Positions 1 to 64,000 of a stretch of 64,000 bases of DNA are shown here, one piece after another. Source of the stretch: a bacterium (GTDB taxonomy: Bacteria > Joyebacterota > Joyebacteria > Joyebacterales > Joyebacteraceae); NCBI GenBank assembly GCA_025774935.1, contig JALGZK010000014.1, positions 1 to 64,000 of the forward strand. Reading direction: 5' to 3'. The notes beneath the pieces were generated by a model. It saw nothing but the letters and a program-made list of their open reading frames with translations. It was not told the origin of the DNA and searched no databases. Made by a program: the position numbers and the translations under genes. Positions within the stretch are counted from its first letter, which is position 1. Every line of letters starts with the position of its first letter.

Positions 1-972
1 GCCTCCGCTCCCACCTTCCTGCCAGCTCGCGTTGCCCTGCGCGTCGGTCGTCAGCACGTGGCCGTCGACCGCCCCGGTCGGCATCTGGAGCCCGCCGCCG
101 ACGTACAGGTCGTCCGGCGTGTAGACTCCCCAGTCGACCTGGAACTCGTCCTCGTAGCCGAGCGCTCCCCACACCCCCCCGTCGTAGCGCGCCCCGAGCA
201 CGCCTCCCGTCCTGGACTCGTCGTACCAGGTGTATCCGGCGATCCCGAAGGTGTACTCGTCGCCGTAGGCGTTGTATCCGGTGATGGCGTTGTTCGTCGC
301 CCAGTGTGCGTAGCCGATTCCCGGGCTCGGCACGCTGCGCGAACGGTAGGCGTAGATCGCGGAGCGTCCGTCACCGTCGTCGTTGGTGTCCCAGAGCGAG
401 GAGTAGAGGACCTTCTGGTTGCCCCCGGTCACGTAGAGCTTGTTCTCCCCCCGGCCGGCGGCGGCATCGCCCTCGCGGGCGCCCTCGTCCCCTCTCGCGA
501 GAGGGACCGCGCCGATCCCGACCGAGCCAACGTCGCGGTAGATGTCGTCGCCCGCGAACAGCCAGTCGTCGTCCTCGGCGCCACCCACGACCTCGAGCGC
601 GGTCTCGGCGGTGTACGCGTACGGAACGGACGCGAACGCAACTCGGGGCATCAACTCGGGGTAACCACTCACCGCCACACCCAGGTAGTACGAAACATCG
701 AACGGGAGATCGATCGGGATGATCTTCCCCAGCACGGTGCTGAAGACGCCGTCCTCGACCGCGACCTCCTGCTCCTCCGTCCAGAGAGCCACCCCGCCCA
801 TCGGGGCGTCGTAGATCGAGAACACGAAGTCGTAGTCGCGGTCCGGAACCGCGACGCCCTCCGCGTCCCTCAGCACGCCCTGGTAGCTGATCGTCTGCGG
901 CAGCTGCGCCGGCGCCGGACCGCTCACCGCCGCGAGCGCGCAGACCGCAAAGAGCACGAGCATCCGTCTCAT
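1..972 (-). CDS. Secreted protein with 'SYQGVLRDAEG...VPYAYTAETA' N-terminal domain (tail-fibre/collagen-like-associated), 3' end truncated by window edge
   Basis: Open frame from ATG at 972 to base 1 with no stop, so absent from the ORF track. Reads MRRMLVLFAVCALAAVSGPAPAQLPQTISYQGVLRDAEGVAVPDRDYDFVFSIYD...HVLTTDAQGNASWQEGGSGG; signal peptide present. Confidence 0.8.
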   Translation of the reverse strand, partial: MRRMLVLFAVCALAAVSGPAPAQLPQTISYQGVLRDAEGVAVPDRDYDFVFSIYDAPMGGVALWTEEQEVAVEDGVFSTVLGKIIPIDLPFDVSYYLGVAVSGYPELMPRVAFASVPYAYTAETALEVVGGAEDDDWLFAGDDIYRDVGSVGIGAVPLARGDEGAREGDAAAGRGENKLYVTGGNQKVLYSSLWDTNDDGDGRSAIYAYRSRSVPSPGIGYAHWATNNAITGYNAYGDEYTFGIAGYTWYDESRTGGVLGARYDGGVWGALGYEDEFQVDWGVYTPDDLYVGGGLQMPTGAVDGHVLTTDAQGNASWQEGGSGG

Positions 973-1198
973 GAGTCAAGGCCTCCTCTCGTCGCCTTGC
1001 CGCGTACACGTCCCTCGACGCCCGCCGGTGTCGACGGCCGCCAGAGAAGAGAGTTCGGTAGCATCGATCCTTCCTGTTTTCGCGTCCGCCCAGGATGCGG
1101 GCGTAAACGGACGCTCCGCCCGCCCCACAGAGGGCGCGCGGCGCGCGGAACGGCCCGGACCGCATCCAGATCGGGGCGGTCACAGGGGCCGACTGTTC

Positions 1199-1227
1199 AT
1201 TATATCACAGAATGCCCAGCTTGGCAA
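1199..1227 (-). promoter_or_regulatory. Sigma70-type promoter TTGCCA-N17-TATAAT
   Basis: Minus strand TTGCCA(1227-1222) N17 TATAAT(1204-1199), about 220 nt upstream of the ATG at 972. Confidence 0.6.
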
Positions 1228-1251
1228 TGGAGTACGGGGACCCGGGAGCCG

Positions 1252-2196
1252 TCACGCCCTCCCGGCCGCCTCCTTGAGAGCCTGGAGGAGTCGGTACGGC
1301 ACGTCCACCTCCCCCAGCTCGATGTGGGGCTTGCTCGCTCCGTGGAAGTCGGTGCCGCCCGTCACGAGGAGACTGTGCTCGCGCGCGAGCGCCTCGAAGT
1401 GACCGACGAGCGCACCGAGCTCCTCGGAGTCGATGAGAGGCGCCCCGTCGTGGTAGGGCCTGCCCTTGTGGTACGGGTAGAAGACCTCGAGCCCGCGGAC
1501 GCCGGCGCCCGCGCAGACCTCGACCGCGGAGTCGACGTCCGGGTCGACGAGCACTCCGTCCCTCGCGAACGTCGTGTTGTACGCCCCCGGATGCGCGAGC
1601 ACAGACACCCCGCCCACCCGCTCGATCAGCGCGACGCAGTCCTCGAGAGGGAGGCTGAACGTCTTCGGGACGTGCCAGTCGCCGCCGAACGAGGTGCGGT
1701 CGAAGAAGTCCTCCGCGGGGAAGTCCGGGTGGTGGCGGTGCAGGATCTTCCAGATGTGCGGGCGCCTGACGGTGTCGCCCGCGGCCTCCTTGAGGACTTC
1801 CTCGATCCTGATCGGGAGCCCGTGGTCCGCCAGCACCTCGATCTGGCTCCGGAGCTTCCCGTTCTTCGCGTCCTGGAGGTCGCGCATGACCCCCGTGATC
1901 TCCGCGTCCTCGGGATCGATGTAGTACCCGAGGATGTCCACCTCGACGAGATTCCTCGCCGGGTCGTGGGCGATGCCGATCTCGATTCCTGGAACGACCT
2001 CGACGCCGAGCCGCTCGCCCGCGGCGCATCCCTCGCTCACGCCCCCCATGGAGTCGTGGTCGGTGATGGCGATCGCCACGACGCCGAGCGACCTCGCGCG
2101 CTCGACCAGTTCGGTCGGCGTGAGCGTTCCGTCGGATGCTGTCGTGTGCAGGTGGAGATCGATCCGGGCGTCGCCCCGCGGGTCCGGCACGTTCAC
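1252..2196 (-). CDS. PHP domain phosphoesterase
   Basis: DLHLHTTASDGTLTPTELV, ITDHDSMGG, VLAHPG, GTDFHG motifs. GTG start at 2196 preferred over the track start at 2394, which overlaps the upstream gene. Confidence 0.88.
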   Translation of the reverse strand: MNVPDPRGDARIDLHLHTTASDGTLTPTELVERARSLGVVAIAITDHDSMGGVSEGCAAGERLGVEVVPGIEIGIAHDPARNLVEVDILGYYIDPEDAEITGVMRDLQDAKNGKLRSQIEVLADHGLPIRIEEVLKEAAGDTVRRPHIWKILHRHHPDFPAEDFFDRTSFGGDWHVPKTFSLPLEDCVALIERVGGVSVLAHPGAYNTTFARDGVLVDPDVDSAVEVCAGAGVRGLEVFYPYHKGRPYHDGAPLIDSEELGALVGHFEALAREHSLLVTGGTDFHGASKPHIELGEVDVPYRLLQALKEAAGRA

Positions 2197-2204
2197 CTCC
2201 GGCG

Positions 2205-3035
2205 CTACACCTCGATGCCGAAGACGCCCTTCAGGGCGAACCCGGCGGCGACCGAGACGACGAAGAAGACCAGCAGCCAGTGGAGCCCGATCCCGAAGAC
2301 ACTGAGACCGGCGGGCTCGTAGTGGACCTCGATGGATTTCACGACGGAGTCCCTCGGGATGGGGCGCTCCGACGGGTAGAGGAACGCGGACCACGTCAGC
2401 CCACGCGCGCGAACGGCTCCGACCGTCCGGACGCCGGGCTCCCCGGCCACGACGAAGGTCTTCGTGAGCGGACCACCCGGCGTGCTCAGGACGAGCTCAT
2501 GCGTCCCGGGCGACAGGCCCAGGACCTTCCACTCGACCTCGCCGGACGAGTCGATCCGGAGCGGCGCCGACGCGACCCGCGCGGCGAACGGCGCCTGGAG
2601 CCCCACGTCGAGCTCCGTGGCACGCACGCCCTCGTCCAGGGTGACCGTCACTCTCGCGCTCTCGCCAGGAGCGACGGGCTCGCTGCCGTAGCGGATGCCG
2701 AGCTGGACCATGATGAGCAGGACCGGGACCAGGATGAAGACGAGCGGTCGCAGGGAGTGCCTGAGGTACCTGAGGTTGTTGCGGATGACGTTGCCGATCG
2801 CGAGGAACATCACGCGCGTGTCGTTCCGGAAGATCCACATCTCCATGATGTAGGCCTTGAGCTTGTCCTTCGTCTCGGCGATGCGCTGCTGGTTCGAGGT
2901 CTTCCCGAACACCAGGAGCATCACCACGCCCGTCACGACAGACACCACGAGGAGAGGCACGACCGGGTGCGTCCCCCCGAAGAGATCGAAGAACACGTCA
3001 AACGCCGCTGTGATCGTTCTCAGGATCGGCCACAT
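2205..3035 (-). CDS. Three-TM membrane protein with basic cytoplasmic helix and extracytoplasmic Ig-like segment; possible remote YidC/EMC3 (DUF106)-like
   Basis: TM1 VVPLLVVSVVTGVVMLLVF, charged NQQRIAETKDKLKAYIMEMW, TM2 PLVFILVPVLLIMVQLGI, C-terminal TM GLHWLLVFFVVSVAAGFALKG. Confidence 0.6.
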   Translation of the reverse strand: MWPILRTITAAFDVFFDLFGGTHPVVPLLVVSVVTGVVMLLVFGKTSNQQRIAETKDKLKAYIMEMWIFRNDTRVMFLAIGNVIRNNLRYLRHSLRPLVFILVPVLLIMVQLGIRYGSEPVAPGESARVTVTLDEGVRATELDVGLQAPFAARVASAPLRIDSSGEVEWKVLGLSPGTHELVLSTPGGPLTKTFVVAGEPGVRTVGAVRARGLTWSAFLYPSERPIPRDSVVKSIEVHYEPAGLSVFGIGLHWLLVFFVVSVAAGFALKGVFGIEV

Positions 3036-3065
3036 GGTTCGTCGGAAGAAGAGTCAGGGCCCCGG

Positions 3066-3260
3066 CTACGAGATGTAACCCAGCCCCTTCAGCTTCTCCT
3101 TGATCTCCTCCTCGGAGTCCGATTCCTCGAGCTTCGCGATCTCCTTCTCGAGAGCGTGCGTCACGAACTCCTCGGGCGACGAGTAGCCCGCGAGCTTCGC
3201 GAACTTCTTCACCTTCTCGAGGAGCTCCTTGTCGATCTTGATGCTGCTCCCACCGAACAT
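3066..3260 (-). CDS. Small ribbon-helix-helix-like protein ending in LKGLGYIS
   Basis: 64 aa SIKIDKELLEKVKKFAKLAGYSSPEEFVTHALEKEI; in line with the operon. Confidence 0.65.
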   Translation of the reverse strand: MFGGSSIKIDKELLEKVKKFAKLAGYSSPEEFVTHALEKEIAKLEESDSEEEIKEKLKGLGYIS

Positions 3261-3300
3261 GTCGTCCTCCCTCTCGCGACGACGTAGCCTGCCGCGTTCG

Positions 3301-5472
3301 TCAGAACACCGGCGCGCCGATCATCCAGTCCATCGTCCCGATCCCGAACTCAGCGAGGATCGTCGGCGCGAGGTCGTAGAGCGCCGGGGCCTCTGCCGCG
3401 ATGATCTTGTTCGAGAAGAGGACGCCCGGCACGTGCATGTAGTCGGCGCAGTGGTCGCCGCTCCATTTGTTGAGGTTGTCCTCGAGCACGGCGCTCCCGA
3501 TCGCGCCGCCCGCGGACTCCTCCGAACCGCGGTAGCCCCATCCGTACCCCACGACGATGTCCGGCGCCGTTTCGACGAGCGGCCCGTGATAGAACTCCCT
3601 CGACTTGTACGCGCGGACGACCGCCCGCTGCCCGTTCTCCGGATCGATCACGCCCTCGAGCTTCTCGGCGATCTCGTCGACGAGCGCGTCCGCCTCCGGC
3701 CCCGGCTCGACGATACCCTGCCCCTCGCGCCCCTTGACGTTCAGGTAGAGGCCGTTGATCCCGATGCTGTACGCGCGCGTCTTCGACCAGTCGACGCCCA
3801 GGAGCCACTCGACGTCCTCGGGCCTGACGCCCGGCTTGAGCGCGAGGTAGCCCTCGTCGAGGAGCCACCGGTTCAGGTGGACCTTCCGGTACCACGCGGC
3901 GAACCCGTGGTCCGAGAGAATGATGAGGGTCGTGTTCTCGTCGACGTCCTCCAGCACCCGCGCGAGGACCTGGTCGAACTGCATGTAGAGCTCGTCGATG
4001 AACGAAGCGTACGCCTCGTCCTCGTCCGGAATGTGAGCGGGATGGTCGGGGTCCATGCACCGCCACATCGCGTGCGTCCCCTGATCGAGCGACGAGAAGT
4101 AGAAGAACAGGAGCCCCTCGTCAAACCGCTGAAGGTGATACTCGAGCGCGCGCTTCCTCTCCTCGAGAACGAGCGTCGCCTGGGCCGCGAACTCGGCGTT
4201 CCCGAAGACCGCGCTCTCGAGGGCCTTCGTGTCCTCGGGCATGCCCTGGGTGTAGAAGTGCCGGAGCTCGTCCACGAGCTCCTGGCCGTACTCCGGGGGC
4301 TCCGTAATCGGGAGCGCCTGGTTGGCGGGGTTGATCTGGATCGGGCTCGCGTGGAGCTCGAACTCGGGGCGCACGGACTTCAGGTAGAACCGGACGACCC
4401 CGTTCACGCCGACCATGTGCGGCACCATCTCGAAGTCGATCTCCATCCAGTCGCTGAACTCGCCCTCCGTGAGGATCGCCTCCGATCCGCCGATGACGAT
4501 CTTCGCGACGGCGTGCACTGGATCGATGAAGACCTCGAAATCCAGCCGTGCCTTCCTGTCGTCGTACGCGACGCGCGACCCGGTCCTGTCGGCAATACGG
4601 TCGTAGTCGAGGAACTCGTTGACCGGTCCCTTGATCGACGCGCGGACGACGTTGTCGACCACCTCGACCGGATGGACGCTCCCGCCGCTGACGTCGTCCG
4701 AACCGGGCCAGGGGTCGGTCGTGAAGAACGAGAACGTCCCGTACGTTCCGAGGATGTCCGGCGTCCCCAGACCCGACATCGCCGTCGAGAGCCCGGTCGC
4801 GCTCTCGACCGGAGGGAAGTTCGCCGGGAGCCTGAAGATCGTCGTCCCGATGCCCGCCGCCTCGAGGATCTCCCAGAACGCCACGCCCTTTCGGAGGTTC
4901 AGGGGCTGTCCTCCCTGGAACGGGAGGACGTAGTCGGTGAACGGCACGACGACCCGGTTCCTGATGGGAATCCCCAGCACGCGGATCCGCTGGGCCGCCG
5001 ACGCCACGTCCGAGGTCGAGAAGTGCGGGAGGTACGAGTCCGCGTAGCGGTGCACGAAGTCGTAGATGCCGTGTCCGCCCGAGTCCATTCCAGTGATGAA
5101 GTTCGACCAGGCGACCGGGCTCTGCGGCGGCATGCTCGAGAGGAGGGCGCTGAACCCGCCCGCGTCCGCGAGCTCCTTGAAGTGCCGGAGCCTCCCTTCC
5201 TCCATCAGGCGACGCGCGATGATCCAGTCCATCCCGTCGATACCGATGACGATGACGCGCTTGCCCGACTCGCGCGCCTGCGCGACCGCGCTGCCGGGGT
5301 CCCGCGCCTCCCTCGCCAGCGCTTCCAGCGCCTCGCGCTCGGTGTCACCGTACGCTTCCTCGGGCGGCGGCGCGTCCGAGGTGCAGCTCCCGAGGACGAG
5401 CGCCAGGGCGACCGCCATCGCGATCGTCGCGGCGATGTCGCACAGGTTCCCGCCTGCAGTATTCCTACTCAT
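3301..5472 (-). CDS. Alkaline phosphatase superfamily protein (type I phosphodiesterase/nucleotide pyrophosphatase-like), lipoprotein signal
   Basis: VIVIGIDGMDWIIARRLM, ILSDHGFAAW, GDHCADYMHVPGVLFSN; probable start MSRNTAGG at 5472 followed by lipobox-like LVLGSC. Confidence 0.85.
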   Translation of the reverse strand: MSRNTAGGNLCDIAATIAMAVALALVLGSCTSDAPPPEEAYGDTEREALEALAREARDPGSAVAQARESGKRVIVIGIDGMDWIIARRLMEEGRLRHFKELADAGGFSALLSSMPPQSPVAWSNFITGMDSGGHGIYDFVHRYADSYLPHFSTSDVASAAQRIRVLGIPIRNRVVVPFTDYVLPFQGGQPLNLRKGVAFWEILEAAGIGTTIFRLPANFPPVESATGLSTAMSGLGTPDILGTYGTFSFFTTDPWPGSDDVSGGSVHPVEVVDNVVRASIKGPVNEFLDYDRIADRTGSRVAYDDRKARLDFEVFIDPVHAVAKIVIGGSEAILTEGEFSDWMEIDFEMVPHMVGVNGVVRFYLKSVRPEFELHASPIQINPANQALPITEPPEYGQELVDELRHFYTQGMPEDTKALESAVFGNAEFAAQATLVLEERKRALEYHLQRFDEGLLFFYFSSLDQGTHAMWRCMDPDHPAHIPDEDEAYASFIDELYMQFDQVLARVLEDVDENTTLIILSDHGFAAWYRKVHLNRWLLDEGYLALKPGVRPEDVEWLLGVDWSKTRAYSIGINGLYLNVKGREGQGIVEPGPEADALVDEIAEKLEGVIDPENGQRAVVRAYKSREFYHGPLVETAPDIVVGYGWGYRGSEESAGGAIGSAVLEDNLNKWSGDHCADYMHVPGVLFSNKIIAAEAPALYDLAPTILAEFGIGTMDWMIGAPVF

Positions 5473-7678
5473 CGCCACCTGTCCCTTCACTCTCTCGCCC
5501 GGAGTAGATCGGGCGTCCGCGCATGTAGTCCGGGACCCGCACGCCGAAGAGGTCGAGGATCGACGGGCCGATGTCGATGAGGCCGGGGCGCTCCGCCTCC
5601 ACCTTTCGGTTCGTGAAGAGCACGCCCGGGACGAGGCGGTAGTCAATGCAGTGGTCGCCGCTCCAGGACTTCACGTTGTCCTCGACGACCGAGACGCTCG
5701 ACTTCCCGACGGCTGCGTCCCACGACGCGCGGTAGCCCACGTTGTACCCGATGATGAGGTCGGGCGCGTTTCCGGCGTAGGGCCCGTCCATCACCTCCTC
5801 GGCGTCGTAGACCGAAGTGATGACGACCTCGCCGGTGTCCGGGTCGCGCAGGCCCTCGAGCTTCTCCTTGAGCTCCTTCTTGATCGCCCGGTACTCGTCC
5901 GACGTCACGATCCCCTGGGCCTCGCGGCCCTTCCTGTTGATGTAGATGCCGGAGAGCCCGAGCTGATAGACCTTCGTCTTCGACCAGTCGACGCCGCTCA
6001 GGTACTCCCCGATCGCGCTCGTCCCCTCTCCCGGCGCGCAGTACGAACCGAAGTCGCACGCCGCGGCCTCGCCGTCTCCCCCGCCGCCGCCCCCGGCCGT
6101 CGCGTCCGTCTTCCCGGCCATGTACCCGTTCTCGAGCGCCCACGTGTTGAGGTTCACGCCGCGCTTGAACTGCTTGAACCCGTGGTCGGAGATCACCAGG
6201 AGCAGCGTCTCGTCGTCGACGTGCTCGAGCACCCGCTTGAGAAGCACGTCCATGCGCACGTAGAGGTCCTCGATCGCTTCGCTGTGGATCTCGGTGTCCT
6301 TGTCGCGGTTCGACGGGTGATCCTTGTCCAGGTAGCGCAGGAACATGTGCTGGATGCGGTCCGTCGCGTCGAAGACGGCGACGGTGAGCCCGTTCCGGTT
6401 CTTCGCGAGCGAGTTCATGAACATCTTCTCGCGCTCGCGGTGGATCGCGTAGGTCTGCTCCAGAAACGCCAGCTCGTCGATCATGCGCTCGTTCAGCGCC
6501 CACGTGTCCTCGGCGAGTCCGAGCGTCGCGTAGCTCCCCTGGAGCTTCGCGAGGTACTGCGAGAACATCGAGGGCTCGCTGATCGGCATCGCCGGGCTGT
6601 CCGGGTCGATGTTGATCGGAGTGACGTAGAGCTCGAACTCGGGCGAGATCTTCTGCACGCGGATCCGCACCAGGCCCTTCACCTTGACCCCGAGTCCGGC
6701 GTTGAACTCCAGCGGCAGCCAGTCGGAGTACTCGCTCTCGCCAAGCGTGACCTCGTTCCCGCCGAAGTCGAACGTTACCGTCTCGCTGAAGTCGTCGATC
6801 TCCGCCACAAACGGCACGGTCAGGACCTCGTGCTCCTCGGTCAACGGCGACGGCGGTCCGGGCAGCTCGCCCTCGACGACGTTGCCTTCCCGCTCGACGA
6901 AGACGAGCGTCCCGCCGGTGTACGAGCCGGCCTTCTCCCGGTCGGTCGTGAAGTACGTGAAGCTCCCCTGTGTTCCCCGGAGGTCGGGAACGCACATCGC
7001 CGAGAGCACGACGCCGTTCCTGAGCTTCTCCGGCGGGAACGTGATGGGGACCCGCAGGATGTGGCACGGGATGTAGCAGTCGTCGAGGACCGACCAGAAC
7101 GTCCGGCTCTTCCGCATCAGGCGGATCGACGGCTTCCCGATGGGGATGCGGTACCGCCCGAGCCTGAAGCTCCGTTCCGGGTTCGTGATGCGGGTCGACG
7201 AGAGGATCGGGAGGTAGCTCTTCTCGTCCCTCCCGAGAAAGTCGAAGATGTTGTGGCGTGAGGCGTCGACGCCCGTCGCGAACGTCGACCAGGCGACCGG
7301 CGACATCGAAGGACACGCGGTCTCGAGCATCCGGAACGAGCCATCTTCCGCGAGCTTCGCGAAGTGCGGGAGCTTCCCCTCCTGCATGAACCGCTTCGCG
7401 AGCACCGGGTCGAGTCCGTCGAGGCCGAGGACGATGGCGCGCTTGATCTGCGACGGGCCCCGGAGCTTCCTGACGCGGAGCTTCCTCGTCAGCGCGCGGA
7501 ACGGCCACGAGATGAGCGAGCCGAGGGCGAGGAAGAACGTGATGAACACGACCGCGAGCGACCCCACGACCGCGAACCCGGCGCCCGGCCCCACGTACGC
7601 GTGTGCTGCTGCCGGATACAGCACGGCCGCGGTGACCGCGGCTCCGATGAAGGCTACTCTCTTGCTGGATGCGGACAT
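5465..7678 (-). CDS. Alkaline phosphatase superfamily protein, paralogue of 3301..5472, membrane anchored
   Basis: IVLGLDGLDPVLAKRFM, VISDHGFKQF, GDHCIDYRLVPGVLFTN; start MSASSKRVAF at 7678; 8-nt overlap with downstream start. Confidence 0.87.
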   Translation of the reverse strand: MSASSKRVAFIGAAVTAAVLYPAAAHAYVGPGAGFAVVGSLAVVFITFFLALGSLISWPFRALTRKLRVRKLRGPSQIKRAIVLGLDGLDPVLAKRFMQEGKLPHFAKLAEDGSFRMLETACPSMSPVAWSTFATGVDASRHNIFDFLGRDEKSYLPILSSTRITNPERSFRLGRYRIPIGKPSIRLMRKSRTFWSVLDDCYIPCHILRVPITFPPEKLRNGVVLSAMCVPDLRGTQGSFTYFTTDREKAGSYTGGTLVFVEREGNVVEGELPGPPSPLTEEHEVLTVPFVAEIDDFSETVTFDFGGNEVTLGESEYSDWLPLEFNAGLGVKVKGLVRIRVQKISPEFELYVTPINIDPDSPAMPISEPSMFSQYLAKLQGSYATLGLAEDTWALNERMIDELAFLEQTYAIHREREKMFMNSLAKNRNGLTVAVFDATDRIQHMFLRYLDKDHPSNRDKDTEIHSEAIEDLYVRMDVLLKRVLEHVDDETLLLVISDHGFKQFKRGVNLNTWALENGYMAGKTDATAGGGGGGDGEAAACDFGSYCAPGEGTSAIGEYLSGVDWSKTKVYQLGLSGIYINRKGREAQGIVTSDEYRAIKKELKEKLEGLRDPDTGEVVITSVYDAEEVMDGPYAGNAPDLIIGYNVGYRASWDAAVGKSSVSVVEDNVKSWSGDHCIDYRLVPGVLFTNRKVEAERPGLIDIGPSILDLFGVRVPDYMRGRPIYSGRESEGTGGDE

Positions 7679-7715
7679 ACGCCTCCGACCGTCTCGGCTC
7701 CTCAGTGCCTTCCAT

Positions 7716-7744
7716 ATAATAGACGGATGGCCACCGGCTTTCAA
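7716..7744 (-). promoter_or_regulatory. Promoter TTGAAA-N17-TATTAT for the phosphatase operon
   Basis: Minus strand hexamers with exact 17-nt spacer, 38 nt upstream of the ATG at 7678. Confidence 0.65.
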
Positions 7745-7800
7745 GCGCGGGGAGAGACCCGGGACCGCCCCGGGCGCGCCCGCAGGTCCCCCGGGCCCCG

Positions 7801-7829
7801 TTGACACGCCGCCGCGCCCCCGGTAGGCT
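7801..7829 (+). promoter_or_regulatory. Promoter TTGACA-N17-TAGGCT for the GRE activase, possibly leaderless
   Basis: -10 ends at 7829; ATG at 7836. Confidence 0.55.
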
Positions 7830-7835
7830 CACTCC

Positions 7836-8747
7836 ATGGACCGTCCAACGGGCATCTGCTTCAACATCCAGCGCTACGCGATCCACGACGGCCCGGGCAT
7901 CCGGACGACGGTCTTCCTCAAGGGGTGTCCCCTCTCGTGCACGTGGTGCCACAACCCTGAGGGGCTCTCACCCGACTCCGAGATCCTCCTCGTCTCCGAC
8001 CGCTGCAAGCACTGCGGGGCGTGCGTCGAGGTCTGCCCGAGCCCCCCGATCGTCGGACCGGAAGGAACGAAGACGACCGACCGCGCGCTCTGCGTGCGAT
8101 GCGGACGCTGCGTCGAGGCGTGCACCGCAGGCGCGAGGCGACTCGTCGGCCACGAACTGACGGTCGACCGGGTCGTCGGCGAGGTCGAGCGCGACCGCCC
8201 GTTCTACGACGAGAGCGCAGGCGGCGTGACGTTCTCGGGAGGCGAGCCGCTCGCGCAGGGCGAGTTCCTGCTCGAGTGCCTCCGCGAGTGCCGCGATCGC
8301 GGGCTCCGGACGGCCGTCGACACGAGCGGCGCGGCGGAGCGCGATCTCATCCTCGAGGTGGGACGGCTCGCCGATCTCATGCTGTTCGATCTTAAGATCC
8401 TCGACGCCGACGACCACGAGCGCCTGACGGGCGCGCCCCTGGCTCCGATCCTGGAGAACCTCCAGGCGCTCGACAGCGAAGGCGTCGAGATCCGGATCCG
8501 ATTCCCCGTGATCCCGGGACTCACGGATGCCCCCGACAACGTCGCGGCGCTCGGCGAGTTCGTCGCGTCACTCGAGAACACGCGGCGCGTCCACCTCCTC
8601 CCCTTCCATCGGACCGCCGCCGACAAGTACACCCGGCTCGAGCGTGAGTGGACGCACGCGGACCTCCGCCCGTCCCCGGATGAGAGCCTCGCGGTCATCG
8701 CGGCCGCCCTCGAGGGGTTCGGGCTCGACGTGACGGTCGGAGGATAA
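7836..8747 (+). CDS. Glycyl-radical enzyme activating protein (radical SAM with ferredoxin insert)
   Basis: GPGIRTTVFLKGCPLSCTWCHNPEG (CxxxCxxC), CKHCGACVEVCP and CVRCGRCVEACTAGAR clusters, GGVTFSGGEP. Confidence 0.93.
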   Translation: MDRPTGICFNIQRYAIHDGPGIRTTVFLKGCPLSCTWCHNPEGLSPDSEILLVSDRCKHCGACVEVCPSPPIVGPEGTKTTDRALCVRCGRCVEACTAGARRLVGHELTVDRVVGEVERDRPFYDESAGGVTFSGGEPLAQGEFLLECLRECRDRGLRTAVDTSGAAERDLILEVGRLADLMLFDLKILDADDHERLTGAPLAPILENLQALDSEGVEIRIRFPVIPGLTDAPDNVAALGEFVASLENTRRVHLLPFHRTAADKYTRLEREWTHADLRPSPDESLAVIAAALEGFGLDVTVGG

Positions 8748-8872
8748 GCCGGACACGGACCTCGGCCGCGAGACCGGACGGCCGTCGCGGCATCGAAACA
8801 CGCGGGACCGAGGAAGCGGGGCTGAGGACGCCAAAGGGCCCCTCGCGGAGCCCGGCAGGAGGGCGGAGAGGC

Positions 8873-11233
8873 ATGACCGAACGGGTCAGACGATTGAGGG
8901 AGCGCTCGATCGCGGCGAGGCCGTCGATCTCGCCGGAGCGGGCGGTCCTCCTCACGGGCTTCTATAAGGAGAACCTCGGCGCGCACGCGACGCCGGTCCT
9001 GAGGGCGCTCGCGTTCAGGCACCTCTGCCGGAACAAGACGATCTGGATCGGAGCCGACGAACTCATCGTCGGCGAGCGCGGCCCGGAGCCGGCGGCGGCC
9101 CCGACCTACCCCGAGCTCACGTGCCACAGCGCGGAAGACCTCAGGATCCTCGACAGCAGGGAGAAGACGAGCTACGACGTCTCCCTGGAGACCATCGCCG
9201 TCTACGAGCGGGACGTCACCACCTACTGGCGCGGCAAGAGCCTCCGCGACCGTATCTTCGAGCGGCTTCCCGGTGCGTGGAAGAACGCGTACGAGGCCGG
9301 CATCTTCACGGAGTTCATGGAACAGCGGGCACCCGGCCACACGGTGGCCGACGGGAAGATCTACGCGAAGGGCATGCTGGATCTCAAGAGCGAGATCGCG
9401 GAGTCGCTCAAGGAACTCGACTCGCTGAACGACGAACGGGCCGAGCACAAGCGCGACGAGCTGCAGGCGATGGACATCGCCGCCGACGCGGTCATCGTCT
9501 TCGCCGAGCGGCACGCCGCCCTCGCGGCGAAGCTCGCGGAGAGCGAGACTGACCCCGAACGGAAGCGCGACCTCGAGCTCATCCGCGACACGTGCTCGCG
9601 GGTCCCCGCGCACGCTCCGACGAGCTTCCACCAGGCACTCCAGACGTACTGGTTCTGCCACCTGGCGGTCGTCACCGAGCTGAACGGCTGGGACGCGTTC
9701 AGCCCGGGCCACCTCGACCAGCACCTCGGGCCGTTCTACGAGGAGGGCCTCGCGGACGGGACGCTCACGCGCGACCGTGCGAAGGAACTGCTCGAGTGCT
9801 TCTTCGTGAAGTTCAACAACCACCCGGCGCCCCCAAAGGTCGGCGTGACGGCAGCCGAGAGCGGAACCTACACGGACTTCGCGAACATCAACCTCGCGGG
9901 ACAGACACGCGACGGACAGGACGGCGTGAACGAGGTGTCGTACCTCCTCCTCGAGGTAATCGACGAGATGCACATCCTCCAGCCGAGCCAGAACGTGCAG
10001 ATATCCAGGAAGACGCCGGATCGGTTCCTGAGGGAAGCGTGCCGCGTCATCAGGAAGGGCTACGGGTTCCCCTCGGTCTTCAACTCCGACGCGGTCGTCG
10101 ACGAGCTGGTCCGCCAGGGCAAGAGCGTCGAGGACGCGCGCGAGGGCGGCACGAGCGGTTGCGTCGAGTCGGGCGCCTTCGGCAAGGAGGCGTACATCCT
10201 CACCGGCTACTTCAACCTCCCCAAGATCCTCGAACTCGCGCTGAACGACGGTGTCGATCCCCGGACGGGGAAGCGCCTCGGACCGCCGACCGGCGACCCG
10301 CGCGGGTTCGTCGAGTTCCGGGACCTCTTCGACGCGTTCGTTGCGCAGATGAGCCACTTCGTCGACATCAAGACAGCGGGCAACGACACGATCGAGACGA
10401 TCTACGCCGAGAGCATGCCGGCGCCGTTTCTGTCGCTCATCACCGACGACTGCATCCGCGAAGGGCTGGACTACAACGAGGGCGGCGCCAGGTACAACAC
10501 GTCCTACATCCAGGGCGTCGGCATCGGGACAATCACAGACAGCCTGGCCGCGATCCGAAAACACGTGTTCCGCGAGGGCACGTTCTCGATGGGCGACTAC
10601 CTGGAGGCGCTTGCGAACGACTTCTCGGGCGCGGAACGTCTCAGGGACGTCCTTCTGAACCGCTCGCCCAAGTGGGGGAACGACGACGACGAGGCCGACG
10701 AGCTCATGCGGACCGTCTTCGACGCATACTTCGAGGCCGTCGACGGCCGGCCGAACCGCCGCGGCGGCGAGTACCACGTCGACATGCTGCCGACGACGTG
10801 CCACGTCTACTTCGGCTCGGTGACGGGCGCGACGCCTGACGGGCGGAAGTCAGGCGCACCGCTCTCCGAGGGCATCTCCCCGGTCCAGGGCGCGGACCAG
10901 CGCGGGCCCACGGCGGTCTTCCTGTCCGCGGCGAAGATGCCGCACGCCAAGACCGGGGGAACGCTCCTCAACATGAAGTTCACGCCCGACGTGCTCTCCG
11001 ACGAACGGGACCTCGAGAACCTCGCCGGGCTCATCAGGACGTACTTCAAGCTCGGCGGGCACCACGTCCAGTTCAACGTGGTCTCGGCCGACACGCTCCG
11101 CGAGGCGCAGGAGCACCCCGAGGAGCACCGCGACCTCATCGTTCGCGTCGCCGGGTACAGCGACTACTTCTGCGACATCTCGCGCGCGCTCCAAGACGAG
11201 ATCATCTCGCGCACGGAGCAGGAACTGCCCTGA
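8873..11233 (+). CDS. hypD: Glycyl radical enzyme, trans-4-hydroxy-L-proline dehydratase (HypD)-like
   Basis: GGTSGCVESGAFGKEAYILTGYFNLPKILE active-site Cys loop, RVAGYSDYF glycyl-radical motif; extended resemblance to HypD (TEFMEQRAPGHTV, NDDDEADELM, GGEYHVDMLPTTCHVYFG). Confidence 0.82.
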   Translation: MTERVRRLRERSIAARPSISPERAVLLTGFYKENLGAHATPVLRALAFRHLCRNKTIWIGADELIVGERGPEPAAAPTYPELTCHSAEDLRILDSREKTSYDVSLETIAVYERDVTTYWRGKSLRDRIFERLPGAWKNAYEAGIFTEFMEQRAPGHTVADGKIYAKGMLDLKSEIAESLKELDSLNDERAEHKRDELQAMDIAADAVIVFAERHAALAAKLAESETDPERKRDLELIRDTCSRVPAHAPTSFHQALQTYWFCHLAVVTELNGWDAFSPGHLDQHLGPFYEEGLADGTLTRDRAKELLECFFVKFNNHPAPPKVGVTAAESGTYTDFANINLAGQTRDGQDGVNEVSYLLLEVIDEMHILQPSQNVQISRKTPDRFLREACRVIRKGYGFPSVFNSDAVVDELVRQGKSVEDAREGGTSGCVESGAFGKEAYILTGYFNLPKILELALNDGVDPRTGKRLGPPTGDPRGFVEFRDLFDAFVAQMSHFVDIKTAGNDTIETIYAESMPAPFLSLITDDCIREGLDYNEGGARYNTSYIQGVGIGTITDSLAAIRKHVFREGTFSMGDYLEALANDFSGAERLRDVLLNRSPKWGNDDDEADELMRTVFDAYFEAVDGRPNRRGGEYHVDMLPTTCHVYFGSVTGATPDGRKSGAPLSEGISPVQGADQRGPTAVFLSAAKMPHAKTGGTLLNMKFTPDVLSDERDLENLAGLIRTYFKLGGHHVQFNVVSADTLREAQEHPEEHRDLIVRVAGYSDYFCDISRALQDEIISRTEQELP

Positions 11234-11254
11234 CCCTTCGGACAGGAGCACGAG

Positions 11255-11299
11255 ACGAGGAACTCCCCGGACGGCGGAAGCCACCCGGGGAGTCCTCGT
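11255..11299. terminator. Strong hairpin between convergent genes
   Basis: ACGAGGAACTCCCCGG / CCGGGGAGTCCTCGT with a one-base bulge; no U-tract. Confidence 0.6.
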
Positions 11300-11335
11300 T
11301 CGGTCGTCGCCGCCGGTCGTCGCCGCCGGCTGTCC

Positions 11336-12187
11336 CTACCGCGAGCTCCAGTCATCTCGCACGAAGAGGGCCACGCTGTCGTCGTTGTTCGAGCCGATGA
11401 CGTCGGTCGCGTGGATCTTGAGGACGTTGGCCGCGTTCTCGACGGCGACCGCGCGGTCGGCCATCTCGAACATGGGGATGTCGTTCTGACCGTCCCCGAA
11501 GACCACAAGCTCCGCGCCCTCGAGCCCCCAGCCCTCGACGAGACGCGCGAGCGCCTGGTCCTTCGTGGCTCTCCTGTCGTAGACCGTGAGCCAGTGCCAC
11601 CCGAGCGAGTACATGCTCTCGAAGCAGTTCGTCGCGACGGCGTCCCCGTGCCGCTCGACGATGCTGTCCCTGAGATCCGCCATCAGGTCGCCGCGGTCGA
11701 TGGTGGTGAGACACACGACCGCTTCCGACAGGTGCGAGTGGAGATCGTCCTCCTGACGAAGCCTCCTGTCCGAGGCGGCGATCCTGTCGCCCACGTACCA
11801 ATCCTCCCCCGGGTTCCGCACGCCCGTGTAGTAGAGCCGGTCGTCACGGCCGTCGAACGTCGAGACGAGCGGCACGCATCCGCGGTCGACGATCATCTGG
11901 AAGACGTCCTCGACGACGGCGCGGTCGAGGCTGTTGGTGACGAGGTGGCGTCCGGTGGTGAGATCGGAGAGGAACGCCCCGTTGAACTCGATGACGGGAA
12001 GCTCGAGCGTGAGGCCCACGAGGAGCTGCTGCATGGCGACAACGCTCCGGGCGCTCGCGACGGTGAACCGGAGCCCATCGCCGAGGAGGCCGCTCAGGAT
12101 GCCGCGGCTCCGTTCGGAGAGCGTCGCGTCGTCCCTGAGGAGCGTGCCGTCCAGGTCCGACACGTAGAGGGTTCCGTCGTTCGGCAA
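11336..12187 (-). CDS. HAD-superfamily (Cof-type) hydrolase
   Basis: YVSDLDGTLLRDDATLS, FTVASARSV, VVFGDGQNDIPMFEMADRAVAVENA; start uncertain because the track start lies inside the upstream gene. Confidence 0.85.
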   Translation of the reverse strand: MPNDGTLYVSDLDGTLLRDDATLSERSRGILSGLLGDGLRFTVASARSVVAMQQLLVGLTLELPVIEFNGAFLSDLTTGRHLVTNSLDRAVVEDVFQMIVDRGCVPLVSTFDGRDDRLYYTGVRNPGEDWYVGDRIAASDRRLRQEDDLHSHLSEAVVCLTTIDRGDLMADLRDSIVERHGDAVATNCFESMYSLGWHWLTVYDRRATKDQALARLVEGWGLEGAELVVFGDGQNDIPMFEMADRAVAVENAANVLKIHATDVIGSNNDDSVALFVRDDWSSR

Positions 12188-12204
12188 TCCCGCTCTCCAG
12201 TCCG

Positions 12205-12897
12205 CTACCGCCCGCCAGGTGCTGCGATCTCGCAGAAGACGCTCGAGCCGTCGACCTCCGTGACGTTCGCCAAGAGCCCGAGCGACGCGCACAACTCCGC
12301 GAACCCGCCCGGGGTCATCGTCGACGCCCGGAAACCGTCGCGGCAGACGATGACGCCGTCGCCTGTCGCATCGTGGTCGATCTCGCCGACGAGTCCGCGC
12401 TCCGCCTGGAGCTCGAACCACGCGAGGCGCGCGGGCCAGAATCGATCCGAGTAGCTCGAGAAGAGCACCCTGCCCCCGGGCCGCGTCACCCGAACCGCCT
12501 CACCGACGAGACGTGCCTGATCGACTCCGAACGCGCAGATGCCGTTCTGCACGCAGACGACGGCGTCGAACTCGCCGTCCGGAAACGTGAGGTCCGCGGC
12601 GTCCATGTCCAGGAACTCGCACCCGCCGGAGCCGCCGGCCAGACGCGGCGCGAGCCGTCGCGCGAGCGCCAGGTTCTCGGGCGACGTGTCGATCCCGACG
12701 ACCCTCCGCGCTGCCTCGGCCAGCTCGAACGCGACCCTGCCGTAGCCGCACCCGAGCTCGAGCACGGCATCGTCGCCGCCGAGGCGGCTCAGAACGTGGT
12801 CGATCTCCGCGCGGAGGTAGCGGCGCACGCGCGCCGGCGCGATCTCGTAGACCTCCCGCAGCCGCTCGCCCGACAGGTTCTCGGCGTAGTATCCCAT
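12205..12897 (-). CDS. Class I SAM-dependent methyltransferase
   Basis: VLELGCGYGRVAFELAEAARRVVGIDTSPENL. Confidence 0.88.
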   Translation of the reverse strand: MGYYAENLSGERLREVYEIAPARVRRYLRAEIDHVLSRLGGDDAVLELGCGYGRVAFELAEAARRVVGIDTSPENLALARRLAPRLAGGSGGCEFLDMDAADLTFPDGEFDAVVCVQNGICAFGVDQARLVGEAVRVTRPGGRVLFSSYSDRFWPARLAWFELQAERGLVGEIDHDATGDGVIVCRDGFRASTMTPGGFAELCASLGLLANVTEVDGSSVFCEIAAPGGR

Positions 12898-12931
12898 CGT
12901 CCCGGTGCCCTCGCCTCGGACCGCCCGTCCG

Positions 12932-13459
12932 CTACGCCGGTCCCGTCGACTCCATGATGTGCTTCGCGAGGAACTCGGCCACCTTGTTCGGCTCGAAGGG
13001 CCACGCGTAGACGATCTCGGTTCGCGGGTGCTTGCCCCGCACGCGCTCGATGGCCTCCGGGATCTCGCGCTCCGAGTGCTCGCCTCCGGTCGTCATCATG
13101 GGGGTGACGACGACGATCCTCCAGGCGCCTCCCTCCGCCGTGTCCTCGAGCACCTGCTCCACGCTCGGAGCGCAGAACTCGTTGAAACCGACGACGACGC
13201 GCGCCCCGAGGATCGAGGACATGCGCTTCGCGAGGTCCTGCGAGGCCGCAAAAAACGGGTCGTTCTCCGCGGTGCGGGGCCACTCCCTGATCTTCCTGTC
13301 GAGCTCGGCGTGGCGGCGCTCCATTGCGTCCTTCTGCGGCCCCTCCACCCCTCCCTGCTCCAGCCGCATGTGCAGCCCGAAGAGCTCACCAAGCTCGTTT
13401 CGCGGGAAGTCGAGAGCCGGTGTGCCGTGCATGGCGAGTACGACCACCGTGTCCTTCAT
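12932..13459 (-). CDS. CbiX/SirB-like (sirohydrochlorin cobaltochelatase superfamily) protein
   Basis: VVVLAMHGTP..., VVVGFNEFCAPSVEQVLED, RIVVVTPMMTTGGEHSEREIPEAIE. Confidence 0.7.
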   Translation of the reverse strand: MKDTVVVLAMHGTPALDFPRNELGELFGLHMRLEQGGVEGPQKDAMERRHAELDRKIREWPRTAENDPFFAASQDLAKRMSSILGARVVVGFNEFCAPSVEQVLEDTAEGGAWRIVVVTPMMTTGGEHSEREIPEAIERVRGKHPRTEIVYAWPFEPNKVAEFLAKHIMESTGPA

Positions 13460-13471
13460 GTCCGTCGCTCC

Positions 13472-14335
13472 TTATACCGGGTCCTGGTGCTCGCTCTCCG
13501 TGTGGCGCGCGAGCCAATCTCTTAGACTGGCGAAGAACTCGTCGCGCGCGTGCTTCTCGCGCCACGGGCTGTGCCCGCAGCGCTCGAGCTCGTGGTACTC
13601 GAGCCGCCCGATGTGAGGCTCGAGTCCGGCCCTGATCATCCTCCCGGGGTGCGGGTCGTACGCCCCGTGGATCATGAGGACCGGCGACTCGATGGCGGCG
13701 AAGGCGGCAGGATAGACCCCCTCCTCCTGGAGCCTGACCATATCATGCCACGTTTCGCGGTGCGCTTCGACATCGAAGGGCGGCACTTCGTCGTCCGGGA
13801 GATCCTCGCCCCCGCCCGCCGGCTCCTCGACGTCGAAGTCGTAGAGGTGGCTCGTGAGCTCGTACCGCTTCCGGAGCCTCTCCTCCTCGTCCGGGAAGAG
13901 CTTCGGCAGCTGCTCGAGGCGCCCCCTGAGGTCCTCGTCGGTCCGCTCCTCGAGCGTCTCGACGAGGCGTTCGCGGGCGGTCGTGTCGAAGGTACCGCAC
14001 CCGACGAGAACGATCGGTCCGACCTCGTCCGGGTAGGCCGCCGCGTACGCGAGCGCGAGCATCGCTCCCCACGACTCGCCCACGAGTGCCGGGCGGACGC
14101 CCTCCTGCCCGCCGCTCTCCAGGGCGAGCCCCGCGACGAGCGCGTGGAGGTCCTCGACGTGCCGGGCGACCGTCAGCGGCTCCTCTCCGCTCCCGCGCTG
14201 CCAGGGCTCGAGCACGCGGAACGAATCGGCGAGTCCCCGCGCGACGGGCGCGGCCTCCCCTGCCGCAGCCGGACCGCCGTGGAGAACGATCACGAGAGGA
14301 CCTGCCGTTCCGTGCTTCCGGACTCGCATCTTCAC
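13472..14335 (-). CDS. Alpha/beta hydrolase (proline iminopeptidase-like)
   Basis: VLHGGPAAAGE, LVGESWGAMLALAYAAAYP, MIHGAYDPHPG, CGHSPW. Confidence 0.85.
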   Translation of the reverse strand: MKMRVRKHGTAGPLVIVLHGGPAAAGEAAPVARGLADSFRVLEPWQRGSGEEPLTVARHVEDLHALVAGLALESGGQEGVRPALVGESWGAMLALAYAAAYPDEVGPIVLVGCGTFDTTARERLVETLEERTDEDLRGRLEQLPKLFPDEEERLRKRYELTSHLYDFDVEEPAGGGEDLPDDEVPPFDVEAHRETWHDMVRLQEEGVYPAAFAAIESPVLMIHGAYDPHPGRMIRAGLEPHIGRLEYHELERCGHSPWREKHARDEFFASLRDWLARHTESEHQDPV

Positions 14336-14348
14336 CTGCCGGAGTCGT

Positions 14349-14942
14349 TCATCTGCCGAAGAGGACGTAGCGCGACTCTCGCCCGGGGACCGGGAACTCC
14401 CACAACCTCCCGAACCCGGCGGCCGCGAAGAGGTCCAGCTGTCGCGCGTCCTCGCTGTTCGAGCCGAACACGACCCGAGGGAACCGCCACTCCCTCCCGA
14501 ACCAGTCGACGAGGGCCGTGAGCACGCGTTCGTCGAGGCCGTCCGCCAGCCGGGACCGCCGCACCCAGAACGTCGCGTACGCCTCGCCGTCCGTGATCCC
14601 GTCGAGAGTCCCCGAGTCCGCGCCCATGTGTCCGAGAATCGTCTTCAGGGGATACAAGTAGACGCACCCGAGACACTCCGACTCCGTCGGGTCCACGATC
14701 GTGAACGTGAACGCGCTGCGCTCGTCGTGCTCCCGCTCGTGCCGCTCGAGGTCCTCGAGATTCTCCTCACGCGTGAAGTCGTCGGACGGCCAATCGCCCT
14801 GGTCCCAGACGCGCAGCATCTCGCGGCTGTCCATGAGCGCCTCGTAGTCGATGTCTACGTCGGTGGCGCGCAAGGGCCTCAGGACGAACCCGTCCCCGTC
14901 GAGCCTGCGCGGGACCTCTGCGTCTTCAGGATAGAACGGCAT
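14349..14942 (-). CDS. GNAT family N-acetyltransferase
   Basis: FVLRPLRATDVDIDYEALMDSREMLRVW... FTFTIVDPTESECLGCVYLYPL. Confidence 0.7.
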   Translation of the reverse strand: MPFYPEDAEVPRRLDGDGFVLRPLRATDVDIDYEALMDSREMLRVWDQGDWPSDDFTREENLEDLERHEREHDERSAFTFTIVDPTESECLGCVYLYPLKTILGHMGADSGTLDGITDGEAYATFWVRRSRLADGLDERVLTALVDWFGREWRFPRVVFGSNSEDARQLDLFAAAGFGRLWEFPVPGRESRYVLFGR

Positions 14943-14970
14943 GGAGCCTCTCTCGCTCGTGGCCAGCGCG

Positions 14971-15633
14971 CTAGTCGGCGAGCCCCCCGGCCTCGCCCGT
15001 GCCCAGCCTTCTGTAGCCCCTGACCATGAGGATCGTCACGACCAGATACCAAAGCCCCACGAACGGTCCGAAGTCGATGCTCCCGACCTCGCCCGGCGGG
15101 ACCGGGAACGTCGCGATGTTGAAGACGAGAAGCAGGACCCCTACGAGCATGCCGGCACTCCCCACGATCTTCCCGAACCACGGGTTCCGGAGCATGTTCA
15201 GTCCGAAGAGGATCGTGCCGAGACCGATGTAGATGTCCCACGACACGTCGAGCCCGAGCTGCACCTTGTCCGCCGCTGAGTACGCGAGCCGGAGGAACCC
15301 GAGTGCCTGTTCGTCTGTCGTGGCCGCCATCCGTGTCGTCATCGCCGCGCGAATCGACATCTGCGCGACGAGCATGAGGTTCACGACGGTGCCCGCGATG
15401 ATCGTGAACATCGCCGCGACCTGAAGCGACACGGTCTTCCGGTGAACGGCCATGAACTGATAGAGGCCGAAGCACGCGACGCTCAGAAGCGGCCCGAAGG
15501 CGCCCGCGAGCACGAGCGTGAGGGCGAGCGGCATCGACACGGTCAGAAGGAGAGGGTATACGATCACCGCTAGGAAGCCCGTCACGATCGCTACCCTCGT
15601 CCAGCTCCTCACGAACTCCAACGATCTGTCCAT
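14971..15633 (-). CDS. Multi-TM membrane protein (DUF4386-like layout)
   Basis: About 6 hydrophobic segments; MDRSLEFVRSW start at 15633. Confidence 0.6.
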   Translation of the reverse strand: MDRSLEFVRSWTRVAIVTGFLAVIVYPLLLTVSMPLALTLVLAGAFGPLLSVACFGLYQFMAVHRKTVSLQVAAMFTIIAGTVVNLMLVAQMSIRAAMTTRMAATTDEQALGFLRLAYSAADKVQLGLDVSWDIYIGLGTILFGLNMLRNPWFGKIVGSAGMLVGVLLLVFNIATFPVPPGEVGSIDFGPFVGLWYLVVTILMVRGYRRLGTGEAGGLAD

Positions 15634-15681
15634 TCCGGCCCTCCTTCCCAAGCAGCGCGCCGGAGGCAACCCGGCGCCCGC

Positions 15682-17733
15682 CTACGGCTCCGCGTCGATG
15701 TCCTTCCCCGGCAACCCAGGCCGGCTCCGGTCGCGCGACGCGGCGCCGGCGCCCCCGACGAGACCCAGGTGCGCCTTCTTCCGCTCGGTCTGCAGGAACT
15801 CCTCGTACGTCGCGCACCTGCCGACGAGCTCCTCGTGCGTTCCCTGGTCGACGAGTTTCCCGTCGTCCATCACGAGGATCGTGTCGGCGCGTCGGATCGT
15901 CGCGAGACGGTGCGACACCACGAAGCAGATGCTCGCGCCCTGCTCCTCGTCGAGGCGCTTCCAGAACCTGTCCTCGTTCCGGGCGTCGAGCGCGGCGGTG
16001 CAGTCGTCGAGCAGGAGCACGTTCGGTCGTCCCGCGAGCGCCCGCGCGATTGCTATCCGCTGCTTCTGGCCGCCTGAGACGAGCGCGCCCTTCTGCCCGA
16101 CGATCGTGCCGACGCCTCGGGGAAGCTGCACGAGGTCGTCGTCCATCTGCGCCATCGAGAGGCAGTACCGGGCCCACGCGGCGGCGTGCCTGCGGTCGTC
16201 CTCGAGGAGGATCGCGTCCGACACGAGCCCGGAGCCGTCGTCCTTGCCGTCACCGTTCCCGCCGTCCTTCGCGCCGTCCTCCGCGCCGCCGGCCTCGAGT
16301 TCGAGCGGCTGGTCCGTCTCGCGGAAGACGCCCTCGGGGAGCGCGTCCTCCGGCACTTCGCGTCCGAAGAGCACGTTCTCCCCGATCGACTTCGAGAAGA
16401 GGACGGCCTCCTGCGGCACGTACCCGATCTGGGTCCGGAATGAGTCCCAGTCCCAATCGGAGAGCGGCCGCCCGTTGACGAGCACGCGCCCCTCGGTCGG
16501 GTTCAGGATGCCCGCGATGTGCTTGAGGACAGTCGACTTCCCGCTCGCGACGGGACCGACGACCGCGACCCTGTGTCCCGCCGGGATCCGGAACGCGACG
16601 TCCTCGAGGTTCTTCCTCGACCCGTCGTAGCTGAACGTCACGCCCTCGAACGCGATCTCCTCGATCCCGTCGAGACGGCCGCCGCTGGGCTTCGCTTCGC
16701 GGATCGGGAACTCGCGGATCTGATCGATCCGGTCGATCGAGACGAACGCCTGCTGTCCGGTCATGAACAGGAACGGCACGTCCATCATCGGGTGCGTGAG
16801 CATGTCGAGGTAGACGTAGAACGCGAAGAGCGTGCCGATGGTGAGCTCGCCCTGGATGACGAGGTAGCCTCCGTACGCGATCACGATCATCTGGCCGAGC
16901 CTGCTCGCGAACGTGTCGAGCGACCACATGATCATCTGGAGTTTGAGGAGCCCGAGCAGCACGGCGACGCGGTCCTTGAGGATCCCCGCGAGCGTCCGCG
17001 ACTGGGCGTCCTCCGCTCGGAACGCCTTCACGATCCGGATCCCGGTGAACGCCGACTCGAGCAGGTTGTTCGTCTTCGAGACGGCCTTCTGCGACTCCTC
17101 CATGTAGTAGCGCATCCGGTGGCGGAGGCTGTAGAAGACCCACATCATGATCGGGAGCGGAATGACCGAGAGCGCCGTGAGCTTCGGGCTCATCACGATC
17201 ATCGCCACCAGACAGAACACCAGCTTCGAGCTCGACTCGACCGCCCGGAAGATGCCGGAGCACGCGAACCACGCGACCTTCGGCCACTCCCCGACGTCGT
17301 CGGTGAGCCTCGTCACGACGTCGCCCGTCCGGAACGTGTTGTTGAAGTGGTAGTCCTTCTCCATGAGCCGGCCGAAGACGTCGTCCCGGATGTCGCGCTC
17401 GAGCTTCGCGTTCACGAGCGCGCGCGTCGCGGGGTAGAGCCGGGCGACGAAGTGGCCCACGAGGATCGCCGACAGGATCAGCATGACGTTCCGGATGTCC
17501 GCGGATCCCTCCGCCGACTCGAGGATGCCGGTCACGCGGTCGATGACCCACCTGAAGACGAGCGGGTAGGCTACCGCGACCGCCGTCGAGACGAGCGTGA
17601 ACGCGGCAAGGAAGACGAGCAGGTACTTGTGGGGGCTCCAGTAGCGCCAGATCCACGAGACGTGCTCGCGGAAGCTGAGCTTCGGCGCTTCGGGAGTCTG
17701 CTCGCGCTTCTCTTTCGTCTTCTCCGTACTCAT
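15682..17733 (-). CDS. ABC exporter, fused TMD-NBD, subunit 2 (about 85-aa insertion in the NBD)
   Basis: VAVVGPVASGKSTVLKHI Walker A, LVSGGQKQRIAIARAL signature, LLLDDCTAALD Walker B. Confidence 0.92.
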   Translation of the reverse strand: MSTEKTKEKREQTPEAPKLSFREHVSWIWRYWSPHKYLLVFLAAFTLVSTAVAVAYPLVFRWVIDRVTGILESAEGSADIRNVMLILSAILVGHFVARLYPATRALVNAKLERDIRDDVFGRLMEKDYHFNNTFRTGDVVTRLTDDVGEWPKVAWFACSGIFRAVESSSKLVFCLVAMIVMSPKLTALSVIPLPIMMWVFYSLRHRMRYYMEESQKAVSKTNNLLESAFTGIRIVKAFRAEDAQSRTLAGILKDRVAVLLGLLKLQMIMWSLDTFASRLGQMIVIAYGGYLVIQGELTIGTLFAFYVYLDMLTHPMMDVPFLFMTGQQAFVSIDRIDQIREFPIREAKPSGGRLDGIEEIAFEGVTFSYDGSRKNLEDVAFRIPAGHRVAVVGPVASGKSTVLKHIAGILNPTEGRVLVNGRPLSDWDWDSFRTQIGYVPQEAVLFSKSIGENVLFGREVPEDALPEGVFRETDQPLELEAGGAEDGAKDGGNGDGKDDGSGLVSDAILLEDDRRHAAAWARYCLSMAQMDDDLVQLPRGVGTIVGQKGALVSGGQKQRIAIARALAGRPNVLLLDDCTAALDARNEDRFWKRLDEEQGASICFVVSHRLATIRRADTILVMDDGKLVDQGTHEELVGRCATYEEFLQTERKKAHLGLVGGAGAASRDRSRPGLPGKDIDAEP

Positions 17734-17775
17734 GATCCCGTGCCCGTTCGTTCCGTGCCTGCTCGATCGCCCGGC

Positions 17776-19578
17776 CTACTCGATCGCCTGCTGTGCGAAC
17801 TGGAGGTCGAAGAGGTCCCTGTAGATGCCGCCCTTGTGGTAGAGCTCCTCGTGCGGTCCCTCCTCGACGAGCTGTCCCTCGTGGAGGACGAGGATCCGGT
17901 CGACCTTCGTGATCGTCGCGAGTCGGTGCGCGACGATGAGCGAGGTCCTCCCCTCCATCAGGTGGTCGAGCGAGTCCTGGAGCCTCTGCTCCGTGACCGG
18001 GTCGACCGAAGAGGTCGCCTCGTCGAGGACGAGAATGTCCGGGTCGTCGACGATCGCCCTCGCGAAACACAACAGCTGCCGCTCGCCCATCGAGAGGTTC
18101 GTCCCTCCCTCGGTGAGCTCGGTGTCGTAGCCGTCCGGCAGTCGCCTGACCATCCCCTCGGCCTGCACCACGCCGAGCGCGCGGTCCATCGCCTCCGCCG
18201 GGATGTTCTCCCGGAGCACCTTCAGGTTGTCCTGGAGCGTCCCCGGGAAAAGGTGGATGTCCTGCAGGACCAGTCCGATCTTCTTCCGCCACTCGCGCTG
18301 GCGGTAGCTCAGGATGTCGACGCCGTCGAGCGTGACCCTCCCGTCGGTCGGGTGGTAGTACCGGAGGAGGAGGTTCGTGACGGTCGTCTTCCCTCCGCCC
18401 GAGAGCCCGACGAGCGCCACCTTCTCGCCCCGAGACACGCGGAAGCTCACGCCGTTGAGCGCGCGCACGCCTCCTTCGTATTCGAAGATCACGTCCTCGA
18501 ACGCGATCTCCTTCCAGTCGGAAGGGACCGCGGGGAGCGCGTCCGGCATGTCGGGCGTCGCCGACTCTGTGTCCAGGACCGCGAAGACGCGGTCGGCGGA
18601 CGCGAACGCCTGCTGGATGAAGTCGAGCTGCTCCGAGAACATCACGAGCGGCCAGAAGAGGCGGCGCGTGTACTCGATGAAGAGAACGAGCGTCCCGACC
18701 GTCATCGCGATGCCGAAGACGTGCCGCGCCCCGAGCCAGATGATGAGCATGACCGCCGCGATCTCCGCCGAGGAGAACGCTCCCCAGAACGCGTACTCGC
18801 GGAAGTAGACCCCGATCTCCTTCCGGTACTTGTCGCGGTTGAGACGCGCCAGGTCCATCTGCGCCTTCTCGGTGTACCCGAAGATCTGGAGGATCGGGAT
18901 GCCGGTGACGTACTCCGCGAGGAACGCGGACACCCTCGCGTAGAGCCTCCGGACGACGCGGAACGCGCGCCGGATGTACCGGAGGAAGAAGTACGTGCCG
19001 ACCACGATCGGGGTCATGAGGAGCAGGATCGAGAGCGTGACCCTCGCGTCCGCGAACATCATGACCGCGAACGTCCCTCCCAGGAGCACCGCGTTCCTGA
19101 GGAGCGCGAGCGCCACGTCGGAGAACAGAAGCCTCAGTCGCTCGATGTCGCTCTCGACGCGAGCCATGAGGCGTCCCGGCGGGTTCTTGTCGAAGTACGC
19201 GAGCGATAGGTTCATGAGGTGCGCGAACGCCTGCTCGCGGAGCTCCGTGATGATGGTGAGTCCGATCCTCGCGACGATGATGACCTGCGCGTACGCGGCA
19301 GCCATGCCTATGGCGTAGAGGCCGGCGTACGCGAGCCCGCGGAGGAGCACGCCGCGCTGGTTGCTCCCGGGGATATCCACGTCGAGGACGTGCCTGATGA
19401 TGAGCGGCCCGCCGAGCTCGGCGGCGACGGCCACGAGCATCAGTACCGACGCCCCGATGAGCGTCCGCTTGTGTGGCCGGAAGAGCGGGAGGATCCGCGT
19501 GAGCATCTGCCTCAGGGGCAGATGCCGCACCTGTTCCTCGTCGTCTTCCAGAAGATCGTCGTCGTCCATCCACCACAT
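17776..19578 (-). CDS. ABC exporter, fused TMD-NBD, subunit 1
   Basis: VALVGLSGGGKTTVTNLLL, NLSMGERQLLCFARAI, LVLDEATSSVD; start MWWMDDDDLLEDDEEQ at 19578. Confidence 0.92.
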   Translation of the reverse strand: MWWMDDDDLLEDDEEQVRHLPLRQMLTRILPLFRPHKRTLIGASVLMLVAVAAELGGPLIIRHVLDVDIPGSNQRGVLLRGLAYAGLYAIGMAAAYAQVIIVARIGLTIITELREQAFAHLMNLSLAYFDKNPPGRLMARVESDIERLRLLFSDVALALLRNAVLLGGTFAVMMFADARVTLSILLLMTPIVVGTYFFLRYIRRAFRVVRRLYARVSAFLAEYVTGIPILQIFGYTEKAQMDLARLNRDKYRKEIGVYFREYAFWGAFSSAEIAAVMLIIWLGARHVFGIAMTVGTLVLFIEYTRRLFWPLVMFSEQLDFIQQAFASADRVFAVLDTESATPDMPDALPAVPSDWKEIAFEDVIFEYEGGVRALNGVSFRVSRGEKVALVGLSGGGKTTVTNLLLRYYHPTDGRVTLDGVDILSYRQREWRKKIGLVLQDIHLFPGTLQDNLKVLRENIPAEAMDRALGVVQAEGMVRRLPDGYDTELTEGGTNLSMGERQLLCFARAIVDDPDILVLDEATSSVDPVTEQRLQDSLDHLMEGRTSLIVAHRLATITKVDRILVLHEGQLVEEGPHEELYHKGGIYRDLFDLQFAQQAIE

Positions 19579-19627
19579 GGTTCGTCTGCGTCCTTCCGAG
19601 TGCGGCCCGCGCGGCCGCACGAACTCG

Positions 19628-20002
19628 CTACCAGCACGTCGACCTCAGGAGCAGCTTGAGGCCCAGCGCGAAGAGAAGCGAGTATGTCACGTTGACCATC
19701 GTCCCGGCCAGGAAGTAGAGCGAGTTCTTCTTCATGTCCTCACCTCTGACGATCGCCTTGCCGGCGAAGAGCACGGACAGAGCCGTGTAGGCCCCGACCA
19801 TCACGAAGAGCACGATCAGGATGTTCTCGCACTTCCCGACGACCACCCCCGTGTCCCGCACCCCACGGTCCAGGTCCTCTCCCACGTCCTTGTGCGCGAT
19901 TCCGCGGAGCACTCCGCGGACGACGAAGCCGCTCGTCAGAACGAGAGCGGCACAGCCTCCAGCCATGAGTCCGAGTCCGACCCAGCTCCCCCAGCTCGTC
20001 AT
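19628..20002 (-). CDS. Small membrane protein (3-4 TM) cotranscribed with SatD-like regulator
   Basis: Overlaps the SatD stop (19999-20002); hydrophobic segments. Confidence 0.65.
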   Translation of the reverse strand: MTSWGSWVGLGLMAGGCAALVLTSGFVVRGVLRGIAHKDVGEDLDRGVRDTGVVVGKCENILIVLFVMVGAYTALSVLFAGKAIVRGEDMKKNSLYFLAGTMVNVTYSLLFALGLKLLLRSTCW

Positions 20003-20667
20003 CTCTCGTCCTCCCGCTCCGCGAGGCGTCGTGCGTACTCCTCGAACTGCCTCGGGAGGTCCTGTTCGATTCGCTCCGTCTGTTTGTACCAGGACCTCCT
20101 GAGGACACTCGACACCGCCTGTTGCGTGACACCGAGTTCCCTGGCCGCCTCGGCCTGTCCCCCGGTCCGCTCGTAGACCCCGATCACCTCGTTCTGTCGC
20201 TCCGACCGAACGTCCCGCACGATCGCGAGGAGGTTCACCTCGGCTTCGATGGCCGCGTCCAGCACGGAGTCACCCGCACGAAGCCGGAGCGCCAACTTCC
20301 GCCGCTTCAGATCGCCCATCGCTGCCGCAGCCGCGTGGAACGCCTGCCCGTCCATCAGTGCCACGTCCCCGCTGTCCAGCCCGACGTCCACCTCGCCCCT
20401 CACCAGCACGAACCTCATTACCTCCGGCGCGATCGCCTCCAGCAGCGTCCTCATGATGTCGTACGCGCTGGCGATCGACAGCAGAACCGCTCCGATCTCG
20501 TCGACGCCCTTCAGCACCGTACACGCCGCCGCCAGCTCCCGTTCGTGGTCCCTGTTGACTGCCTCACACGCATCCGTCAGCCTGGCTCTGAACGCCTCCC
20601 GGTCACGGATTCCCCTGGAGTCACGAACGTCCCCGATGAGCACGTACCGTTCTCGCGCCATGACCAT
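19999..20667 (-). CDS. SatD-family protein with C-terminal HTH
   Basis: VLIGDVRDSRGIRDREAFRARL, DGQAFHAAAAAMG, HTH GGQAEAARELGVTQQAVSSVLRR. Confidence 0.75.
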   Translation of the reverse strand: MVMARERYVLIGDVRDSRGIRDREAFRARLTDACEAVNRDHERELAAACTVLKGVDEIGAVLLSIASAYDIMRTLLEAIAPEVMRFVLVRGEVDVGLDSGDVALMDGQAFHAAAAAMGDLKRRKLALRLRAGDSVLDAAIEAEVNLLAIVRDVRSERQNEVIGVYERTGGQAEAARELGVTQQAVSSVLRRSWYKQTERIEQDLPRQFEEYARRLAEREDER

Positions 20668-20721
20668 TACCCCGCTTTCGACACAACACCTCGCATTGCA
20701 TCTGAGAATCCAACACGGACC

Positions 20722-20750
20722 ATTGTGTCTGGGGGCAGTGCATTTGTCAA
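20722..20750 (-). promoter_or_regulatory. Promoter TTGACA-N17-CACAAT in an AT-rich island, within inverted repeats
   Basis: -35 TTGACA (20750-20745), 17-nt spacer, -10 CACAAT (20727-20722). Confidence 0.65.
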
Positions 20751-20824
20751 GCCTAAAAACAACTGCAGTCCTTAAATCGACTGATACAACTTGATATATT
20801 GTTTTGAGGCCCCAGGTAGAGAGA

Positions 20825-20851
20825 AGGCCCCCGCGGTGCCCGCGGGGGCCT
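20825..20851 (-). terminator. Perfect 12-bp GC hairpin after the M50-enolase gene
   Basis: AGGCCCCCGCGG-TGC-CCGCGGGGGCCT; followed by CTTCTCTCT on the minus strand. Confidence 0.75.
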
Positions 20852-20878
20852 CACGCAGTACCGGTGGCTCCTGTCTCT

Positions 20879-23566
20879 CTATGTCTCGTAGACGGGGAGC
20901 ACTCGTCTCAGCTCTTCGTACACGGTCCCGCCTCCATCGATGGTGCCCTTGGCTGCCTGCTGGAACTCCGCCAGGAGCTCGTCGAAGTCCATCGCCTTCA
21001 CGCTCTCGACGTCCCGGCCATCGCGCCCCTTGGACACCACGAACCCCGCCATGGTTTCACCAGCCATCTCACGGATGAGCTGCCAGAGCTCCTTCCCCTC
21101 CCGCGCGGCGATCGCCCGTCCGAGCGCGAGCGACAGCGAGAGGATGGCGTTCATGCCAAGGTTTCCCTTCCGCTGCATGGCTGCGATGATCTCGTCCTTC
21201 GACGCCCCGTTCGAGAGCCGCCCCGCCTGCTTCGCGGCCTCGACCTCGAGGCCGAGGAGCTTCCGATCGACGTCGAGCAGGCTCCCTAGCTCCGAGAGGC
21301 GGCGGCCGGTGAACGCTCCCGCTAGCACCGTCTCGATATGGTCGACGGCGTCCATGCAGCCCTTGCCACCGTAGCGGCAGGTCTTGCCCCAGAGGCCTTC
21401 GAGCTCCGCGTCGCCCTTCGCGCGGATGGCCGAGGTCTCGAGTCCCTTCTTGAACCGGAACGTCCCGTCCCCAGCGTCGTCGAAGAGGTCTGCGTGCCTG
21501 CCCGTGACCTCGCCGGGCCGTACGATGCTGTCGACGTAGTGAATCGCCTCGTCGAGTCCGGCGGACGTCCCGAGCGGGGTCGAGCCCTTGAACCGGATCG
21601 TCCCCGTCTTCCCGAGGAAGAGCGTCGCGGCCGCCGACGGGATCCCGGCGTTCGTCGCCTCCTCGGTACCGGAGACGCCCTCGATCGCGAGCATCCTCAG
21701 AAGAAGGCTCGTGATGTCGATGTCCGCGGCGCCCGGAGCGAGCGAACAGTCGCCGCCTCCCGTGAGCGCGGCGACGAGGTCCTTCAGGCCGCGTTCGATC
21801 TCCGGCCGCTCCTCCGGCGTCGTCTCGCGCCCCCGCGCCTCCGCGAGCGCCAGGATCTCCATCACGCGCCCGTACTTCTGGAGTCGCTCGGTGTTCGCGC
21901 CCCCGCCCGCCTTGATCCCTAGCGTGTTCATCGCCGTCGAGATCTCGGCCTCGAACGGGTCGTTCGGCGACTTCGACCGGTGCGATACCACGAGCTCCGC
22001 GCCGTACGCGAGCGACGTCAGCATCGCGAGGATCGTCTCGGACAGCGTGCCGATCTGGTTCGCCTTGATGAGGGTCGCGTTGATCTCGCCGTTCCTGGCC
22101 GTCTCCTCGATGGTCGAGTCCTTCGTCGTGACGAGGTCGTCCCCGATGACGAAGATGCGGTCGCCGAGCTCCTTCATGATGAGCTTCCAGCCCTCGTGGT
22201 CGATCTCGCCGAACCCGTCCTCGACCGATAGGATCGGAACGCCGTCCTCCATCGCGCCCCGGTAGAGCTCGAGGATCTCGTCGCGGCTCATGTCGACCTT
22301 CGTCTTGTCGCGCCAGAAGCGGTACATCCCGACCGAGTCCTTCTGGCCCATCTCGTCTCGGTAGGCGTTCTCGAGTTCCGACGCGGCGGGGTCGAGCGCG
22401 ATCGCGACGTCGACTCCCGGCACGAGCTCCGAGTCGAGGATGGTCTGCTTCATCAGGCGCCACATCCGCTGCTCGGGCACGCGGTCGCCGGGCTCCTTGT
22501 CGATGTACGGAGCGAGTCCGCCCTCGAGCCCGACGCCCATGACCTTCGCGCCCGGCGCCGACTCGAGGATCTCCTTCAGGCGCGACTGGAGCCTCACGGT
22601 CATCTCCTGCGCTTCCTCGTACGACTCCGCGGAGAGCGGGATGAACATCGACTCCTGCATGCTGATGTTGCTCTCGGGGTACTCCTTCTCGGTGTGGCGG
22701 CCGCCCATCGCGCAGTTCCGGAACTGCCACGGCGCCTTCACCTTCGTCCCGTCCGGGAGCGCGACCTCCTGGATCCTCGTCGTCAGCATCTTCTCTTTCA
22801 CGGCGCCCACCTGCGCGAGCCAGCTCTCAGCGGCGATCGCCTCGGCCGCGGCCTCGGCCTTCTCGCGCGCGATACGCTCGCGCCTCCGGAACTCCGCGAG
22901 CTTGCCGCGGTCCGCGAGGAGCCGGTCGAGGAGCCCGACGAGCCCGGGCGCGAGGAAGAGCCGGCCGACATAGGTGATCCCCTCGGCGCGCGTCGCGAGC
23001 CCCGCCGCGATGCAAACGATCCCGATCGGGAGACAGACCCACGCGAGCCGCTGGCTCCACACCGGGCCTGCCGCGGCGACCGCGAGGTTGTACGGGGCGT
23101 CGGGAGCGTAGTTCCCTTCGTCCTTCTTGACGCCCGGGAACCCGCCCCACGGGATCGTGAAGAACGCGACAACGTAGTGACCGAAGCGCTGCCCGAAGCC
23201 GCCCGCCGCGAGGGTGTCGAACCTCTCCTGCGAGTCGCGGTTGAGCGCCGCGAGCCTGCCGGCCGTGACGTAGTGCCCGAGCTCGTGCACCGCAATCGCG
23301 ACGTGCCACGAGAGGTAGACGATGACCGCGCTGATCACGGTCTCCATTGAGAGGAACATGAATCGGAGCGTGCCGAGCTTCCCCTCGACCGTCTCCGGGA
23401 GGTTCAGGACCGACGAGATGAACGCGGCGTGGAACGAGACGAGCTTGTGGTTCGCGATGACCCAGCCTCGCTCGAGCATGGCGGACGCGGCGCCGCCCGT
23501 GAACCTCGAGGCGCCCCCGGCCAGGCGGCGCAGTCTCCCAGCTGTTCCCCTCACGTCGAATTTCAT
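20879..23566 (-). CDS. Fusion: N-terminal M50-like membrane metalloprotease domain plus circularly permuted enolase (barrel domain first, capping N-domain last)
   Basis: One uninterrupted ORF: HVAIAVHELGHYVTAGR and AAAGPVWSQRLAW; then enolase barrel motifs QESMFIP, GLEGGLAPY, IALDPAASE, ILSVEDGF, VIGDDL, LIKANQIGTLSET, VVSHRS, GIKAGG; then enolase N-domain motifs STPLGTSAGLDEA, GGKGCMDAVDHIE, GNLGMNAILSLSLALGRAIA. Confidence 0.85.
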   Translation of the reverse strand: MKFDVRGTAGRLRRLAGGASRFTGGAASAMLERGWVIANHKLVSFHAAFISSVLNLPETVEGKLGTLRFMFLSMETVISAVIVYLSWHVAIAVHELGHYVTAGRLAALNRDSQERFDTLAAGGFGQRFGHYVVAFFTIPWGGFPGVKKDEGNYAPDAPYNLAVAAAGPVWSQRLAWVCLPIGIVCIAAGLATRAEGITYVGRLFLAPGLVGLLDRLLADRGKLAEFRRRERIAREKAEAAAEAIAAESWLAQVGAVKEKMLTTRIQEVALPDGTKVKAPWQFRNCAMGGRHTEKEYPESNISMQESMFIPLSAESYEEAQEMTVRLQSRLKEILESAPGAKVMGVGLEGGLAPYIDKEPGDRVPEQRMWRLMKQTILDSELVPGVDVAIALDPAASELENAYRDEMGQKDSVGMYRFWRDKTKVDMSRDEILELYRGAMEDGVPILSVEDGFGEIDHEGWKLIMKELGDRIFVIGDDLVTTKDSTIEETARNGEINATLIKANQIGTLSETILAMLTSLAYGAELVVSHRSKSPNDPFEAEISTAMNTLGIKAGGGANTERLQKYGRVMEILALAEARGRETTPEERPEIERGLKDLVAALTGGGDCSLAPGAADIDITSLLLRMLAIEGVSGTEEATNAGIPSAAATLFLGKTGTIRFKGSTPLGTSAGLDEAIHYVDSIVRPGEVTGRHADLFDDAGDGTFRFKKGLETSAIRAKGDAELEGLWGKTCRYGGKGCMDAVDHIETVLAGAFTGRRLSELGSLLDVDRKLLGLEVEAAKQAGRLSNGASKDEIIAAMQRKGNLGMNAILSLSLALGRAIAAREGKELWQLIREMAGETMAGFVVSKGRDGRDVESVKAMDFDELLAEFQQAAKGTIDGGGTVYEELRRVLPVYET

Positions 23567-23637
23567 CCGAATCTCCCCCTCGTGTCCGACGGGCACGCGT
23601 GACGTTACTCCGTATGCGCGGTGTACGGCAGATGGGC

Positions 23638-23667
23638 AGTGTACCCGATTTGGGACGCGGGGCTCAA
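23638..23667 (-). promoter_or_regulatory. Promoter TTGAGC-N18-TACACT upstream of the M50-enolase fusion
   Basis: Minus strand hexamers at 23667-23662 and 23643-23638; about 65-nt leader. Confidence 0.45.
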
Positions 23668-23859
23668 GGGGTTCCGCAAGAGGTTCCGCGCTGTGACGGG
23701 CGGGGGCGTTCGGGCCGCCCCGAGGCGCGGGAGCCTCGTGGCGTACCCGTACGAAGAGGCCCGGCGGCCACGCGGACGCCCCCTCAGACTCCCGGGGACG
23801 GCCTCGTGACCGCCGGGTCGATGGATTTTCGACAGGTGCCTGTCGTCAGGCGGCCGGGC

Positions 23860-24639
23860 TCAGCTCCCCAGCCGGATGATGTTGCCGTGCGAGCTCCTGC
23901 TCACGTCGAGCTCCGGGTCCCCCCTATAGCGGAGGTCGCCCACGCTCGAGAGAGAGGCGTCGAGATGCTCGGTGACCCAGACAGCGGCGTCGCCCGCGCT
24001 CGAGACGCTGACGTCGGCTCGGATGGCCTTCAGGTCCCGCCCGTCGAAGTCACCCGCGCTCGAAACGGCGACATCGAGCACCGCGACCTCGCCGCCGTTG
24101 ACGGAGAGGTCCCCCGCGCTCGTGACGTGGGCGTGGAAGAAGTCGCCGTGGAACGCTTCGATCGTGATGTCGCCCGCGCTCGTCGCGGTCGCCTCGAAGC
24201 TGTCCCTGCGGATCTCGGGCACCATGATGTCGCCCGCGCTCGTGGCAGTGACCTTCTCGAGGTCGCGCACTGTCAGGTAGTAGCGGATCGGCTTGGTGTT
24301 CTTAAGGTTGTGCACACCCTTCTTCGTGCCGATGGTGAGCTTGCTGCCGCTCTGCTTGACGGTGATGTACTGGAGCAGGTTGTCCTCTGCCTCGATCTTG
24401 AGGCCTTCGTCGTCGCCGAACTCGATGAAGAGGTCGCCCTGGTTCGTGACGGCGACGGCCGTGACGCCGCTCACGTCGTGCTCGACCGAGTCGAGCGTGC
24501 CTGAGCCCTTGATGCCCGCGTGGTCGTGGTCGTGACCGTGACATCCGCACCTGCAGCCGGTGGCTATCATCGCGCAGACCACCAGAACTACGACCAGCAC
24601 GACGCGCGCCGGCTTCCCCCACAGCACTCCAACGCTCAT
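23860..24639 (-). CDS. DUF2807 (head GIN)-like lipoprotein with repeated (T/S)SAGD rungs
   Basis: Lipobox ATGC, then CRCGCHGHDHDH; TSAGDIMV/TSAGDITI/TSAGDLSV/SSAGDFDG/SSAGDAAV/SSVGDLRY. Confidence 0.78.
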   Translation of the reverse strand: MSVGVLWGKPARVVLVVVLVVCAMIATGCRCGCHGHDHDHAGIKGSGTLDSVEHDVSGVTAVAVTNQGDLFIEFGDDEGLKIEAEDNLLQYITVKQSGSKLTIGTKKGVHNLKNTKPIRYYLTVRDLEKVTATSAGDIMVPEIRRDSFEATATSAGDITIEAFHGDFFHAHVTSAGDLSVNGGEVAVLDVAVSSAGDFDGRDLKAIRADVSVSSAGDAAVWVTEHLDASLSSVGDLRYRGDPELDVSRSSHGNIIRLGS

Positions 24640-24642
24640 CTC

Positions 24643-26313
24643 CTACTCCTCCGGTTCGTAGCTCCAGCCCCCCGCGCTTGGCAGCTCGAGCCCGGCCCCG
24701 TACTCGGCCGCGGCCTTACCGTCCGCCGCCTTGCCCTCCATGTGCACATGGAAGAGCTCGGGCAGCGGAAAGACGTTCCCGTTCTCCACTTCCCTGTTCT
24801 CGTAGAGCTCCTCGTAGAGCGCCCATTGGTCGTCCGACACGAGCCCTGCCTGGTGGGCCGCCTGCACGTTGGCATACGCGGCCTCCCAATAGGCTATGAC
24901 CCCCTCAGGGCCTCCTCGGTTACTCAGAATCTTCGTCGTCCAGTCGTCGCCCAGCCTGTAGGCGATCACGTCGATCCCCCAGACGGAACCGGGGACGTCG
25001 TAGTACGGATAGAGCCAGAACTTGTCGGGGTCGTCCGATGCCATCCACGCCTCTGCCTCGGGGAGCCCGTGCTCGGCTCCGTACCGGATGATCTCGACGA
25101 GGGCCTTCTGGAGGTCCCAGATCCCGTGCCACTGCGTGTAGTCTGCGCCCATCATGAGCGCGCCGTGGCGGAAGCGCCTGCCCTCGTGGTGCCAGATGTG
25201 GTAGCTCAGCTCCTCGGGGACCTCGTCGTAGCCGGCGACCCCGAACGGTGCGAGACCCTCGAACCCCGGCGTCACGATGATCCCCGCGTCGTTCATCGCG
25301 TCGAGCCACCGCCTCCCCTCGCGGTAGATCTCGTTGTACTGGAGCGCCGCCAGGTCCCCCTCCAGGAAGTACCGGTCGACGAACGGCCGGGCGTGGCACT
25401 GGAGACACGTTGAGACCATGTCCTCGCGCTTCTCCTGCCAGGAGAGGCCGCCGCCCCAGGCCTCGGTCGTCCGGATCGTCCACGGCGACTGCGTCTCCCA
25501 GGCCGTCCGCGCCCCCACGTCGTGCGTCGACGGCAGGTCGACCGTCGCGTCCATGTGGCACGTCGTGCAGGTCGGCCCGTCGAGGGGCGGGGGCTCTCCC
25601 CACTCCGCGTCGTAGTCGAGGTTGTCCCAGTTCCGCGAGCGGCTCATGAAGACGTTCCCGTGCTTCGACTCCTCCCATATCTCGATGTGCGGGTGGTCGG
25701 GACCGAGGTGGCACTCCCCGCACGTGTACGGGTTCCGCGCGACGGCGACGTCGGAGGAATGAACCGGGTGGCACGCACCGCACTCACCGACGCTCTGGTC
25801 GGGCCACATGTGGCCGATGTCGTGGCACTCCTGGCAGCCGTGCTTCGTCGCGATCGTGGGCTCGAAGACGTTCCTGTCGAACGACGCGGCGAAGAAGATC
25901 ATCGAGAGCGCGGAGTGCTTGCTCCTGCTGAACTCCTCGTACTCCCTCTCGTGGCAGGCCGCGCAGTCGCCGGCAGTGGGCTGCCGCGCTACAGATGAGC
26001 GGTAGTGCGACATGTGGTCCCACTCCCCTTCCTCGGCGGAGTGGCAGCCCATGCAGTCGACGCCCGTGGCGGCGTGCTCCGAGCGCGCCCACGCCTCGAC
26101 GAGCTTGGGCGTCAAGGCGCGGTGGCAATCGACGCACGTCGACGAGCCGTCACCGACGACCGCTCCCTCGAGAAGCGCGTCGAGCCTCGCGTCGAACGTC
26201 TCCGCGAGGGCGTCCGAGCCGCCGGTCCCCCACGCTCCCGCAGGGCCGAGCGAACCCAGGACCAGAACGACGAGCGCAAGTCCCACTGCCGTCAGTGCGT
26301 GCACTGCGCGCAT
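24643..26313 (-). CDS. Octaheme cytochrome c, hydroxylamine oxidoreductase (HAO)-like
   Basis: Eight CxxCH motifs: CVDCH, CMGCH, CAACH, CQECH, CGACH, CGECH, CTTCH, CLQCH; signal peptide; HAO-like C-terminal helical region GADYTQWHGIWDLQKALVEI. Confidence 0.85.
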   Translation of the reverse strand: MRAVHALTAVGLALVVLVLGSLGPAGAWGTGGSDALAETFDARLDALLEGAVVGDGSSTCVDCHRALTPKLVEAWARSEHAATGVDCMGCHSAEEGEWDHMSHYRSSVARQPTAGDCAACHEREYEEFSRSKHSALSMIFFAASFDRNVFEPTIATKHGCQECHDIGHMWPDQSVGECGACHPVHSSDVAVARNPYTCGECHLGPDHPHIEIWEESKHGNVFMSRSRNWDNLDYDAEWGEPPPLDGPTCTTCHMDATVDLPSTHDVGARTAWETQSPWTIRTTEAWGGGLSWQEKREDMVSTCLQCHARPFVDRYFLEGDLAALQYNEIYREGRRWLDAMNDAGIIVTPGFEGLAPFGVAGYDEVPEELSYHIWHHEGRRFRHGALMMGADYTQWHGIWDLQKALVEIIRYGAEHGLPEAEAWMASDDPDKFWLYPYYDVPGSVWGIDVIAYRLGDDWTTKILSNRGGPEGVIAYWEAAYANVQAAHQAGLVSDDQWALYEELYENREVENGNVFPLPELFHVHMEGKAADGKAAAEYGAGLELPSAGGWSYEPEE

Positions 26314-26316
26314 GCG

Positions 26317-27291
26317 TTACCTCCTCCTGATCGCCATGATCGTCAGATCGTCGGTCCTCGGCCTGCCCGAGAGGAAGCCCTCGAGATCGGTCAGGCACTC
26401 CGAGACAAGCTCATCCGGAGGGAGCGAGCTGTGCGTCTTCAGAAGCTCGGCCACCCTCGCCGTTCCGTATTCCTCCCCCGAGGCGTTCTCCGCCTCGGAG
26501 AGACCGTCTGTGTAGAGGAACATCGTGTCCCCGGGCTCCAGTGCGAACTCGCTCGTCGAGAAACGGGCGTCGCGCGCGAAGCCGAGCGGCAGCCCCGTCG
26601 ACTCGACAGGCTCGACGCCGCCGCCCCGCGCGACCAGCGCGGGAAGGTGCCCGGCGCTGCAGACGTGGACCTCCCCTCCCGGTACTGCCATCCCGCAGAC
26701 GAGCGTGGCGAAGTGCGTCGGGAGAGTGCTCTCGCAGAACATGCGGCCCGCGCGCTCCATGACGTCCACGAGAGGCCGGTCCTGTGACAGGAGCGCGTGG
26801 AACGTCGCGTGGAGATGCGCCATCAGCATCGAAGCCGCGACGCCCTTCCCGCTCACGTCGCCGATGATGAAGTAGAGGTCGGGCCCCACGGTCAGGAGGT
26901 CGCAGTAGTCCCCGCTCACCGGACCCAGCCCCTCGTAGTGATAGACTGCCTCCCAGTCTCCAGTCACGAGGGAACGCTCCGGCAGGAGGCCCGCCTGGAT
27001 CTGCGCGGCGAGTTCGAGGTCGCCCTCGAGCACTCGCTGTTCGGCCGGGGTCATGTGGGAGAGGCAGATTCGTGCGAGAGGATCCGCCATGAGGCGCTCC
27101 GGTTCGATCGGTTCATCGCACATCTCGCAGATCCCGTACGTACCCGCGTCCATCCGCGCGAGCGCCGCGTCCACCTCCTCGAGAAGCCGCGCCACCTCGC
27201 CGTCGCCCGGCGAAGCACCGAGTGCGTCGCCGAGGAGAGAGCGCCGACTCTCGAGCTCGGCCCGGATCGGGCTGCCTGCGTTGTCAGCCAT
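26317..27291 (-). CDS. DksA/TraR-type zinc-finger module fused to SpoIIE/RsbU-like PP2C phosphatase
   Basis: YGICEMCDEPIEPERLMADPLARICLSH, then GPVSGDYCDLL, FIIGDVSGKGVAASMLMA, SAGHLPALV, LYTDGLSEAEN, RTDDLTIMAIR. Confidence 0.85.
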   Translation of the reverse strand: MADNAGSPIRAELESRRSLLGDALGASPGDGEVARLLEEVDAALARMDAGTYGICEMCDEPIEPERLMADPLARICLSHMTPAEQRVLEGDLELAAQIQAGLLPERSLVTGDWEAVYHYEGLGPVSGDYCDLLTVGPDLYFIIGDVSGKGVAASMLMAHLHATFHALLSQDRPLVDVMERAGRMFCESTLPTHFATLVCGMAVPGGEVHVCSAGHLPALVARGGGVEPVESTGLPLGFARDARFSTSEFALEPGDTMFLYTDGLSEAENASGEEYGTARVAELLKTHSSLPPDELVSECLTDLEGFLSGRPRTDDLTIMAIRRR

Positions 27292-27358
27292 CTCCACGTC
27301 CCTCCTGCTCGTCGGAAACGGTCGGCTCGTTCCGCGACGCCTGCGCTTCCCGCCGACC

Positions 27359-27928
27359 TCAGTAGACCCAGGGGATGAGCCGCTTCGTGGTCCCGCGGTA
27401 CTCCGCGTACTCCTCGCCGAACGCCTCCTCGAGCGCCTGCTCCTCCACACGGATCCGGTACAGGACGGCCAGCGTCACCGGCACGAGGACGACGACGAGA
27501 CTCAGCCAGCTCACGTACGAAAGCCCCAGCCCCGTGAACGCGAGGAGGAGCCCCACATACGACGGGTGCCGCACCCACCGATAGAGTCCCGTCCGGACGA
27601 GCCTGTGTTCCTGGTGGATCGCGACGTCGCCCGTGAAGAACTTCCCCAGTTTGAGGATCGCGTGCCAACGGATCGCGAGACCCGCCAGAAGAAGCACGAG
27701 CGCGATGACCAGGAGCGCCTGACCGCTCACGCCGATCGGAGCCACCCGCGCGATCCCGAACACCAGGCCGGCGGGCACGCATACGCCGATCGTGATCCAG
27801 AGGACTCTCAGCGAGGCGCGGTCCCGAACCTCAGCGCCGCTCCGGCTCGCCCTCTTGACCCTTCCGAGCACGATCTCGGAGACGGCCCACGCGACGATCA
27901 CGACCTGGAGAATCCTGAGAAGCACCAA
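27359..27928 (-). CDS. Isoprenylcysteine carboxyl methyltransferase (ICMT)-family membrane protein
   Basis: LVRTGLYRWVRHPSYVGLLLAFTGLGL ... RIRVEEQALEEAFGEEYAEYRGTTKRLIPWVY. Confidence 0.88.
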   Translation of the reverse strand: MVLLRILQVVIVAWAVSEIVLGRVKRASRSGAEVRDRASLRVLWITIGVCVPAGLVFGIARVAPIGVSGQALLVIALVLLLAGLAIRWHAILKLGKFFTGDVAIHQEHRLVRTGLYRWVRHPSYVGLLLAFTGLGLSYVSWLSLVVVLVPVTLAVLYRIRVEEQALEEAFGEEYAEYRGTTKRLIPWVY

Positions 27929-27955
27929 CGCTACCCTCGCACTTCGAGCCGGCGG

Positions 27956-29407
27956 CTACTCGGCCGCCCTCGCGATCTCCTCGTCGATGCGCCCGAGGAG
28001 GCTCGACGCCCAGCCGTTCCGCGGGTCGAGTTCGAGACAGCGCTCCAGGTTCGCCACGGCGCGCTCACGGTCGCCCCTCCGGACGTGGACCTCGGCCAGA
28101 CTGTGGTAGACGTTGGCGGACTCCGGGTGCATGTCGGCGTTGAACGCGTGAACGGCGAGCGCCATCTCGACCATGCCTCTGTCGAGGTAGTGATAGCCGA
28201 TGTCGTCGATTGACCCCTCGTTCAGGATGCCGGCCGCGAGCCCCCGTTCCAGGACGTCGCGCGAGACTGAGGTCGCCGCCTGCGCGTCGCCCTGCTCGAA
28301 GAGCGACTCAGCCCGCACGCCTTCCTCGAGGAGTTCCTCCATCGCGGCAACGTCCCGGGCCTCCCTGGCCGTCCGACGCTCTTCGGCAGCCTCGCGGGCC
28401 AGTTCGAGGGCGACGTCGAGCGCTTCGTCCGCGTCCGCCGGGACGTCGGGCACGACACCGACCCCCTCCCAGTTCGTACCCGTCGTCGGGTTGATCGAAC
28501 GACCCCAGGGAATCTTCGCCTCGAAGCGGCCGCCGATCCGGAACGGCCGCGTGACGTGTGCTCCGCCCATCGTCGTCTCGCCCACGACAGTCGCGCGCCC
28601 GAGAGCCTGGAGAGCGTATGAGAACCCCTCGCCTGCCGAGAACACGTCGTCGTCGGTCAGGATGTAGAGCGGTACGTCGGCCATCCGGGTCCCCGGCACG
28701 CTGTCCAGGGTCCACACTTCCTCCGTCACGTCGTCCGCCCGGAAGTACGCTGAGCCGATGAGGGTGGGCTCGTCGAAGAAGTAACTCGCGAGGAACTGCA
28801 CGGTCTCCGGCGGGCCTCCCATGACCTCGTCTCTGAGATCGAAGATGATCGCGTCCATGTTCGACAGGAACTCCATGACGGCGACCAACTTGTCGCGCGC
28901 AACGTAGAGCGAGCTGAAGGCCCTGAGATCCACGTACCCGACGTTGCCTCTCAGCCACTCGACGCGCATGACTCCGTAGTTGCCTCTCTGCAGGAAGTGC
29001 TGGTGGTCCAGCTCGTCGAGCGCGACGGAGAGGTCGTCGCCCTCTGTGACCCCGAACAGAGCGACCACCTTGAGGTGCCGGTCGCCGCTCACGCCCTGGA
29101 GATCCTCGTTGAGCGCGCTCGCGAACAGGTTCGGTCGGGTGATGTCGTCGTAGGCACCCTCCCGGAGTTCGGCGTTGATCCGCTCGACGCACTCCTCCGC
29201 GACGTCGACGAAGACGTAGTACTCGCTGAGGAGCTCGCTCACTCGCTCCACGACCATCTCGCGCTCCTCGGCGGTCACCGGCTCCATCTCCGGCTCCGGT
29301 CCCCCGCCGCTTTCGTTCCCGCACGACGGGAGCGCGGCAAGTGCAGCGGCAATCCACGCGCTCGTGAGGACGCGGCAGACCGTCCTGACCGTCCTGTGAC
29401 CGTCCAT
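27956..29407 (-). CDS. S41-family peptidase with C-terminal TPR region, lipoprotein
   Basis: GNVGYVDLRAF, AIIFDLRDEVMGGPPETV, LTDDDVFSAGEGFSYALQALGRATVVGETTMGGAH. Confidence 0.87.
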   Translation of the reverse strand: MDGHRTVRTVCRVLTSAWIAAALAALPSCGNESGGGPEPEMEPVTAEEREMVVERVSELLSEYYVFVDVAEECVERINAELREGAYDDITRPNLFASALNEDLQGVSGDRHLKVVALFGVTEGDDLSVALDELDHQHFLQRGNYGVMRVEWLRGNVGYVDLRAFSSLYVARDKLVAVMEFLSNMDAIIFDLRDEVMGGPPETVQFLASYFFDEPTLIGSAYFRADDVTEEVWTLDSVPGTRMADVPLYILTDDDVFSAGEGFSYALQALGRATVVGETTMGGAHVTRPFRIGGRFEAKIPWGRSINPTTGTNWEGVGVVPDVPADADEALDVALELAREAAEERRTAREARDVAAMEELLEEGVRAESLFEQGDAQAATSVSRDVLERGLAAGILNEGSIDDIGYHYLDRGMVEMALAVHAFNADMHPESANVYHSLAEVHVRRGDRERAVANLERCLELDPRNGWASSLLGRIDEEIARAAE

Positions 29408-29446
29408 GGGACACTCCTTGGGTCGCGACGCGGCACATCGTTCGGG

Positions 29447-30352
29447 CTAACCCGACATCTCTTCCCACAGCCCCGCGAGCTCCTCCGGGCCGAGGTCCAT
29501 CCCCTTCTCGGCGAACTCGTTGAGCCACCCCACGTCGAGGCGGACGGGTCCACACTCTACCAGGAACTCGGGGAACGTCCAACGCCGGCCACCGCCGCGG
29601 CCTCCCGGCACGTCCGACTGCGAGAGCGCGAACGTCTCGTAGCCCGCCGCCACTTCTTCCCGGCTCGCGGTCGGCGGGAGGTACGTGACGAGCGAGCTCA
29701 CGAACGATCGCCAGACCTCGGGTTCACGGAAGCTCATCTGGATGAACAGCCACCGGAACTGCTCGCTCGCCCACTCCGTGAGACGCGTGATCGGCCAGAG
29801 CGTCGCCCAGCCCCAGTCGATCATGCGCACCTCGATGTCGTTCCCGCTGCCGAGAATGAACAGGTGGTCGGCGCGTTCGTCGCGGTGGACGAGAAGCTGC
29901 TGCCTGTCTGCGATGACGAACCTGCCCATGAGGACGGCGAGCTCCCGGCCGTAGCGGGTGAGCTCTTCGAGCGTCGGGCGGCGCTCGCGGATGTTCGCCC
30001 CCGGCGGGAAGAACTCCTCGAGGATGATCCCGTCGTCGGAGACGTCCAGGACGAACGGCCCAACCGACCGCTGGGAGGCGAGCTCGGCGGTCTCGGGCTC
30101 CGAGCCGTGCGGCCGCTTCATGCCGTACATGCAGAAGGGCGGGTCGGTCGAGGCCTTCCTGACCGTGACCACCTCCACCTTGCGGCGCCCGCCCGCGATC
30201 GTGGCGAAGTCGAGCGCGAGCCTGCCCACCACGGGATCGTTCGGGTCGATCCTCAGGCAGCGGCAGACGTGTGCCTCGATGAGCTCGGCTCTGGTCTCGT
30301 TCGCGAGGACGAGGCGCTTGGATCCGGCGATCCGGTCGGCGAGGCTGGACAC
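29447..30352 (-). CDS. Kinase/aminoglycoside-phosphotransferase-fold-like protein
   Basis: LLVHRDERADHLFI...EVRMIDWGWA catalytic-loop-like and DWG motifs; GTG start at 30352 preferred because the track start lies within the promoter. Confidence 0.5.
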   Translation of the reverse strand: MSSLADRIAGSKRLVLANETRAELIEAHVCRCLRIDPNDPVVGRLALDFATIAGGRRKVEVVTVRKASTDPPFCMYGMKRPHGSEPETAELASQRSVGPFVLDVSDDGIILEEFFPPGANIRERRPTLEELTRYGRELAVLMGRFVIADRQQLLVHRDERADHLFILGSGNDIEVRMIDWGWATLWPITRLTEWASEQFRWLFIQMSFREPEVWRSFVSSLVTYLPPTASREEVAAGYETFALSQSDVPGGRGGGRRWTFPEFLVECGPVRLDVGWLNEFAEKGMDLGPEELAGLWEEMSG

Positions 30353-30402
30353 GGGGCGGTCCCCTTCGGAGGGAGTATCGGTAAGTGTTTGCTGACAGGA
30401 CG

Positions 30403-30431
30403 ATTGTAGCACCGCTCGCGGTGCCTGCCAA
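30403..30431 (-). promoter_or_regulatory. Promoter TTGGCA-N17-TACAAT with perfect palindrome in the spacer
   Basis: -35 30431-30426, -10 30408-30403; GCACCGC-TC-GCGGTGC at 30409-30424. Confidence 0.6.
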
Positions 30432-30436
30432 GAAGT

Positions 30437-30461
30437 GAGCCGCCGGAGGAACCGGCGGCTC
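30437..30461 (-). terminator. 10-bp perfect GC hairpin after the ABC/M1 operon
   Basis: GAGCCGCCGG-AGGAA-CCGGCGGCTC. Confidence 0.65.
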
Positions 30462-30549
30462 GTTCGGGGTACAACCCGGGTCGGGCGGGCATGTACGGAG
30501 GAGGCGGGGCGAGTCGAGCGGCGACCCGCCCCGGAAAGGGCCCCTCCGT

Positions 30550-33500
30550 CTAACCCGTCACTCGTTTCACGTTGTCGTCCGGCACGCGGTCGACGAGGAG
30601 GTGGCGCGGGTCGATCCCGGCGCGCGAGGGCTCCTCGTCCACCACGATCTCGATCTCGTTCGTCCCGCTCTCGAGGCGGTGCTTCTCGAGGTAGAGGAGC
30701 GGTTCCTCACCGTCCCCGTCCTCACGGCCGTAGACTCCCACCTCGATCCAGTCCTCGTGCGGGATCTCGGTCTCGACACCGCGTCCGTCGGCGCGCATCT
30801 TCCGCGACTGGAGTTCAAGCGTGACCGTGTACGTCCCGTCGCCGTTCTCCTCGAGCGTCGCCGCCTCGGCGCGGTTGTCGTAGAGCGTGATCGTCTCGAA
30901 CATGTCCTCGATCAGATACTCGTACTCGGGCGGTGTCGCCGCGCGGAGCGCCGCGACGAGATCGGTCGAGAGCGGGTACGGCGGGCCAACGAACCGGTGC
31001 TCCTCGACGTACTGCCGGAGCGCCGCGTTCATGGCCTCCTCCCCGATGTAGTCCCTGAGCGCGTAGGTCGCGAGGCTGCCCTTCCGGTAGTGCGTGTACC
31101 CGGTGTTCTCAACGAGCACGAGCGGAAGCTCTTCCTTGCGCTCCCGCCCCCTCCCCTGGAGGTAGCGGTCGAGCTCGTACGAGAGGAACTTCTCCATCGC
31201 CTCCCCGCCCTGGTCCTTCTCCATCACCATGAGCGCGGAGTACTGCGCGAAGCTCTCGTCGATGAACGTCCCGCCCCGCGCGAACGCCCCGGCGACCTGG
31301 TGCCCCCACCACTGGTGCGCCACCTCGTGCGCCGTGACGTAGTAGACCATGTCGATCACGCCCTCTCGTCGGAGGTCCTCCACGAAGTGGATCGACTCCG
31401 AGTACGGGATGGTCGTCGCGAACGACTGCGCGAAGGTCTGGTACCGCGGGAACTCGACAATCCTGAGCTGCCGATGCTGGTACGGCCCAAACTCCGCGCT
31501 CATGTACTCGAGCGTGTGCTGGATCGACTCGATCATGCGGTCGACGTTCATGTCGTGCTTCGGATGGTGATAGACCGCGATCTCGACGTCGTTCCAGCTC
31601 CCCGTTGCGACTTCGTATCGCCCCGAGATGAACGGGTAGAAGTGGAGGATCGGCACGTCCATCGTGTAGTGGAAGTACCGCCGGCCGCCCTCCTCCCACT
31701 CGTTCTCGAGATACCCCGCCGTGATCGCGACCTGGTCCGGGCTCGTCGAGAGCGTCGCCTCGTAGTTCACCCAGTCGGCGTCGTGGATGAAGATGCGGTC
31801 GCCAGCTCCCGGCTCGTCCGGGGCCGGCATCGACTCGTCCTTGGGAGGAAGATCGTGCTTCTTCCGCTCGTGGGCGTTCGCGAGCTCCTGCTCGGACCAA
31901 TAGCCGAACGAAGGAACGATGTGCGTGTTGTCGAGGAAGGTCCCGTTCTCGACCACCCTCACGTTCGACCGGGAGTTCACGAACCCCGGGTTCGTGATCC
32001 TGGCTGTGTAGTGGAGGTCGAACTCCTCTCCGGGGCCGAGGGGTTCGTCGAGCTCGTAGATCCGGTACCCGATCTCCCGGTCGTCGAGCGTGATCGCCTC
32101 GTCCGGCAGACTCAGGCTCGTGAGCTCGAGCATGCGGGCGTTCGCGACGTGGAGCTCTCCAATCGGCCCGTCGGTCTTGTTCCTGAGGACGAGATCGCCC
32201 TCGATCTCCACGCGCCGCTCCTCGGGGAAGATGTCGACCGCGAGCCTGACGTCGGTCACGCGCGGCTGCGGGACCTCCTCATACTGCTTGTACCGCTGTT
32301 CATACAGCGCCGAGAGTTCGCTCGAGCGTTTGGCGTCGACGAACTCGTTCAGCACGTTCGTGTTGTAGAAGATCCACCCTCCGACCACGACGAACGCCGC
32401 CAGCGACACTGCGAGCGCCGCGACCCGTGGGCGGGTCAGCCGACGCCGCGCTTCCTTCCACCGGAAGCGTCCCCGGACGTCGGTCCCGCGCACCCAGAAG
32501 AGCACGCTCAGGTAGAGGAGGACGGCCGACGCGAGCCCCCAGTAGAGGAGGAACCACGACACGGGTTTCGCGTAGTGACCGAGTCCGTTCATGTCGGAGT
32601 ACCGGTAGGATGGCGTCTCCCCGAAGAGGTAGAGGTTGTGCTCGATCGACATCGAGGCCACGACCTCGAGGAGGATGAAGTAGACGATCATGACCGAGAA
32701 CCCGGCCACCTTGTTGTTCGTGAACACCTGGCAAGCGATCGCGAGCGCGGCGACGGCGAACCACCCCGGGAGCTGAATGAGGAAGAGCCCGCGTATGTAG
32801 ATGCCGAGCTCGAAGTCGAAGTAGCCCTTCGACATCTGGAAGATGATCGTCACCACCATCGCGAGGACGAGCGCGAGGAAGTTCACGAGGAGAAGCGCCG
32901 AGAGCTTCGACGCCAGCGGCAACCAGTCCGGCACCGGCAGCGCCGACTGAATCTCGTGCTGGCCCGCCCCCCTCTCCCGCCAGACGAGCACGCCCGCGTA
33001 GACCAGCATGAAGATGAAGAGGAAGATCGAGAAGGTCCCCTCTATCGTGTCGACCATGATGCGCGTCAGGGGGTAGCTCTCGAGCTGGTCGAAGTCCGCG
33101 AAGAGCCCCCCGACCAGGTTGAAGACCCCGAAGACGAGGATCACGAGGAAGGGCACGCTCCGAACGAGCCCGAGCGACTCGGTGCGCGTCTGGTGCCAGA
33201 GCTGAATGAGCCGCGAGCGCGGAGTGAACGAGAGGGTCGGCGAGACGACCATCCCGGCCGGAAACGCGGGCGCCGCCCGTGCGGGCGTCATCTCCTCCGC
33301 GGACGCCTCAGCGACCGCGGCGCCCGCCCGACCCTTCTTCTCCGCCACTGAGAGCCTGAAGCGCCATATCGCGAACCCGAGCACCGCCGCTCCGACGCCG
33401 ACCCAGATCAGACGGTTCAGGAGCATCGGGCCCATGATCGGCGGCAGCATTGTGTTCCGTTCGACCACCGTCCAGTAGCGCGTGGCGGCGTTGAAGGCCT

Positions 33501-34140
33501 CCACACCAAACGGATCGAAGAGCGAGGCGGCGAAGACGCTCTCGAGGTCGCGCGTGAGGGTCCTCGAGATCGCCCAGAACGTCAGGAACCCGATCATCGA
33601 CACGTACGTGTAGAGGACCTTCCTCGTGAGCGCGGCGAAGGCGAAGAGGATCGCTCCCGCCAGGAAGAGGTTCGGGAGGACGAACACCCCAAGCGAGTAG
33701 GCGTACGGCACGAAGTTGAACGCCTGGATGCGTTCGGGGTCCTGCCACGGCATCACGCTCGCCAGCACGATCCCGAGCGCGGCCACGGAGACCGCCGCCA
33801 TCGCCGTCAGCAGGGACCCCGTGAACCTCCCTAGGAGGTACGCGGGCTTCCGGACTGGCGTTGCGAAGAAAAACTCGCTCGTCCGGTACTCGTAGTCGCG
33901 GTTCACCGCGGTCGCCACGAAGCCCGTGAGCGCGAGGAGCCCCATCACACTCATCATCCCGAGGAGACGGACGATCTCGAACGGAGAGTTCCGCGCGGCG
34001 TTCCCGATGGCGCCGCCCATCTGGACGGTGTCGGTCGCGATCGCGGAGAAGGTCATCGTGAAGAAGAGCGCGGCGAAGATGTAGACGGCCGGCTTCCGGA
34101 AACGGTAGAGGACCTCGAACTTGATGATGTCTGCGAACAT
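30550..34140 (-). CDS. ABC-2 type permease fused to M1-family aminopeptidase domain
   Basis: Multiple TMs plus VTAHEVAHQWWGHQVAGAFARGGTFIDESFAQY (HExxH-18-E). Confidence 0.92.
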   Translation of the reverse strand: MFADIIKFEVLYRFRKPAVYIFAALFFTMTFSAIATDTVQMGGAIGNAARNSPFEIVRLLGMMSVMGLLALTGFVATAVNRDYEYRTSEFFFATPVRKPAYLLGRFTGSLLTAMAAVSVAALGIVLASVMPWQDPERIQAFNFVPYAYSLGVFVLPNLFLAGAILFAFAALTRKVLYTYVSMIGFLTFWAISRTLTRDLESVFAASLFDPFGVEAFNAATRYWTVVERNTMLPPIMGPMLLNRLIWVGVGAAVLGFAIWRFRLSVAEKKGRAGAAVAEASAEEMTPARAAPAFPAGMVVSPTLSFTPRSRLIQLWHQTRTESLGLVRSVPFLVILVFGVFNLVGGLFADFDQLESYPLTRIMVDTIEGTFSIFLFIFMLVYAGVLVWRERGAGQHEIQSALPVPDWLPLASKLSALLLVNFLALVLAMVVTIIFQMSKGYFDFELGIYIRGLFLIQLPGWFAVAALAIACQVFTNNKVAGFSVMIVYFILLEVVASMSIEHNLYLFGETPSYRYSDMNGLGHYAKPVSWFLLYWGLASAVLLYLSVLFWVRGTDVRGRFRWKEARRRLTRPRVAALAVSLAAFVVVGGWIFYNTNVLNEFVDAKRSSELSALYEQRYKQYEEVPQPRVTDVRLAVDIFPEERRVEIEGDLVLRNKTDGPIGELHVANARMLELTSLSLPDEAITLDDREIGYRIYELDEPLGPGEEFDLHYTARITNPGFVNSRSNVRVVENGTFLDNTHIVPSFGYWSEQELANAHERKKHDLPPKDESMPAPDEPGAGDRIFIHDADWVNYEATLSTSPDQVAITAGYLENEWEEGGRRYFHYTMDVPILHFYPFISGRYEVATGSWNDVEIAVYHHPKHDMNVDRMIESIQHTLEYMSAEFGPYQHRQLRIVEFPRYQTFAQSFATTIPYSESIHFVEDLRREGVIDMVYYVTAHEVAHQWWGHQVAGAFARGGTFIDESFAQYSALMVMEKDQGGEAMEKFLSYELDRYLQGRGRERKEELPLVLVENTGYTHYRKGSLATYALRDYIGEEAMNAALRQYVEEHRFVGPPYPLSTDLVAALRAATPPEYEYLIEDMFETITLYDNRAEAATLEENGDGTYTVTLELQSRKMRADGRGVETEIPHEDWIEVGVYGREDGDGEEPLLYLEKHRLESGTNEIEIVVDEEPSRAGIDPRHLLVDRVPDDNVKRVTG

Positions 34141-34144
34141 CGTC

Positions 34145-35134
34145 CTACCTCCCCTTCCCGGAGTCGACCGCGGTCACGTGGCCGTCCCGCTCGAGGATCG
34201 ACTGGTCCTTCCCGTTCCCTCCCTCGCGCCCGCCGCCGCCGTTCCCGTCCCCGTTCACCCTCCAGAGCTTCATGAAGTAGAAGTCCTGAAGATCGGGGTC
34301 GGCGCCGTCGAACCCCTCTCCGGGCCGCTCGTCCGCGAGCACGTGGGCGATCGTCTTCCCGGCGCGAAGCCTCGTCGTGAGCACCTTGTGCTTCTCGAAG
34401 AACTCGTCGAGCTCCGGCTTCGCGACCGTCTTCCGCCACGTCCTCCCGCGGATCTCGTCGAGCGCCGCCTGGGGCTCGCCCTTGTGAAGCACGAAGCCCT
34501 CCCGGATGATCGCCATGTCGCTGCAGACCTGCGCGACGTCGTCGACGATGTGGGTCGAGAGGATGACGATCACGCTCTCGCCGATCTCGGAGAGGTGGTT
34601 CAGGAACTTGTTCCGCTCCTCCGGGTCGAGTCCCGCGGTCGGCTCGTCGACGATGATGAGCTCCGGGTTCCCGAGGAGCGCCTGCGCGATCCCGAACCGC
34701 TGCTTCATCCCGCCCGAGAACGTGCCGAGCTTCTTCTTCCTGTCGTCCCAGAGGCCCACGCGCCTGAGGAGACCCTCGACGACGTGCTCCCGCTCCGTTC
34801 CGTTGGTGATCCCCTTGAGCGTCGCGAGGTGCGAGAGGAGTGTGACCGCGTTGATGTTCGGGTAGACCCCGAACTCCTGCGGGAGGTAGCCGAGCACGCG
34901 CCGCACCGCCTCCTTGTCCTTCAGCACGTCGGTCGACCCGAGCCGGATCGAACCCGTGTCGGGCTCCTGGAGAGTCGCGATCGTGCGCATGAGGGTCGTC
35001 TTCCCCGAACCGTTCGGCCCGACCAGGCCGAACATCCCCGTTCCGATCGTGAGCGAGACGCCGTCCAGGGCCCGGACGCCGTTCGCATAGGTCTTCGAGA
35101 CGTTCTCGATGACGAGTTCCATGGGTTCCTCCAT
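34145..35134 (-). CDS. ABC transporter ATP-binding protein
   Basis: FGLVGPNGSGKTTLMRTI, LGTFSGGMKQRFGIAQALLG, LIIVDEPTAGLDP. Confidence 0.95.
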   Translation of the reverse strand: MEEPMELVIENVSKTYANGVRALDGVSLTIGTGMFGLVGPNGSGKTTLMRTIATLQEPDTGSIRLGSTDVLKDKEAVRRVLGYLPQEFGVYPNINAVTLLSHLATLKGITNGTEREHVVEGLLRRVGLWDDRKKKLGTFSGGMKQRFGIAQALLGNPELIIVDEPTAGLDPEERNKFLNHLSEIGESVIVILSTHIVDDVAQVCSDMAIIREGFVLHKGEPQAALDEIRGRTWRKTVAKPELDEFFEKHKVLTTRLRAGKTIAHVLADERPGEGFDGADPDLQDFYFMKLWRVNGDGNGGGGREGGNGKDQSILERDGHVTAVDSGKGR

Positions 35135-35278
35135 ATGGCGGTGGTGCTCCTTCGTCGCGCGGCGCTCCGGTCAGGCGACCGGGCGCTTGTGCCACGCAAC
35201 AGGTAGGACTCCGGTGGGAGGGGACGGGTTTGCGGAAAGGCGCTTGGTCGGGTGAGAGCCTGGCAGACGACTGAGGGC

Positions 35279-35333
35279 GTTCAGTATTCTGAACAGTATT
35301 CGGTTGACCCAGGGGTCTATAGTGGTGTAGTAT
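35279..35333 (+). promoter_or_regulatory. Putative promoter TTGACC-N18-TAGTAT preceded by palindrome GTTCAG-TATT-CTGAAC
   Basis: Palindrome 35279-35294; direct repeat CAGTATTC at 35282 and 35294; TTGACC 35304-35309; TAGTAT 35328-35333. Confidence 0.45.
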
Positions 35334-35522
35334 GGCGCATCGCAGCCGGGGAAGTCATGCTCCCCCACCACGTGTGCGCCGCTCCCGCGGCGCGGGAGTG
35401 GCACGCTGGGAGCTCATGACGAGTCAAGACGGATGACGTTCTGAACTGGGGCCCCGCCGCGAGGTGGAGGGCCCCTTTCTCGTGCCCCAGTACGGCACGA
35501 ACCTGAAAGGAGCAGTCGAACC

Positions 35523-38500
35523 ATGAGACGCAGCATCATTGTGGTTCTCGCCATCGTGACCGCGCTTTGCGCCGTCGCGCTTACGGGATGTGAGCCGGCC
35601 CACGCCCAGGACGGGCGCCCGATCCCGGACCCGTCCATGTCGTGGTGTGAGTGGTCGGGTCTCGTCGCGGGCACCCGCGTCCTCATCTGCCCGGGTGGCG
35701 ACGGACCGTCCTTGATCGATGTTACGGTCCTGGACTCGTTCGGACTGCCCGTTGTCGGCGAGACCGTCTACTTCGACTTCGACCCCGCCTGTGACGCGTG
35801 CTTCTGCCCCCCGCTCTCACTCACGACTGACGCAAGCGGAATGGTCCAGCTCACTCCGTCGGGCGGGCTGGCGACTGTCGTGGCTCCGGAGTGCTGTGAC
35901 GTGGTCACGACCGTCACCTGCCTCGGGGTGACGATCCCGTGGGCCGGTGGAGGCGGCACCGACGACAGACCCTGGTTCTCGTTCGATTACGAGGCCGACT
36001 GCCTGGTCGGGCCGTCCGATCTCGTCATCCTGCAGGCCGATTTCATGGGGCCGTTCGCGTGCAGATCGGACTTCGACGGGAACGGGATGGTCAGCGCCGT
36101 AGACCTGTCGATGTTCATGGTGCACGTCGGGCACCTGTGCGAGCCCGGCCAGGAGGAGCCCGACATCGTGGTCTTCCCTCCCTCCATGGAGTTCGAGGTC
36201 TACGAGGGCGGGACGGACTGCCAGACGCTCGCGATCGACAACGTGGGCGACGCGACCCTCGAGTGGTCGCTCGGGGAGCTGTGCGATTGGCTCACGGAGA
36301 GCCCGGTGAGCGGGAGCATCCCGGCGGGCGACGGCCAGGCGGTCGACGTCTGCGTCGACGCGACCTCCCTCCCACCGGGAACGTACTACTGCGACATCAT
36401 CATCGAGAGCAACGACCCCGACACGCCGTTCCTCACGGTGCCGGTCACGCTCGAGGTGCTGCCTCTCCCCGACATCACGGTCAGCTCGACCTACTTCTAC
36501 TTCGAGCTCTACCAGGACGACCAGGAGTGCCAGGTCCTGACCATCGGGAACGTCGGCTCGGGCACCCTCACGTACACTCTCGCCGAGGCCTGCCCGTGGC
36601 TCTCGCACGACCCGACGGGGGGCAGCGTGCCTCCGGCTGGCTCGGACGACGTAGACATCTGCGTCGACTCCACAGGGCTCCCGCCGGGGAACCACACCTG
36701 CGCCATCACCCTCACGAGCAACGACCCGGACGAGTCGCCGATCACGATCGACGTCGAGATGGACGTCCTCCCGACGCCGCGCATCGACGTCCATCCGTTG
36801 ACGCTCGAGTTCGAGCTCTACCCGGGCCAGCAGGACAGCTCGGAGTTCTTCGTCGACAACGTCGGAACGGCTGAGCTTCTGTGGGACATCGTCGAGGCGT
36901 GTGAGTGGCTCTGGACGAACCCCACGTCGGGCTCGACGGGTGTCGGCGGGTCCGTCCCGGTCAACGTCCACGTCGACGCGACGGGACTCGCTCCGCTCGA
37001 GTACGGCTGCGACATCATCGTCGAGAGCAACGACCCGTACGAGGACGGGGACAGAGCGCCGACGGTCCAGGTCACGCTCACGGTCCTCCCGGCCCCGGAC
37101 ATCGAGGTCACCCCGCCGGCCCTCTCGTTCACCGTCCTGTGGTCCGACTTGGACTGCGCGTCGCCTGTGATCGACAACGTCGGTACGCTGCCCCTCAACT
37201 GGGGGGCGTCCGACGCGTGCGAGTGGCTGGGCATGACCCCGGACGCGGGAACGGTTCCCGCCGGCGGCTTCCAGGAGACCGAGGTCTGCGTCACTGCCAC
37301 GGACCCGCCTGGGTACTACACGTGCGACATCGAGATCGCGTCGAACGACCCGATCGATCCCCTGGTCATCGTCCCCGTCGAGATGACGATCCTCCCCGCT
37401 CCCGGGATCGGCGTCGACCCGGACACCCTCTGGATCGAGGTGACCGAGGGCTCGATCGAGTGCGACTCGCTCGTCGTTACGAACACCGGCTACGCGGACC
37501 TCATCGGTGACGCCGCGTCGAGCTGCGGGTTCATGAGCGTCGTTCCACCGAGCTTCATCTCGCCGCAGGGCGACAGCCAGACACTGAGCGTGTGCATCGA
37601 CGCACAGACCCTCACCCCGGGCAGCTACTACTGCGAGGTACTGATCACGAGCAACGCCGCGACCGACCCGGACGTGACGGTGCCCGTCTACGTGACGGTC
37701 ATCCCACTCGCGCCTGACATCGAGGTCACGCCGACGTCGCTCTCGTTCCACATCGTCGGGACCGAGACGAAGCAGGCCGAGCTCGAGATCGCGAACGTTG
37801 GTGCGCTGGGGCTGAACTGGGAGCTCACCGAGGCGTGCACCTGGCTCACGGCGGGACCGGACAGCGGCGGGGTCTACCCGGGCGGCAGCCAGACGATCAA
37901 CGTCACGGCCCACGCCCCGACGCTCGGGACCGGCGTGTACCTCTGCGACATCGACATCGCGTCCGACGATCCCGACGAGCCGCTCGTGACGGTGCCGGTC
38001 ACGCTCACCGTCCAGCGTCCGCACCAGCTCTACTCGTCGATCGTGTGGCACGACCTGGGGTGCATGGACAAGGCGTTCGTGTGCCCCGCCGGCGACGGGA
38101 GCTGGTTCTCGGCGAGCATCCGCGACGATACTAACGGCCCCATTCCGGGCGCCCAGGTCACGGTGAGCTTCTACGGCTGCTTGCTGTGCCTCTGCGAGCC
38201 GATCTCCGGAATCACAGACGCCGCCGGGATCGTCGACTTCCCGCTCCAGGCCGGCATCGACGCAACGGCCATGACCAACTGCTGCACGATGACGATGACC
38301 GTCACCTGCGGCGAGATGGATCTCACGGACGTCCGGCAGTGGATCTCTCCCGACCTGAACGGGGACTGCTCCACGGACGAGGACGACGAGCCGATCTTCT
38401 CCTCCGACTTCGCGACCGATGCGTGCCGGAGCGATTTCGACTGTAACGGCATCGTCGACATCGTGGACTTCGCGATCTTCGTCGAGCACCAGGGCCACGC

Positions 38501-38819
38501 GTGCGAGCCGGTGAGCGGCGTCGATGAGCCCGAGCTGGCGGACATGTCCATGCTCGAGCAGAACGTCCCGAACCCGTTCAACCCGACCACGCGGATCGCG
38601 TTCACGGTCGCGGAACCGGGACAGGTCGTGCTCGCGGTCTACGACGCGAGCGGCCGTCCCGTCCGGAAGCTCGTCGACGCACTGATGGCGCCGCAGCGCC
38701 ATGAGGTCACCTGGGACGGGAAGGACGAGCGCGGCGTCGACGTCGGTTCCGGAGTCTACTTCTACAGGCTCTCTGTCAATGGCAAGCTCGAGACGAAGAA
38801 GATGGTGCTCTTGAAGTAG
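35523..38819 (+). CDS. Large secreted protein: six tandem choice-of-anchor/HYDIN-like repeats flanked by duplicated Ig-dockerin-like cassettes, FlgD-like C-terminus
   Basis: Signal peptide; repeated D(I)xVxPxxLxFxL...NVGxxxLxW...CxWL...SNDPxxPxVxVPVTLxVLP; dockerin-like CRSDFDGNGMVSAVDLSMFMVHVGH and CRSDFDCNGIVDIVDFAIFVEHQGH; QNVPNPFNPTTRIAF...KMVLLK. Confidence 0.9.
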   Translation: MRRSIIVVLAIVTALCAVALTGCEPAHAQDGRPIPDPSMSWCEWSGLVAGTRVLICPGGDGPSLIDVTVLDSFGLPVVGETVYFDFDPACDACFCPPLSLTTDASGMVQLTPSGGLATVVAPECCDVVTTVTCLGVTIPWAGGGGTDDRPWFSFDYEADCLVGPSDLVILQADFMGPFACRSDFDGNGMVSAVDLSMFMVHVGHLCEPGQEEPDIVVFPPSMEFEVYEGGTDCQTLAIDNVGDATLEWSLGELCDWLTESPVSGSIPAGDGQAVDVCVDATSLPPGTYYCDIIIESNDPDTPFLTVPVTLEVLPLPDITVSSTYFYFELYQDDQECQVLTIGNVGSGTLTYTLAEACPWLSHDPTGGSVPPAGSDDVDICVDSTGLPPGNHTCAITLTSNDPDESPITIDVEMDVLPTPRIDVHPLTLEFELYPGQQDSSEFFVDNVGTAELLWDIVEACEWLWTNPTSGSTGVGGSVPVNVHVDATGLAPLEYGCDIIVESNDPYEDGDRAPTVQVTLTVLPAPDIEVTPPALSFTVLWSDLDCASPVIDNVGTLPLNWGASDACEWLGMTPDAGTVPAGGFQETEVCVTATDPPGYYTCDIEIASNDPIDPLVIVPVEMTILPAPGIGVDPDTLWIEVTEGSIECDSLVVTNTGYADLIGDAASSCGFMSVVPPSFISPQGDSQTLSVCIDAQTLTPGSYYCEVLITSNAATDPDVTVPVYVTVIPLAPDIEVTPTSLSFHIVGTETKQAELEIANVGALGLNWELTEACTWLTAGPDSGGVYPGGSQTINVTAHAPTLGTGVYLCDIDIASDDPDEPLVTVPVTLTVQRPHQLYSSIVWHDLGCMDKAFVCPAGDGSWFSASIRDDTNGPIPGAQVTVSFYGCLLCLCEPISGITDAAGIVDFPLQAGIDATAMTNCCTMTMTVTCGEMDLTDVRQWISPDLNGDCSTDEDDEPIFSSDFATDACRSDFDCNGIVDIVDFAIFVEHQGHACEPVSGVDEPELADMSMLEQNVPNPFNPTTRIAFTVAEPGQVVLAVYDASGRPVRKLVDALMAPQRHEVTWDGKDERGVDVGSGVYFYRLSVNGKLETKKMVLLK

Positions 38820-38893
38820 AGTCCCAATCACGGGAAGCCCGAGTCGGGGAACCAACGCAGGATCACGACCAGTTCGTTCCACCGACTGCGAAA

Positions 38894-38915
38894 GCCCGGG
38901 GCGTGTGCCCCGGGC
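38894..38915 (+). terminator. Hairpin GCCCGGGGC-GTGT-GCCCCGGGC
   Basis: 9-bp perfect stem between convergent genes, followed by CTTCGTCG. Confidence 0.65.
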
Positions 38916-38955
38916 CTTCGTCGTCGGACGGGTACTCATCCAGCAGGTCCGCGCG

Positions 38956-39561
38956 CTACTGCACCAGCACGACCTTCCTCGAGTCCGCGAGCCCCGCGGC
39001 CTCGATCCGGCAGAAGTAGACGCCGTGGGCGCAGGGGTTCCCGAGGCCGTCCGTGCCGTCCCAGACGACGTGGCCGGATGCCCCGGCCCTGAGCGTGGCG
39101 TCGAGGAGCGTCCGGACGAGCCTGCCCGTGATGGAGTAGACGCGGATCCTGACGCTGCCGGTCTCCCCCACCGAGTACCGGACGGCGGTCTCGAGCCGCA
39201 TCGGGTTCGGGGCGGCGGGGGCCAAGCCCGTGCAGCCGGGCGACTCGCTGCCGCGGGTCCCGGGGAACCCGGAGCCCGGACCCGTGCTCTCGTGCCACGA
39301 GCCGCCGCGCGTGAGACGGCTTCCGCCGTCGTCCGCGAGCCAAGCCGACCCGCCGCCGCAGACGCGGTGGGCCCTTCCGTCTGAAATCCACTCCGGGAAC
39401 GGGATCGTGTCGGCGAGCGCTCCGACGGGGAATCCGTCCGGCAGATCGGGAATGAGGGGGAGCGAGACGTTGGTCGACACGGCGCCGCAGCCGGCCGCGA
39501 GGACGGCCACGCCCTCAAGAAGGACGCCGGCGCCGAGCGCGGTGAGGGGCGTCGGTCTCAT
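38956..39561 (-). CDS. Secreted protein with FlgD-like C-terminal domain
   Basis: APNPMRLETAVRYSV...VRIRVYSITGRLVRTLLD...GHVVWDGTDGLGNPCAHGVYFCRIEA...SRKVVLVQ. Confidence 0.75.
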   Translation of the reverse strand: MRPTPLTALGAGVLLEGVAVLAAGCGAVSTNVSLPLIPDLPDGFPVGALADTIPFPEWISDGRAHRVCGGGSAWLADDGGSRLTRGGSWHESTGPGSGFPGTRGSESPGCTGLAPAAPNPMRLETAVRYSVGETGSVRIRVYSITGRLVRTLLDATLRAGASGHVVWDGTDGLGNPCAHGVYFCRIEAAGLADSRKVVLVQ

Positions 39562-39904
39562 GGGACACCTCCTCGGCGACTCGCCGGGAATGCGTGATCC
39601 TGCCACGGGGGACGAGTCCGCGCGCGTTAGGGAGGCGTGTCCGTCTGAGAGGCAGCCTGTGCTGTGCGGGTGAGTTCGCTCGGTGGGGCGGGAGCGCTCG
39701 CTCCCTGGCACGTTCTACTTCTCAAGCTAGCGCTCAGGTGGGCGCGTGTCCAGGGGAATCGCGCGGAGGAGGGCGCCAGCCCGGCGAGCGCAGGGTGAAC
39801 GGGCGGAGCCCGCCCCGAACCCGCTCTGGACTCCGTTTCGCCGCGGTGGCATACTGTCGCCGGAGGCTCGCAGACAAACCCCATTGGAGCAAAGGAGGCC
39901 GACC

Positions 39905-40642
39905 GTGCTGAGAGCCGCTGCGATCGCCGCCATCCTCCTCGCCCTCTCTCCTACGGGCTCTGCCGCGCAGTGGCGCCTCGACCTCGAGGGTGGCGCCGTC
40001 TGGTCGATCTCGAACGACGTCCGTATCCCGGGCGACTCGGGGACGGAGTTCTCGCTCACCGGTGACCTCTCGACCGACGCCTCCGCCTATTGGCGCGCGC
40101 GTGTCGAGTACGTGCTCGGGGAGCGCCACGTGTTCTCGGTCCTCTACGCTCCGCTCACGCTCGAGTCGACCGGGTCGCTCGACAAGGACCTCGACTTCGT
40201 TGACGAGACGTTCTCCGCAGGGACCGACCTCACGGCGGAATACATGTTCAACTCGTACCGGTTCACCTACCGCTACGAGTTCAGGCCAGGCGAGCAGTTC
40301 CAGTTCGGGCTGGGACTCACGGGGAAGGTGAGGGACGCGAAGATCAGCGTGGCCGGCGGCGGTCTCTACTCGGAGTCGACGAACGTCGGGTTCGTGCCGC
40401 TCCTGAACTTCCGGCTCTCCTGGGCGTTCTCGGACGCGCTGGCGGTGCTCTTCGAGGGCGACGCGGCGGCGGCGTCACAGGGCCGTGCAGAGGACGTCAT
40501 CCTCGCGCTCGTCTGGCGGGCGAACGACCGGTGGGCCGTGAGGGGAGGCTACCGCGTGCTCGAGGGCGGGGCCGACAACGACGAGGTCTACAACTTCGCG
40601 TTCCTGAGCTACGCTGCGCTCGGCGTGACCTACACGTTCTGA
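39905..40642 (+). CDS. Predicted outer-membrane beta-barrel protein
   Basis: Signal peptide MLRAAAIAAILLALSPTGSAAQ; alternating amphipathic strands; C-terminal ALGVTYTF; RBS AAAGGAGG upstream of the GTG. Confidence 0.7.
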   Translation: MLRAAAIAAILLALSPTGSAAQWRLDLEGGAVWSISNDVRIPGDSGTEFSLTGDLSTDASAYWRARVEYVLGERHVFSVLYAPLTLESTGSLDKDLDFVDETFSAGTDLTAEYMFNSYRFTYRYEFRPGEQFQFGLGLTGKVRDAKISVAGGGLYSESTNVGFVPLLNFRLSWAFSDALAVLFEGDAAAASQGRAEDVILALVWRANDRWAVRGGYRVLEGGADNDEVYNFAFLSYAALGVTYTF

Positions 40643-40674
40643 CTCCCCGGAGGGCCTGCTTCCGCCGGGGAGTC
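40641..40674. terminator. Hairpin GACTCCCCGG...CCGGGGAGTC between convergent genes
   Basis: 10-bp perfect stem; same core stem as the hairpin at 11255-11299. Confidence 0.6.
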
Positions 40675-40720
40675 CGTCCATCGCGCCGTCGTGCGTCGCT
40701 CCGGCGCGTGAGTTCGCTTC

Positions 40721-41794
40721 CTACTCTGTGGTGTCCGTCTCCACCCGCGCGTCCATGATCATCCTGAGGAGCACGATTCCCTTCTCGTCCGGCACGCCGG
40801 CCGGGTCCGCATCCGTGTCCACGCGGAAGACGAGAACGAACTCGAGGTCCGGGAAGACCGCGAGGAAGTGGCCGCCCGAGCCCGCGTGTCCGTACCAGCG
40901 CGGCCCGAGCGCGCCCGCGGCGGGGCTTCCCTCGGGGATGATCGCCCACATGTAGCCGTACCCGTAGAGCGGGTCTTCCCCGAACTCCGCAGGGATGCTC
41001 GTGCTCTCCATGACCCACTCCCGCGGGACGACCTCACGACCTTCCCAGATGCCCTCGTTGAGATAGAGGACGCCGAACCGCGCGAGGTCGCGCGCGGTCA
41101 TGCGGAAGTGGTACGCGGGGTGCAAGGAGATATCCTCCTGGTGCCAGTAGAAGCACTCCTCGGGCCGGAAGTCCTCCATCCCGATGGGTCCCGCGACCTC
41201 CTCGGCGAACGCCTCGAAGATGTCCTTCCCGGTCTCTTCCCGGAAGATGGTCCCCGCGACGTTGAACCCCCAGTTGTTGTAGTAGAAGTGCTCGCCGGGA
41301 GCGTGGCTCCCCCGCTCGGGCCGCGAGTCCTTCATCGACTGGCTCTCCGCGGCGGCCTCGATGTAGACCCCGGAACGCGCCTGGAGGAGCGTGCGCACGG
41401 TCGCCCGGAGCTCCTCCTCCGTTGGCGCGATCGGGCTGTCCGTGACGCCGAGCTCGGCGAGGGTCGCGTCGAGGTCGATCTCCCCGCTCGTGACGTGGAT
41501 GCCGTAGAGCGCGCTCATCATGGGTTTTCTGACGGAGTGGAGCTTGTAGCGCCCGTTGACGTCCCCCCACTCGTAGAAGACGTCGCCGGCGTGCGCGAGG
41601 ACGACCGCGGCGTAGCCCGCGCTGTCCGCGTACGCGCCCGCCGCGTCGAGGGCCTCGGCGGACCAGCCCGCCTCATCCGGAGTCACCCGGCCGAACTCGC
41701 CCTCGAGAGAGAACGCCGCGGTGCCCGGGCAGGCGATCAGAAGGACGACGACCAGGAACAGCGCGGACCTGAGCGGGGGGCTCATGCGGATCAT
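40721..41794 (-). CDS. Serine hydrolase, class C beta-lactamase/penicillin-binding-like
   Basis: LHSVRKPMMSALYGI (SxxK), YYNNWGFNVAG (YxN), GHAGSGGHFLAVFP; start at 41794. Confidence 0.85.
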   Translation of the reverse strand: MIRMSPPLRSALFLVVVLLIACPGTAAFSLEGEFGRVTPDEAGWSAEALDAAGAYADSAGYAAVVLAHAGDVFYEWGDVNGRYKLHSVRKPMMSALYGIHVTSGEIDLDATLAELGVTDSPIAPTEEELRATVRTLLQARSGVYIEAAAESQSMKDSRPERGSHAPGEHFYYNNWGFNVAGTIFREETGKDIFEAFAEEVAGPIGMEDFRPEECFYWHQEDISLHPAYHFRMTARDLARFGVLYLNEGIWEGREVVPREWVMESTSIPAEFGEDPLYGYGYMWAIIPEGSPAAGALGPRWYGHAGSGGHFLAVFPDLEFVLVFRVDTDADPAGVPDEKGIVLLRMIMDARVETDTTE

Positions 41795-41887
41795 CGGAAA
41801 CGCTCCTCTTCGCAGGTTCCCGAAGGCATCCTGTTTCACCTCGCCACGTTCGACCAGCCCAGCAGAGGGTTGGACACCACGAAGCGA

Positions 41888-41915
41888 GAGGCCGCTGCAT
41901 CGAGGCAGCGGCCTC
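41888..41915 (-). terminator. Hairpin GAGGCCGCTGC-ATCGAG-GCAGCGGCCTC
   Basis: 11-bp perfect stem after propeller gene 1. Confidence 0.7.
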
Positions 41916-41943
41916 CCGTGTGAATCCCCTCGCACCGCTCGGC

Positions 41944-42735
41944 CTAGCGGTACAGGTTCTTGATGTGGCCCCACGTCGCGTGTTCGACGGGCGTCATCTC
42001 CGTGAACCCGGAGATCTCGTAGACGTAGTCGCTGTCGCTGTCCGCGAGGAACACGTTCAGGGTGTTGGCGTCGAACGCGAGACCCTCGACGCCGGTGATC
42101 CCGAGGAGCGCCGACATGTCGAACGCCTCGAGCATGACACCGGCGGTGTTGAACTTGTAGACCATCCCCGCGTTGTCGTCGCCGATGAGGAGGTTCCCCT
42201 CGTTCGACAGGAAGCACGCCGAGTCGCTGTCGACGCACGGCAGGGTGGACCAGCGTGCTACCTCCGCCCCCGCCTGAGTCCACTCGACGCACTCGCTCGA
42301 GTTGTCGTCGGTGACGTAGAGGTTGCCGGTGTTCGTGTTGATCGCGAGGGCCGAGGCGTCGTCCATGGCGGCGTCGACGGAGAACTCGCTCACCAGCACC
42401 CCGGCGCGCGTGACCTCGGCGACCTTCTCGGGGTTGTACTCGTCGCAGATCCACAGGTTCATCGTGCCGGCGTGGAAGTCCATTCCGATCGGCCAGGTGA
42501 GCCCCACCTGAGCGGCGGGGAACATGCTCACGAACCCGCCGATGCGGGTGTACTCCCTGACCTCGCCTGTGCTGTTGTTCACGACCCAGATGTTGTCCCG
42601 GTCGGAGTCATACGCGACTCCGCCGGGGAAGGTATCGATCGGCCAGGACTGGACGATCGACAGGTCGGCGAGCGCTGGCACCGTCCACACGGTGACCAGT
42701 ACGACCACCACAGCCAGCATGAGCAGTCGCGCCAT
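41944..42735 (-). CDS. Secreted beta-propeller (NHL/YncE-like) protein, copy 1
   Basis: Repeated GVAYDSDRDNIWVVNN..., GMDFHAGTMNLWICDE..., ALAINTNTGNLYVTDD..., GLAFDANTLNVFLADS. Confidence 0.75.
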   Translation of the reverse strand: MARLLMLAVVVVLVTVWTVPALADLSIVQSWPIDTFPGGVAYDSDRDNIWVVNNSTGEVREYTRIGGFVSMFPAAQVGLTWPIGMDFHAGTMNLWICDEYNPEKVAEVTRAGVLVSEFSVDAAMDDASALAINTNTGNLYVTDDNSSECVEWTQAGAEVARWSTLPCVDSDSACFLSNEGNLLIGDDNAGMVYKFNTAGVMLEAFDMSALLGITGVEGLAFDANTLNVFLADSDSDYVYEISGFTEMTPVEHATWGHIKNLYR

Positions 42736-42873
42736 GAGGCTGCACCTCCTCTCCCGGGAGCGTTCCGACAACGCTTCCGACAGCGTCCGAGCGGGGCGCG
42801 GGGGCTCCTCCCCGCAGTGCCGGGCCGCCGTCCCTCATGCCCCCGTGCGGCACAGAACAGCAACGCGGGGGCA

Positions 42874-42902
42874 ATGGTACGTTGTTCTTGACGAGCATTC
42901 AA
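42874..42902 (-). promoter_or_regulatory. Promoter TTGAAT-N17-TACCAT (propeller copy 1)
   Basis: Same architecture and flanks as the promoter at 44041-44069. Confidence 0.6.
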
Positions 42903-43051
42903 GGGATGTTTGGAGGGGTACCGGGATACCGGGGGAGCGTCCAGAAACCAGCGGGGAACGGCCTATCGAGCCCGAGAGCCTACTGAGTGGCGTCTGCGAG
43001 GGCCTCCAGCTCCGTGTCTCGCCCTCCCCGGGCGGCGAGCTGTATATGGAC

Positions 43052-43080
43052 AGAGGCCGCTGCGAACGGCAGCGGCCTCT
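43052..43080 (-). terminator. Hairpin AGAGGCCGCTGC-GAACG-GCAGCGGCCTCT
   Basis: 12-bp perfect stem after propeller gene 2; same stem as 41888-41915. Confidence 0.7.
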
Positions 43081-43106
43081 CAAGAAACCAGTCTCCACGA
43101 ATCGGC

Positions 43107-43904
43107 CTACCGACACATGGCCTTGATGGCGCTCCATGTGGTCGGGGCCTCCGAGATGGACGTCTCCGACGTGAACCCGGAGACCTCGACGATCGTGTTG
43201 CAGTCGCTGCATGCGAAGAACACCGTCAGGGCATCCGGGTCGAACGTGAGCGCCTCGACACTTGTGAAGCCGAGCGATGCCGGGATGTCGACCACCTCAT
43301 CGAAGCCGCCATCCGACCGGAACTTGTAGACCAGCCCGGCGTCGTCGTCGCCAACGAGGAGCCTGTCCTCTGTCGGCAGGTAGCAGATCGAGTCGATGTC
43401 GATGGCCGGCAGCGATGACCAGCGTCCGACCTCGACGCCGCCGAGGGTGAACGTGACAACCTCGCTCGCGCTGTCGTCGGCGGCGTAGAGGAGGCCGGCG
43501 GCCGAGTTGACGGCCAGCCCCGCGATATTGTCCATGGCGAGGTCAACGGAGAACCAGCTCACGACGACGCCATCTGTCGAGCACTCGACGATCTTCTCCG
43601 GGTCGGACGAGTCAGCGATCCACAGGTTCCCGGTGCCCTCGTGGAAGCACAACCCGCAGGGCTCCGTGAGGTCCCACACCTCGCCGCTGTACCAGTCCAC
43701 GTGGTAGCCGGAGCGGTCATACTCCCTAACCTCGTTGCCGGCACCGTTCACGAGCCAGATATGGTCGCGGTCGGAATCGTAGCAGATACCCTCTGGGACG
43801 GTGTCGACCGTCCAGGTCTGGACGATGGTCAGTTGCGCGAGTGCGGGCACCGTCCAGACGGCCCCCGCCACGATCAGCAGGGTCAACAAGAGCGGTCTCG
43901 CCAT
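43107..43904 (-). CDS. Secreted beta-propeller protein, copy 2 (paralogue of 41944..42735)
   Basis: MARPLLLTLLIVAGAVWTVPALAQLTIVQTWTVDTVPEGICYDSDRDHIWLVNG...; the track's 771-aa ORF is an out-of-gene upstream extension. Confidence 0.8.
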   Translation of the reverse strand: MARPLLLTLLIVAGAVWTVPALAQLTIVQTWTVDTVPEGICYDSDRDHIWLVNGAGNEVREYDRSGYHVDWYSGEVWDLTEPCGLCFHEGTGNLWIADSSDPEKIVECSTDGVVVSWFSVDLAMDNIAGLAVNSAAGLLYAADDSASEVVTFTLGGVEVGRWSSLPAIDIDSICYLPTEDRLLVGDDDAGLVYKFRSDGGFDEVVDIPASLGFTSVEALTFDPDALTVFFACSDCNTIVEVSGFTSETSISEAPTTWSAIKAMCR

Positions 43905-44040
43905 GAGACGCACCTCCCCCCGGGAGCGAGCCGGCCGCGCTTCCGATAGTGTCCGAGCGGGTGTTGGGGGCGTCCCCCCGCCGAAGCCGGACCACTGTCC
44001 TGCATGCCCCCGAGCGGCACTCATCAGCTGAGTGTCGCCA

Positions 44041-44069
44041 ATGATATGCGATTCATGATGAGCATTCAA
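44041..44069 (-). promoter_or_regulatory. Promoter TTGAAT-N17-TATCAT (propeller copy 2)
   Basis: -35 44069-44064; -10 44046-44041. Confidence 0.6.
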
Positions 44070-44101
44070 GGGGGGATTACGGGCGCGCGGGCGTCCAACG
44101 C

Positions 44102-45403
44102 TCAGAGGGCCGCCTTCTCGATGATCCCAGCGAGCTGCGTGATGTCGAGATCGTTCGGCGCCTTCTCCTTCGACCAGAAGAACGCGTCGTCCCAGGTGTG
44201 CATGCCGGTGAGATCCGTGCGGGCGAAGAGCTCGCGCTCCTTCACGGTGCCCTTCAAGTCGAACCCGTGGTGCCCGACGGGAAGGAGGTCTGGCCCCTTC
44301 CGCGCCTCCGGCCCCGAGTAGACCTCGTCCCGCTCGAAGACGCGCTCGATGACCGGGTGCCCTTCGTGCGTCAGCTCCGCGAGCCCGGCCTTGATCTCGT
44401 TCATGATCGGGCGGGCGTCCGAGTCCGCGACGCTCCCCTTCGGAAACCGCCCCCGGCGGTTCAGGTAGATCCGCCCGGGGTCGTACGCGAACGCCCGCGA
44501 GCCCTCCGCGATCTCCTCGAGCGACGTAGGATCGTCGGTCTCGAACGAGAGGAACCCGTTTTCGACGAGCCAGCGGTTGATGCGGACCTCTGCCGTGATC
44601 CCGCAGAACCCGTGATCGGAGAGGAGGAAGAGCCCCTCCCCTTCGTCCTTGCGGCCGGAGACCTTCCCGAACCGCTCGACGAGCCCGCCCACGAACAGAT
44701 CCACCTTCCGGTAGTAGTCGAGGAACGCGCCGTGATAGGCGTGCGACGGGTCCTCGACCGCCTCCCAGAGATAGTGCTGGAGCCGGTCGGTCCCGGTGAC
44801 GACGATCTGGAAGTAGTCCCAGTCCTCGTTCCAGAAGAGGTCGACCGCGCGGCGCCTGCCCTCGAGGGTCTCGTCGAGCTCGCGGATCAGGTAGTCGTGG
44901 TCGGCTCTCGCCTGCGCCGTGTCGATGTCGATCCGGTAGTCGATGCCCTCGAGGTCCGAGACGTACCGCATGGGCGCAACCGCCTTCTTGAGCGAGATTG
45001 CAACGAACCCGGAGACGAGGATGCCAGGGATCTCCCGCGCGGGGTAGGTCGAGGGCTGGTTCACCACGATCGAGCGCTTCCTCTTGCGGCCGAGCCGGTC
45101 CCAGAGCGTCGGCGCCTTCAAGTCCCGGAAGTTCGGGAACCGGTAGTCGTAGGAGTCCGGCTTGGGGTCGACGAATCCGAAGATGCCGTGCGTGCCCGGG
45201 TTCGTGCCGGTCATGAAGGAGGGCCAGCTCACGGCGGAGATCTCGGGCAGGGTCACGTTCATCTCCGAGAGGTGCCCGGCCGAGACGAGTCGCCCGATGT
45301 TGGGCGTCGTGCCGTCTGACGCGAACCGCGAGAGGAGCGAGTGTGGCACGCCGTCCAGGCCGATGACGAGCGTGCGTTTCTTCCTGCGTGTGAAGAGACC
45401 CAA
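44102..45403 (-). CDS. Alkaline phosphatase superfamily protein (third in window)
   Basis: LVIGLDGVPHSLLSRFASDGTTPNIGRLV, SWPSFMTGTNPGTHGIFGFVD, LLSDHGFCGI, GMHTWDDAFFWSK. Confidence 0.88.
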   Translation of the reverse strand: MGLFTRRKKRTLVIGLDGVPHSLLSRFASDGTTPNIGRLVSAGHLSEMNVTLPEISAVSWPSFMTGTNPGTHGIFGFVDPKPDSYDYRFPNFRDLKAPTLWDRLGRKRKRSIVVNQPSTYPAREIPGILVSGFVAISLKKAVAPMRYVSDLEGIDYRIDIDTAQARADHDYLIRELDETLEGRRRAVDLFWNEDWDYFQIVVTGTDRLQHYLWEAVEDPSHAYHGAFLDYYRKVDLFVGGLVERFGKVSGRKDEGEGLFLLSDHGFCGITAEVRINRWLVENGFLSFETDDPTSLEEIAEGSRAFAYDPGRIYLNRRGRFPKGSVADSDARPIMNEIKAGLAELTHEGHPVIERVFERDEVYSGPEARKGPDLLPVGHHGFDLKGTVKERELFARTDLTGMHTWDDAFFWSKEKAPNDLDITQLAGIIEKAAL

Positions 45404-45428
45404 GCATCCCTCCGTGCTCCAAGTGAAC

Positions 45429-45456
45429 GGCGCCCCTGCCCGGCGGCAGGGGCGCC
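45429..45456 (-). terminator. Hairpin GGCGCCCCTGCC-CGGC-GGCAGGGGCGCC
   Basis: 12-bp perfect stem after the RRM gene. Confidence 0.65.
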
Positions 45457-45489
45457 GCGTGTGTCTTGTGCGACTATGGCGGGTCGGCG

Positions 45490-45942
45490 TCAGGACTCGT
45501 CATCGTCCCCCTCGCTGAGCCAGGACCGATGGCCGTGCCATCCGGTGTCCTCCTCGTCGCCCCACCAGCCGTCATCTTCCAGTTCCGTCTCCTCTTCCTG
45601 TTCCTCGGCGAACTCCCACTCCTCGATCTTCCGCGGCCTCCCCTCGCGACGTCCCTTCGGTGCGTCGCGGTCGTGCCGGCGGTCCCTCTTGGAGCGCCGC
45701 CTGTTCTTCTCCAGGTTCACCACGAGCGTCTGGCCCCTGAACTCCAGGCCGTTCAGCATCCTCGTCGCTTCCCTGGCCTCACGCTCCTCCATCTCGACGA
45801 ACGCGTAACACTGACCATTGCTGCTGGTGTGGTCGATCACGTACCTGACCGACTGCACCTCGCCGAACGGCGCGAACAGGGCCTCGATGTCGACCTCGCT
45901 CGACTCGAACGGCAGGTTGCCTACGTAGATTGTCGTGGCCAT
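45490..45942 (-). CDS. RNA-recognition-motif (RRM) RNA-binding protein with basic then acidic tail
   Basis: TIYVGNLPFESSEVDIEALFAPFGEVQSVRYVIDHTSSNGQCYAFVEMEEREAREATRMLNGLEFRGQTLVVN (RNP2/RNP1). Confidence 0.92.
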   Translation of the reverse strand: MATTIYVGNLPFESSEVDIEALFAPFGEVQSVRYVIDHTSSNGQCYAFVEMEEREAREATRMLNGLEFRGQTLVVNLEKNRRRSKRDRRHDRDAPKGRREGRPRKIEEWEFAEEQEEETELEDDGWWGDEEDTGWHGHRSWLSEGDDDES

Positions 45943-46534
45943 TGCGTCAGTGCCCCGCCAGGAGCGGAGCTTCGCACCGCTCCCCTGCCCGACGGGAGGA
46001 TGGGCCGCCGACGTCCCTGCCGCCCACACGTCGCGCCACCTCCGCGCCAGGACGGACAACCCGATACCAACACAACGCATCTGTCAAAGAACCACCCGGT
46101 CCCGGCTTCGGTCCACACGGGCCGAGAACAGCCGGGCGCTCGTTCGCCCTCCTCTTCCACCACGAGGTGATACTGCTCGACCCGCGGCAGGGTGTGTCAT
46201 CCGGGAAGGGAGAGGTTCCGGGGACCCTCTCCCGTGCCTCACCCGTATGCAAGCATTCGGGAGCTGGGGGATGGTGTCAAGTGCAATCCCGGGGAGGCAG
46301 GCAGGGCGCGAGGGTTCGGGGCCGGGGCCGGCGCGGGCCCCGGGGATCCTCAGGCCCGGAGACCCTGGACGGACAGCGCCCGGCGCGGTGTCGGCTGACC
46401 CCGCCAGTCTGCGGTCCTCGCCGTGAACCGTTGATCTTGCGCCCTCCCTTCGACGGCATCATCCCCCCCGGGCAGCTCCACCGGCGCGCTGCGCGCGGGC
46501 CCGGCGCACGGCGCCCGCCGGAACGGCAGCCTCC

Positions 46535-46580
46535 TTGACATTCGAGTGGATGCGTGGCATACTATGTTCGATAACCGAAC
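46535..46580 (+). promoter_or_regulatory. Promoter TTGACA-N17-CATACT plus operator GTTCGATAACCGAAC
   Basis: -35 46535-46540; -10 46558-46563; operator 46566-46580, 2 nt after the -10. Confidence 0.65.
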
Positions 46581-46633
46581 GAAGTCGTGTGAACCCTTGT
46601 TGCCTCGCAAGTTCTTGTCAGGAGGAAGACTCT

Positions 46634-48244
46634 GTGGCACGCCGGACGCGGTTCTGGACGATCCCCCTCCTCGCGGTTCTGGCAGCGATGCACGCGGCTG
46701 AGGCACCCGCCCAGTGCATCCTGGCAAACCCGAGCTTCGAGATCGGAGCCTCGGGGAGCAACGTCTTCGGCGGTTGGGGGCAGTTCGGCGACGTGGGCTC
46801 GGTGAGCTTCGCCACGCACGGCTCCGCCGCGGCGCGGGTGTCGGGTCCGGACTGGGGCGGATGGGACGTCTCCGCCTTCTGGCAGCAGCAGGACAGCTAC
46901 CAGGGCGAGCAGTGGGAGGTGACCGGCAAGGTGGCGCATTCGTCCGCCAATCCGCTGACCGGCGACTGCAGGGCCATCGTGAACATCGAGTGGTGGGACG
47001 CAGGCGGCATGATGAGCTACGAGTCCCACGACGTGGCTCTCCCCTCCACCCCCACGGACGAGTACCAGAGCTTCTCCGTCCTGAGCGATCCTGCGCCATC
47101 CGGAACCGTGGCGATGCGCGCCCTCTTCGCTGTTCTCCAGAGCCCCTCCGACCCGCCTCCGGACGTCTACTACGACCAGACGACGGTCCTGAGTCAGAGC
47201 TACCCGACCATCGAGGACATGCAGTGGAACGACTTCCCCGGCGGCAGGGCGCTCTCGTTCTCGGGACGGACGTGGCGCGTCAAGGGGCCCGGGTACTACG
47301 GGCCCGGACCGAACCTCTTCTCCGACTCGGAGTCGAGCGTCTGGGTGGACGGCGACGACCGGCTGCACCTGACCATCCGGAACGTCGGCGGCTCCTGGTA
47401 CAGCACCGAGGTGGCGCTCACTGAGACGCTGGGCTACGGGGACTACATCTTCACGACCGTGGGCCGCGTCGACGACATCGATCCGGCCGCCGTGTTCGGC
47501 CTCTTCCTCTGGCAGTACGGACCCTGCTGGGACGAGTCGTATCTCTGGTGGAACCCGTACAACGAGTTCGACATCGAGTTCAGCCGGTGGGGCAACCCCG
47601 CGAGCAGCAACAACGCGCAGTTCGTCGCCCAGCCCTGGGACTGGTACGGGAACGTCAGCCGCTTCGACGTGTCCTTCGGCGCCGAGGAACTCTCCAGCCA
47701 CGCGCTCCGCTGGCTCCCCGACCGGGTCGTGTGCAGAAGCTGGCGCGGCGGGCCACAGGACGAGTCCCCCGGCAACATGATCCACACCTGGACCTACACG
47801 GGTCCCCACATCCCGAGGCCCGAGATACCGCGCGTGCACGTGAACCTCTGGCGGTGCTGCGATCAACCGTCGTCGAACCTGGAGGTCGTGCTCGACGCCT
47901 TCACGTTCTTCCCGGCGGACCCGACCGGCGTGAGCGACGCGCCGGAAGGGGACGACTCGTCCGCACGGCCCGCCCGGCTCCTCGCCGCGAGACCCAACCC
48001 GTTCAATCCCGTCACGACCATCGGCTACTCGCTCAGGAACGAAGGTCCGACCGAGATGGCGGTCTTCAACGTGGCGGGTCGCAGGGTCCGCACCCTAGTG
48101 GACGGCTTCGTTCCGGCGGGCGATCACGAGGTCACGTGGGACGGACGCGACGACCGCGGCGCCCGCGTGCCGTCGGGCGTCTACTTCTACCGGCTCCGAG
48201 CCGGAGACGCGGTCGAGACCCGACGGATGGTTCTGGTGAAATAG
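46634..48244 (+). CDS. Secreted GH16-like (laminarinase-type fold) protein with N-terminal carbohydrate-binding-like domain and FlgD-like C-terminus
   Basis: WWNPYNEFDIEFSRWG (GH16 ExDxxE-like motif), RPNPFNPVTTIGYSL...RMVLVK; GTG at 46634 after AGGAGG. Confidence 0.7.
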   Translation: MARRTRFWTIPLLAVLAAMHAAEAPAQCILANPSFEIGASGSNVFGGWGQFGDVGSVSFATHGSAAARVSGPDWGGWDVSAFWQQQDSYQGEQWEVTGKVAHSSANPLTGDCRAIVNIEWWDAGGMMSYESHDVALPSTPTDEYQSFSVLSDPAPSGTVAMRALFAVLQSPSDPPPDVYYDQTTVLSQSYPTIEDMQWNDFPGGRALSFSGRTWRVKGPGYYGPGPNLFSDSESSVWVDGDDRLHLTIRNVGGSWYSTEVALTETLGYGDYIFTTVGRVDDIDPAAVFGLFLWQYGPCWDESYLWWNPYNEFDIEFSRWGNPASSNNAQFVAQPWDWYGNVSRFDVSFGAEELSSHALRWLPDRVVCRSWRGGPQDESPGNMIHTWTYTGPHIPRPEIPRVHVNLWRCCDQPSSNLEVVLDAFTFFPADPTGVSDAPEGDDSSARPARLLAARPNPFNPVTTIGYSLRNEGPTEMAVFNVAGRRVRTLVDGFVPAGDHEVTWDGRDDRGARVPSGVYFYRLRAGDAVETRRMVLVK

Positions 48245-48302
48245 ACTCCGACGGGACCGACGCCGTGCCCCGGATCCCCTGTCAGAGAGAGATGATGTGA
48301 CA

Positions 48303-48332
48303 ACGCCGTCGCGCGATGCGACGGCGTCTTTT
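48303..48332 (+). terminator. Intrinsic terminator
   Basis: ACGCCGTCGC-GCGAT-GCGACGGCGT followed by CTTTTCGTCTT. Confidence 0.85.
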
Positions 48333-48369
48333 CGTCTTAGTGCCAGGCTGGGAGCGAACGGGGACGACG

Positions 48370-51300
48370 TCAGGAGCCGCGCAGGCACTCCCCCGGTATG
48401 CCGACGTGGATCCTCGAGATCCGGCCAGAGCGTCCGAAGAGCTCACGGCTCAGCTCACGGTCCAGGCGATCGCCTTCGATGACGCGTTCCGAGCCGTCAT
48501 CGAGCGTGACACGAATCCCCCCCCTGCCTTCCGCGCGCTCGTAGACGACCGGCACCTGGCAGAACGTGAAAGCGATGGTGCCGGCATCGAGCTCGATCGA
48601 GGCGGGCGTCCCTCTGACCTCGTAGTAGCGGAAGACCGCGGGTTCCCGGAGGAACTCCTCGGACTCCAGGAGCACCGGCCGGAAACTGACGACGCCGTCC
48701 TCCACGCGAACGCCCAGCTCGCCGAACCGCGTGAGGATCTCCTCCTTGACCTGCCCGGTCATCCCGGGCTGCTTCGCGCCCCCGTGCGGCGGGGTGTGGG
48801 AGTACGGGTCGGTAGGGAACGCGCCGTACTCGCCCGGGGTCTTCTCGAACCCGAGTCCCGATCGGACACGGCGGTACAGCCTCACGAGTTCATCCTTCGG
48901 CGCCTCCGACTCCCCGTCCCTGCCGGTCGTGAGCGCGATCTCCTGTGCGGCCACCAGGAGCTTGGCCACCATGTGCCAGTAGATGCAGCCCAGACCCTCG
49001 TACGAGTACATCGCGCCCGAGCGGCCGGTGTACTCCCTGTGGTTGAAGACGTCCTCGAACAGATCCGCCACGGCATCGCGGTCGCGCGCCACGCGGTCTG
49101 TCCACTCCGCGCGCTCCCCGAGCCGGTCGAGCGCCGCCGCGAGGTCGTCCCTGTTCCTGAAGTTGGGGTGGAACCTGACGGTGCCCGAAACGTCCCTCGC
49201 GAGGATCGAGCCCTCGCCCTCCTCGAGGAGGTCCCGAAGAAGCGGCACGGCCGAGACACGCTCCGGCTGCACGACGTTCTTCTCCAGGAACGAGGGGAGC
49301 TCCCTCTCGGGATAGAGAAGGAAGCTCTTCTGGTCTTCCCGGTACAGGGAGGACTCGAAGAGACGGTCCAGCATCTCGGCTGCCTCGGCGGGCTCTACGA
49401 GACCCGAACTCAATGCGGCCACCTGCCCTTCGAGCATCAAGGGCAGTGGACGGAGCGCGGCCTCTGTCCTGCCGTCGCTGAGTTCGAGAAGCACGTACGC
49501 GTTGTAGAGCCAGTCGTCCCTCCGGTTCGCCCTGATGCCGTAGTCGATGACGGCCAGGGCGGTCCTGCAGAGGCCGATTGCCTCACTGACCTCGAGCACG
49601 GTCCTGCCCGAGAACCCGCGCGCGTAGACTTCCCTCCTGTAGCTCGAGAACGCGTTGCCCAGCTCGTCCATTGCGCGCTTGCGGTCGCGGTCGCTGAGCG
49701 GCCCCATCTCCACAACACCTTCCACCCACACAAGCGACGACAGGACGCGGCGCGACCACGCGGCGACCTCGGTCGACACCGCGAGATCCTCGCCGGCCGC
49801 GCTCGAGAGCAGGTCCTCCAGGAACGCGACGTAGCGCCTGAGGTAGCAGAGTGTCACGACCGAGACGCCGTTTCCCACGAGGGCGTTGTTGGCGTCGTTC
49901 CACTCCGGCCGCTGCGTGTTGAGCCAGATACCTCCACCGGGAACCAGGTTCGAGAGTTTCGAGAGAAGCGGAACCAGGAGCTTCTCGAAGAGGTTGACGT
50001 GGTGGACCGCTCCGTCCGGTCCGAGCACCAGCCGCCCGTCCGTCCCCATGTCCGACACACGCGCACTGATCTCGGCATCGAGAGCGGCATCGAAATCGAT
50101 GGTGCGGGTCGGGTCCTTGAGGATCTCCCCGTAGGGCCTCAGGCGGTAGGGCACGTCGGCGTAGCTGAAGATCTCGCGGCGCAGCAGGTCCTCGACCTCG
50201 CCGGGCAGGTAGCGGGTCGTCCACTCGAGGAGCTTCAGGAGATAGACGATCTGGTGATCTCCCCAGTAGCCAATGTGGCTCCAGGGGTCGTGGGGGTCCG
50301 GCGTCTCCCAGTCGACACCGTCACGCGTGATCCTGTAGGGGTTGAACCCGTCGACCGTCGAGGCGTTCACGAACCGGGCGACGACGTTGGGAAGGAACGC
50401 TGGGAACGAGAGGCACAGCGCCTCCCAGTTCTGGAAGATGTCCCGCCAGTTCCCTTCGTGGTGGAGCGCGCGGCTGCCGTCAGCGTTCCGCACGTGAATC
50501 GAGAACCGGTTCCACGGGCGGCTGGGGTCGCCGTGTCGCCTTCCGAAGTAGAGCGGCAGGTACTCGCGGCACAGCCGCTCGAGATCGGCATCCCCGGTCT
50601 CGCGCGCGGCAGAGAGGAGCGCGCGGACGCCGATCGCCTCGGGGAGTGACTCGAGGAATGCCTTCTGTCGCTCGGCGGTCGCACGGTTTCGGACCTCGAT
50701 GAACTCGACGAGGTCCGCCGTCGGCACTTCGTAGTTGTCGGCGAAGACGCCCCCACGCATGCTGTTGAAGAGGACGTTGGCGAAGTGGTGCACCGCGGTC
50801 TCGGCGCGCCCCGCTGCCTGCATGCCGTCGGCGCTGCCGACGATGCGCTCAAGGCTCTCCCCCGCGCGCTCGAGGCTCCTCTCGATGTCCCGCGGGAGGT
50901 CCCCGCCGTCGGCAAGACGCTTCCGGAGCTCTGCGACCTGCCCGTGACTGCGACCGGCATCGGCCGCCGTGTGCCACCGGGCGTACTCGTCGGGACCGAG
51001 CCTGACCGCCGCGGTCACGAGGTAGTTGCCCCTGCGCCCGGAGAGAACCGTCTCGGGCGGTGGTCGATCTCCCGACCTGAAGGCGTCGATCGCCTCGGCG
51101 GAGAGGTGGACGCTCGCGCCCCCGAGTCCCACGGTCCAGACGGTGTTGGCCCGGAGGACCTCCACCGCCTCCGGACGGTCACTGATGCCGGCGGTCAACG
51201 AGAAGATCCCGAGCCCAGTCGCGTCGTCCACCTCCGACCTCTTGTAGGCATCGGAGAGGTTGCTCGCGCACTGCGACAGGGACAGGGGAATGCCGTGCGG

Positions 51301-51918
51301 GAGGACGTTGCGGAGACCGTCGAGAACCTCCACCTCGACCGGCGACGTTCCGCGGTTCTCGAGCGAGGCCGTCCTCACCCATCCGAACTCGTCGCTCCCG
51401 GCCCAGCGGTACCGGAACACGAGACCGAGATCGTGGTCGATCTCCTCGAAGATGAGGACGTTCCCCGTCGTGCTCTTGTACAGGCTGCGGGCGATCGCTC
51501 CCTCTCGAGCCTGCCGGTCGGAGAACGGCTCCCACGCCGTCGGGGCTCCGTCCCCCCGACGCGCGCGGAGGAGCGTGATCGGGCCCGTGTGGTGATGGGC
51601 GTCGCGCAGCCTGTCGACCGTCTCGTAGGGGAAGATGCTCCCGTCGGCGTCCACCCTCCCTGCCGTCAGGCCCCCTCCGGACGTCACGAACATCCAGAGG
51701 TCGGTCGGTGTCGCCAGGGTCATGAGGAAGAGAGGCATCCGGTCGTACGACGAGATGCGGTAGTAGTCCCGGCCCTCGAACCGGACCAGCTCACCGACGG
51801 GCTCCCGCGTGCGGGGAGTCTCGTCCTCCGCGCTCGGCCTCGCGTCCTCGCGGACGAGCCCGGCGCTGCCCGCTCGCGGGTGAAGGTGGATGATGTCCCG
51901 AAGGCGGTCGAACGCCAT
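48370..51918 (-). CDS. Large (1182 aa) carbohydrate-active protein, GH94/oligoglucan-phosphorylase-like
   Basis: SSYDRMPLFLMTL...WMFVTSGGGLTAGR; HHEGNWRDIFQNWEAL; QRPEWNDANNALVG; GMTGQVKEEILTRFGELGVRVEDGVVSFRPVLL resembling the GH94 C-terminal region. Confidence 0.5.
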   Translation of the reverse strand: MAFDRLRDIIHLHPRAGSAGLVREDARPSAEDETPRTREPVGELVRFEGRDYYRISSYDRMPLFLMTLATPTDLWMFVTSGGGLTAGRVDADGSIFPYETVDRLRDAHHHTGPITLLRARRGDGAPTAWEPFSDRQAREGAIARSLYKSTTGNVLIFEEIDHDLGLVFRYRWAGSDEFGWVRTASLENRGTSPVEVEVLDGLRNVLPHGIPLSLSQCASNLSDAYKRSEVDDATGLGIFSLTAGISDRPEAVEVLRANTVWTVGLGGASVHLSAEAIDAFRSGDRPPPETVLSGRRGNYLVTAAVRLGPDEYARWHTAADAGRSHGQVAELRKRLADGGDLPRDIERSLERAGESLERIVGSADGMQAAGRAETAVHHFANVLFNSMRGGVFADNYEVPTADLVEFIEVRNRATAERQKAFLESLPEAIGVRALLSAARETGDADLERLCREYLPLYFGRRHGDPSRPWNRFSIHVRNADGSRALHHEGNWRDIFQNWEALCLSFPAFLPNVVARFVNASTVDGFNPYRITRDGVDWETPDPHDPWSHIGYWGDHQIVYLLKLLEWTTRYLPGEVEDLLRREIFSYADVPYRLRPYGEILKDPTRTIDFDAALDAEISARVSDMGTDGRLVLGPDGAVHHVNLFEKLLVPLLSKLSNLVPGGGIWLNTQRPEWNDANNALVGNGVSVVTLCYLRRYVAFLEDLLSSAAGEDLAVSTEVAAWSRRVLSSLVWVEGVVEMGPLSDRDRKRAMDELGNAFSSYRREVYARGFSGRTVLEVSEAIGLCRTALAVIDYGIRANRRDDWLYNAYVLLELSDGRTEAALRPLPLMLEGQVAALSSGLVEPAEAAEMLDRLFESSLYREDQKSFLLYPERELPSFLEKNVVQPERVSAVPLLRDLLEEGEGSILARDVSGTVRFHPNFRNRDDLAAALDRLGERAEWTDRVARDRDAVADLFEDVFNHREYTGRSGAMYSYEGLGCIYWHMVAKLLVAAQEIALTTGRDGESEAPKDELVRLYRRVRSGLGFEKTPGEYGAFPTDPYSHTPPHGGAKQPGMTGQVKEEILTRFGELGVRVEDGVVSFRPVLLESEEFLREPAVFRYYEVRGTPASIELDAGTIAFTFCQVPVVYERAEGRGGIRVTLDDGSERVIEGDRLDRELSRELFGRSGRISRIHVGIPGECLRGS

Positions 51919-52043
51919 CTCAGACTCCCTCTACGGGCGCTGCGCCCAGCCTCACCCGGGCGCAGCGCACGATCCGTTGCTCTCTCCCGCGCGTCGCCGT
52001 CCCGCCCCTGGTCCTGCGGGAATTCGCGGCCAGGGACGCGCGG

Positions 52044-53444
52044 CTACTTCAGGAGGACCATGCTCCTCGAGCTCTGTCCGTCCGGCGTGCTGACGAGGTA
52101 CCAGTAGGTGCCGGAGGCGGCCATGCTGCCGTCCGCGGTTCTCCCGTCCCACGTGACCGCGTGCGGTCCGGCCGGGAGAACGCCGTCATGGAGCGTCACC
52201 ACCCGTCGACCGGCGACGTTGTAGACGAAGATCTCGACCTCCTGCGTCCGCGGGAGCTCGAAGGCGATCCTGGTCGTCGGGTTGAACGGGTTCGGCACGT
52301 TCTGGTGAAGTGTGAGTCCTCCGACCTCACCCTCATCGATGCCCACCGTCGAGATGTCGTAGAGCAGGACGTCGTCGATGAACGCCGCCCCCTGCTCTTC
52401 CGGGAACGACTGGACGAAGAGGATGTAGGCGGCCACCGAGTCCGTGCCCGCAGGAGCCGTTCCGTACAGGCTGTGACGCGTCCACTTGCCGAGCGGAGAT
52501 GTCTGGTCGACGATTACGGCTTCGGATGCGCCCGTCCCGTTCCCGGCCGCGTCCTTGAACAGGAGCTTCGCGAGGAGGATGCAGCCGTTCCCCGGCTGGA
52601 TGGGGCTCTCGCGACAGGTCGTCAGAGTGTACGCGTCGAACTTCCAGATGCTCCCGGGGTCCGCCGGGAACTGCTGGAACATGCCGGAGTCGTTGCCCTC
52701 GACGAACGTCCCGTAGAGCTTGGCGGCGCCCGTGGTCGTCCGGAGCGCCCAGTCGCGGCCGTCGTAGTAGGCGTTCCCGAACGCGTTCCATCCGGAGAGG
52801 TCGAAGTCGAAGCTCGGGTTCGCGAGCACGTTCGGCTCCGTGGTCGGAGTAACCTCGACGAACTCCGTGTCGTCCACGAAGACCGCCCCCTCGTTGCACT
52901 CCCACTGCAGGAAGAGGATCATCGCCTGGACGGAGACCGCCGTCTCGGGCACGGGCGCGGTGACCGTGAACGGGACCCACTCGTTACGGGGCGTGCTCCA
53001 GTCGCCGATGATCACCTCGTTCGCCGACACCTCGAACCCGAAGGAGTTGAAGAAGACGACCTTCGCGATGCAGCGGTTGCCGAAGCACGTGTCGGACCCG
53101 GGGATCGTGTCCGCCTCCGAGACGAACGAGTAGCCGCTCATCTTGTACTCCATGCCCGGCGTCGGCGTGAACTCCTGGAAGAACCCGCTCCCGACGTGAT
53201 ACCCCGAGCAGTTCGTGAACTCGCCGTAGATCTTGGCCGACGCCTCGCCCGTCCGGTAGATGTCGTCGTTCGCAGGCGTCGAGATCGTCGGGGCTTCGCC
53301 GAACACCTCCCAGCCGCCGAACGAGCCGCCGCCCGCCTCGAACCCCGGGTTGACGAGCAGGTTCTGCCCGTACGCCTGCGCCGAGAAAGCGATCGTGGCC
53401 ACGACCATGAGACCCAGCCACGCTGCCCTCTGTCCTCGCTTCAT
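52044..53444 (-). CDS. Secreted protein with two carbohydrate-binding-like domains and FlgD-like C-terminus
   Basis: Two NLLVNPGFEAGGGSFGGWEVFG / NVLANPSFDFDLSGWNAFG modules; QNVPNPFNPTTRIAFEL...RSMVLLK. Confidence 0.75.
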   Translation of the reverse strand: MKRGQRAAWLGLMVVATIAFSAQAYGQNLLVNPGFEAGGGSFGGWEVFGEAPTISTPANDDIYRTGEASAKIYGEFTNCSGYHVGSGFFQEFTPTPGMEYKMSGYSFVSEADTIPGSDTCFGNRCIAKVVFFNSFGFEVSANEVIIGDWSTPRNEWVPFTVTAPVPETAVSVQAMILFLQWECNEGAVFVDDTEFVEVTPTTEPNVLANPSFDFDLSGWNAFGNAYYDGRDWALRTTTGAAKLYGTFVEGNDSGMFQQFPADPGSIWKFDAYTLTTCRESPIQPGNGCILLAKLLFKDAAGNGTGASEAVIVDQTSPLGKWTRHSLYGTAPAGTDSVAAYILFVQSFPEEQGAAFIDDVLLYDISTVGIDEGEVGGLTLHQNVPNPFNPTTRIAFELPRTQEVEIFVYNVAGRRVVTLHDGVLPAGPHAVTWDGRTADGSMAASGTYWYLVSTPDGQSSRSMVLLK

Positions 53445-53511
53445 GCCCCCCCTCCTTCGTTCGTGACCTCAGCGGCCCACTCGGCTAGAATGGGCGCTCC
53501 TGCGTTAGCGC

Positions 53512-53556
53512 TTGACATCACAGTAGGTTATTATACACTATGTTCGGGAACCGAAC
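53512..53556 (+). promoter_or_regulatory. Promoter TTGACA-N16-TACACT plus operator GTTCGGGAACCGAAC
   Basis: -35 53512-53517; -10 53534-53539; operator 53542-53556, 2 nt after the -10. Confidence 0.68.
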
Positions 53557-53586
53557 AAAGCCTTTTTTGCTCTGCCCGGAGGGAAT

Positions 53587-54609
53587 GTGCCCAGCGAGCC
53601 TGGGGCCCGAAATACGGCTCTCCTCGAGGTAGCCGGCCTCTCGAAGACATTCGTCTCCGGGGGGCTCTTCGGCACCTCGCGGCCCGTCGTGGCCGTCGAG
53701 GACGTCTCGTTCGCGGTCGACTGCGGCGAGGCCGTGGCGCTCGTGGGCGAGTCCGGGAGCGGCAAGAGCACCATCGCCCGCATCCTCCTGAGGCTCGAGC
53801 GCCCGGATGCCGGACGCATCGTCCTGGACGGGGACGACGTCCTCGACCGTGAGCCGCGGCACGCCTCCCTCTCCTACCGTCGCAGGGTGCAGATGGTCTT
53901 CCAGGACCCGTTCGGTTCTCTGAACCGCACACACGACGTCGCGCACCATCTGGCCCGGCCGCTCCTCCGCCACAAGCGCGCGACCCAGAAGGACGTTCGT
54001 GAGAAGACGATCGTCCTCCTCCACGCGGTCGGCCTTGAGCCGCCCGAGGAGTTCATCTCGCGCCGTCCCTACGAGCTCTCCGGAGGTCAGCGCCAGCGCG
54101 TCGCGATCGCCCGGGCTCTCGCGGTCGACCCCGACATCCTGATCGCGGACGAACCGACGTCGATGCTCGACGTGTCGATCCGCATGGACATCCTGACGCT
54201 CCTCACCGACCTCAAGAACGAGCGCGGCCTGGCGATGCTCCTCATCACGCACGACCTGGCCTCCGCGCGCTACCTGGCGGACCGGATCCTCGTGCTCTTC
54301 CGCGGGAGGATCGTCGAGGGAGGCCCGGCCGACGAGATCGTCGTGTCGCCCGCACATCCTTACACCCGCGCGCTCCTCGCCTCCATCGCGGACGTCGGCA
54401 GGCTGGGCCCCGAGCCAGCGGAAGCGAAGGTGGACCGAATCGACCGCGCGGACACCGCTGACTCCTCGGACACCGGCTGCCCGTTCGCGCCCCGTTGCCC
54501 CGAGGCGATGGACGTCTGCCGGAAGACCGATCCGTCGTATCGGACCGTGGGTTCGCGGCGGGTGAGGTGCCACCTCTACCCCGAGAACGCCGGGCGTTCG
54601 GAGGAGTGA
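53587..54609 (+). CDS. Opp/Dpp-type ABC transporter ATP-binding protein (OppF/DppF-like)
   Basis: VALVGESGSGKSTIARILLRLE, ELSGGQRQRVAIARALAVDPDILIADEPTSMLD, C-terminal GCPFAPRCPEAMDVC. Confidence 0.93.
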   Translation: MPSEPGARNTALLEVAGLSKTFVSGGLFGTSRPVVAVEDVSFAVDCGEAVALVGESGSGKSTIARILLRLERPDAGRIVLDGDDVLDREPRHASLSYRRRVQMVFQDPFGSLNRTHDVAHHLARPLLRHKRATQKDVREKTIVLLHAVGLEPPEEFISRRPYELSGGQRQRVAIARALAVDPDILIADEPTSMLDVSIRMDILTLLTDLKNERGLAMLLITHDLASARYLADRILVLFRGRIVEGGPADEIVVSPAHPYTRALLASIADVGRLGPEPAEAKVDRIDRADTADSSDTGCPFAPRCPEAMDVCRKTDPSYRTVGSRRVRCHLYPENAGRSEE

Positions 54610-54614
54610 GCGAC

Positions 54615-55943
54615 GTGGCGACACACCGCTTTCCCGAGGGGTTCGTCTGGGGCGTCGCGACGTCGGCCCAGCAGATCGAGGGCAGCCGGAACGCAGACGG
54701 TCGAGGGGACTCCGTCTGGGACTCCTACGCGCTCGAGGGACGCATCGAGGACGGGTCGAACCCGTTCAGGGCGTGCGACCACTACAACCGCTGGCAGGAC
54801 GACGTCGAGCTCATGTCGTGGCTCGGCGTCGGCGCCTACCGGTTCTCCACGTCATGGTCGAGGATCATGCCCGGAGGAACCGGTCCCCCGAACGCCGCCG
54901 GGCTCGACTTCTACGACGCCCTCGTCGACGGCCTCCTGGCGGCGGGAATCGAACCCTACATCACGCTGAACCACTGGGACATGCCGGCCGAGCTCCTGGA
55001 GCCTGGCGGCTGGGCCTCGCGCGAGACGGTCGGTGCGTTTGTCGAGTACGCCCGTGCGGTGAGCGAGCGGCTCGGCGACCGCGTGCGTCACTGGGCCACG
55101 CACAACGAGCCCTGGTGCGTGGCGACCCTCGGGTACGAGGAGGGGTGCCACGCTCCGGGACACACGGACCCCGCGGCCGCCTTGAGGGCCGCCCACCACC
55201 TGCTCCTCTCCCACGGGCTCTCGGTGGACGCCATCAGGGGAAACGCGAGGGACGCGAAATGCGCCGACGAGGACAGGGAGGCCGCGCGGCGCTTCGACGG
55301 GTTCTTCAACCGCTGGTACTTAGACCCAGTCTTCCGCGGCGAGTACCCGTTCGACGCGCTCGAGGACCGCGCGAGGAGAGGCCACCTCGAGAACGGCCGG
55401 ATGCCGTTCGTCGAGGACGGAGACATGGCGGCGATCGGGGTCCCCATCGACTTCCTGGGGGTGAACTACTACAGCCGCACGGCCGTGAAGGCGGGACCGG
55501 ACGGCGACCCGGTCGGGGCCCCGCTCGTCCCGAAGGAAGAGCTCACCGAGATGGGCTGGGAGATCTACCCCGAAGGCCTCACGGACATCCTGGTCCGGGT
55601 CACTGCGGACTACGGGCCGGAGGCGATCTTCGTCACCGAGAACGGGATCGCGCTGCCGGAGGAGTCCGACGAGGAGGGTCTCGCTGACCCGCGGCGCGTG
55701 TCGTTCCTGCGCGACCACCTCATCGCGGCGCACCGCGCCCTCGAGGCGGACGTGCCGCTCAAGGGCTACTTCCACTGGTCCCTCATGGACAACTTCGAGT
55801 GGGGACACGGATACACGAAGCGGTTCGGCCTCGTCAGGGTCGACTTCGGGACGTGCGAGCGCAGGCCGAAGGAGAGCGCCCGCTGGTACCGCGAGGCGAT
55901 CGCGGCGAACGCCGTCGACGACGCGAGCGGTGACGCGAGGTAG
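54615..55943 (+). CDS. GH1 family beta-glucosidase
   Basis: FPEGFVWGVATSAQQIEG, WATHNEPWC (acid/base NEP), FVTENG (nucleophile); GTG start at 54615. Confidence 0.95.
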   Translation: MATHRFPEGFVWGVATSAQQIEGSRNADGRGDSVWDSYALEGRIEDGSNPFRACDHYNRWQDDVELMSWLGVGAYRFSTSWSRIMPGGTGPPNAAGLDFYDALVDGLLAAGIEPYITLNHWDMPAELLEPGGWASRETVGAFVEYARAVSERLGDRVRHWATHNEPWCVATLGYEEGCHAPGHTDPAAALRAAHHLLLSHGLSVDAIRGNARDAKCADEDREAARRFDGFFNRWYLDPVFRGEYPFDALEDRARRGHLENGRMPFVEDGDMAAIGVPIDFLGVNYYSRTAVKAGPDGDPVGAPLVPKEELTEMGWEIYPEGLTDILVRVTADYGPEAIFVTENGIALPEESDEEGLADPRRVSFLRDHLIAAHRALEADVPLKGYFHWSLMDNFEWGHGYTKRFGLVRVDFGTCERRPKESARWYREAIAANAVDDASGDAR

Positions 55944-55959
55944 AAGAGAAAACCGGGAG

Positions 55960-58900
55960 ATGACAGCGATGCCCAGAAGAGAGAGCCAGCGCCGGACGGC
56001 CGTGTGCATGATCGTCCTGGCGGCCGCGACGCTCCTGGCCGTGGCCTCCACGACGGTGGCGGCCGAACCGGACGTGCGCGTCGTCGCCGACCAGAGCGGC
56101 CAGAAGCTCCAGGTCGACGGCGAGGACTACCTGGTCTTCGGCATGAACTGGGGCTACATGCCGATCGGTGAGAACTACCTGTACGACCTGTGGAGCCAGC
56201 CGGAAGATGTCATCCTGACGGCCCTCTCCCGCGAGATGCCGCTCCTTCAGGACATGGGCGTCAACTCGATCAGGCAGTACGTGGGCATCCCTCCCCGATG
56301 GGTGCAGCACATCTACGAGGAGTACGGCATCACGACGATGCTGAACCACACGGTCGGGCGCTACGGCTACACGATCGACGGCGCCTGGGTCCCCTCGGTC
56401 GACTACTCGGATCCCCAGTTCCGCGAGCTCGTGACGGAGGAGATCGTCGACTGGGTCGAGCAGTACCGCGACACGCCGGGCGTCCTCCTCTGGCTCCTCG
56501 GCAACGAGAACAACTACGGGCTCCACTGGAGCTCGTTCGAGATCGAGGCCCTGCCCGAGGGTGAGCGCGACGAGGCGCGCGCCCGCTACCTCTACACGCT
56601 CTACTCGGACATCACCGACGAGATCAAGCGCGTCGATCCGGAGAAGCTCGTCGCCATCGCGAACGGCGACATCCAGTACATCGATCTCATCGCCGAGGAG
56701 TGCGGCAACCTCGACATCCTGGGCACCAACGTCTACCGCGGCATCTCGGTTCGCGACCTCTACCAGGAGGTGAGCGACAAGCTCGGACTGCCGGTCGTCT
56801 TCACCGAGTTCGGCGCCGACGCGTACAACGCCAGGGAGATGCGCGAGGACCAGCTGATGCAGGCGAAGTATCACATCGGCCAGTGGCAGGAGATCTACGA
56901 GCAGTCCTACGGCAAGGGACGCGTGGGGAACGCCATCGGCGGCTACATCTTCCAGTGGAGCGACGGGTGGTGGAAGTTCGGGCAGGAGAGCCGGCTCGAC
57001 ATCCACGACACCAACGCCTCGTGGCCCAACGGCGGCTACATCGAGGACTACGTCGAGGGCGAGAACAACATGAACGAGGAGTGGTGGGGCATCACGGCGA
57101 AGGGGCCGCCCGACCACAGGAGCCTCTACGAGGTCTACCCGAGGGCGGCCTACTATGCCCTCAGGCGCGCGTTCAAGCTCGACCCCTACGCGCCCACGAC
57201 CGACCTCGAGACCATCCGGGAGCACTTCGGGGGGATCCAACCGGCCGCAGCAGAACTCGAAGCCCGCGCAGACAGGGCGGCGCTCGGAGGAGGATCGACC
57301 GAACGCGTGCGTGTCTCGGGACTGAGACTCGAGTTCGAGACGTACAGCACTGGCGGCTCGAACATCACGACCCCGACGGCCAGGGACGCGTACGAGCAGG
57401 GGGACGTCGACAGCTATCCCGCTTACCTCGGCTTCGATCACCAGGAGTCGTTCTTCGTCGACTTCGAGGTGAAGCCCGTGGAGAGTCTGACGGCAGGGCT
57501 CTCGGTCAACATCCTCGGGAACGTCGCGGTGAACCCGATCGACGAGATCTTCTACGAGAACCGCGGGCGCCCGCAGACCTACCTCGACGAGGACGAGAAC
57601 GAGGTCCTCGTGGAGGACGCGGAGCGCGTCGCCGTCTATCAGGCCGCGGTCTCCTGGGACGACAAGTGGTTCCTGATGGACGGCTTCTACCGCACCGGCC
57701 ACCTGCACTGGATGTACGAGGGGGACTTCTTCGGGCTCTACCAGGACGCCTATTACGGCGAGAACATCGACATCTACAACGGCAAGGCGCCAGCGGGATT
57801 CGAGGTCGCGATGAAGCGGCAGCTCGACGGCCTCAAGGTCGCGTTCGGTCCGCAGCTCTGGTGGGGAGCCAACCCTGCGGTGTTCCTGAAGTACCAGCGG
57901 AGCTTCGAGGGAGTCGGCGCCACCGTCGTCTACCACGAGGACGTCGGCCAGCAGACCTCCGCCAACACGTCGATCGCGGTCCCGATACCCGAGAACCGGC
58001 GGCTCTCGCTGCAGTTCGAGACGCAGCGCGGGCCCTGGGGGGTCGAGGTCGGCGGCCTCTGGGCGGGAAGCCAGAGGGTCGGCGACGAGTTCCAGGTGGC
58101 CGTCGAGACCTCGGACGGGTACGACATCTTCGAGGACGAGATCATCGACGGGGACTGCTTCGGCGTGAAGGGGAAGGTCACCTACGAGAAGGGACGGTGG
58201 CACTGGTACGCGCAGGCAGCGAGGATGGGGCTCGTCGCCGACGCGGGGCCGACGCCGACGATCACCTATACGGGCTGGAGCCTCAAGGACTCGGGCTCCG
58301 GGAACCAGACGAACTTCCTGACCGGCGTCGCGATCAACGTGGGGAACTTCCAGATCAGCCCGAACTTCCTCTGGCAGGAGCCGATCATCGGCCCGATTCC
58401 GTACGGCGTACCGCCGCCCGGAAGACCGCGTAACGTGAGCACCCGCGGCGACCCGTTCGCGGTGCGCTCGAACCGGGAGACCATCGGCGGCGAGATCATG
58501 ATCACCTACGACCCCGCGCCGGCGACCTGGCTCTGGCAGTGGGACAACGACGTGCGGGAGAACGCGCCGCTGGCGGCGAGCCTGGGGTTCGTGTTCCGGC
58601 ACATGCCCACGACGCAGGACGTCGCCAACTACATCGAGGGGGACGGCAGCACGGTCGGGACGTTCGCCGCGGCTCCCCCGCCCTCGGACCTCTGGGAGGT
58701 CAACGCGCGTCTGGTGTCAAGGCTCGGACCCGACAGCAGACTGGTCTCGCGGTGCTACTTCGGGAGGTTTCAGCCCAGCGGATGGGATCCCGAGGGCGAG
58801 AACACCACCCTCAACAGGACGATCGAGCGGTTCGGCCTCGACGCCCGCCTGACGCAGGGCCGCGTCGCGCTCGAGGGCTTCGCCAAGTTCAACGACTGGG

Positions 58901-59133
58901 GCCCGTACGACTACCACCGCGATTTCAACCTGACCTTCCCGGTCCAGCTCATGGGCGACCTCTCCTACTCGCTCGGCTCGCCGCGCTGGTTCGGCTTCGC
59001 CCAGACGCGCGTCGGAGTGCGCTACACGTGGCGTTCGCTCGACGACAACTCGAACCGCTACGACGCGGAGAACGCCGACGGGCGGGCGGGCTCGGAGTGG
59101 GAGCTCAGGACGTACGTGCACGTGGCGCTCTAG
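55960..59133 (+). CDS. GH2/GH5-clan TIM-barrel glycosidase domain fused to C-terminal predicted outer-membrane beta-barrel
   Basis: VDGEDYLVFGMNWGY, LLGNENN, VVFTEFGADAY catalytic-type motifs; C-terminal half has alternating strands and ends RTYVHVAL; signal peptide. Confidence 0.72.
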   Translation: MTAMPRRESQRRTAVCMIVLAAATLLAVASTTVAAEPDVRVVADQSGQKLQVDGEDYLVFGMNWGYMPIGENYLYDLWSQPEDVILTALSREMPLLQDMGVNSIRQYVGIPPRWVQHIYEEYGITTMLNHTVGRYGYTIDGAWVPSVDYSDPQFRELVTEEIVDWVEQYRDTPGVLLWLLGNENNYGLHWSSFEIEALPEGERDEARARYLYTLYSDITDEIKRVDPEKLVAIANGDIQYIDLIAEECGNLDILGTNVYRGISVRDLYQEVSDKLGLPVVFTEFGADAYNAREMREDQLMQAKYHIGQWQEIYEQSYGKGRVGNAIGGYIFQWSDGWWKFGQESRLDIHDTNASWPNGGYIEDYVEGENNMNEEWWGITAKGPPDHRSLYEVYPRAAYYALRRAFKLDPYAPTTDLETIREHFGGIQPAAAELEARADRAALGGGSTERVRVSGLRLEFETYSTGGSNITTPTARDAYEQGDVDSYPAYLGFDHQESFFVDFEVKPVESLTAGLSVNILGNVAVNPIDEIFYENRGRPQTYLDEDENEVLVEDAERVAVYQAAVSWDDKWFLMDGFYRTGHLHWMYEGDFFGLYQDAYYGENIDIYNGKAPAGFEVAMKRQLDGLKVAFGPQLWWGANPAVFLKYQRSFEGVGATVVYHEDVGQQTSANTSIAVPIPENRRLSLQFETQRGPWGVEVGGLWAGSQRVGDEFQVAVETSDGYDIFEDEIIDGDCFGVKGKVTYEKGRWHWYAQAARMGLVADAGPTPTITYTGWSLKDSGSGNQTNFLTGVAINVGNFQISPNFLWQEPIIGPIPYGVPPPGRPRNVSTRGDPFAVRSNRETIGGEIMITYDPAPATWLWQWDNDVRENAPLAASLGFVFRHMPTTQDVANYIEGDGSTVGTFAAAPPPSDLWEVNARLVSRLGPDSRLVSRCYFGRFQPSGWDPEGENTTLNRTIERFGLDARLTQGRVALEGFAKFNDWGPYDYHRDFNLTFPVQLMGDLSYSLGSPRWFGFAQTRVGVRYTWRSLDDNSNRYDAENADGRAGSEWELRTYVHVAL

Positions 59134-60211
59134 TACCGTCCGCGGGATGAGGCGGCGCGCCGGAGGGCGGCGCAGCTGATTCGCCGGCGGGTGCCTCGCC
59201 AGCAGCTACTTCGTCAGCAGCTAAGCCCGAGGGCGGGGACCTGAGGCTCGCGGGCTGGCCCGCGATGCTCACGGGCTCGGGCCCGCCCGGCTTCACGGAC
59301 GGGAACGCGCGCAGGAGCCCCTGCGTGTAGGGATGGCGCGGAGCCTGCCGGAGTTCCTGTGCGGGCGCGACCTCGGCCAGCCTGGCCGCGTAGAAGACTG
59401 CGACGCGGTCGGAGATCTGGAGCATGCGCGCGAGGTCGTGGGTGATGAAGATGACGGCGAACCCGAGCGCCGCCTGAAGCTCGCGGATGCGCTCGAGGAT
59501 CACCGTCTCCACGATGACATCGAGGGCCGTCGTCGGCTCGTCGAGAATGACGATGGACGGCCGCATCGCGAGCGCGAGCGCGATGCCGACGCGCTGCCGC
59601 ATCCCTCCCGAGAGCTGGTGGGCGAACGAGTCGAGCCGGTCCCTCGGGATCCCCACGAGATCCAGGAGCTTCCGTGCCCGCCCACGCGCCCACTCGGCCG
59701 AGGCGGCGTCGTGCGCGAGCAGGGTGTCCACGATCTGCTCCCCCACAGGGAGCGTCGGGCTCTCGGCAGGGCCCGCCCCGTGCGTCATGAGCGCCCCGGC
59801 GATCTGTTCCCCGCCTGGAGCGACGTGGCTCTCCATCGGTCCGCTGCCGTGCGCCAGCAGCGTGTCGACGATCTGCTCGCCGACCGAGATCACGGGGTTC
59901 AGGGCGTCCATCGCGCTCTGGAAGACCATCGAGATCTCCCGCCAGCGCATCTTCCTGAGCTCCTCGTCGTCCATCGCGAGGATGTCGCGCCCCTTGAAAA
60001 GGATCTCCCCGCCGGTGATGACCGCCGGCGGAGGGAGGATCCGCATGATCGCCTTCGCGAGCGTCGTCTTGCCGCTCCCCGACTCGCCGGCCACGCCGAG
60101 GATCTCGCCGGGCGCGACCGTGAGGTCGAGGTGGTCGATGGCGCGCACCGGCCCCTCGTCGGTCACGTAGTCGACGCACAGGTCGCGTATGTCGAGAAGG
60201 AGATCAGGCAT
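59105..60211 (-). CDS. Opp/Dpp-type ABC transporter ATP-binding protein (OppD/DppD-like) with internal 23-aa tandem repeats
   Basis: LGVAGESGSGKTTLAKAI, QLSGGMRQRVGIALAL, VILDEPTTALDV. Confidence 0.92.
   Translation of the reverse strand: MPDLLLDIRDLCVDYVTDEGPVRAIDHLDLTVAPGEILGVAGESGSGKTTLAKAIMRILPPPAVITGGEILFKGRDILAMDDEELRKMRWREISMVFQSAMDALNPVISVGEQIVDTLLAHGSGPMESHVAPGGEQIAGALMTHGAGPAESPTLPVGEQIVDTLLAHDAASAEWARGRARKLLDLVGIPRDRLDSFAHQLSGGMRQRVGIALALAMRPSIVILDEPTTALDVIVETVILERIRELQAALGFAVIFITHDLARMLQISDRVAVFYAARLAEVAPAQELRQAPRHPYTQGLLRAFPSVKPGGPEPVSIAGQPASLRSPPSGLAADEVAAGEAPAGESAAPPSGAPPHPADGTRAPRARTS
59711..59890 (-). repeat. Tandem 69-nt (23-aa) repeat, three copies, within the OppD-like gene
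   Basis: GEQIVDTLLAHGSGPMESHVAPG / GEQIAGALMTHGAGPAESPTLPV / GEQIVDTLLAHDAASAEW. Confidence 0.9.
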
Positions 60212-61145
60212 TCTCTCTCACCACCGGAGTGGAGCGCCCGGGCGTGTGGCCGCGCCTCACGAGGAAGCTCCGCCACGCGCGCTCGAGCCTCAGGCGCGGG
60301 TTGGTGATCTCGTCGAACCCGGAGTTCAGCATCGTGAGGCCGAACCCGACCAGGGCAACGGCGATGCCGGTCGGCGCGAACGTCCACCACGCGCCCGTCA
60401 GGAGGGCCGAGTCGTTCTGCGCCCAGTAGAGGTTCGTTCCCCACGTGACGGCCGACACGTCGCCCAACCCCAGGAACTCGAGCCCGACCTGCGCGCCGAT
60501 CGCGTAGACAGTCCCGCCGATCACCTGGGAGACGAGGAGGGACGTCATGTTGGGCAGTATCTCGCTCGTGATGATCCGCCAGTTCGACTCGCCGGCCACG
60601 ACGGCCGCGGCGACGAAGTCGCGGTTCCGGTGCGCGAGGGTCTGGGCCCTGAGGACCCGGGCGTTCCACGCCCACCCCGCAATCACGAGCACGAACGCGA
60701 GCGTCAGGGGACCCGACGGAAGGTAGGCAGCGATGACGATGGCGAGCGGCAACCCCGGGATGACGAGAAAGACGTTGAAGAGGAGCGAGAGGAACGCGTC
60801 AACGCGGCCGCCGAAGTAGCCCGCGGTGACGCCGATGAGTGCCCCCACGAACACGACGGTCAGGCCGACGCTCACGCCGATCAGGAGTGACGTTCTCGTG
60901 CCGACGACCAGCTGGGCGAGGACGTCCTGGCCCTGCCCCGTCGTGCCGAGCCAGTGCTCGGCGGAGGGCGGCTGCATCGGGATGCCGACGAGCTCGGTCG
61001 GGTCCCCGACGAGGAGCGGTCCGAACACAGCCAGGAGCACGAAGAACGCGATCACGCCGGCGCCGAACGCGGCGCGCTTGTCGTGCCTGACGGCGTCGAC
61101 CCACGCCGCGAGTCCCGTTCCTGCTGCCGCTCTCTTCCGGCTCAC
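60204..61145 (-). CDS. Opp/Dpp-type ABC transporter permease (OppC-like)
   Basis: HWLGTTGQGQDVLAQLVVGTRTSLLIGV; ALVGFGLTMLNSGFDEITNPRLR. Confidence 0.93.
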   Translation of the reverse strand: MSRKRAAAGTGLAAWVDAVRHDKRAAFGAGVIAFFVLLAVFGPLLVGDPTELVGIPMQPPSAEHWLGTTGQGQDVLAQLVVGTRTSLLIGVSVGLTVVFVGALIGVTAGYFGGRVDAFLSLLFNVFLVIPGLPLAIVIAAYLPSGPLTLAFVLVIAGWAWNARVLRAQTLAHRNRDFVAAAVVAGESNWRIITSEILPNMTSLLVSQVIGGTVYAIGAQVGLEFLGLGDVSAVTWGTNLYWAQNDSALLTGAWWTFAPTGIAVALVGFGLTMLNSGFDEITNPRLRLERAWRSFLVRRGHTPGRSTPVVRENA

Positions 61146-61158
61146 CGTCCATCCCCCC

Positions 61159-62142
61159 TCACGACACCGAGTCCCTGATGCGCGGGTCGAGCCACATCGA
61201 CAGGATGTCGACGATGAAGTTCGCCCCCAGGACCGCCAGCGTGATCACCAGGAAGATGCCCTGCATGAGCGGGTAGTCCTGGCTTCTCACCGCCTGGACG
61301 AGGATGTAGCCCTGGCCTGGATAGGAGAACACGATCTCCGTGAGGAGCGACCCGCCCAGCACGAACCCGAGCGCCATGCCGAAACCGGTCACGCTAGGGA
61401 GAAGGGCGTTCCTCGCGGCGTACCTCATGGCGACCTTCCGCGGGGAGAGCCCCTTGGCCCGGGCGAGGTTCACGTAGTCCCTCCCGAGCACCGACACCAT
61501 CGTGTTCCGCATGGTCAGGAGCCAGCCCCCGAGGGTGGCGATCACGACGGTCCCGACCGGGAGCACGGCGTGCCTCGCCACGTCGGCTATGAAGGCCACG
61601 TTGAATCCCGGCGTCACGTAGTCGCTGTACGCGTGGCCGAGCGGGAACCAGCCCAGCCTGAACCCGAAGACGTAGAGCGCGACCATCGCGAGCCAGAAGT
61701 ACGGGAACGACCCGATGAGCGCCGCCGCCGGAGGCACGAAGGTGTCGACGCGGCCGAACCGCCACCACGCCGCGGCGACACCGAGGAGCGTGCCGATGGT
61801 GAAGCTCACGATGAGCGACGTCCCCGCGAGGAAGATGGTCCACACGAGCCCCTGCCCGATCACCTCGAGCACGGGCGCCGGGAAGTACGCGACCGAGATC
61901 CCGAGGTCGCCCTTGAGCACGTGTCCCAGGTATGTCCCGTACTGCACGATGAGCGGCGCGTCGGTCAGGCCGAACGTCTCCCGGAGCGCGTCCAGCGCCT
62001 CCGGCCCGAGCATGCCCCGGAACCTGGCGAAGAGCGCCGTCGCCGGGTCGCCCGGCATCAGGCGCGGGAGAAAGAAGTTCAACGTGACCGCGACCCACGC
62101 CGCGAGCAGGTAGAACCCCAGTCTCTTGAGGAGGTATCGCAC
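61159..62142 (-). CDS. Opp/Dpp-type ABC transporter permease (OppB-like)
   Basis: KRLGFYLLAAWVAVTLNFFLPRLMPGDP; YVNLARAKGLSPRKVAMRYAARNALLP. Confidence 0.93.
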   Translation of the reverse strand: MRYLLKRLGFYLLAAWVAVTLNFFLPRLMPGDPATALFARFRGMLGPEALDALRETFGLTDAPLIVQYGTYLGHVLKGDLGISVAYFPAPVLEVIGQGLVWTIFLAGTSLIVSFTIGTLLGVAAAWWRFGRVDTFVPPAAALIGSFPYFWLAMVALYVFGFRLGWFPLGHAYSDYVTPGFNVAFIADVARHAVLPVGTVVIATLGGWLLTMRNTMVSVLGRDYVNLARAKGLSPRKVAMRYAARNALLPSVTGFGMALGFVLGGSLLTEIVFSYPGQGYILVQAVRSQDYPLMQGIFLVITLAVLGANFIVDILSMWLDPRIRDSVS

Positions 62143-62154
62143 GGTCCTCTCCTG

Positions 62155-62874
62155 CTACTCAGACCACTCGTACTCCTGCGCGAAGAACCGCTTCCCGTTC
62201 GGCCCGAAGTCCGGGAGGAGCGCCGGGACGAGCGCGCCCGGGACCACCGTCGTGACGTCGTGGTCGGCGTTCGGGCCGCCCATGTCGGTCCTGAGCCACC
62301 CCGGATCGAGCGTGCTCACGAGGACGTTCGTTCCGCTGAGCCCGGCCGCGAGGTCCTGCGTGTACTTGTCGACGGCGGCCTTGCTGACGCTGTACGGCGC
62401 GAGGCTCGGCAGGTCCCTGATGCCGGAGCTCACGTTGATGATGCGCCCGTAGCCCTTGCTCAGCATCCCCGGCGCGAACGCGTTCGTGAGCGCGACGAGC
62501 GCGTGGACGTTCACGTCGAACGCCTCCTGCCACGTCCTCCGTTCGATCTCCCAGACGGACTGCCACGTGTTCTGCACGGCCGCGTTGTTATAGAGGATGT
62601 CGACGTGGCCGGGGTGTCTCGTCACGCCCTCGACGACCGCGCGCACGCCCGCCGCCGTGCCGAGGTCGCCCGCCACGACCGTGGTCTCGACGTCATACTC
62701 CGAGAGGAGCTCGAGCGTTCGCCTCGCGTTCTCGCGCTTCCTCGCGTGGAGCACCACGTTGCAGTCGAACTCAGCGAGGCCTTGGGCGATCTCTCGACCG
62801 ATGCCGCGGCTCGAGCCCGTCACCAGCGCCCATCTGCCCGCGAGCGACGTCGCGCTCTTCCTGCCCATCCACAT
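62155..62874 (-). CDS. Short-chain dehydrogenase/reductase
   Basis: ALVTGSSRGIGREIAQGLA, NNAAV, INVSSGIRDLPSLAPYSVSKAAVD (S...YxxxK). Confidence 0.92.
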   Translation of the reverse strand: MWMGRKSATSLAGRWALVTGSSRGIGREIAQGLAEFDCNVVLHARKRENARRTLELLSEYDVETTVVAGDLGTAAGVRAVVEGVTRHPGHVDILYNNAAVQNTWQSVWEIERRTWQEAFDVNVHALVALTNAFAPGMLSKGYGRIINVSSGIRDLPSLAPYSVSKAAVDKYTQDLAAGLSGTNVLVSTLDPGWLRTDMGGPNADHDVTTVVPGALVPALLPDFGPNGKRFFAQEYEWSE

Positions 62875-62931
62875 CCTCCGTGCGTCCCACCCGTCCGCGG
62901 CGCCACGTGCGCGGCGCCCCGTCCGCCCCGG

Positions 62932-64000
62932 CTACCGCGCCTCGGTCACGCCCCGGGGTCTGAGCGTCGTGAGCACGAGCAGGACCTCTCCCCGATCGAA
63001 CTTGTTCGGCGAGGGATCCGCGTACGGGTTCTCGGCCGTCGGGAACCCCTCGAACCGTCCCGTGTTGAACTCGGCCCACGAGGGGTTCGGATAGAGCGGG
63101 ATCGCCGGGGCCTCCGCCACGAAGATCCGCTGGAGCCGGGCGGCGAGCCACCGCTGTGCCTCCGGATCCGGCTCGCCCTCGAAAGCCGTGAGGACGCTGT
63201 CGGCCGCGGCGCTCCCGAAGCGGTGCCAGTTCCCCGGCGCGATCTCGCCTACGGGCTCGACCGTCTCCGAGGCCATGAGCCACCGGTAGAACGTGTAAGG
63301 CGTCGGTCCCTCGTAGGACCAGCCGAGACTCAGATCGAAGTCGCCCTCCTGGACGCGCTGGAACCACGCCCCGAAGTCGTAGGTGCGTACGGACGCCCTC
63401 ACGCCTATGTCTGCGAACCCGCGCGAGATGACCTGCGCGGCCCTCACCCAGTCGGACCATCCGGAGACCGTCAGGATCTCGAACGTCAGCGGTTCGCCAT
63501 TCGCGTCGACGCGGAACCCCTCGTCGCCCCAGTCGTAGCCCGCCTCGTCGAGAAGCGCGTTCGCCCGCTGGACATCATAGCCCACCCAGTCCCCCGCGGC
63601 GAGGGCCTCCGGGTCCTTCCACGACAGGAACGCGTCGGAGAGCGCGGTCGCGTCGGCCGGTCGGGAGTACCGGTAGAGAGCGACGTCGATCAGAAGCTCG
63701 CGGTCGACCGCGAGGCTGAACGCCTTCCGGGCCCTCACGTCATCGAACGGCGCGCGTGTCGTGTTGGCGTACAGGAAGATGGTGCTGCCCGTCAGCGGAA
63801 ACCAGTACTCGTGCGTCTCGGGCGAGCGCGCGACGAAGACACGGTCGATCGCGGGCACGAAGTTCCCGGCCCAGTCCACCTCATCGAACACGAGCGCCAG
63901 GTTCGCGCGGTCGTTCGACGGGAGCGCCGGGAAGCGGAGCGCCTCGACAGCAGGTCTCCCCTCCTGCCAGTAGTGGGGGTTCCGGCCGAGCTCGTACACC
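62932..64000 (-). CDS. Extracellular solute-binding protein family 5, 5'-truncated by window edge
   Basis: ARKAFSLAVDRELLIDVALY, NALLDEAGYDWGDEGFRVDANGEPLTFEIL, Opp operon context; track start Met is probably internal. Confidence 0.88.
   Translation of the reverse strand, partial: VYELGRNPHYWQEGRPAVEALRFPALPSNDRANLALVFDEVDWAGNFVPAIDRVFVARSPETHEYWFPLTGSTIFLYANTTRAPFDDVRARKAFSLAVDRELLIDVALYRYSRPADATALSDAFLSWKDPEALAAGDWVGYDVQRANALLDEAGYDWGDEGFRVDANGEPLTFEILTVSGWSDWVRAAQVISRGFADIGVRASVRTYDFGAWFQRVQEGDFDLSLGWSYEGPTPYTFYRWLMASETVEPVGEIAPGNWHRFGSAAADSVLTAFEGEPDPEAQRWLAARLQRIFVAEAPAIPLYPNPSWAEFNTGRFEGFPTAENPYADPSPNKFDRGEVLLVLTTLRPRGVTEAR

Follow-up and report, generated by a model that had tools for sequence, protein, structure and literature searches.

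A Circularly Permuted Enolase Joined to an M50-like Membrane Domain in a Widespread Bacterial Protein Family

One gene of the window, i.e., of the whole 64,000-nucleotide stretch of bacterial DNA analysed here, encodes an enolase of reversed domain order built into a membrane metalloprotease-like protein. Enolase, the phosphopyruvate hydratase EC 4.2.1.11, is near-universal, and its canonical forms share one domain order, with the capping N-terminal domain (N-domain) before the catalytic barrel. In the protein described here, an M50-like membrane domain is followed by the barrel and only then by the N-domain, and the same order is found in a deep enolase clade spread over many phyla, uncultured ones among them; the order and the distribution are shown, while the activity is inferred. 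The data also show that both active sites are conserved, that the gene is under purifying selection, that the family is old and widespread, and that its occurrence is complementary to that of canonical eno. We set the family apart from canonical enolases because it departs from the canonical domain order while keeping all catalytic residues. A preliminary description had named no earlier account of such an architecture, and neither a permuted enolase nor an enolase–M50 fusion was found described in the literature searched, which lacks most subscription papers.

The Gene and Its Surroundings

The fusion gene (20879..23566, minus strand) encodes 895 amino acids counted from the ATG at 23566. It lies in a single uninterrupted minus-strand frame stretching from 23596 to 20879, which comprises 905 codons when counted from the GTG at 23596. 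Residues are numbered throughout from this GTG as residue 1, so that the ATG at 23566 is residue 11. The ATG is likely the better start, as inferred from the sequence, because a Shine-Dalgarno-like GAGGGGGAGA run (23572..23581, minus strand), read directly from the sequence, is located 5 nt upstream of it, and because L005, a close homologue, begins at the equivalent position. Right after the stop codon, a terminator-like GC-rich inverted repeat followed by a T-rich run (20818..20850, minus strand) could be read directly, without scoring. Comparison with the homologue from genome G003 gave dN/dS values of ~0.20 for the M50-like domain, ~0.13 for the barrel, and ~0.32 for the N-domain; hence, all three parts of the fusion are under purifying selection.

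Upstream of the locus, a multihaem c-type cytochrome gene (24643-26313, minus strand; Pfam PF13447, Multi-haem_cyto) is followed by a DUF2807 gene (23860-24639). A SatD-family gene (19999-20667, minus strand) and a pair of ABC exporter genes (15682-19620) are encoded downstream.

Reversed Domain Order of the Enolase Part

Pfam profiles matched the window protein in the order Peptidase_M50 (residues 99-280), Enolase_C (PF00113, residues 291-581; E 1.5e-46, 159 bits against a cut-off of 21.5), and Enolase_N (PF03952, residues 808-841; E 3e-7), which is the reverse of the canonical order of N-domain before barrel. The enolase catalytic TIM-barrel domain, delimited by PF00113, by invariant positions, and by mapping to canonical enolase, spans residues 286-592 (21821..22741, minus strand). 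It is connected by a linker that joins the canonical C-terminus to the canonical N-terminus (residues 593-640; 21677..21820, minus strand) to the capping N-domain, relocated behind the barrel (residues 641-843; 21068..21676, minus strand), in which the PLGTSAG loop with Ser678 and the LGMNAIL helix are found. The protein ends with a tail predicted to be helical in the AF2 model (residues 844-905; 20882..21067, minus strand).

Model positions 136-410 of the NCBIfam profile TIGR01060 are matched first, and positions 1-51 and 53-134 are matched further along the same frames. Over the full-length model, the window protein reaches 196 bits and misses the equivalog cut-off of 300 bits, which is to be expected if the protein is permuted. 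When a profile of the C-terminal part was compared with canonical enolases by hhalign, it aligned with canonical residues 1-136 (prob 99.2, E 3.4e-19), and Enolase_N was matched by 53/53 family members scanned. Taken together, the Pfam, NCBIfam, and hhalign results show a true circular permutation of enolase, with only the packing of the relocated domain left to inference.

Two other origins of this order were considered and rejected. A chance resemblance of the C-terminal part to the N-domain is ruled out by the hhalign E value and by the matches of Enolase_N to every member scanned. A fusion of two distinct enolase-like genes is ruled out by the TIGR01060 coverage, because the first part covers no more than 136-410 and the C-terminal part matches exactly the canonical residues 1-136.

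An AF2 model of residues 38-905, built with a 63-sequence alignment, reached a mean pLDDT of 89 and a pTM of 0.83. Only enolases were among the top Foldseek matches of this model, and most of the alignments covered ~300 columns, which corresponds to the barrel length; as Foldseek is sequential, this cannot by itself demonstrate the packing of the relocated N-domain.

Conservation was assessed in an alignment of the window protein with 67 full-length homologues from more than 10 phyla, reaching down to 41-51% identity depending on the domain. The residues H301 (GGRH), Q314 and E315 (QE), E358 (GLEGG), D402 (ALD), E459 (VED), D486 (GDD), K511 (LIKANQ), H539, R540, and S541 (SHRS, 538-541), K562 (IKAG), and the loop Ser678 (LGTSAG, 675-680) are invariant in 68/68 sequences, and LGMNAIL occupies residues 813-819. 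The catalytic, Mg2+-binding, and phosphate-binding positions of enolase are thereby all conserved. The mapping of these residues to canonical enolase was the same whether it was read from the row of the host's own canonical enolase, taken from DNA, or from the row of E. coli enolase. Once the permuted protein is reordered canonically, it shares ~30% identity with canonical enolase (127 identical of 424 aligned residues), the barrel with all catalytic and Mg2+ ligand residues, and the capping domain with the mobile-loop serine and the conserved LGxNAIL helix. Apart from the reversed order and the fused membrane domain, the permuted family differs from canonical enolase by insertions in the N-domain, a leucine in place of the D of GDEGG, and the loss of R15, which in canonical enolase is a dimer-interface residue.

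The preliminary description, made from the sequence alone, had claimed one open reading frame carrying a membrane segment with HELGH, the barrel, and the N-domain in that order, a circular permutation, and intact catalytic motifs. All of this held: the order and the permutation on the combined profile evidence, and the motifs in that every one named was present. The proposed position of the mobile loop and the conserved helix, 280-470 residues past the barrel, failed, as LGTSAG lies ~85 and LGMNAIL ~225 residues after the barrel end (~590).

The M50-like Membrane Domain

The M50/site-2-protease-like membrane domain is assigned to residues 46-240 (22877..23461, minus strand) on the basis of a weak PF02163 match, hhalign, AF2 helices, and hydrophobic segments. 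The sequence HELGHYVTAGR occupies residues 104-114, and its HExxH is placed within a predicted helix (84-114). In this HELGH metal-binding motif (residues 104-108; 23273..23287, minus strand), H104, E105, and H108 are invariant in 68/68 sequences. The AAAGP motif of the second core helix lies at residues 174-178 (23063..23077, minus strand). Asp224 (22925..22927, minus strand), equally invariant in 68/68, is a candidate third metal ligand, a role that is inferred.

In hhalign comparisons with true M50 proteases, the HExxH, an IPxGG-type hairpin, and the AAGP helix came into register (prob 94.8, E 5.1e-8), while the best of 20 column-shuffled control profiles reached an E of 0.054. The Pfam evidence is poorer: the Peptidase_M50 match in the window protein (E 1e-4) scores 22-23 bits against a gathering score of 27.2, and a match at E<0.01 was obtained in 23/41 family members. 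When the M50-like part alone was submitted to Foldseek, the site-2 protease (S2P) structure 3b4r ranked fourth (E 0.28, TM 0.26), amid helical-bundle noise. Moreover, hhalign with five small S2P-like proteins did not bring D224 into register with the M50 LDG motif. We call the domain only M50-like because of the sub-cut-off Pfam scores, this Foldseek result, and the aspartate being out of register with LDG. As the scores show, its M50 membership is weaker than the enolase membership of the rest of the protein; thus, the M50-like membrane domain of the preliminary description was upheld by hhalign, less firmly than the enolase part.

The domain shares with M50/site-2 proteases (PF02163; M. jannaschii S2P, RseP, SpoIVFB) the HExxH helix, the IPxGG-type hairpin, and the AAGP helix, in the same order; a later invariant Asp follows, as a candidate counterpart only. 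Unlike them, the fusion scores below the Pfam cut-off, has no PDZ domain, carries an extra N-terminal helix with invariant H50 and H56 as well as an invariant H98, and bears a large enolase in cis. H50, H56, and H98, invariant in 68/68 sequences, are located in predicted membrane helices outside the M50 core, and it is possible that they form a second metal site. It seems likely, judging from the conserved motif, that the M50-like module binds metal. That it is also a working protease, an inferred role, is about as likely as not.

Distribution and Origin of the Family

The same protein is encoded in two further genomes from the taxonomic family of the window, with 81% and 89% identity, the latter copy being cut by a contig end. 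A scan of a genome collection with two family-specific peptides, MQESMFI and IKANQIGT, gave 80 loci. Under the labels deposited with the metagenome-assembled genomes (MAGs), the hosts belong to Phycisphaerae and other Planctomycetota, WOR-1/Saganbacteria, WOR-3/Stahlbacteria, Acidobacteria/Terriglobia, Elusimicrobia, Aminicenantes, Omnitrophota, Myxococcales and other Deltaproteobacteria, Fermentibacteria, Krumholzibacteriia, Gemmatimonadales, and others. The order M50-like domain, barrel, N-domain was present in practically every one of these loci with a complete frame, and in all 67 full-length homologues aligned with the window protein. The phage and plasmid collections yielded barrel matches only, of which those annotated were ordinary enolases, and no relative was found in three scans of viral contigs. 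This wide occurrence, like the apparent replacement of canonical eno and the PPDK-like link discussed below, was not foreseen in the preliminary description.

Phylogenetic analysis placed the permuted barrels in one clade (78 tips, support 0.99), separated from canonical enolases by a long branch of 1.7 substitutions/site, which suggests that a single old permutation event is the likely origin of the family. The window gene nests inside a Planctomycetota-dominated part of the tree, suggesting that it was likely acquired by the window's lineage through lateral transfer. The gene is not intact everywhere. The same-genus genome G001 keeps just its last 73 codons (L008:1510-1728), an apparent remnant, and a copy without the N-domain (L069) is encoded on a Phycisphaerales chromosome that also carries canonical eno. 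Both cases fit partial redundancy where canonical eno remains.

The Permuted Gene and Canonical eno

A second, canonical eno, whose presence the preliminary description had proposed to check, does occur in the window genome (G000:C25, 432 bits). Overall, canonical eno was detected above the cut-off in 45/68 host genomes examined (17/24 and 28/44 in the two sets). Two surveys were carried out on genomes not chosen for the permuted gene, although the genomes on which they were centred, G021 and G031, were themselves carriers. The first covered the class of G021, Phycisphaerae, with 120 genomes at least 95% complete. Canonical eno was present in 118/120, and both exceptions (G021 and G070) carry the permuted gene (Fisher p = 4e-4); G025 has both forms. 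The second covered 70 WOR-3 genomes at least 85% complete. The permuted gene was found in 8/70. Six of these eight carriers have no canonical eno, and in the remaining two it is the adjacent gene. Canonical eno is present in all 62 non-carriers, provided that a contig-edge fragment in G235 is accepted as one (Fisher p = 2e-7, or 1.5e-6 if G235 is scored as lacking it). These Fisher values overstate the certainty, because MAGs make up most of the set and related genomes cannot be counted as independent.

The architecture and motifs were confirmed in G070 and in seven of the eight WOR-3 loci, the eighth being L047. The assemblies of G021 and G029 each consist of one chromosome (5.8 and 6.2 Mb) in which no other Enolase_C gene was found, and both retain PGK and PGM-superfamily genes. 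Among the permuted-only genomes checked, PGM-family genes were kept in all and PGK in all but one. Judging from gene content, with activity inferred, the permuted protein is likely the sole enolase in several lineages. At a number of WOR-3 loci (L043, L044, L050, L052, L053, L139, and L140), the permuted gene is directly followed by a canonical eno.

PPDK-like Partners and Other Extensions

Some clades combine the permuted enolase with parts resembling pyruvate phosphate dikinase (PPDK; TIGR01828), either fused or encoded next to it. A C-terminal extension of ~1200 residues is present in L054, L058, L059, L061, L064, L067, L068, and in relatives cut by contig ends; in L054 and L059, where it was scanned, it contains PPDK_N and a phosphohistidine swivel domain (GGSTSHAA), with no PEP barrel. 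The resulting giant fusions reach 2000-2200 aa (L059:471-6683, L054:7239-13316, L067:1921-8181). A PPDK-like protein of ~900 aa is encoded separately, next to the permuted enolase, at 18 loci of WOR-1, Acidobacteria, and Elusimicrobia, e.g., L036:4070-6784(-), L079:9614-12319(-), L084, and L088; it consists of ATP-grasp and swivel regions, again with no PEP barrel. Hence, the partner resembles PPDK in its ATP-grasp and swivelling phosphohistidine domains and differs from it by the absence of the PEP/pyruvate barrel. Nothing comparable adjoins the window gene. Only weak matches of 23-33%, consistent with ordinary PPDK, were found in the window's phylum, so that the window locus has no part in this association.

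Other additions were observed at individual loci. L036-L040 (WOR-1/Saganbacteria/Margulisiibacteriota) have an extra C-terminal extension of ~210 aa, with no Pfam match there in the L036 member. L060:6327-9773 (Omnitrophota) has a long N-terminal extension, HD-domain-like by eye and without a Pfam match, in a partly masked stretch. In Planctomycetota, a gene of ~166-233 aa with no Pfam match is located 4-150 bp downstream of the permuted enolase on the same strand (L018:9900-10598, with equivalents in L010, L016, L026, L028, and L073).

Proposed Function and Alternative Explanations

We consider it likely that the gene product is a functional membrane-tethered enolase; catalysis, the packing of the N-domain, the cytosolic face, and the role of the M50-like module are inferred. 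In this view, the relocated N-domain would fold back onto the barrel and supply the PLG-T-Ser-A-G catalytic loop, and the permuted pair of domains would interconvert 2-phosphoglycerate (2-PG) and phosphoenolpyruvate (PEP). D402, E459, and D486 (and Ser678) are the predicted Mg2+ ligands; K511 would remove the C2 proton and E358 would help to expel the C3 hydroxyl, like in canonical enolase. The M50-like module, its metal site retained, would anchor the enzyme to the membrane, where the cell may make or use PEP. The protein would serve as the sole enolase in several lineages and work alongside canonical eno in the window organism. The module most likely holds an active zinc site, and it may cleave a partner, cleave itself, or respond to enolase ligands. 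Surface or membrane "moonlighting" enolases, e.g., of mycoplasma (PMC5014317), likewise place enolase at the membrane; those are canonical polypeptides attached secondarily, whereas in the permuted family the membrane domain is genetically fused.

The long branch to canonical enolases leaves room for a changed substrate, and the family could be an enolase-superfamily paralogue acting on another phosphorylated hydroxy-acid, in a pathway marked by the PPDK-like link. The retention of canonical eno in many hosts (in both sets examined) and the PPDK-like partner without the PEP barrel, fused or adjacent in several clades, would agree with such a reading. However, all residues handling 2-PG, including SHRS, K562, and the mobile-loop serine, are invariant, and in two independent surveys canonical eno was missing precisely where the permuted gene was present, which makes another substrate very unlikely. 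An alternative confined to hosts with canonical eno, such as the window organism, assumes that the enolase part carries little metabolic flux and acts chiefly as the sensory or regulatory domain of an intramembrane protease. The invariance of HExxH and D224, the canonical eno of the window host, and the 73-codon remnant and the Phycisphaerales copy without the N-domain, which indicate that the gene is dispensable in those genomes, speak for it. Yet none of the enolase catalytic residues varies, constraint is strongest in the barrel (dN/dS ~0.13 and 0.06), and neither a protease substrate nor a conserved regulator neighbour was found; we therefore regard this alternative as unlikely.

It is harder to dismiss the possibility that the membrane domain is not a protease, but an anchor or a different metal site formed by H50, H56, and H98 with H104 and H108. 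The first three histidines are invariant and foreign to the M50 core, the M50 Pfam scores remain sub-threshold, and Foldseek reaches 3b4r only at an E of 0.28. Nevertheless, the HExxH, the IPxGG hairpin, and the AAGP motif align with real M50 proteases far above the shuffled controls, and on balance we lean against this reading. An assembly chimera, a frameshift, or a pseudogene, the first two of which the preliminary description had named as grounds for refutation, has nothing in its favour beyond the odd architecture. It is ruled out by purifying selection on the gene and by the many homologues of the same order, in the same family and in dozens of other independent assemblies, single-chromosome ones included, which also exclude chance.

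Starting from the membrane-tethered enolase, a bolder reading may be put forward, in which the catalytic cycle of the enolase, through its occupancy by 2-PG or PEP, would gate the M50-type intramembrane protease of that chain. We consider it unlikely. If true, the glycolytic state would be read at the membrane by a metabolic enzyme and a regulated protease united in one chain, and in some phyla the same polypeptide would also be the cell's only enolase.

Conclusions

The permuted family would explain genomes that seem to have a glycolysis hole at enolase. The missing enolase of Butyrivibrio and other bacteria was presented as an unfilled gap in a review (PMC11187502), and genomes apparently devoid of the enzyme can be searched for this family as a concrete candidate. 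The family further provides a natural experiment on the circular permutation of an essential enzyme, and it may tie central carbon flux to membrane proteolysis.
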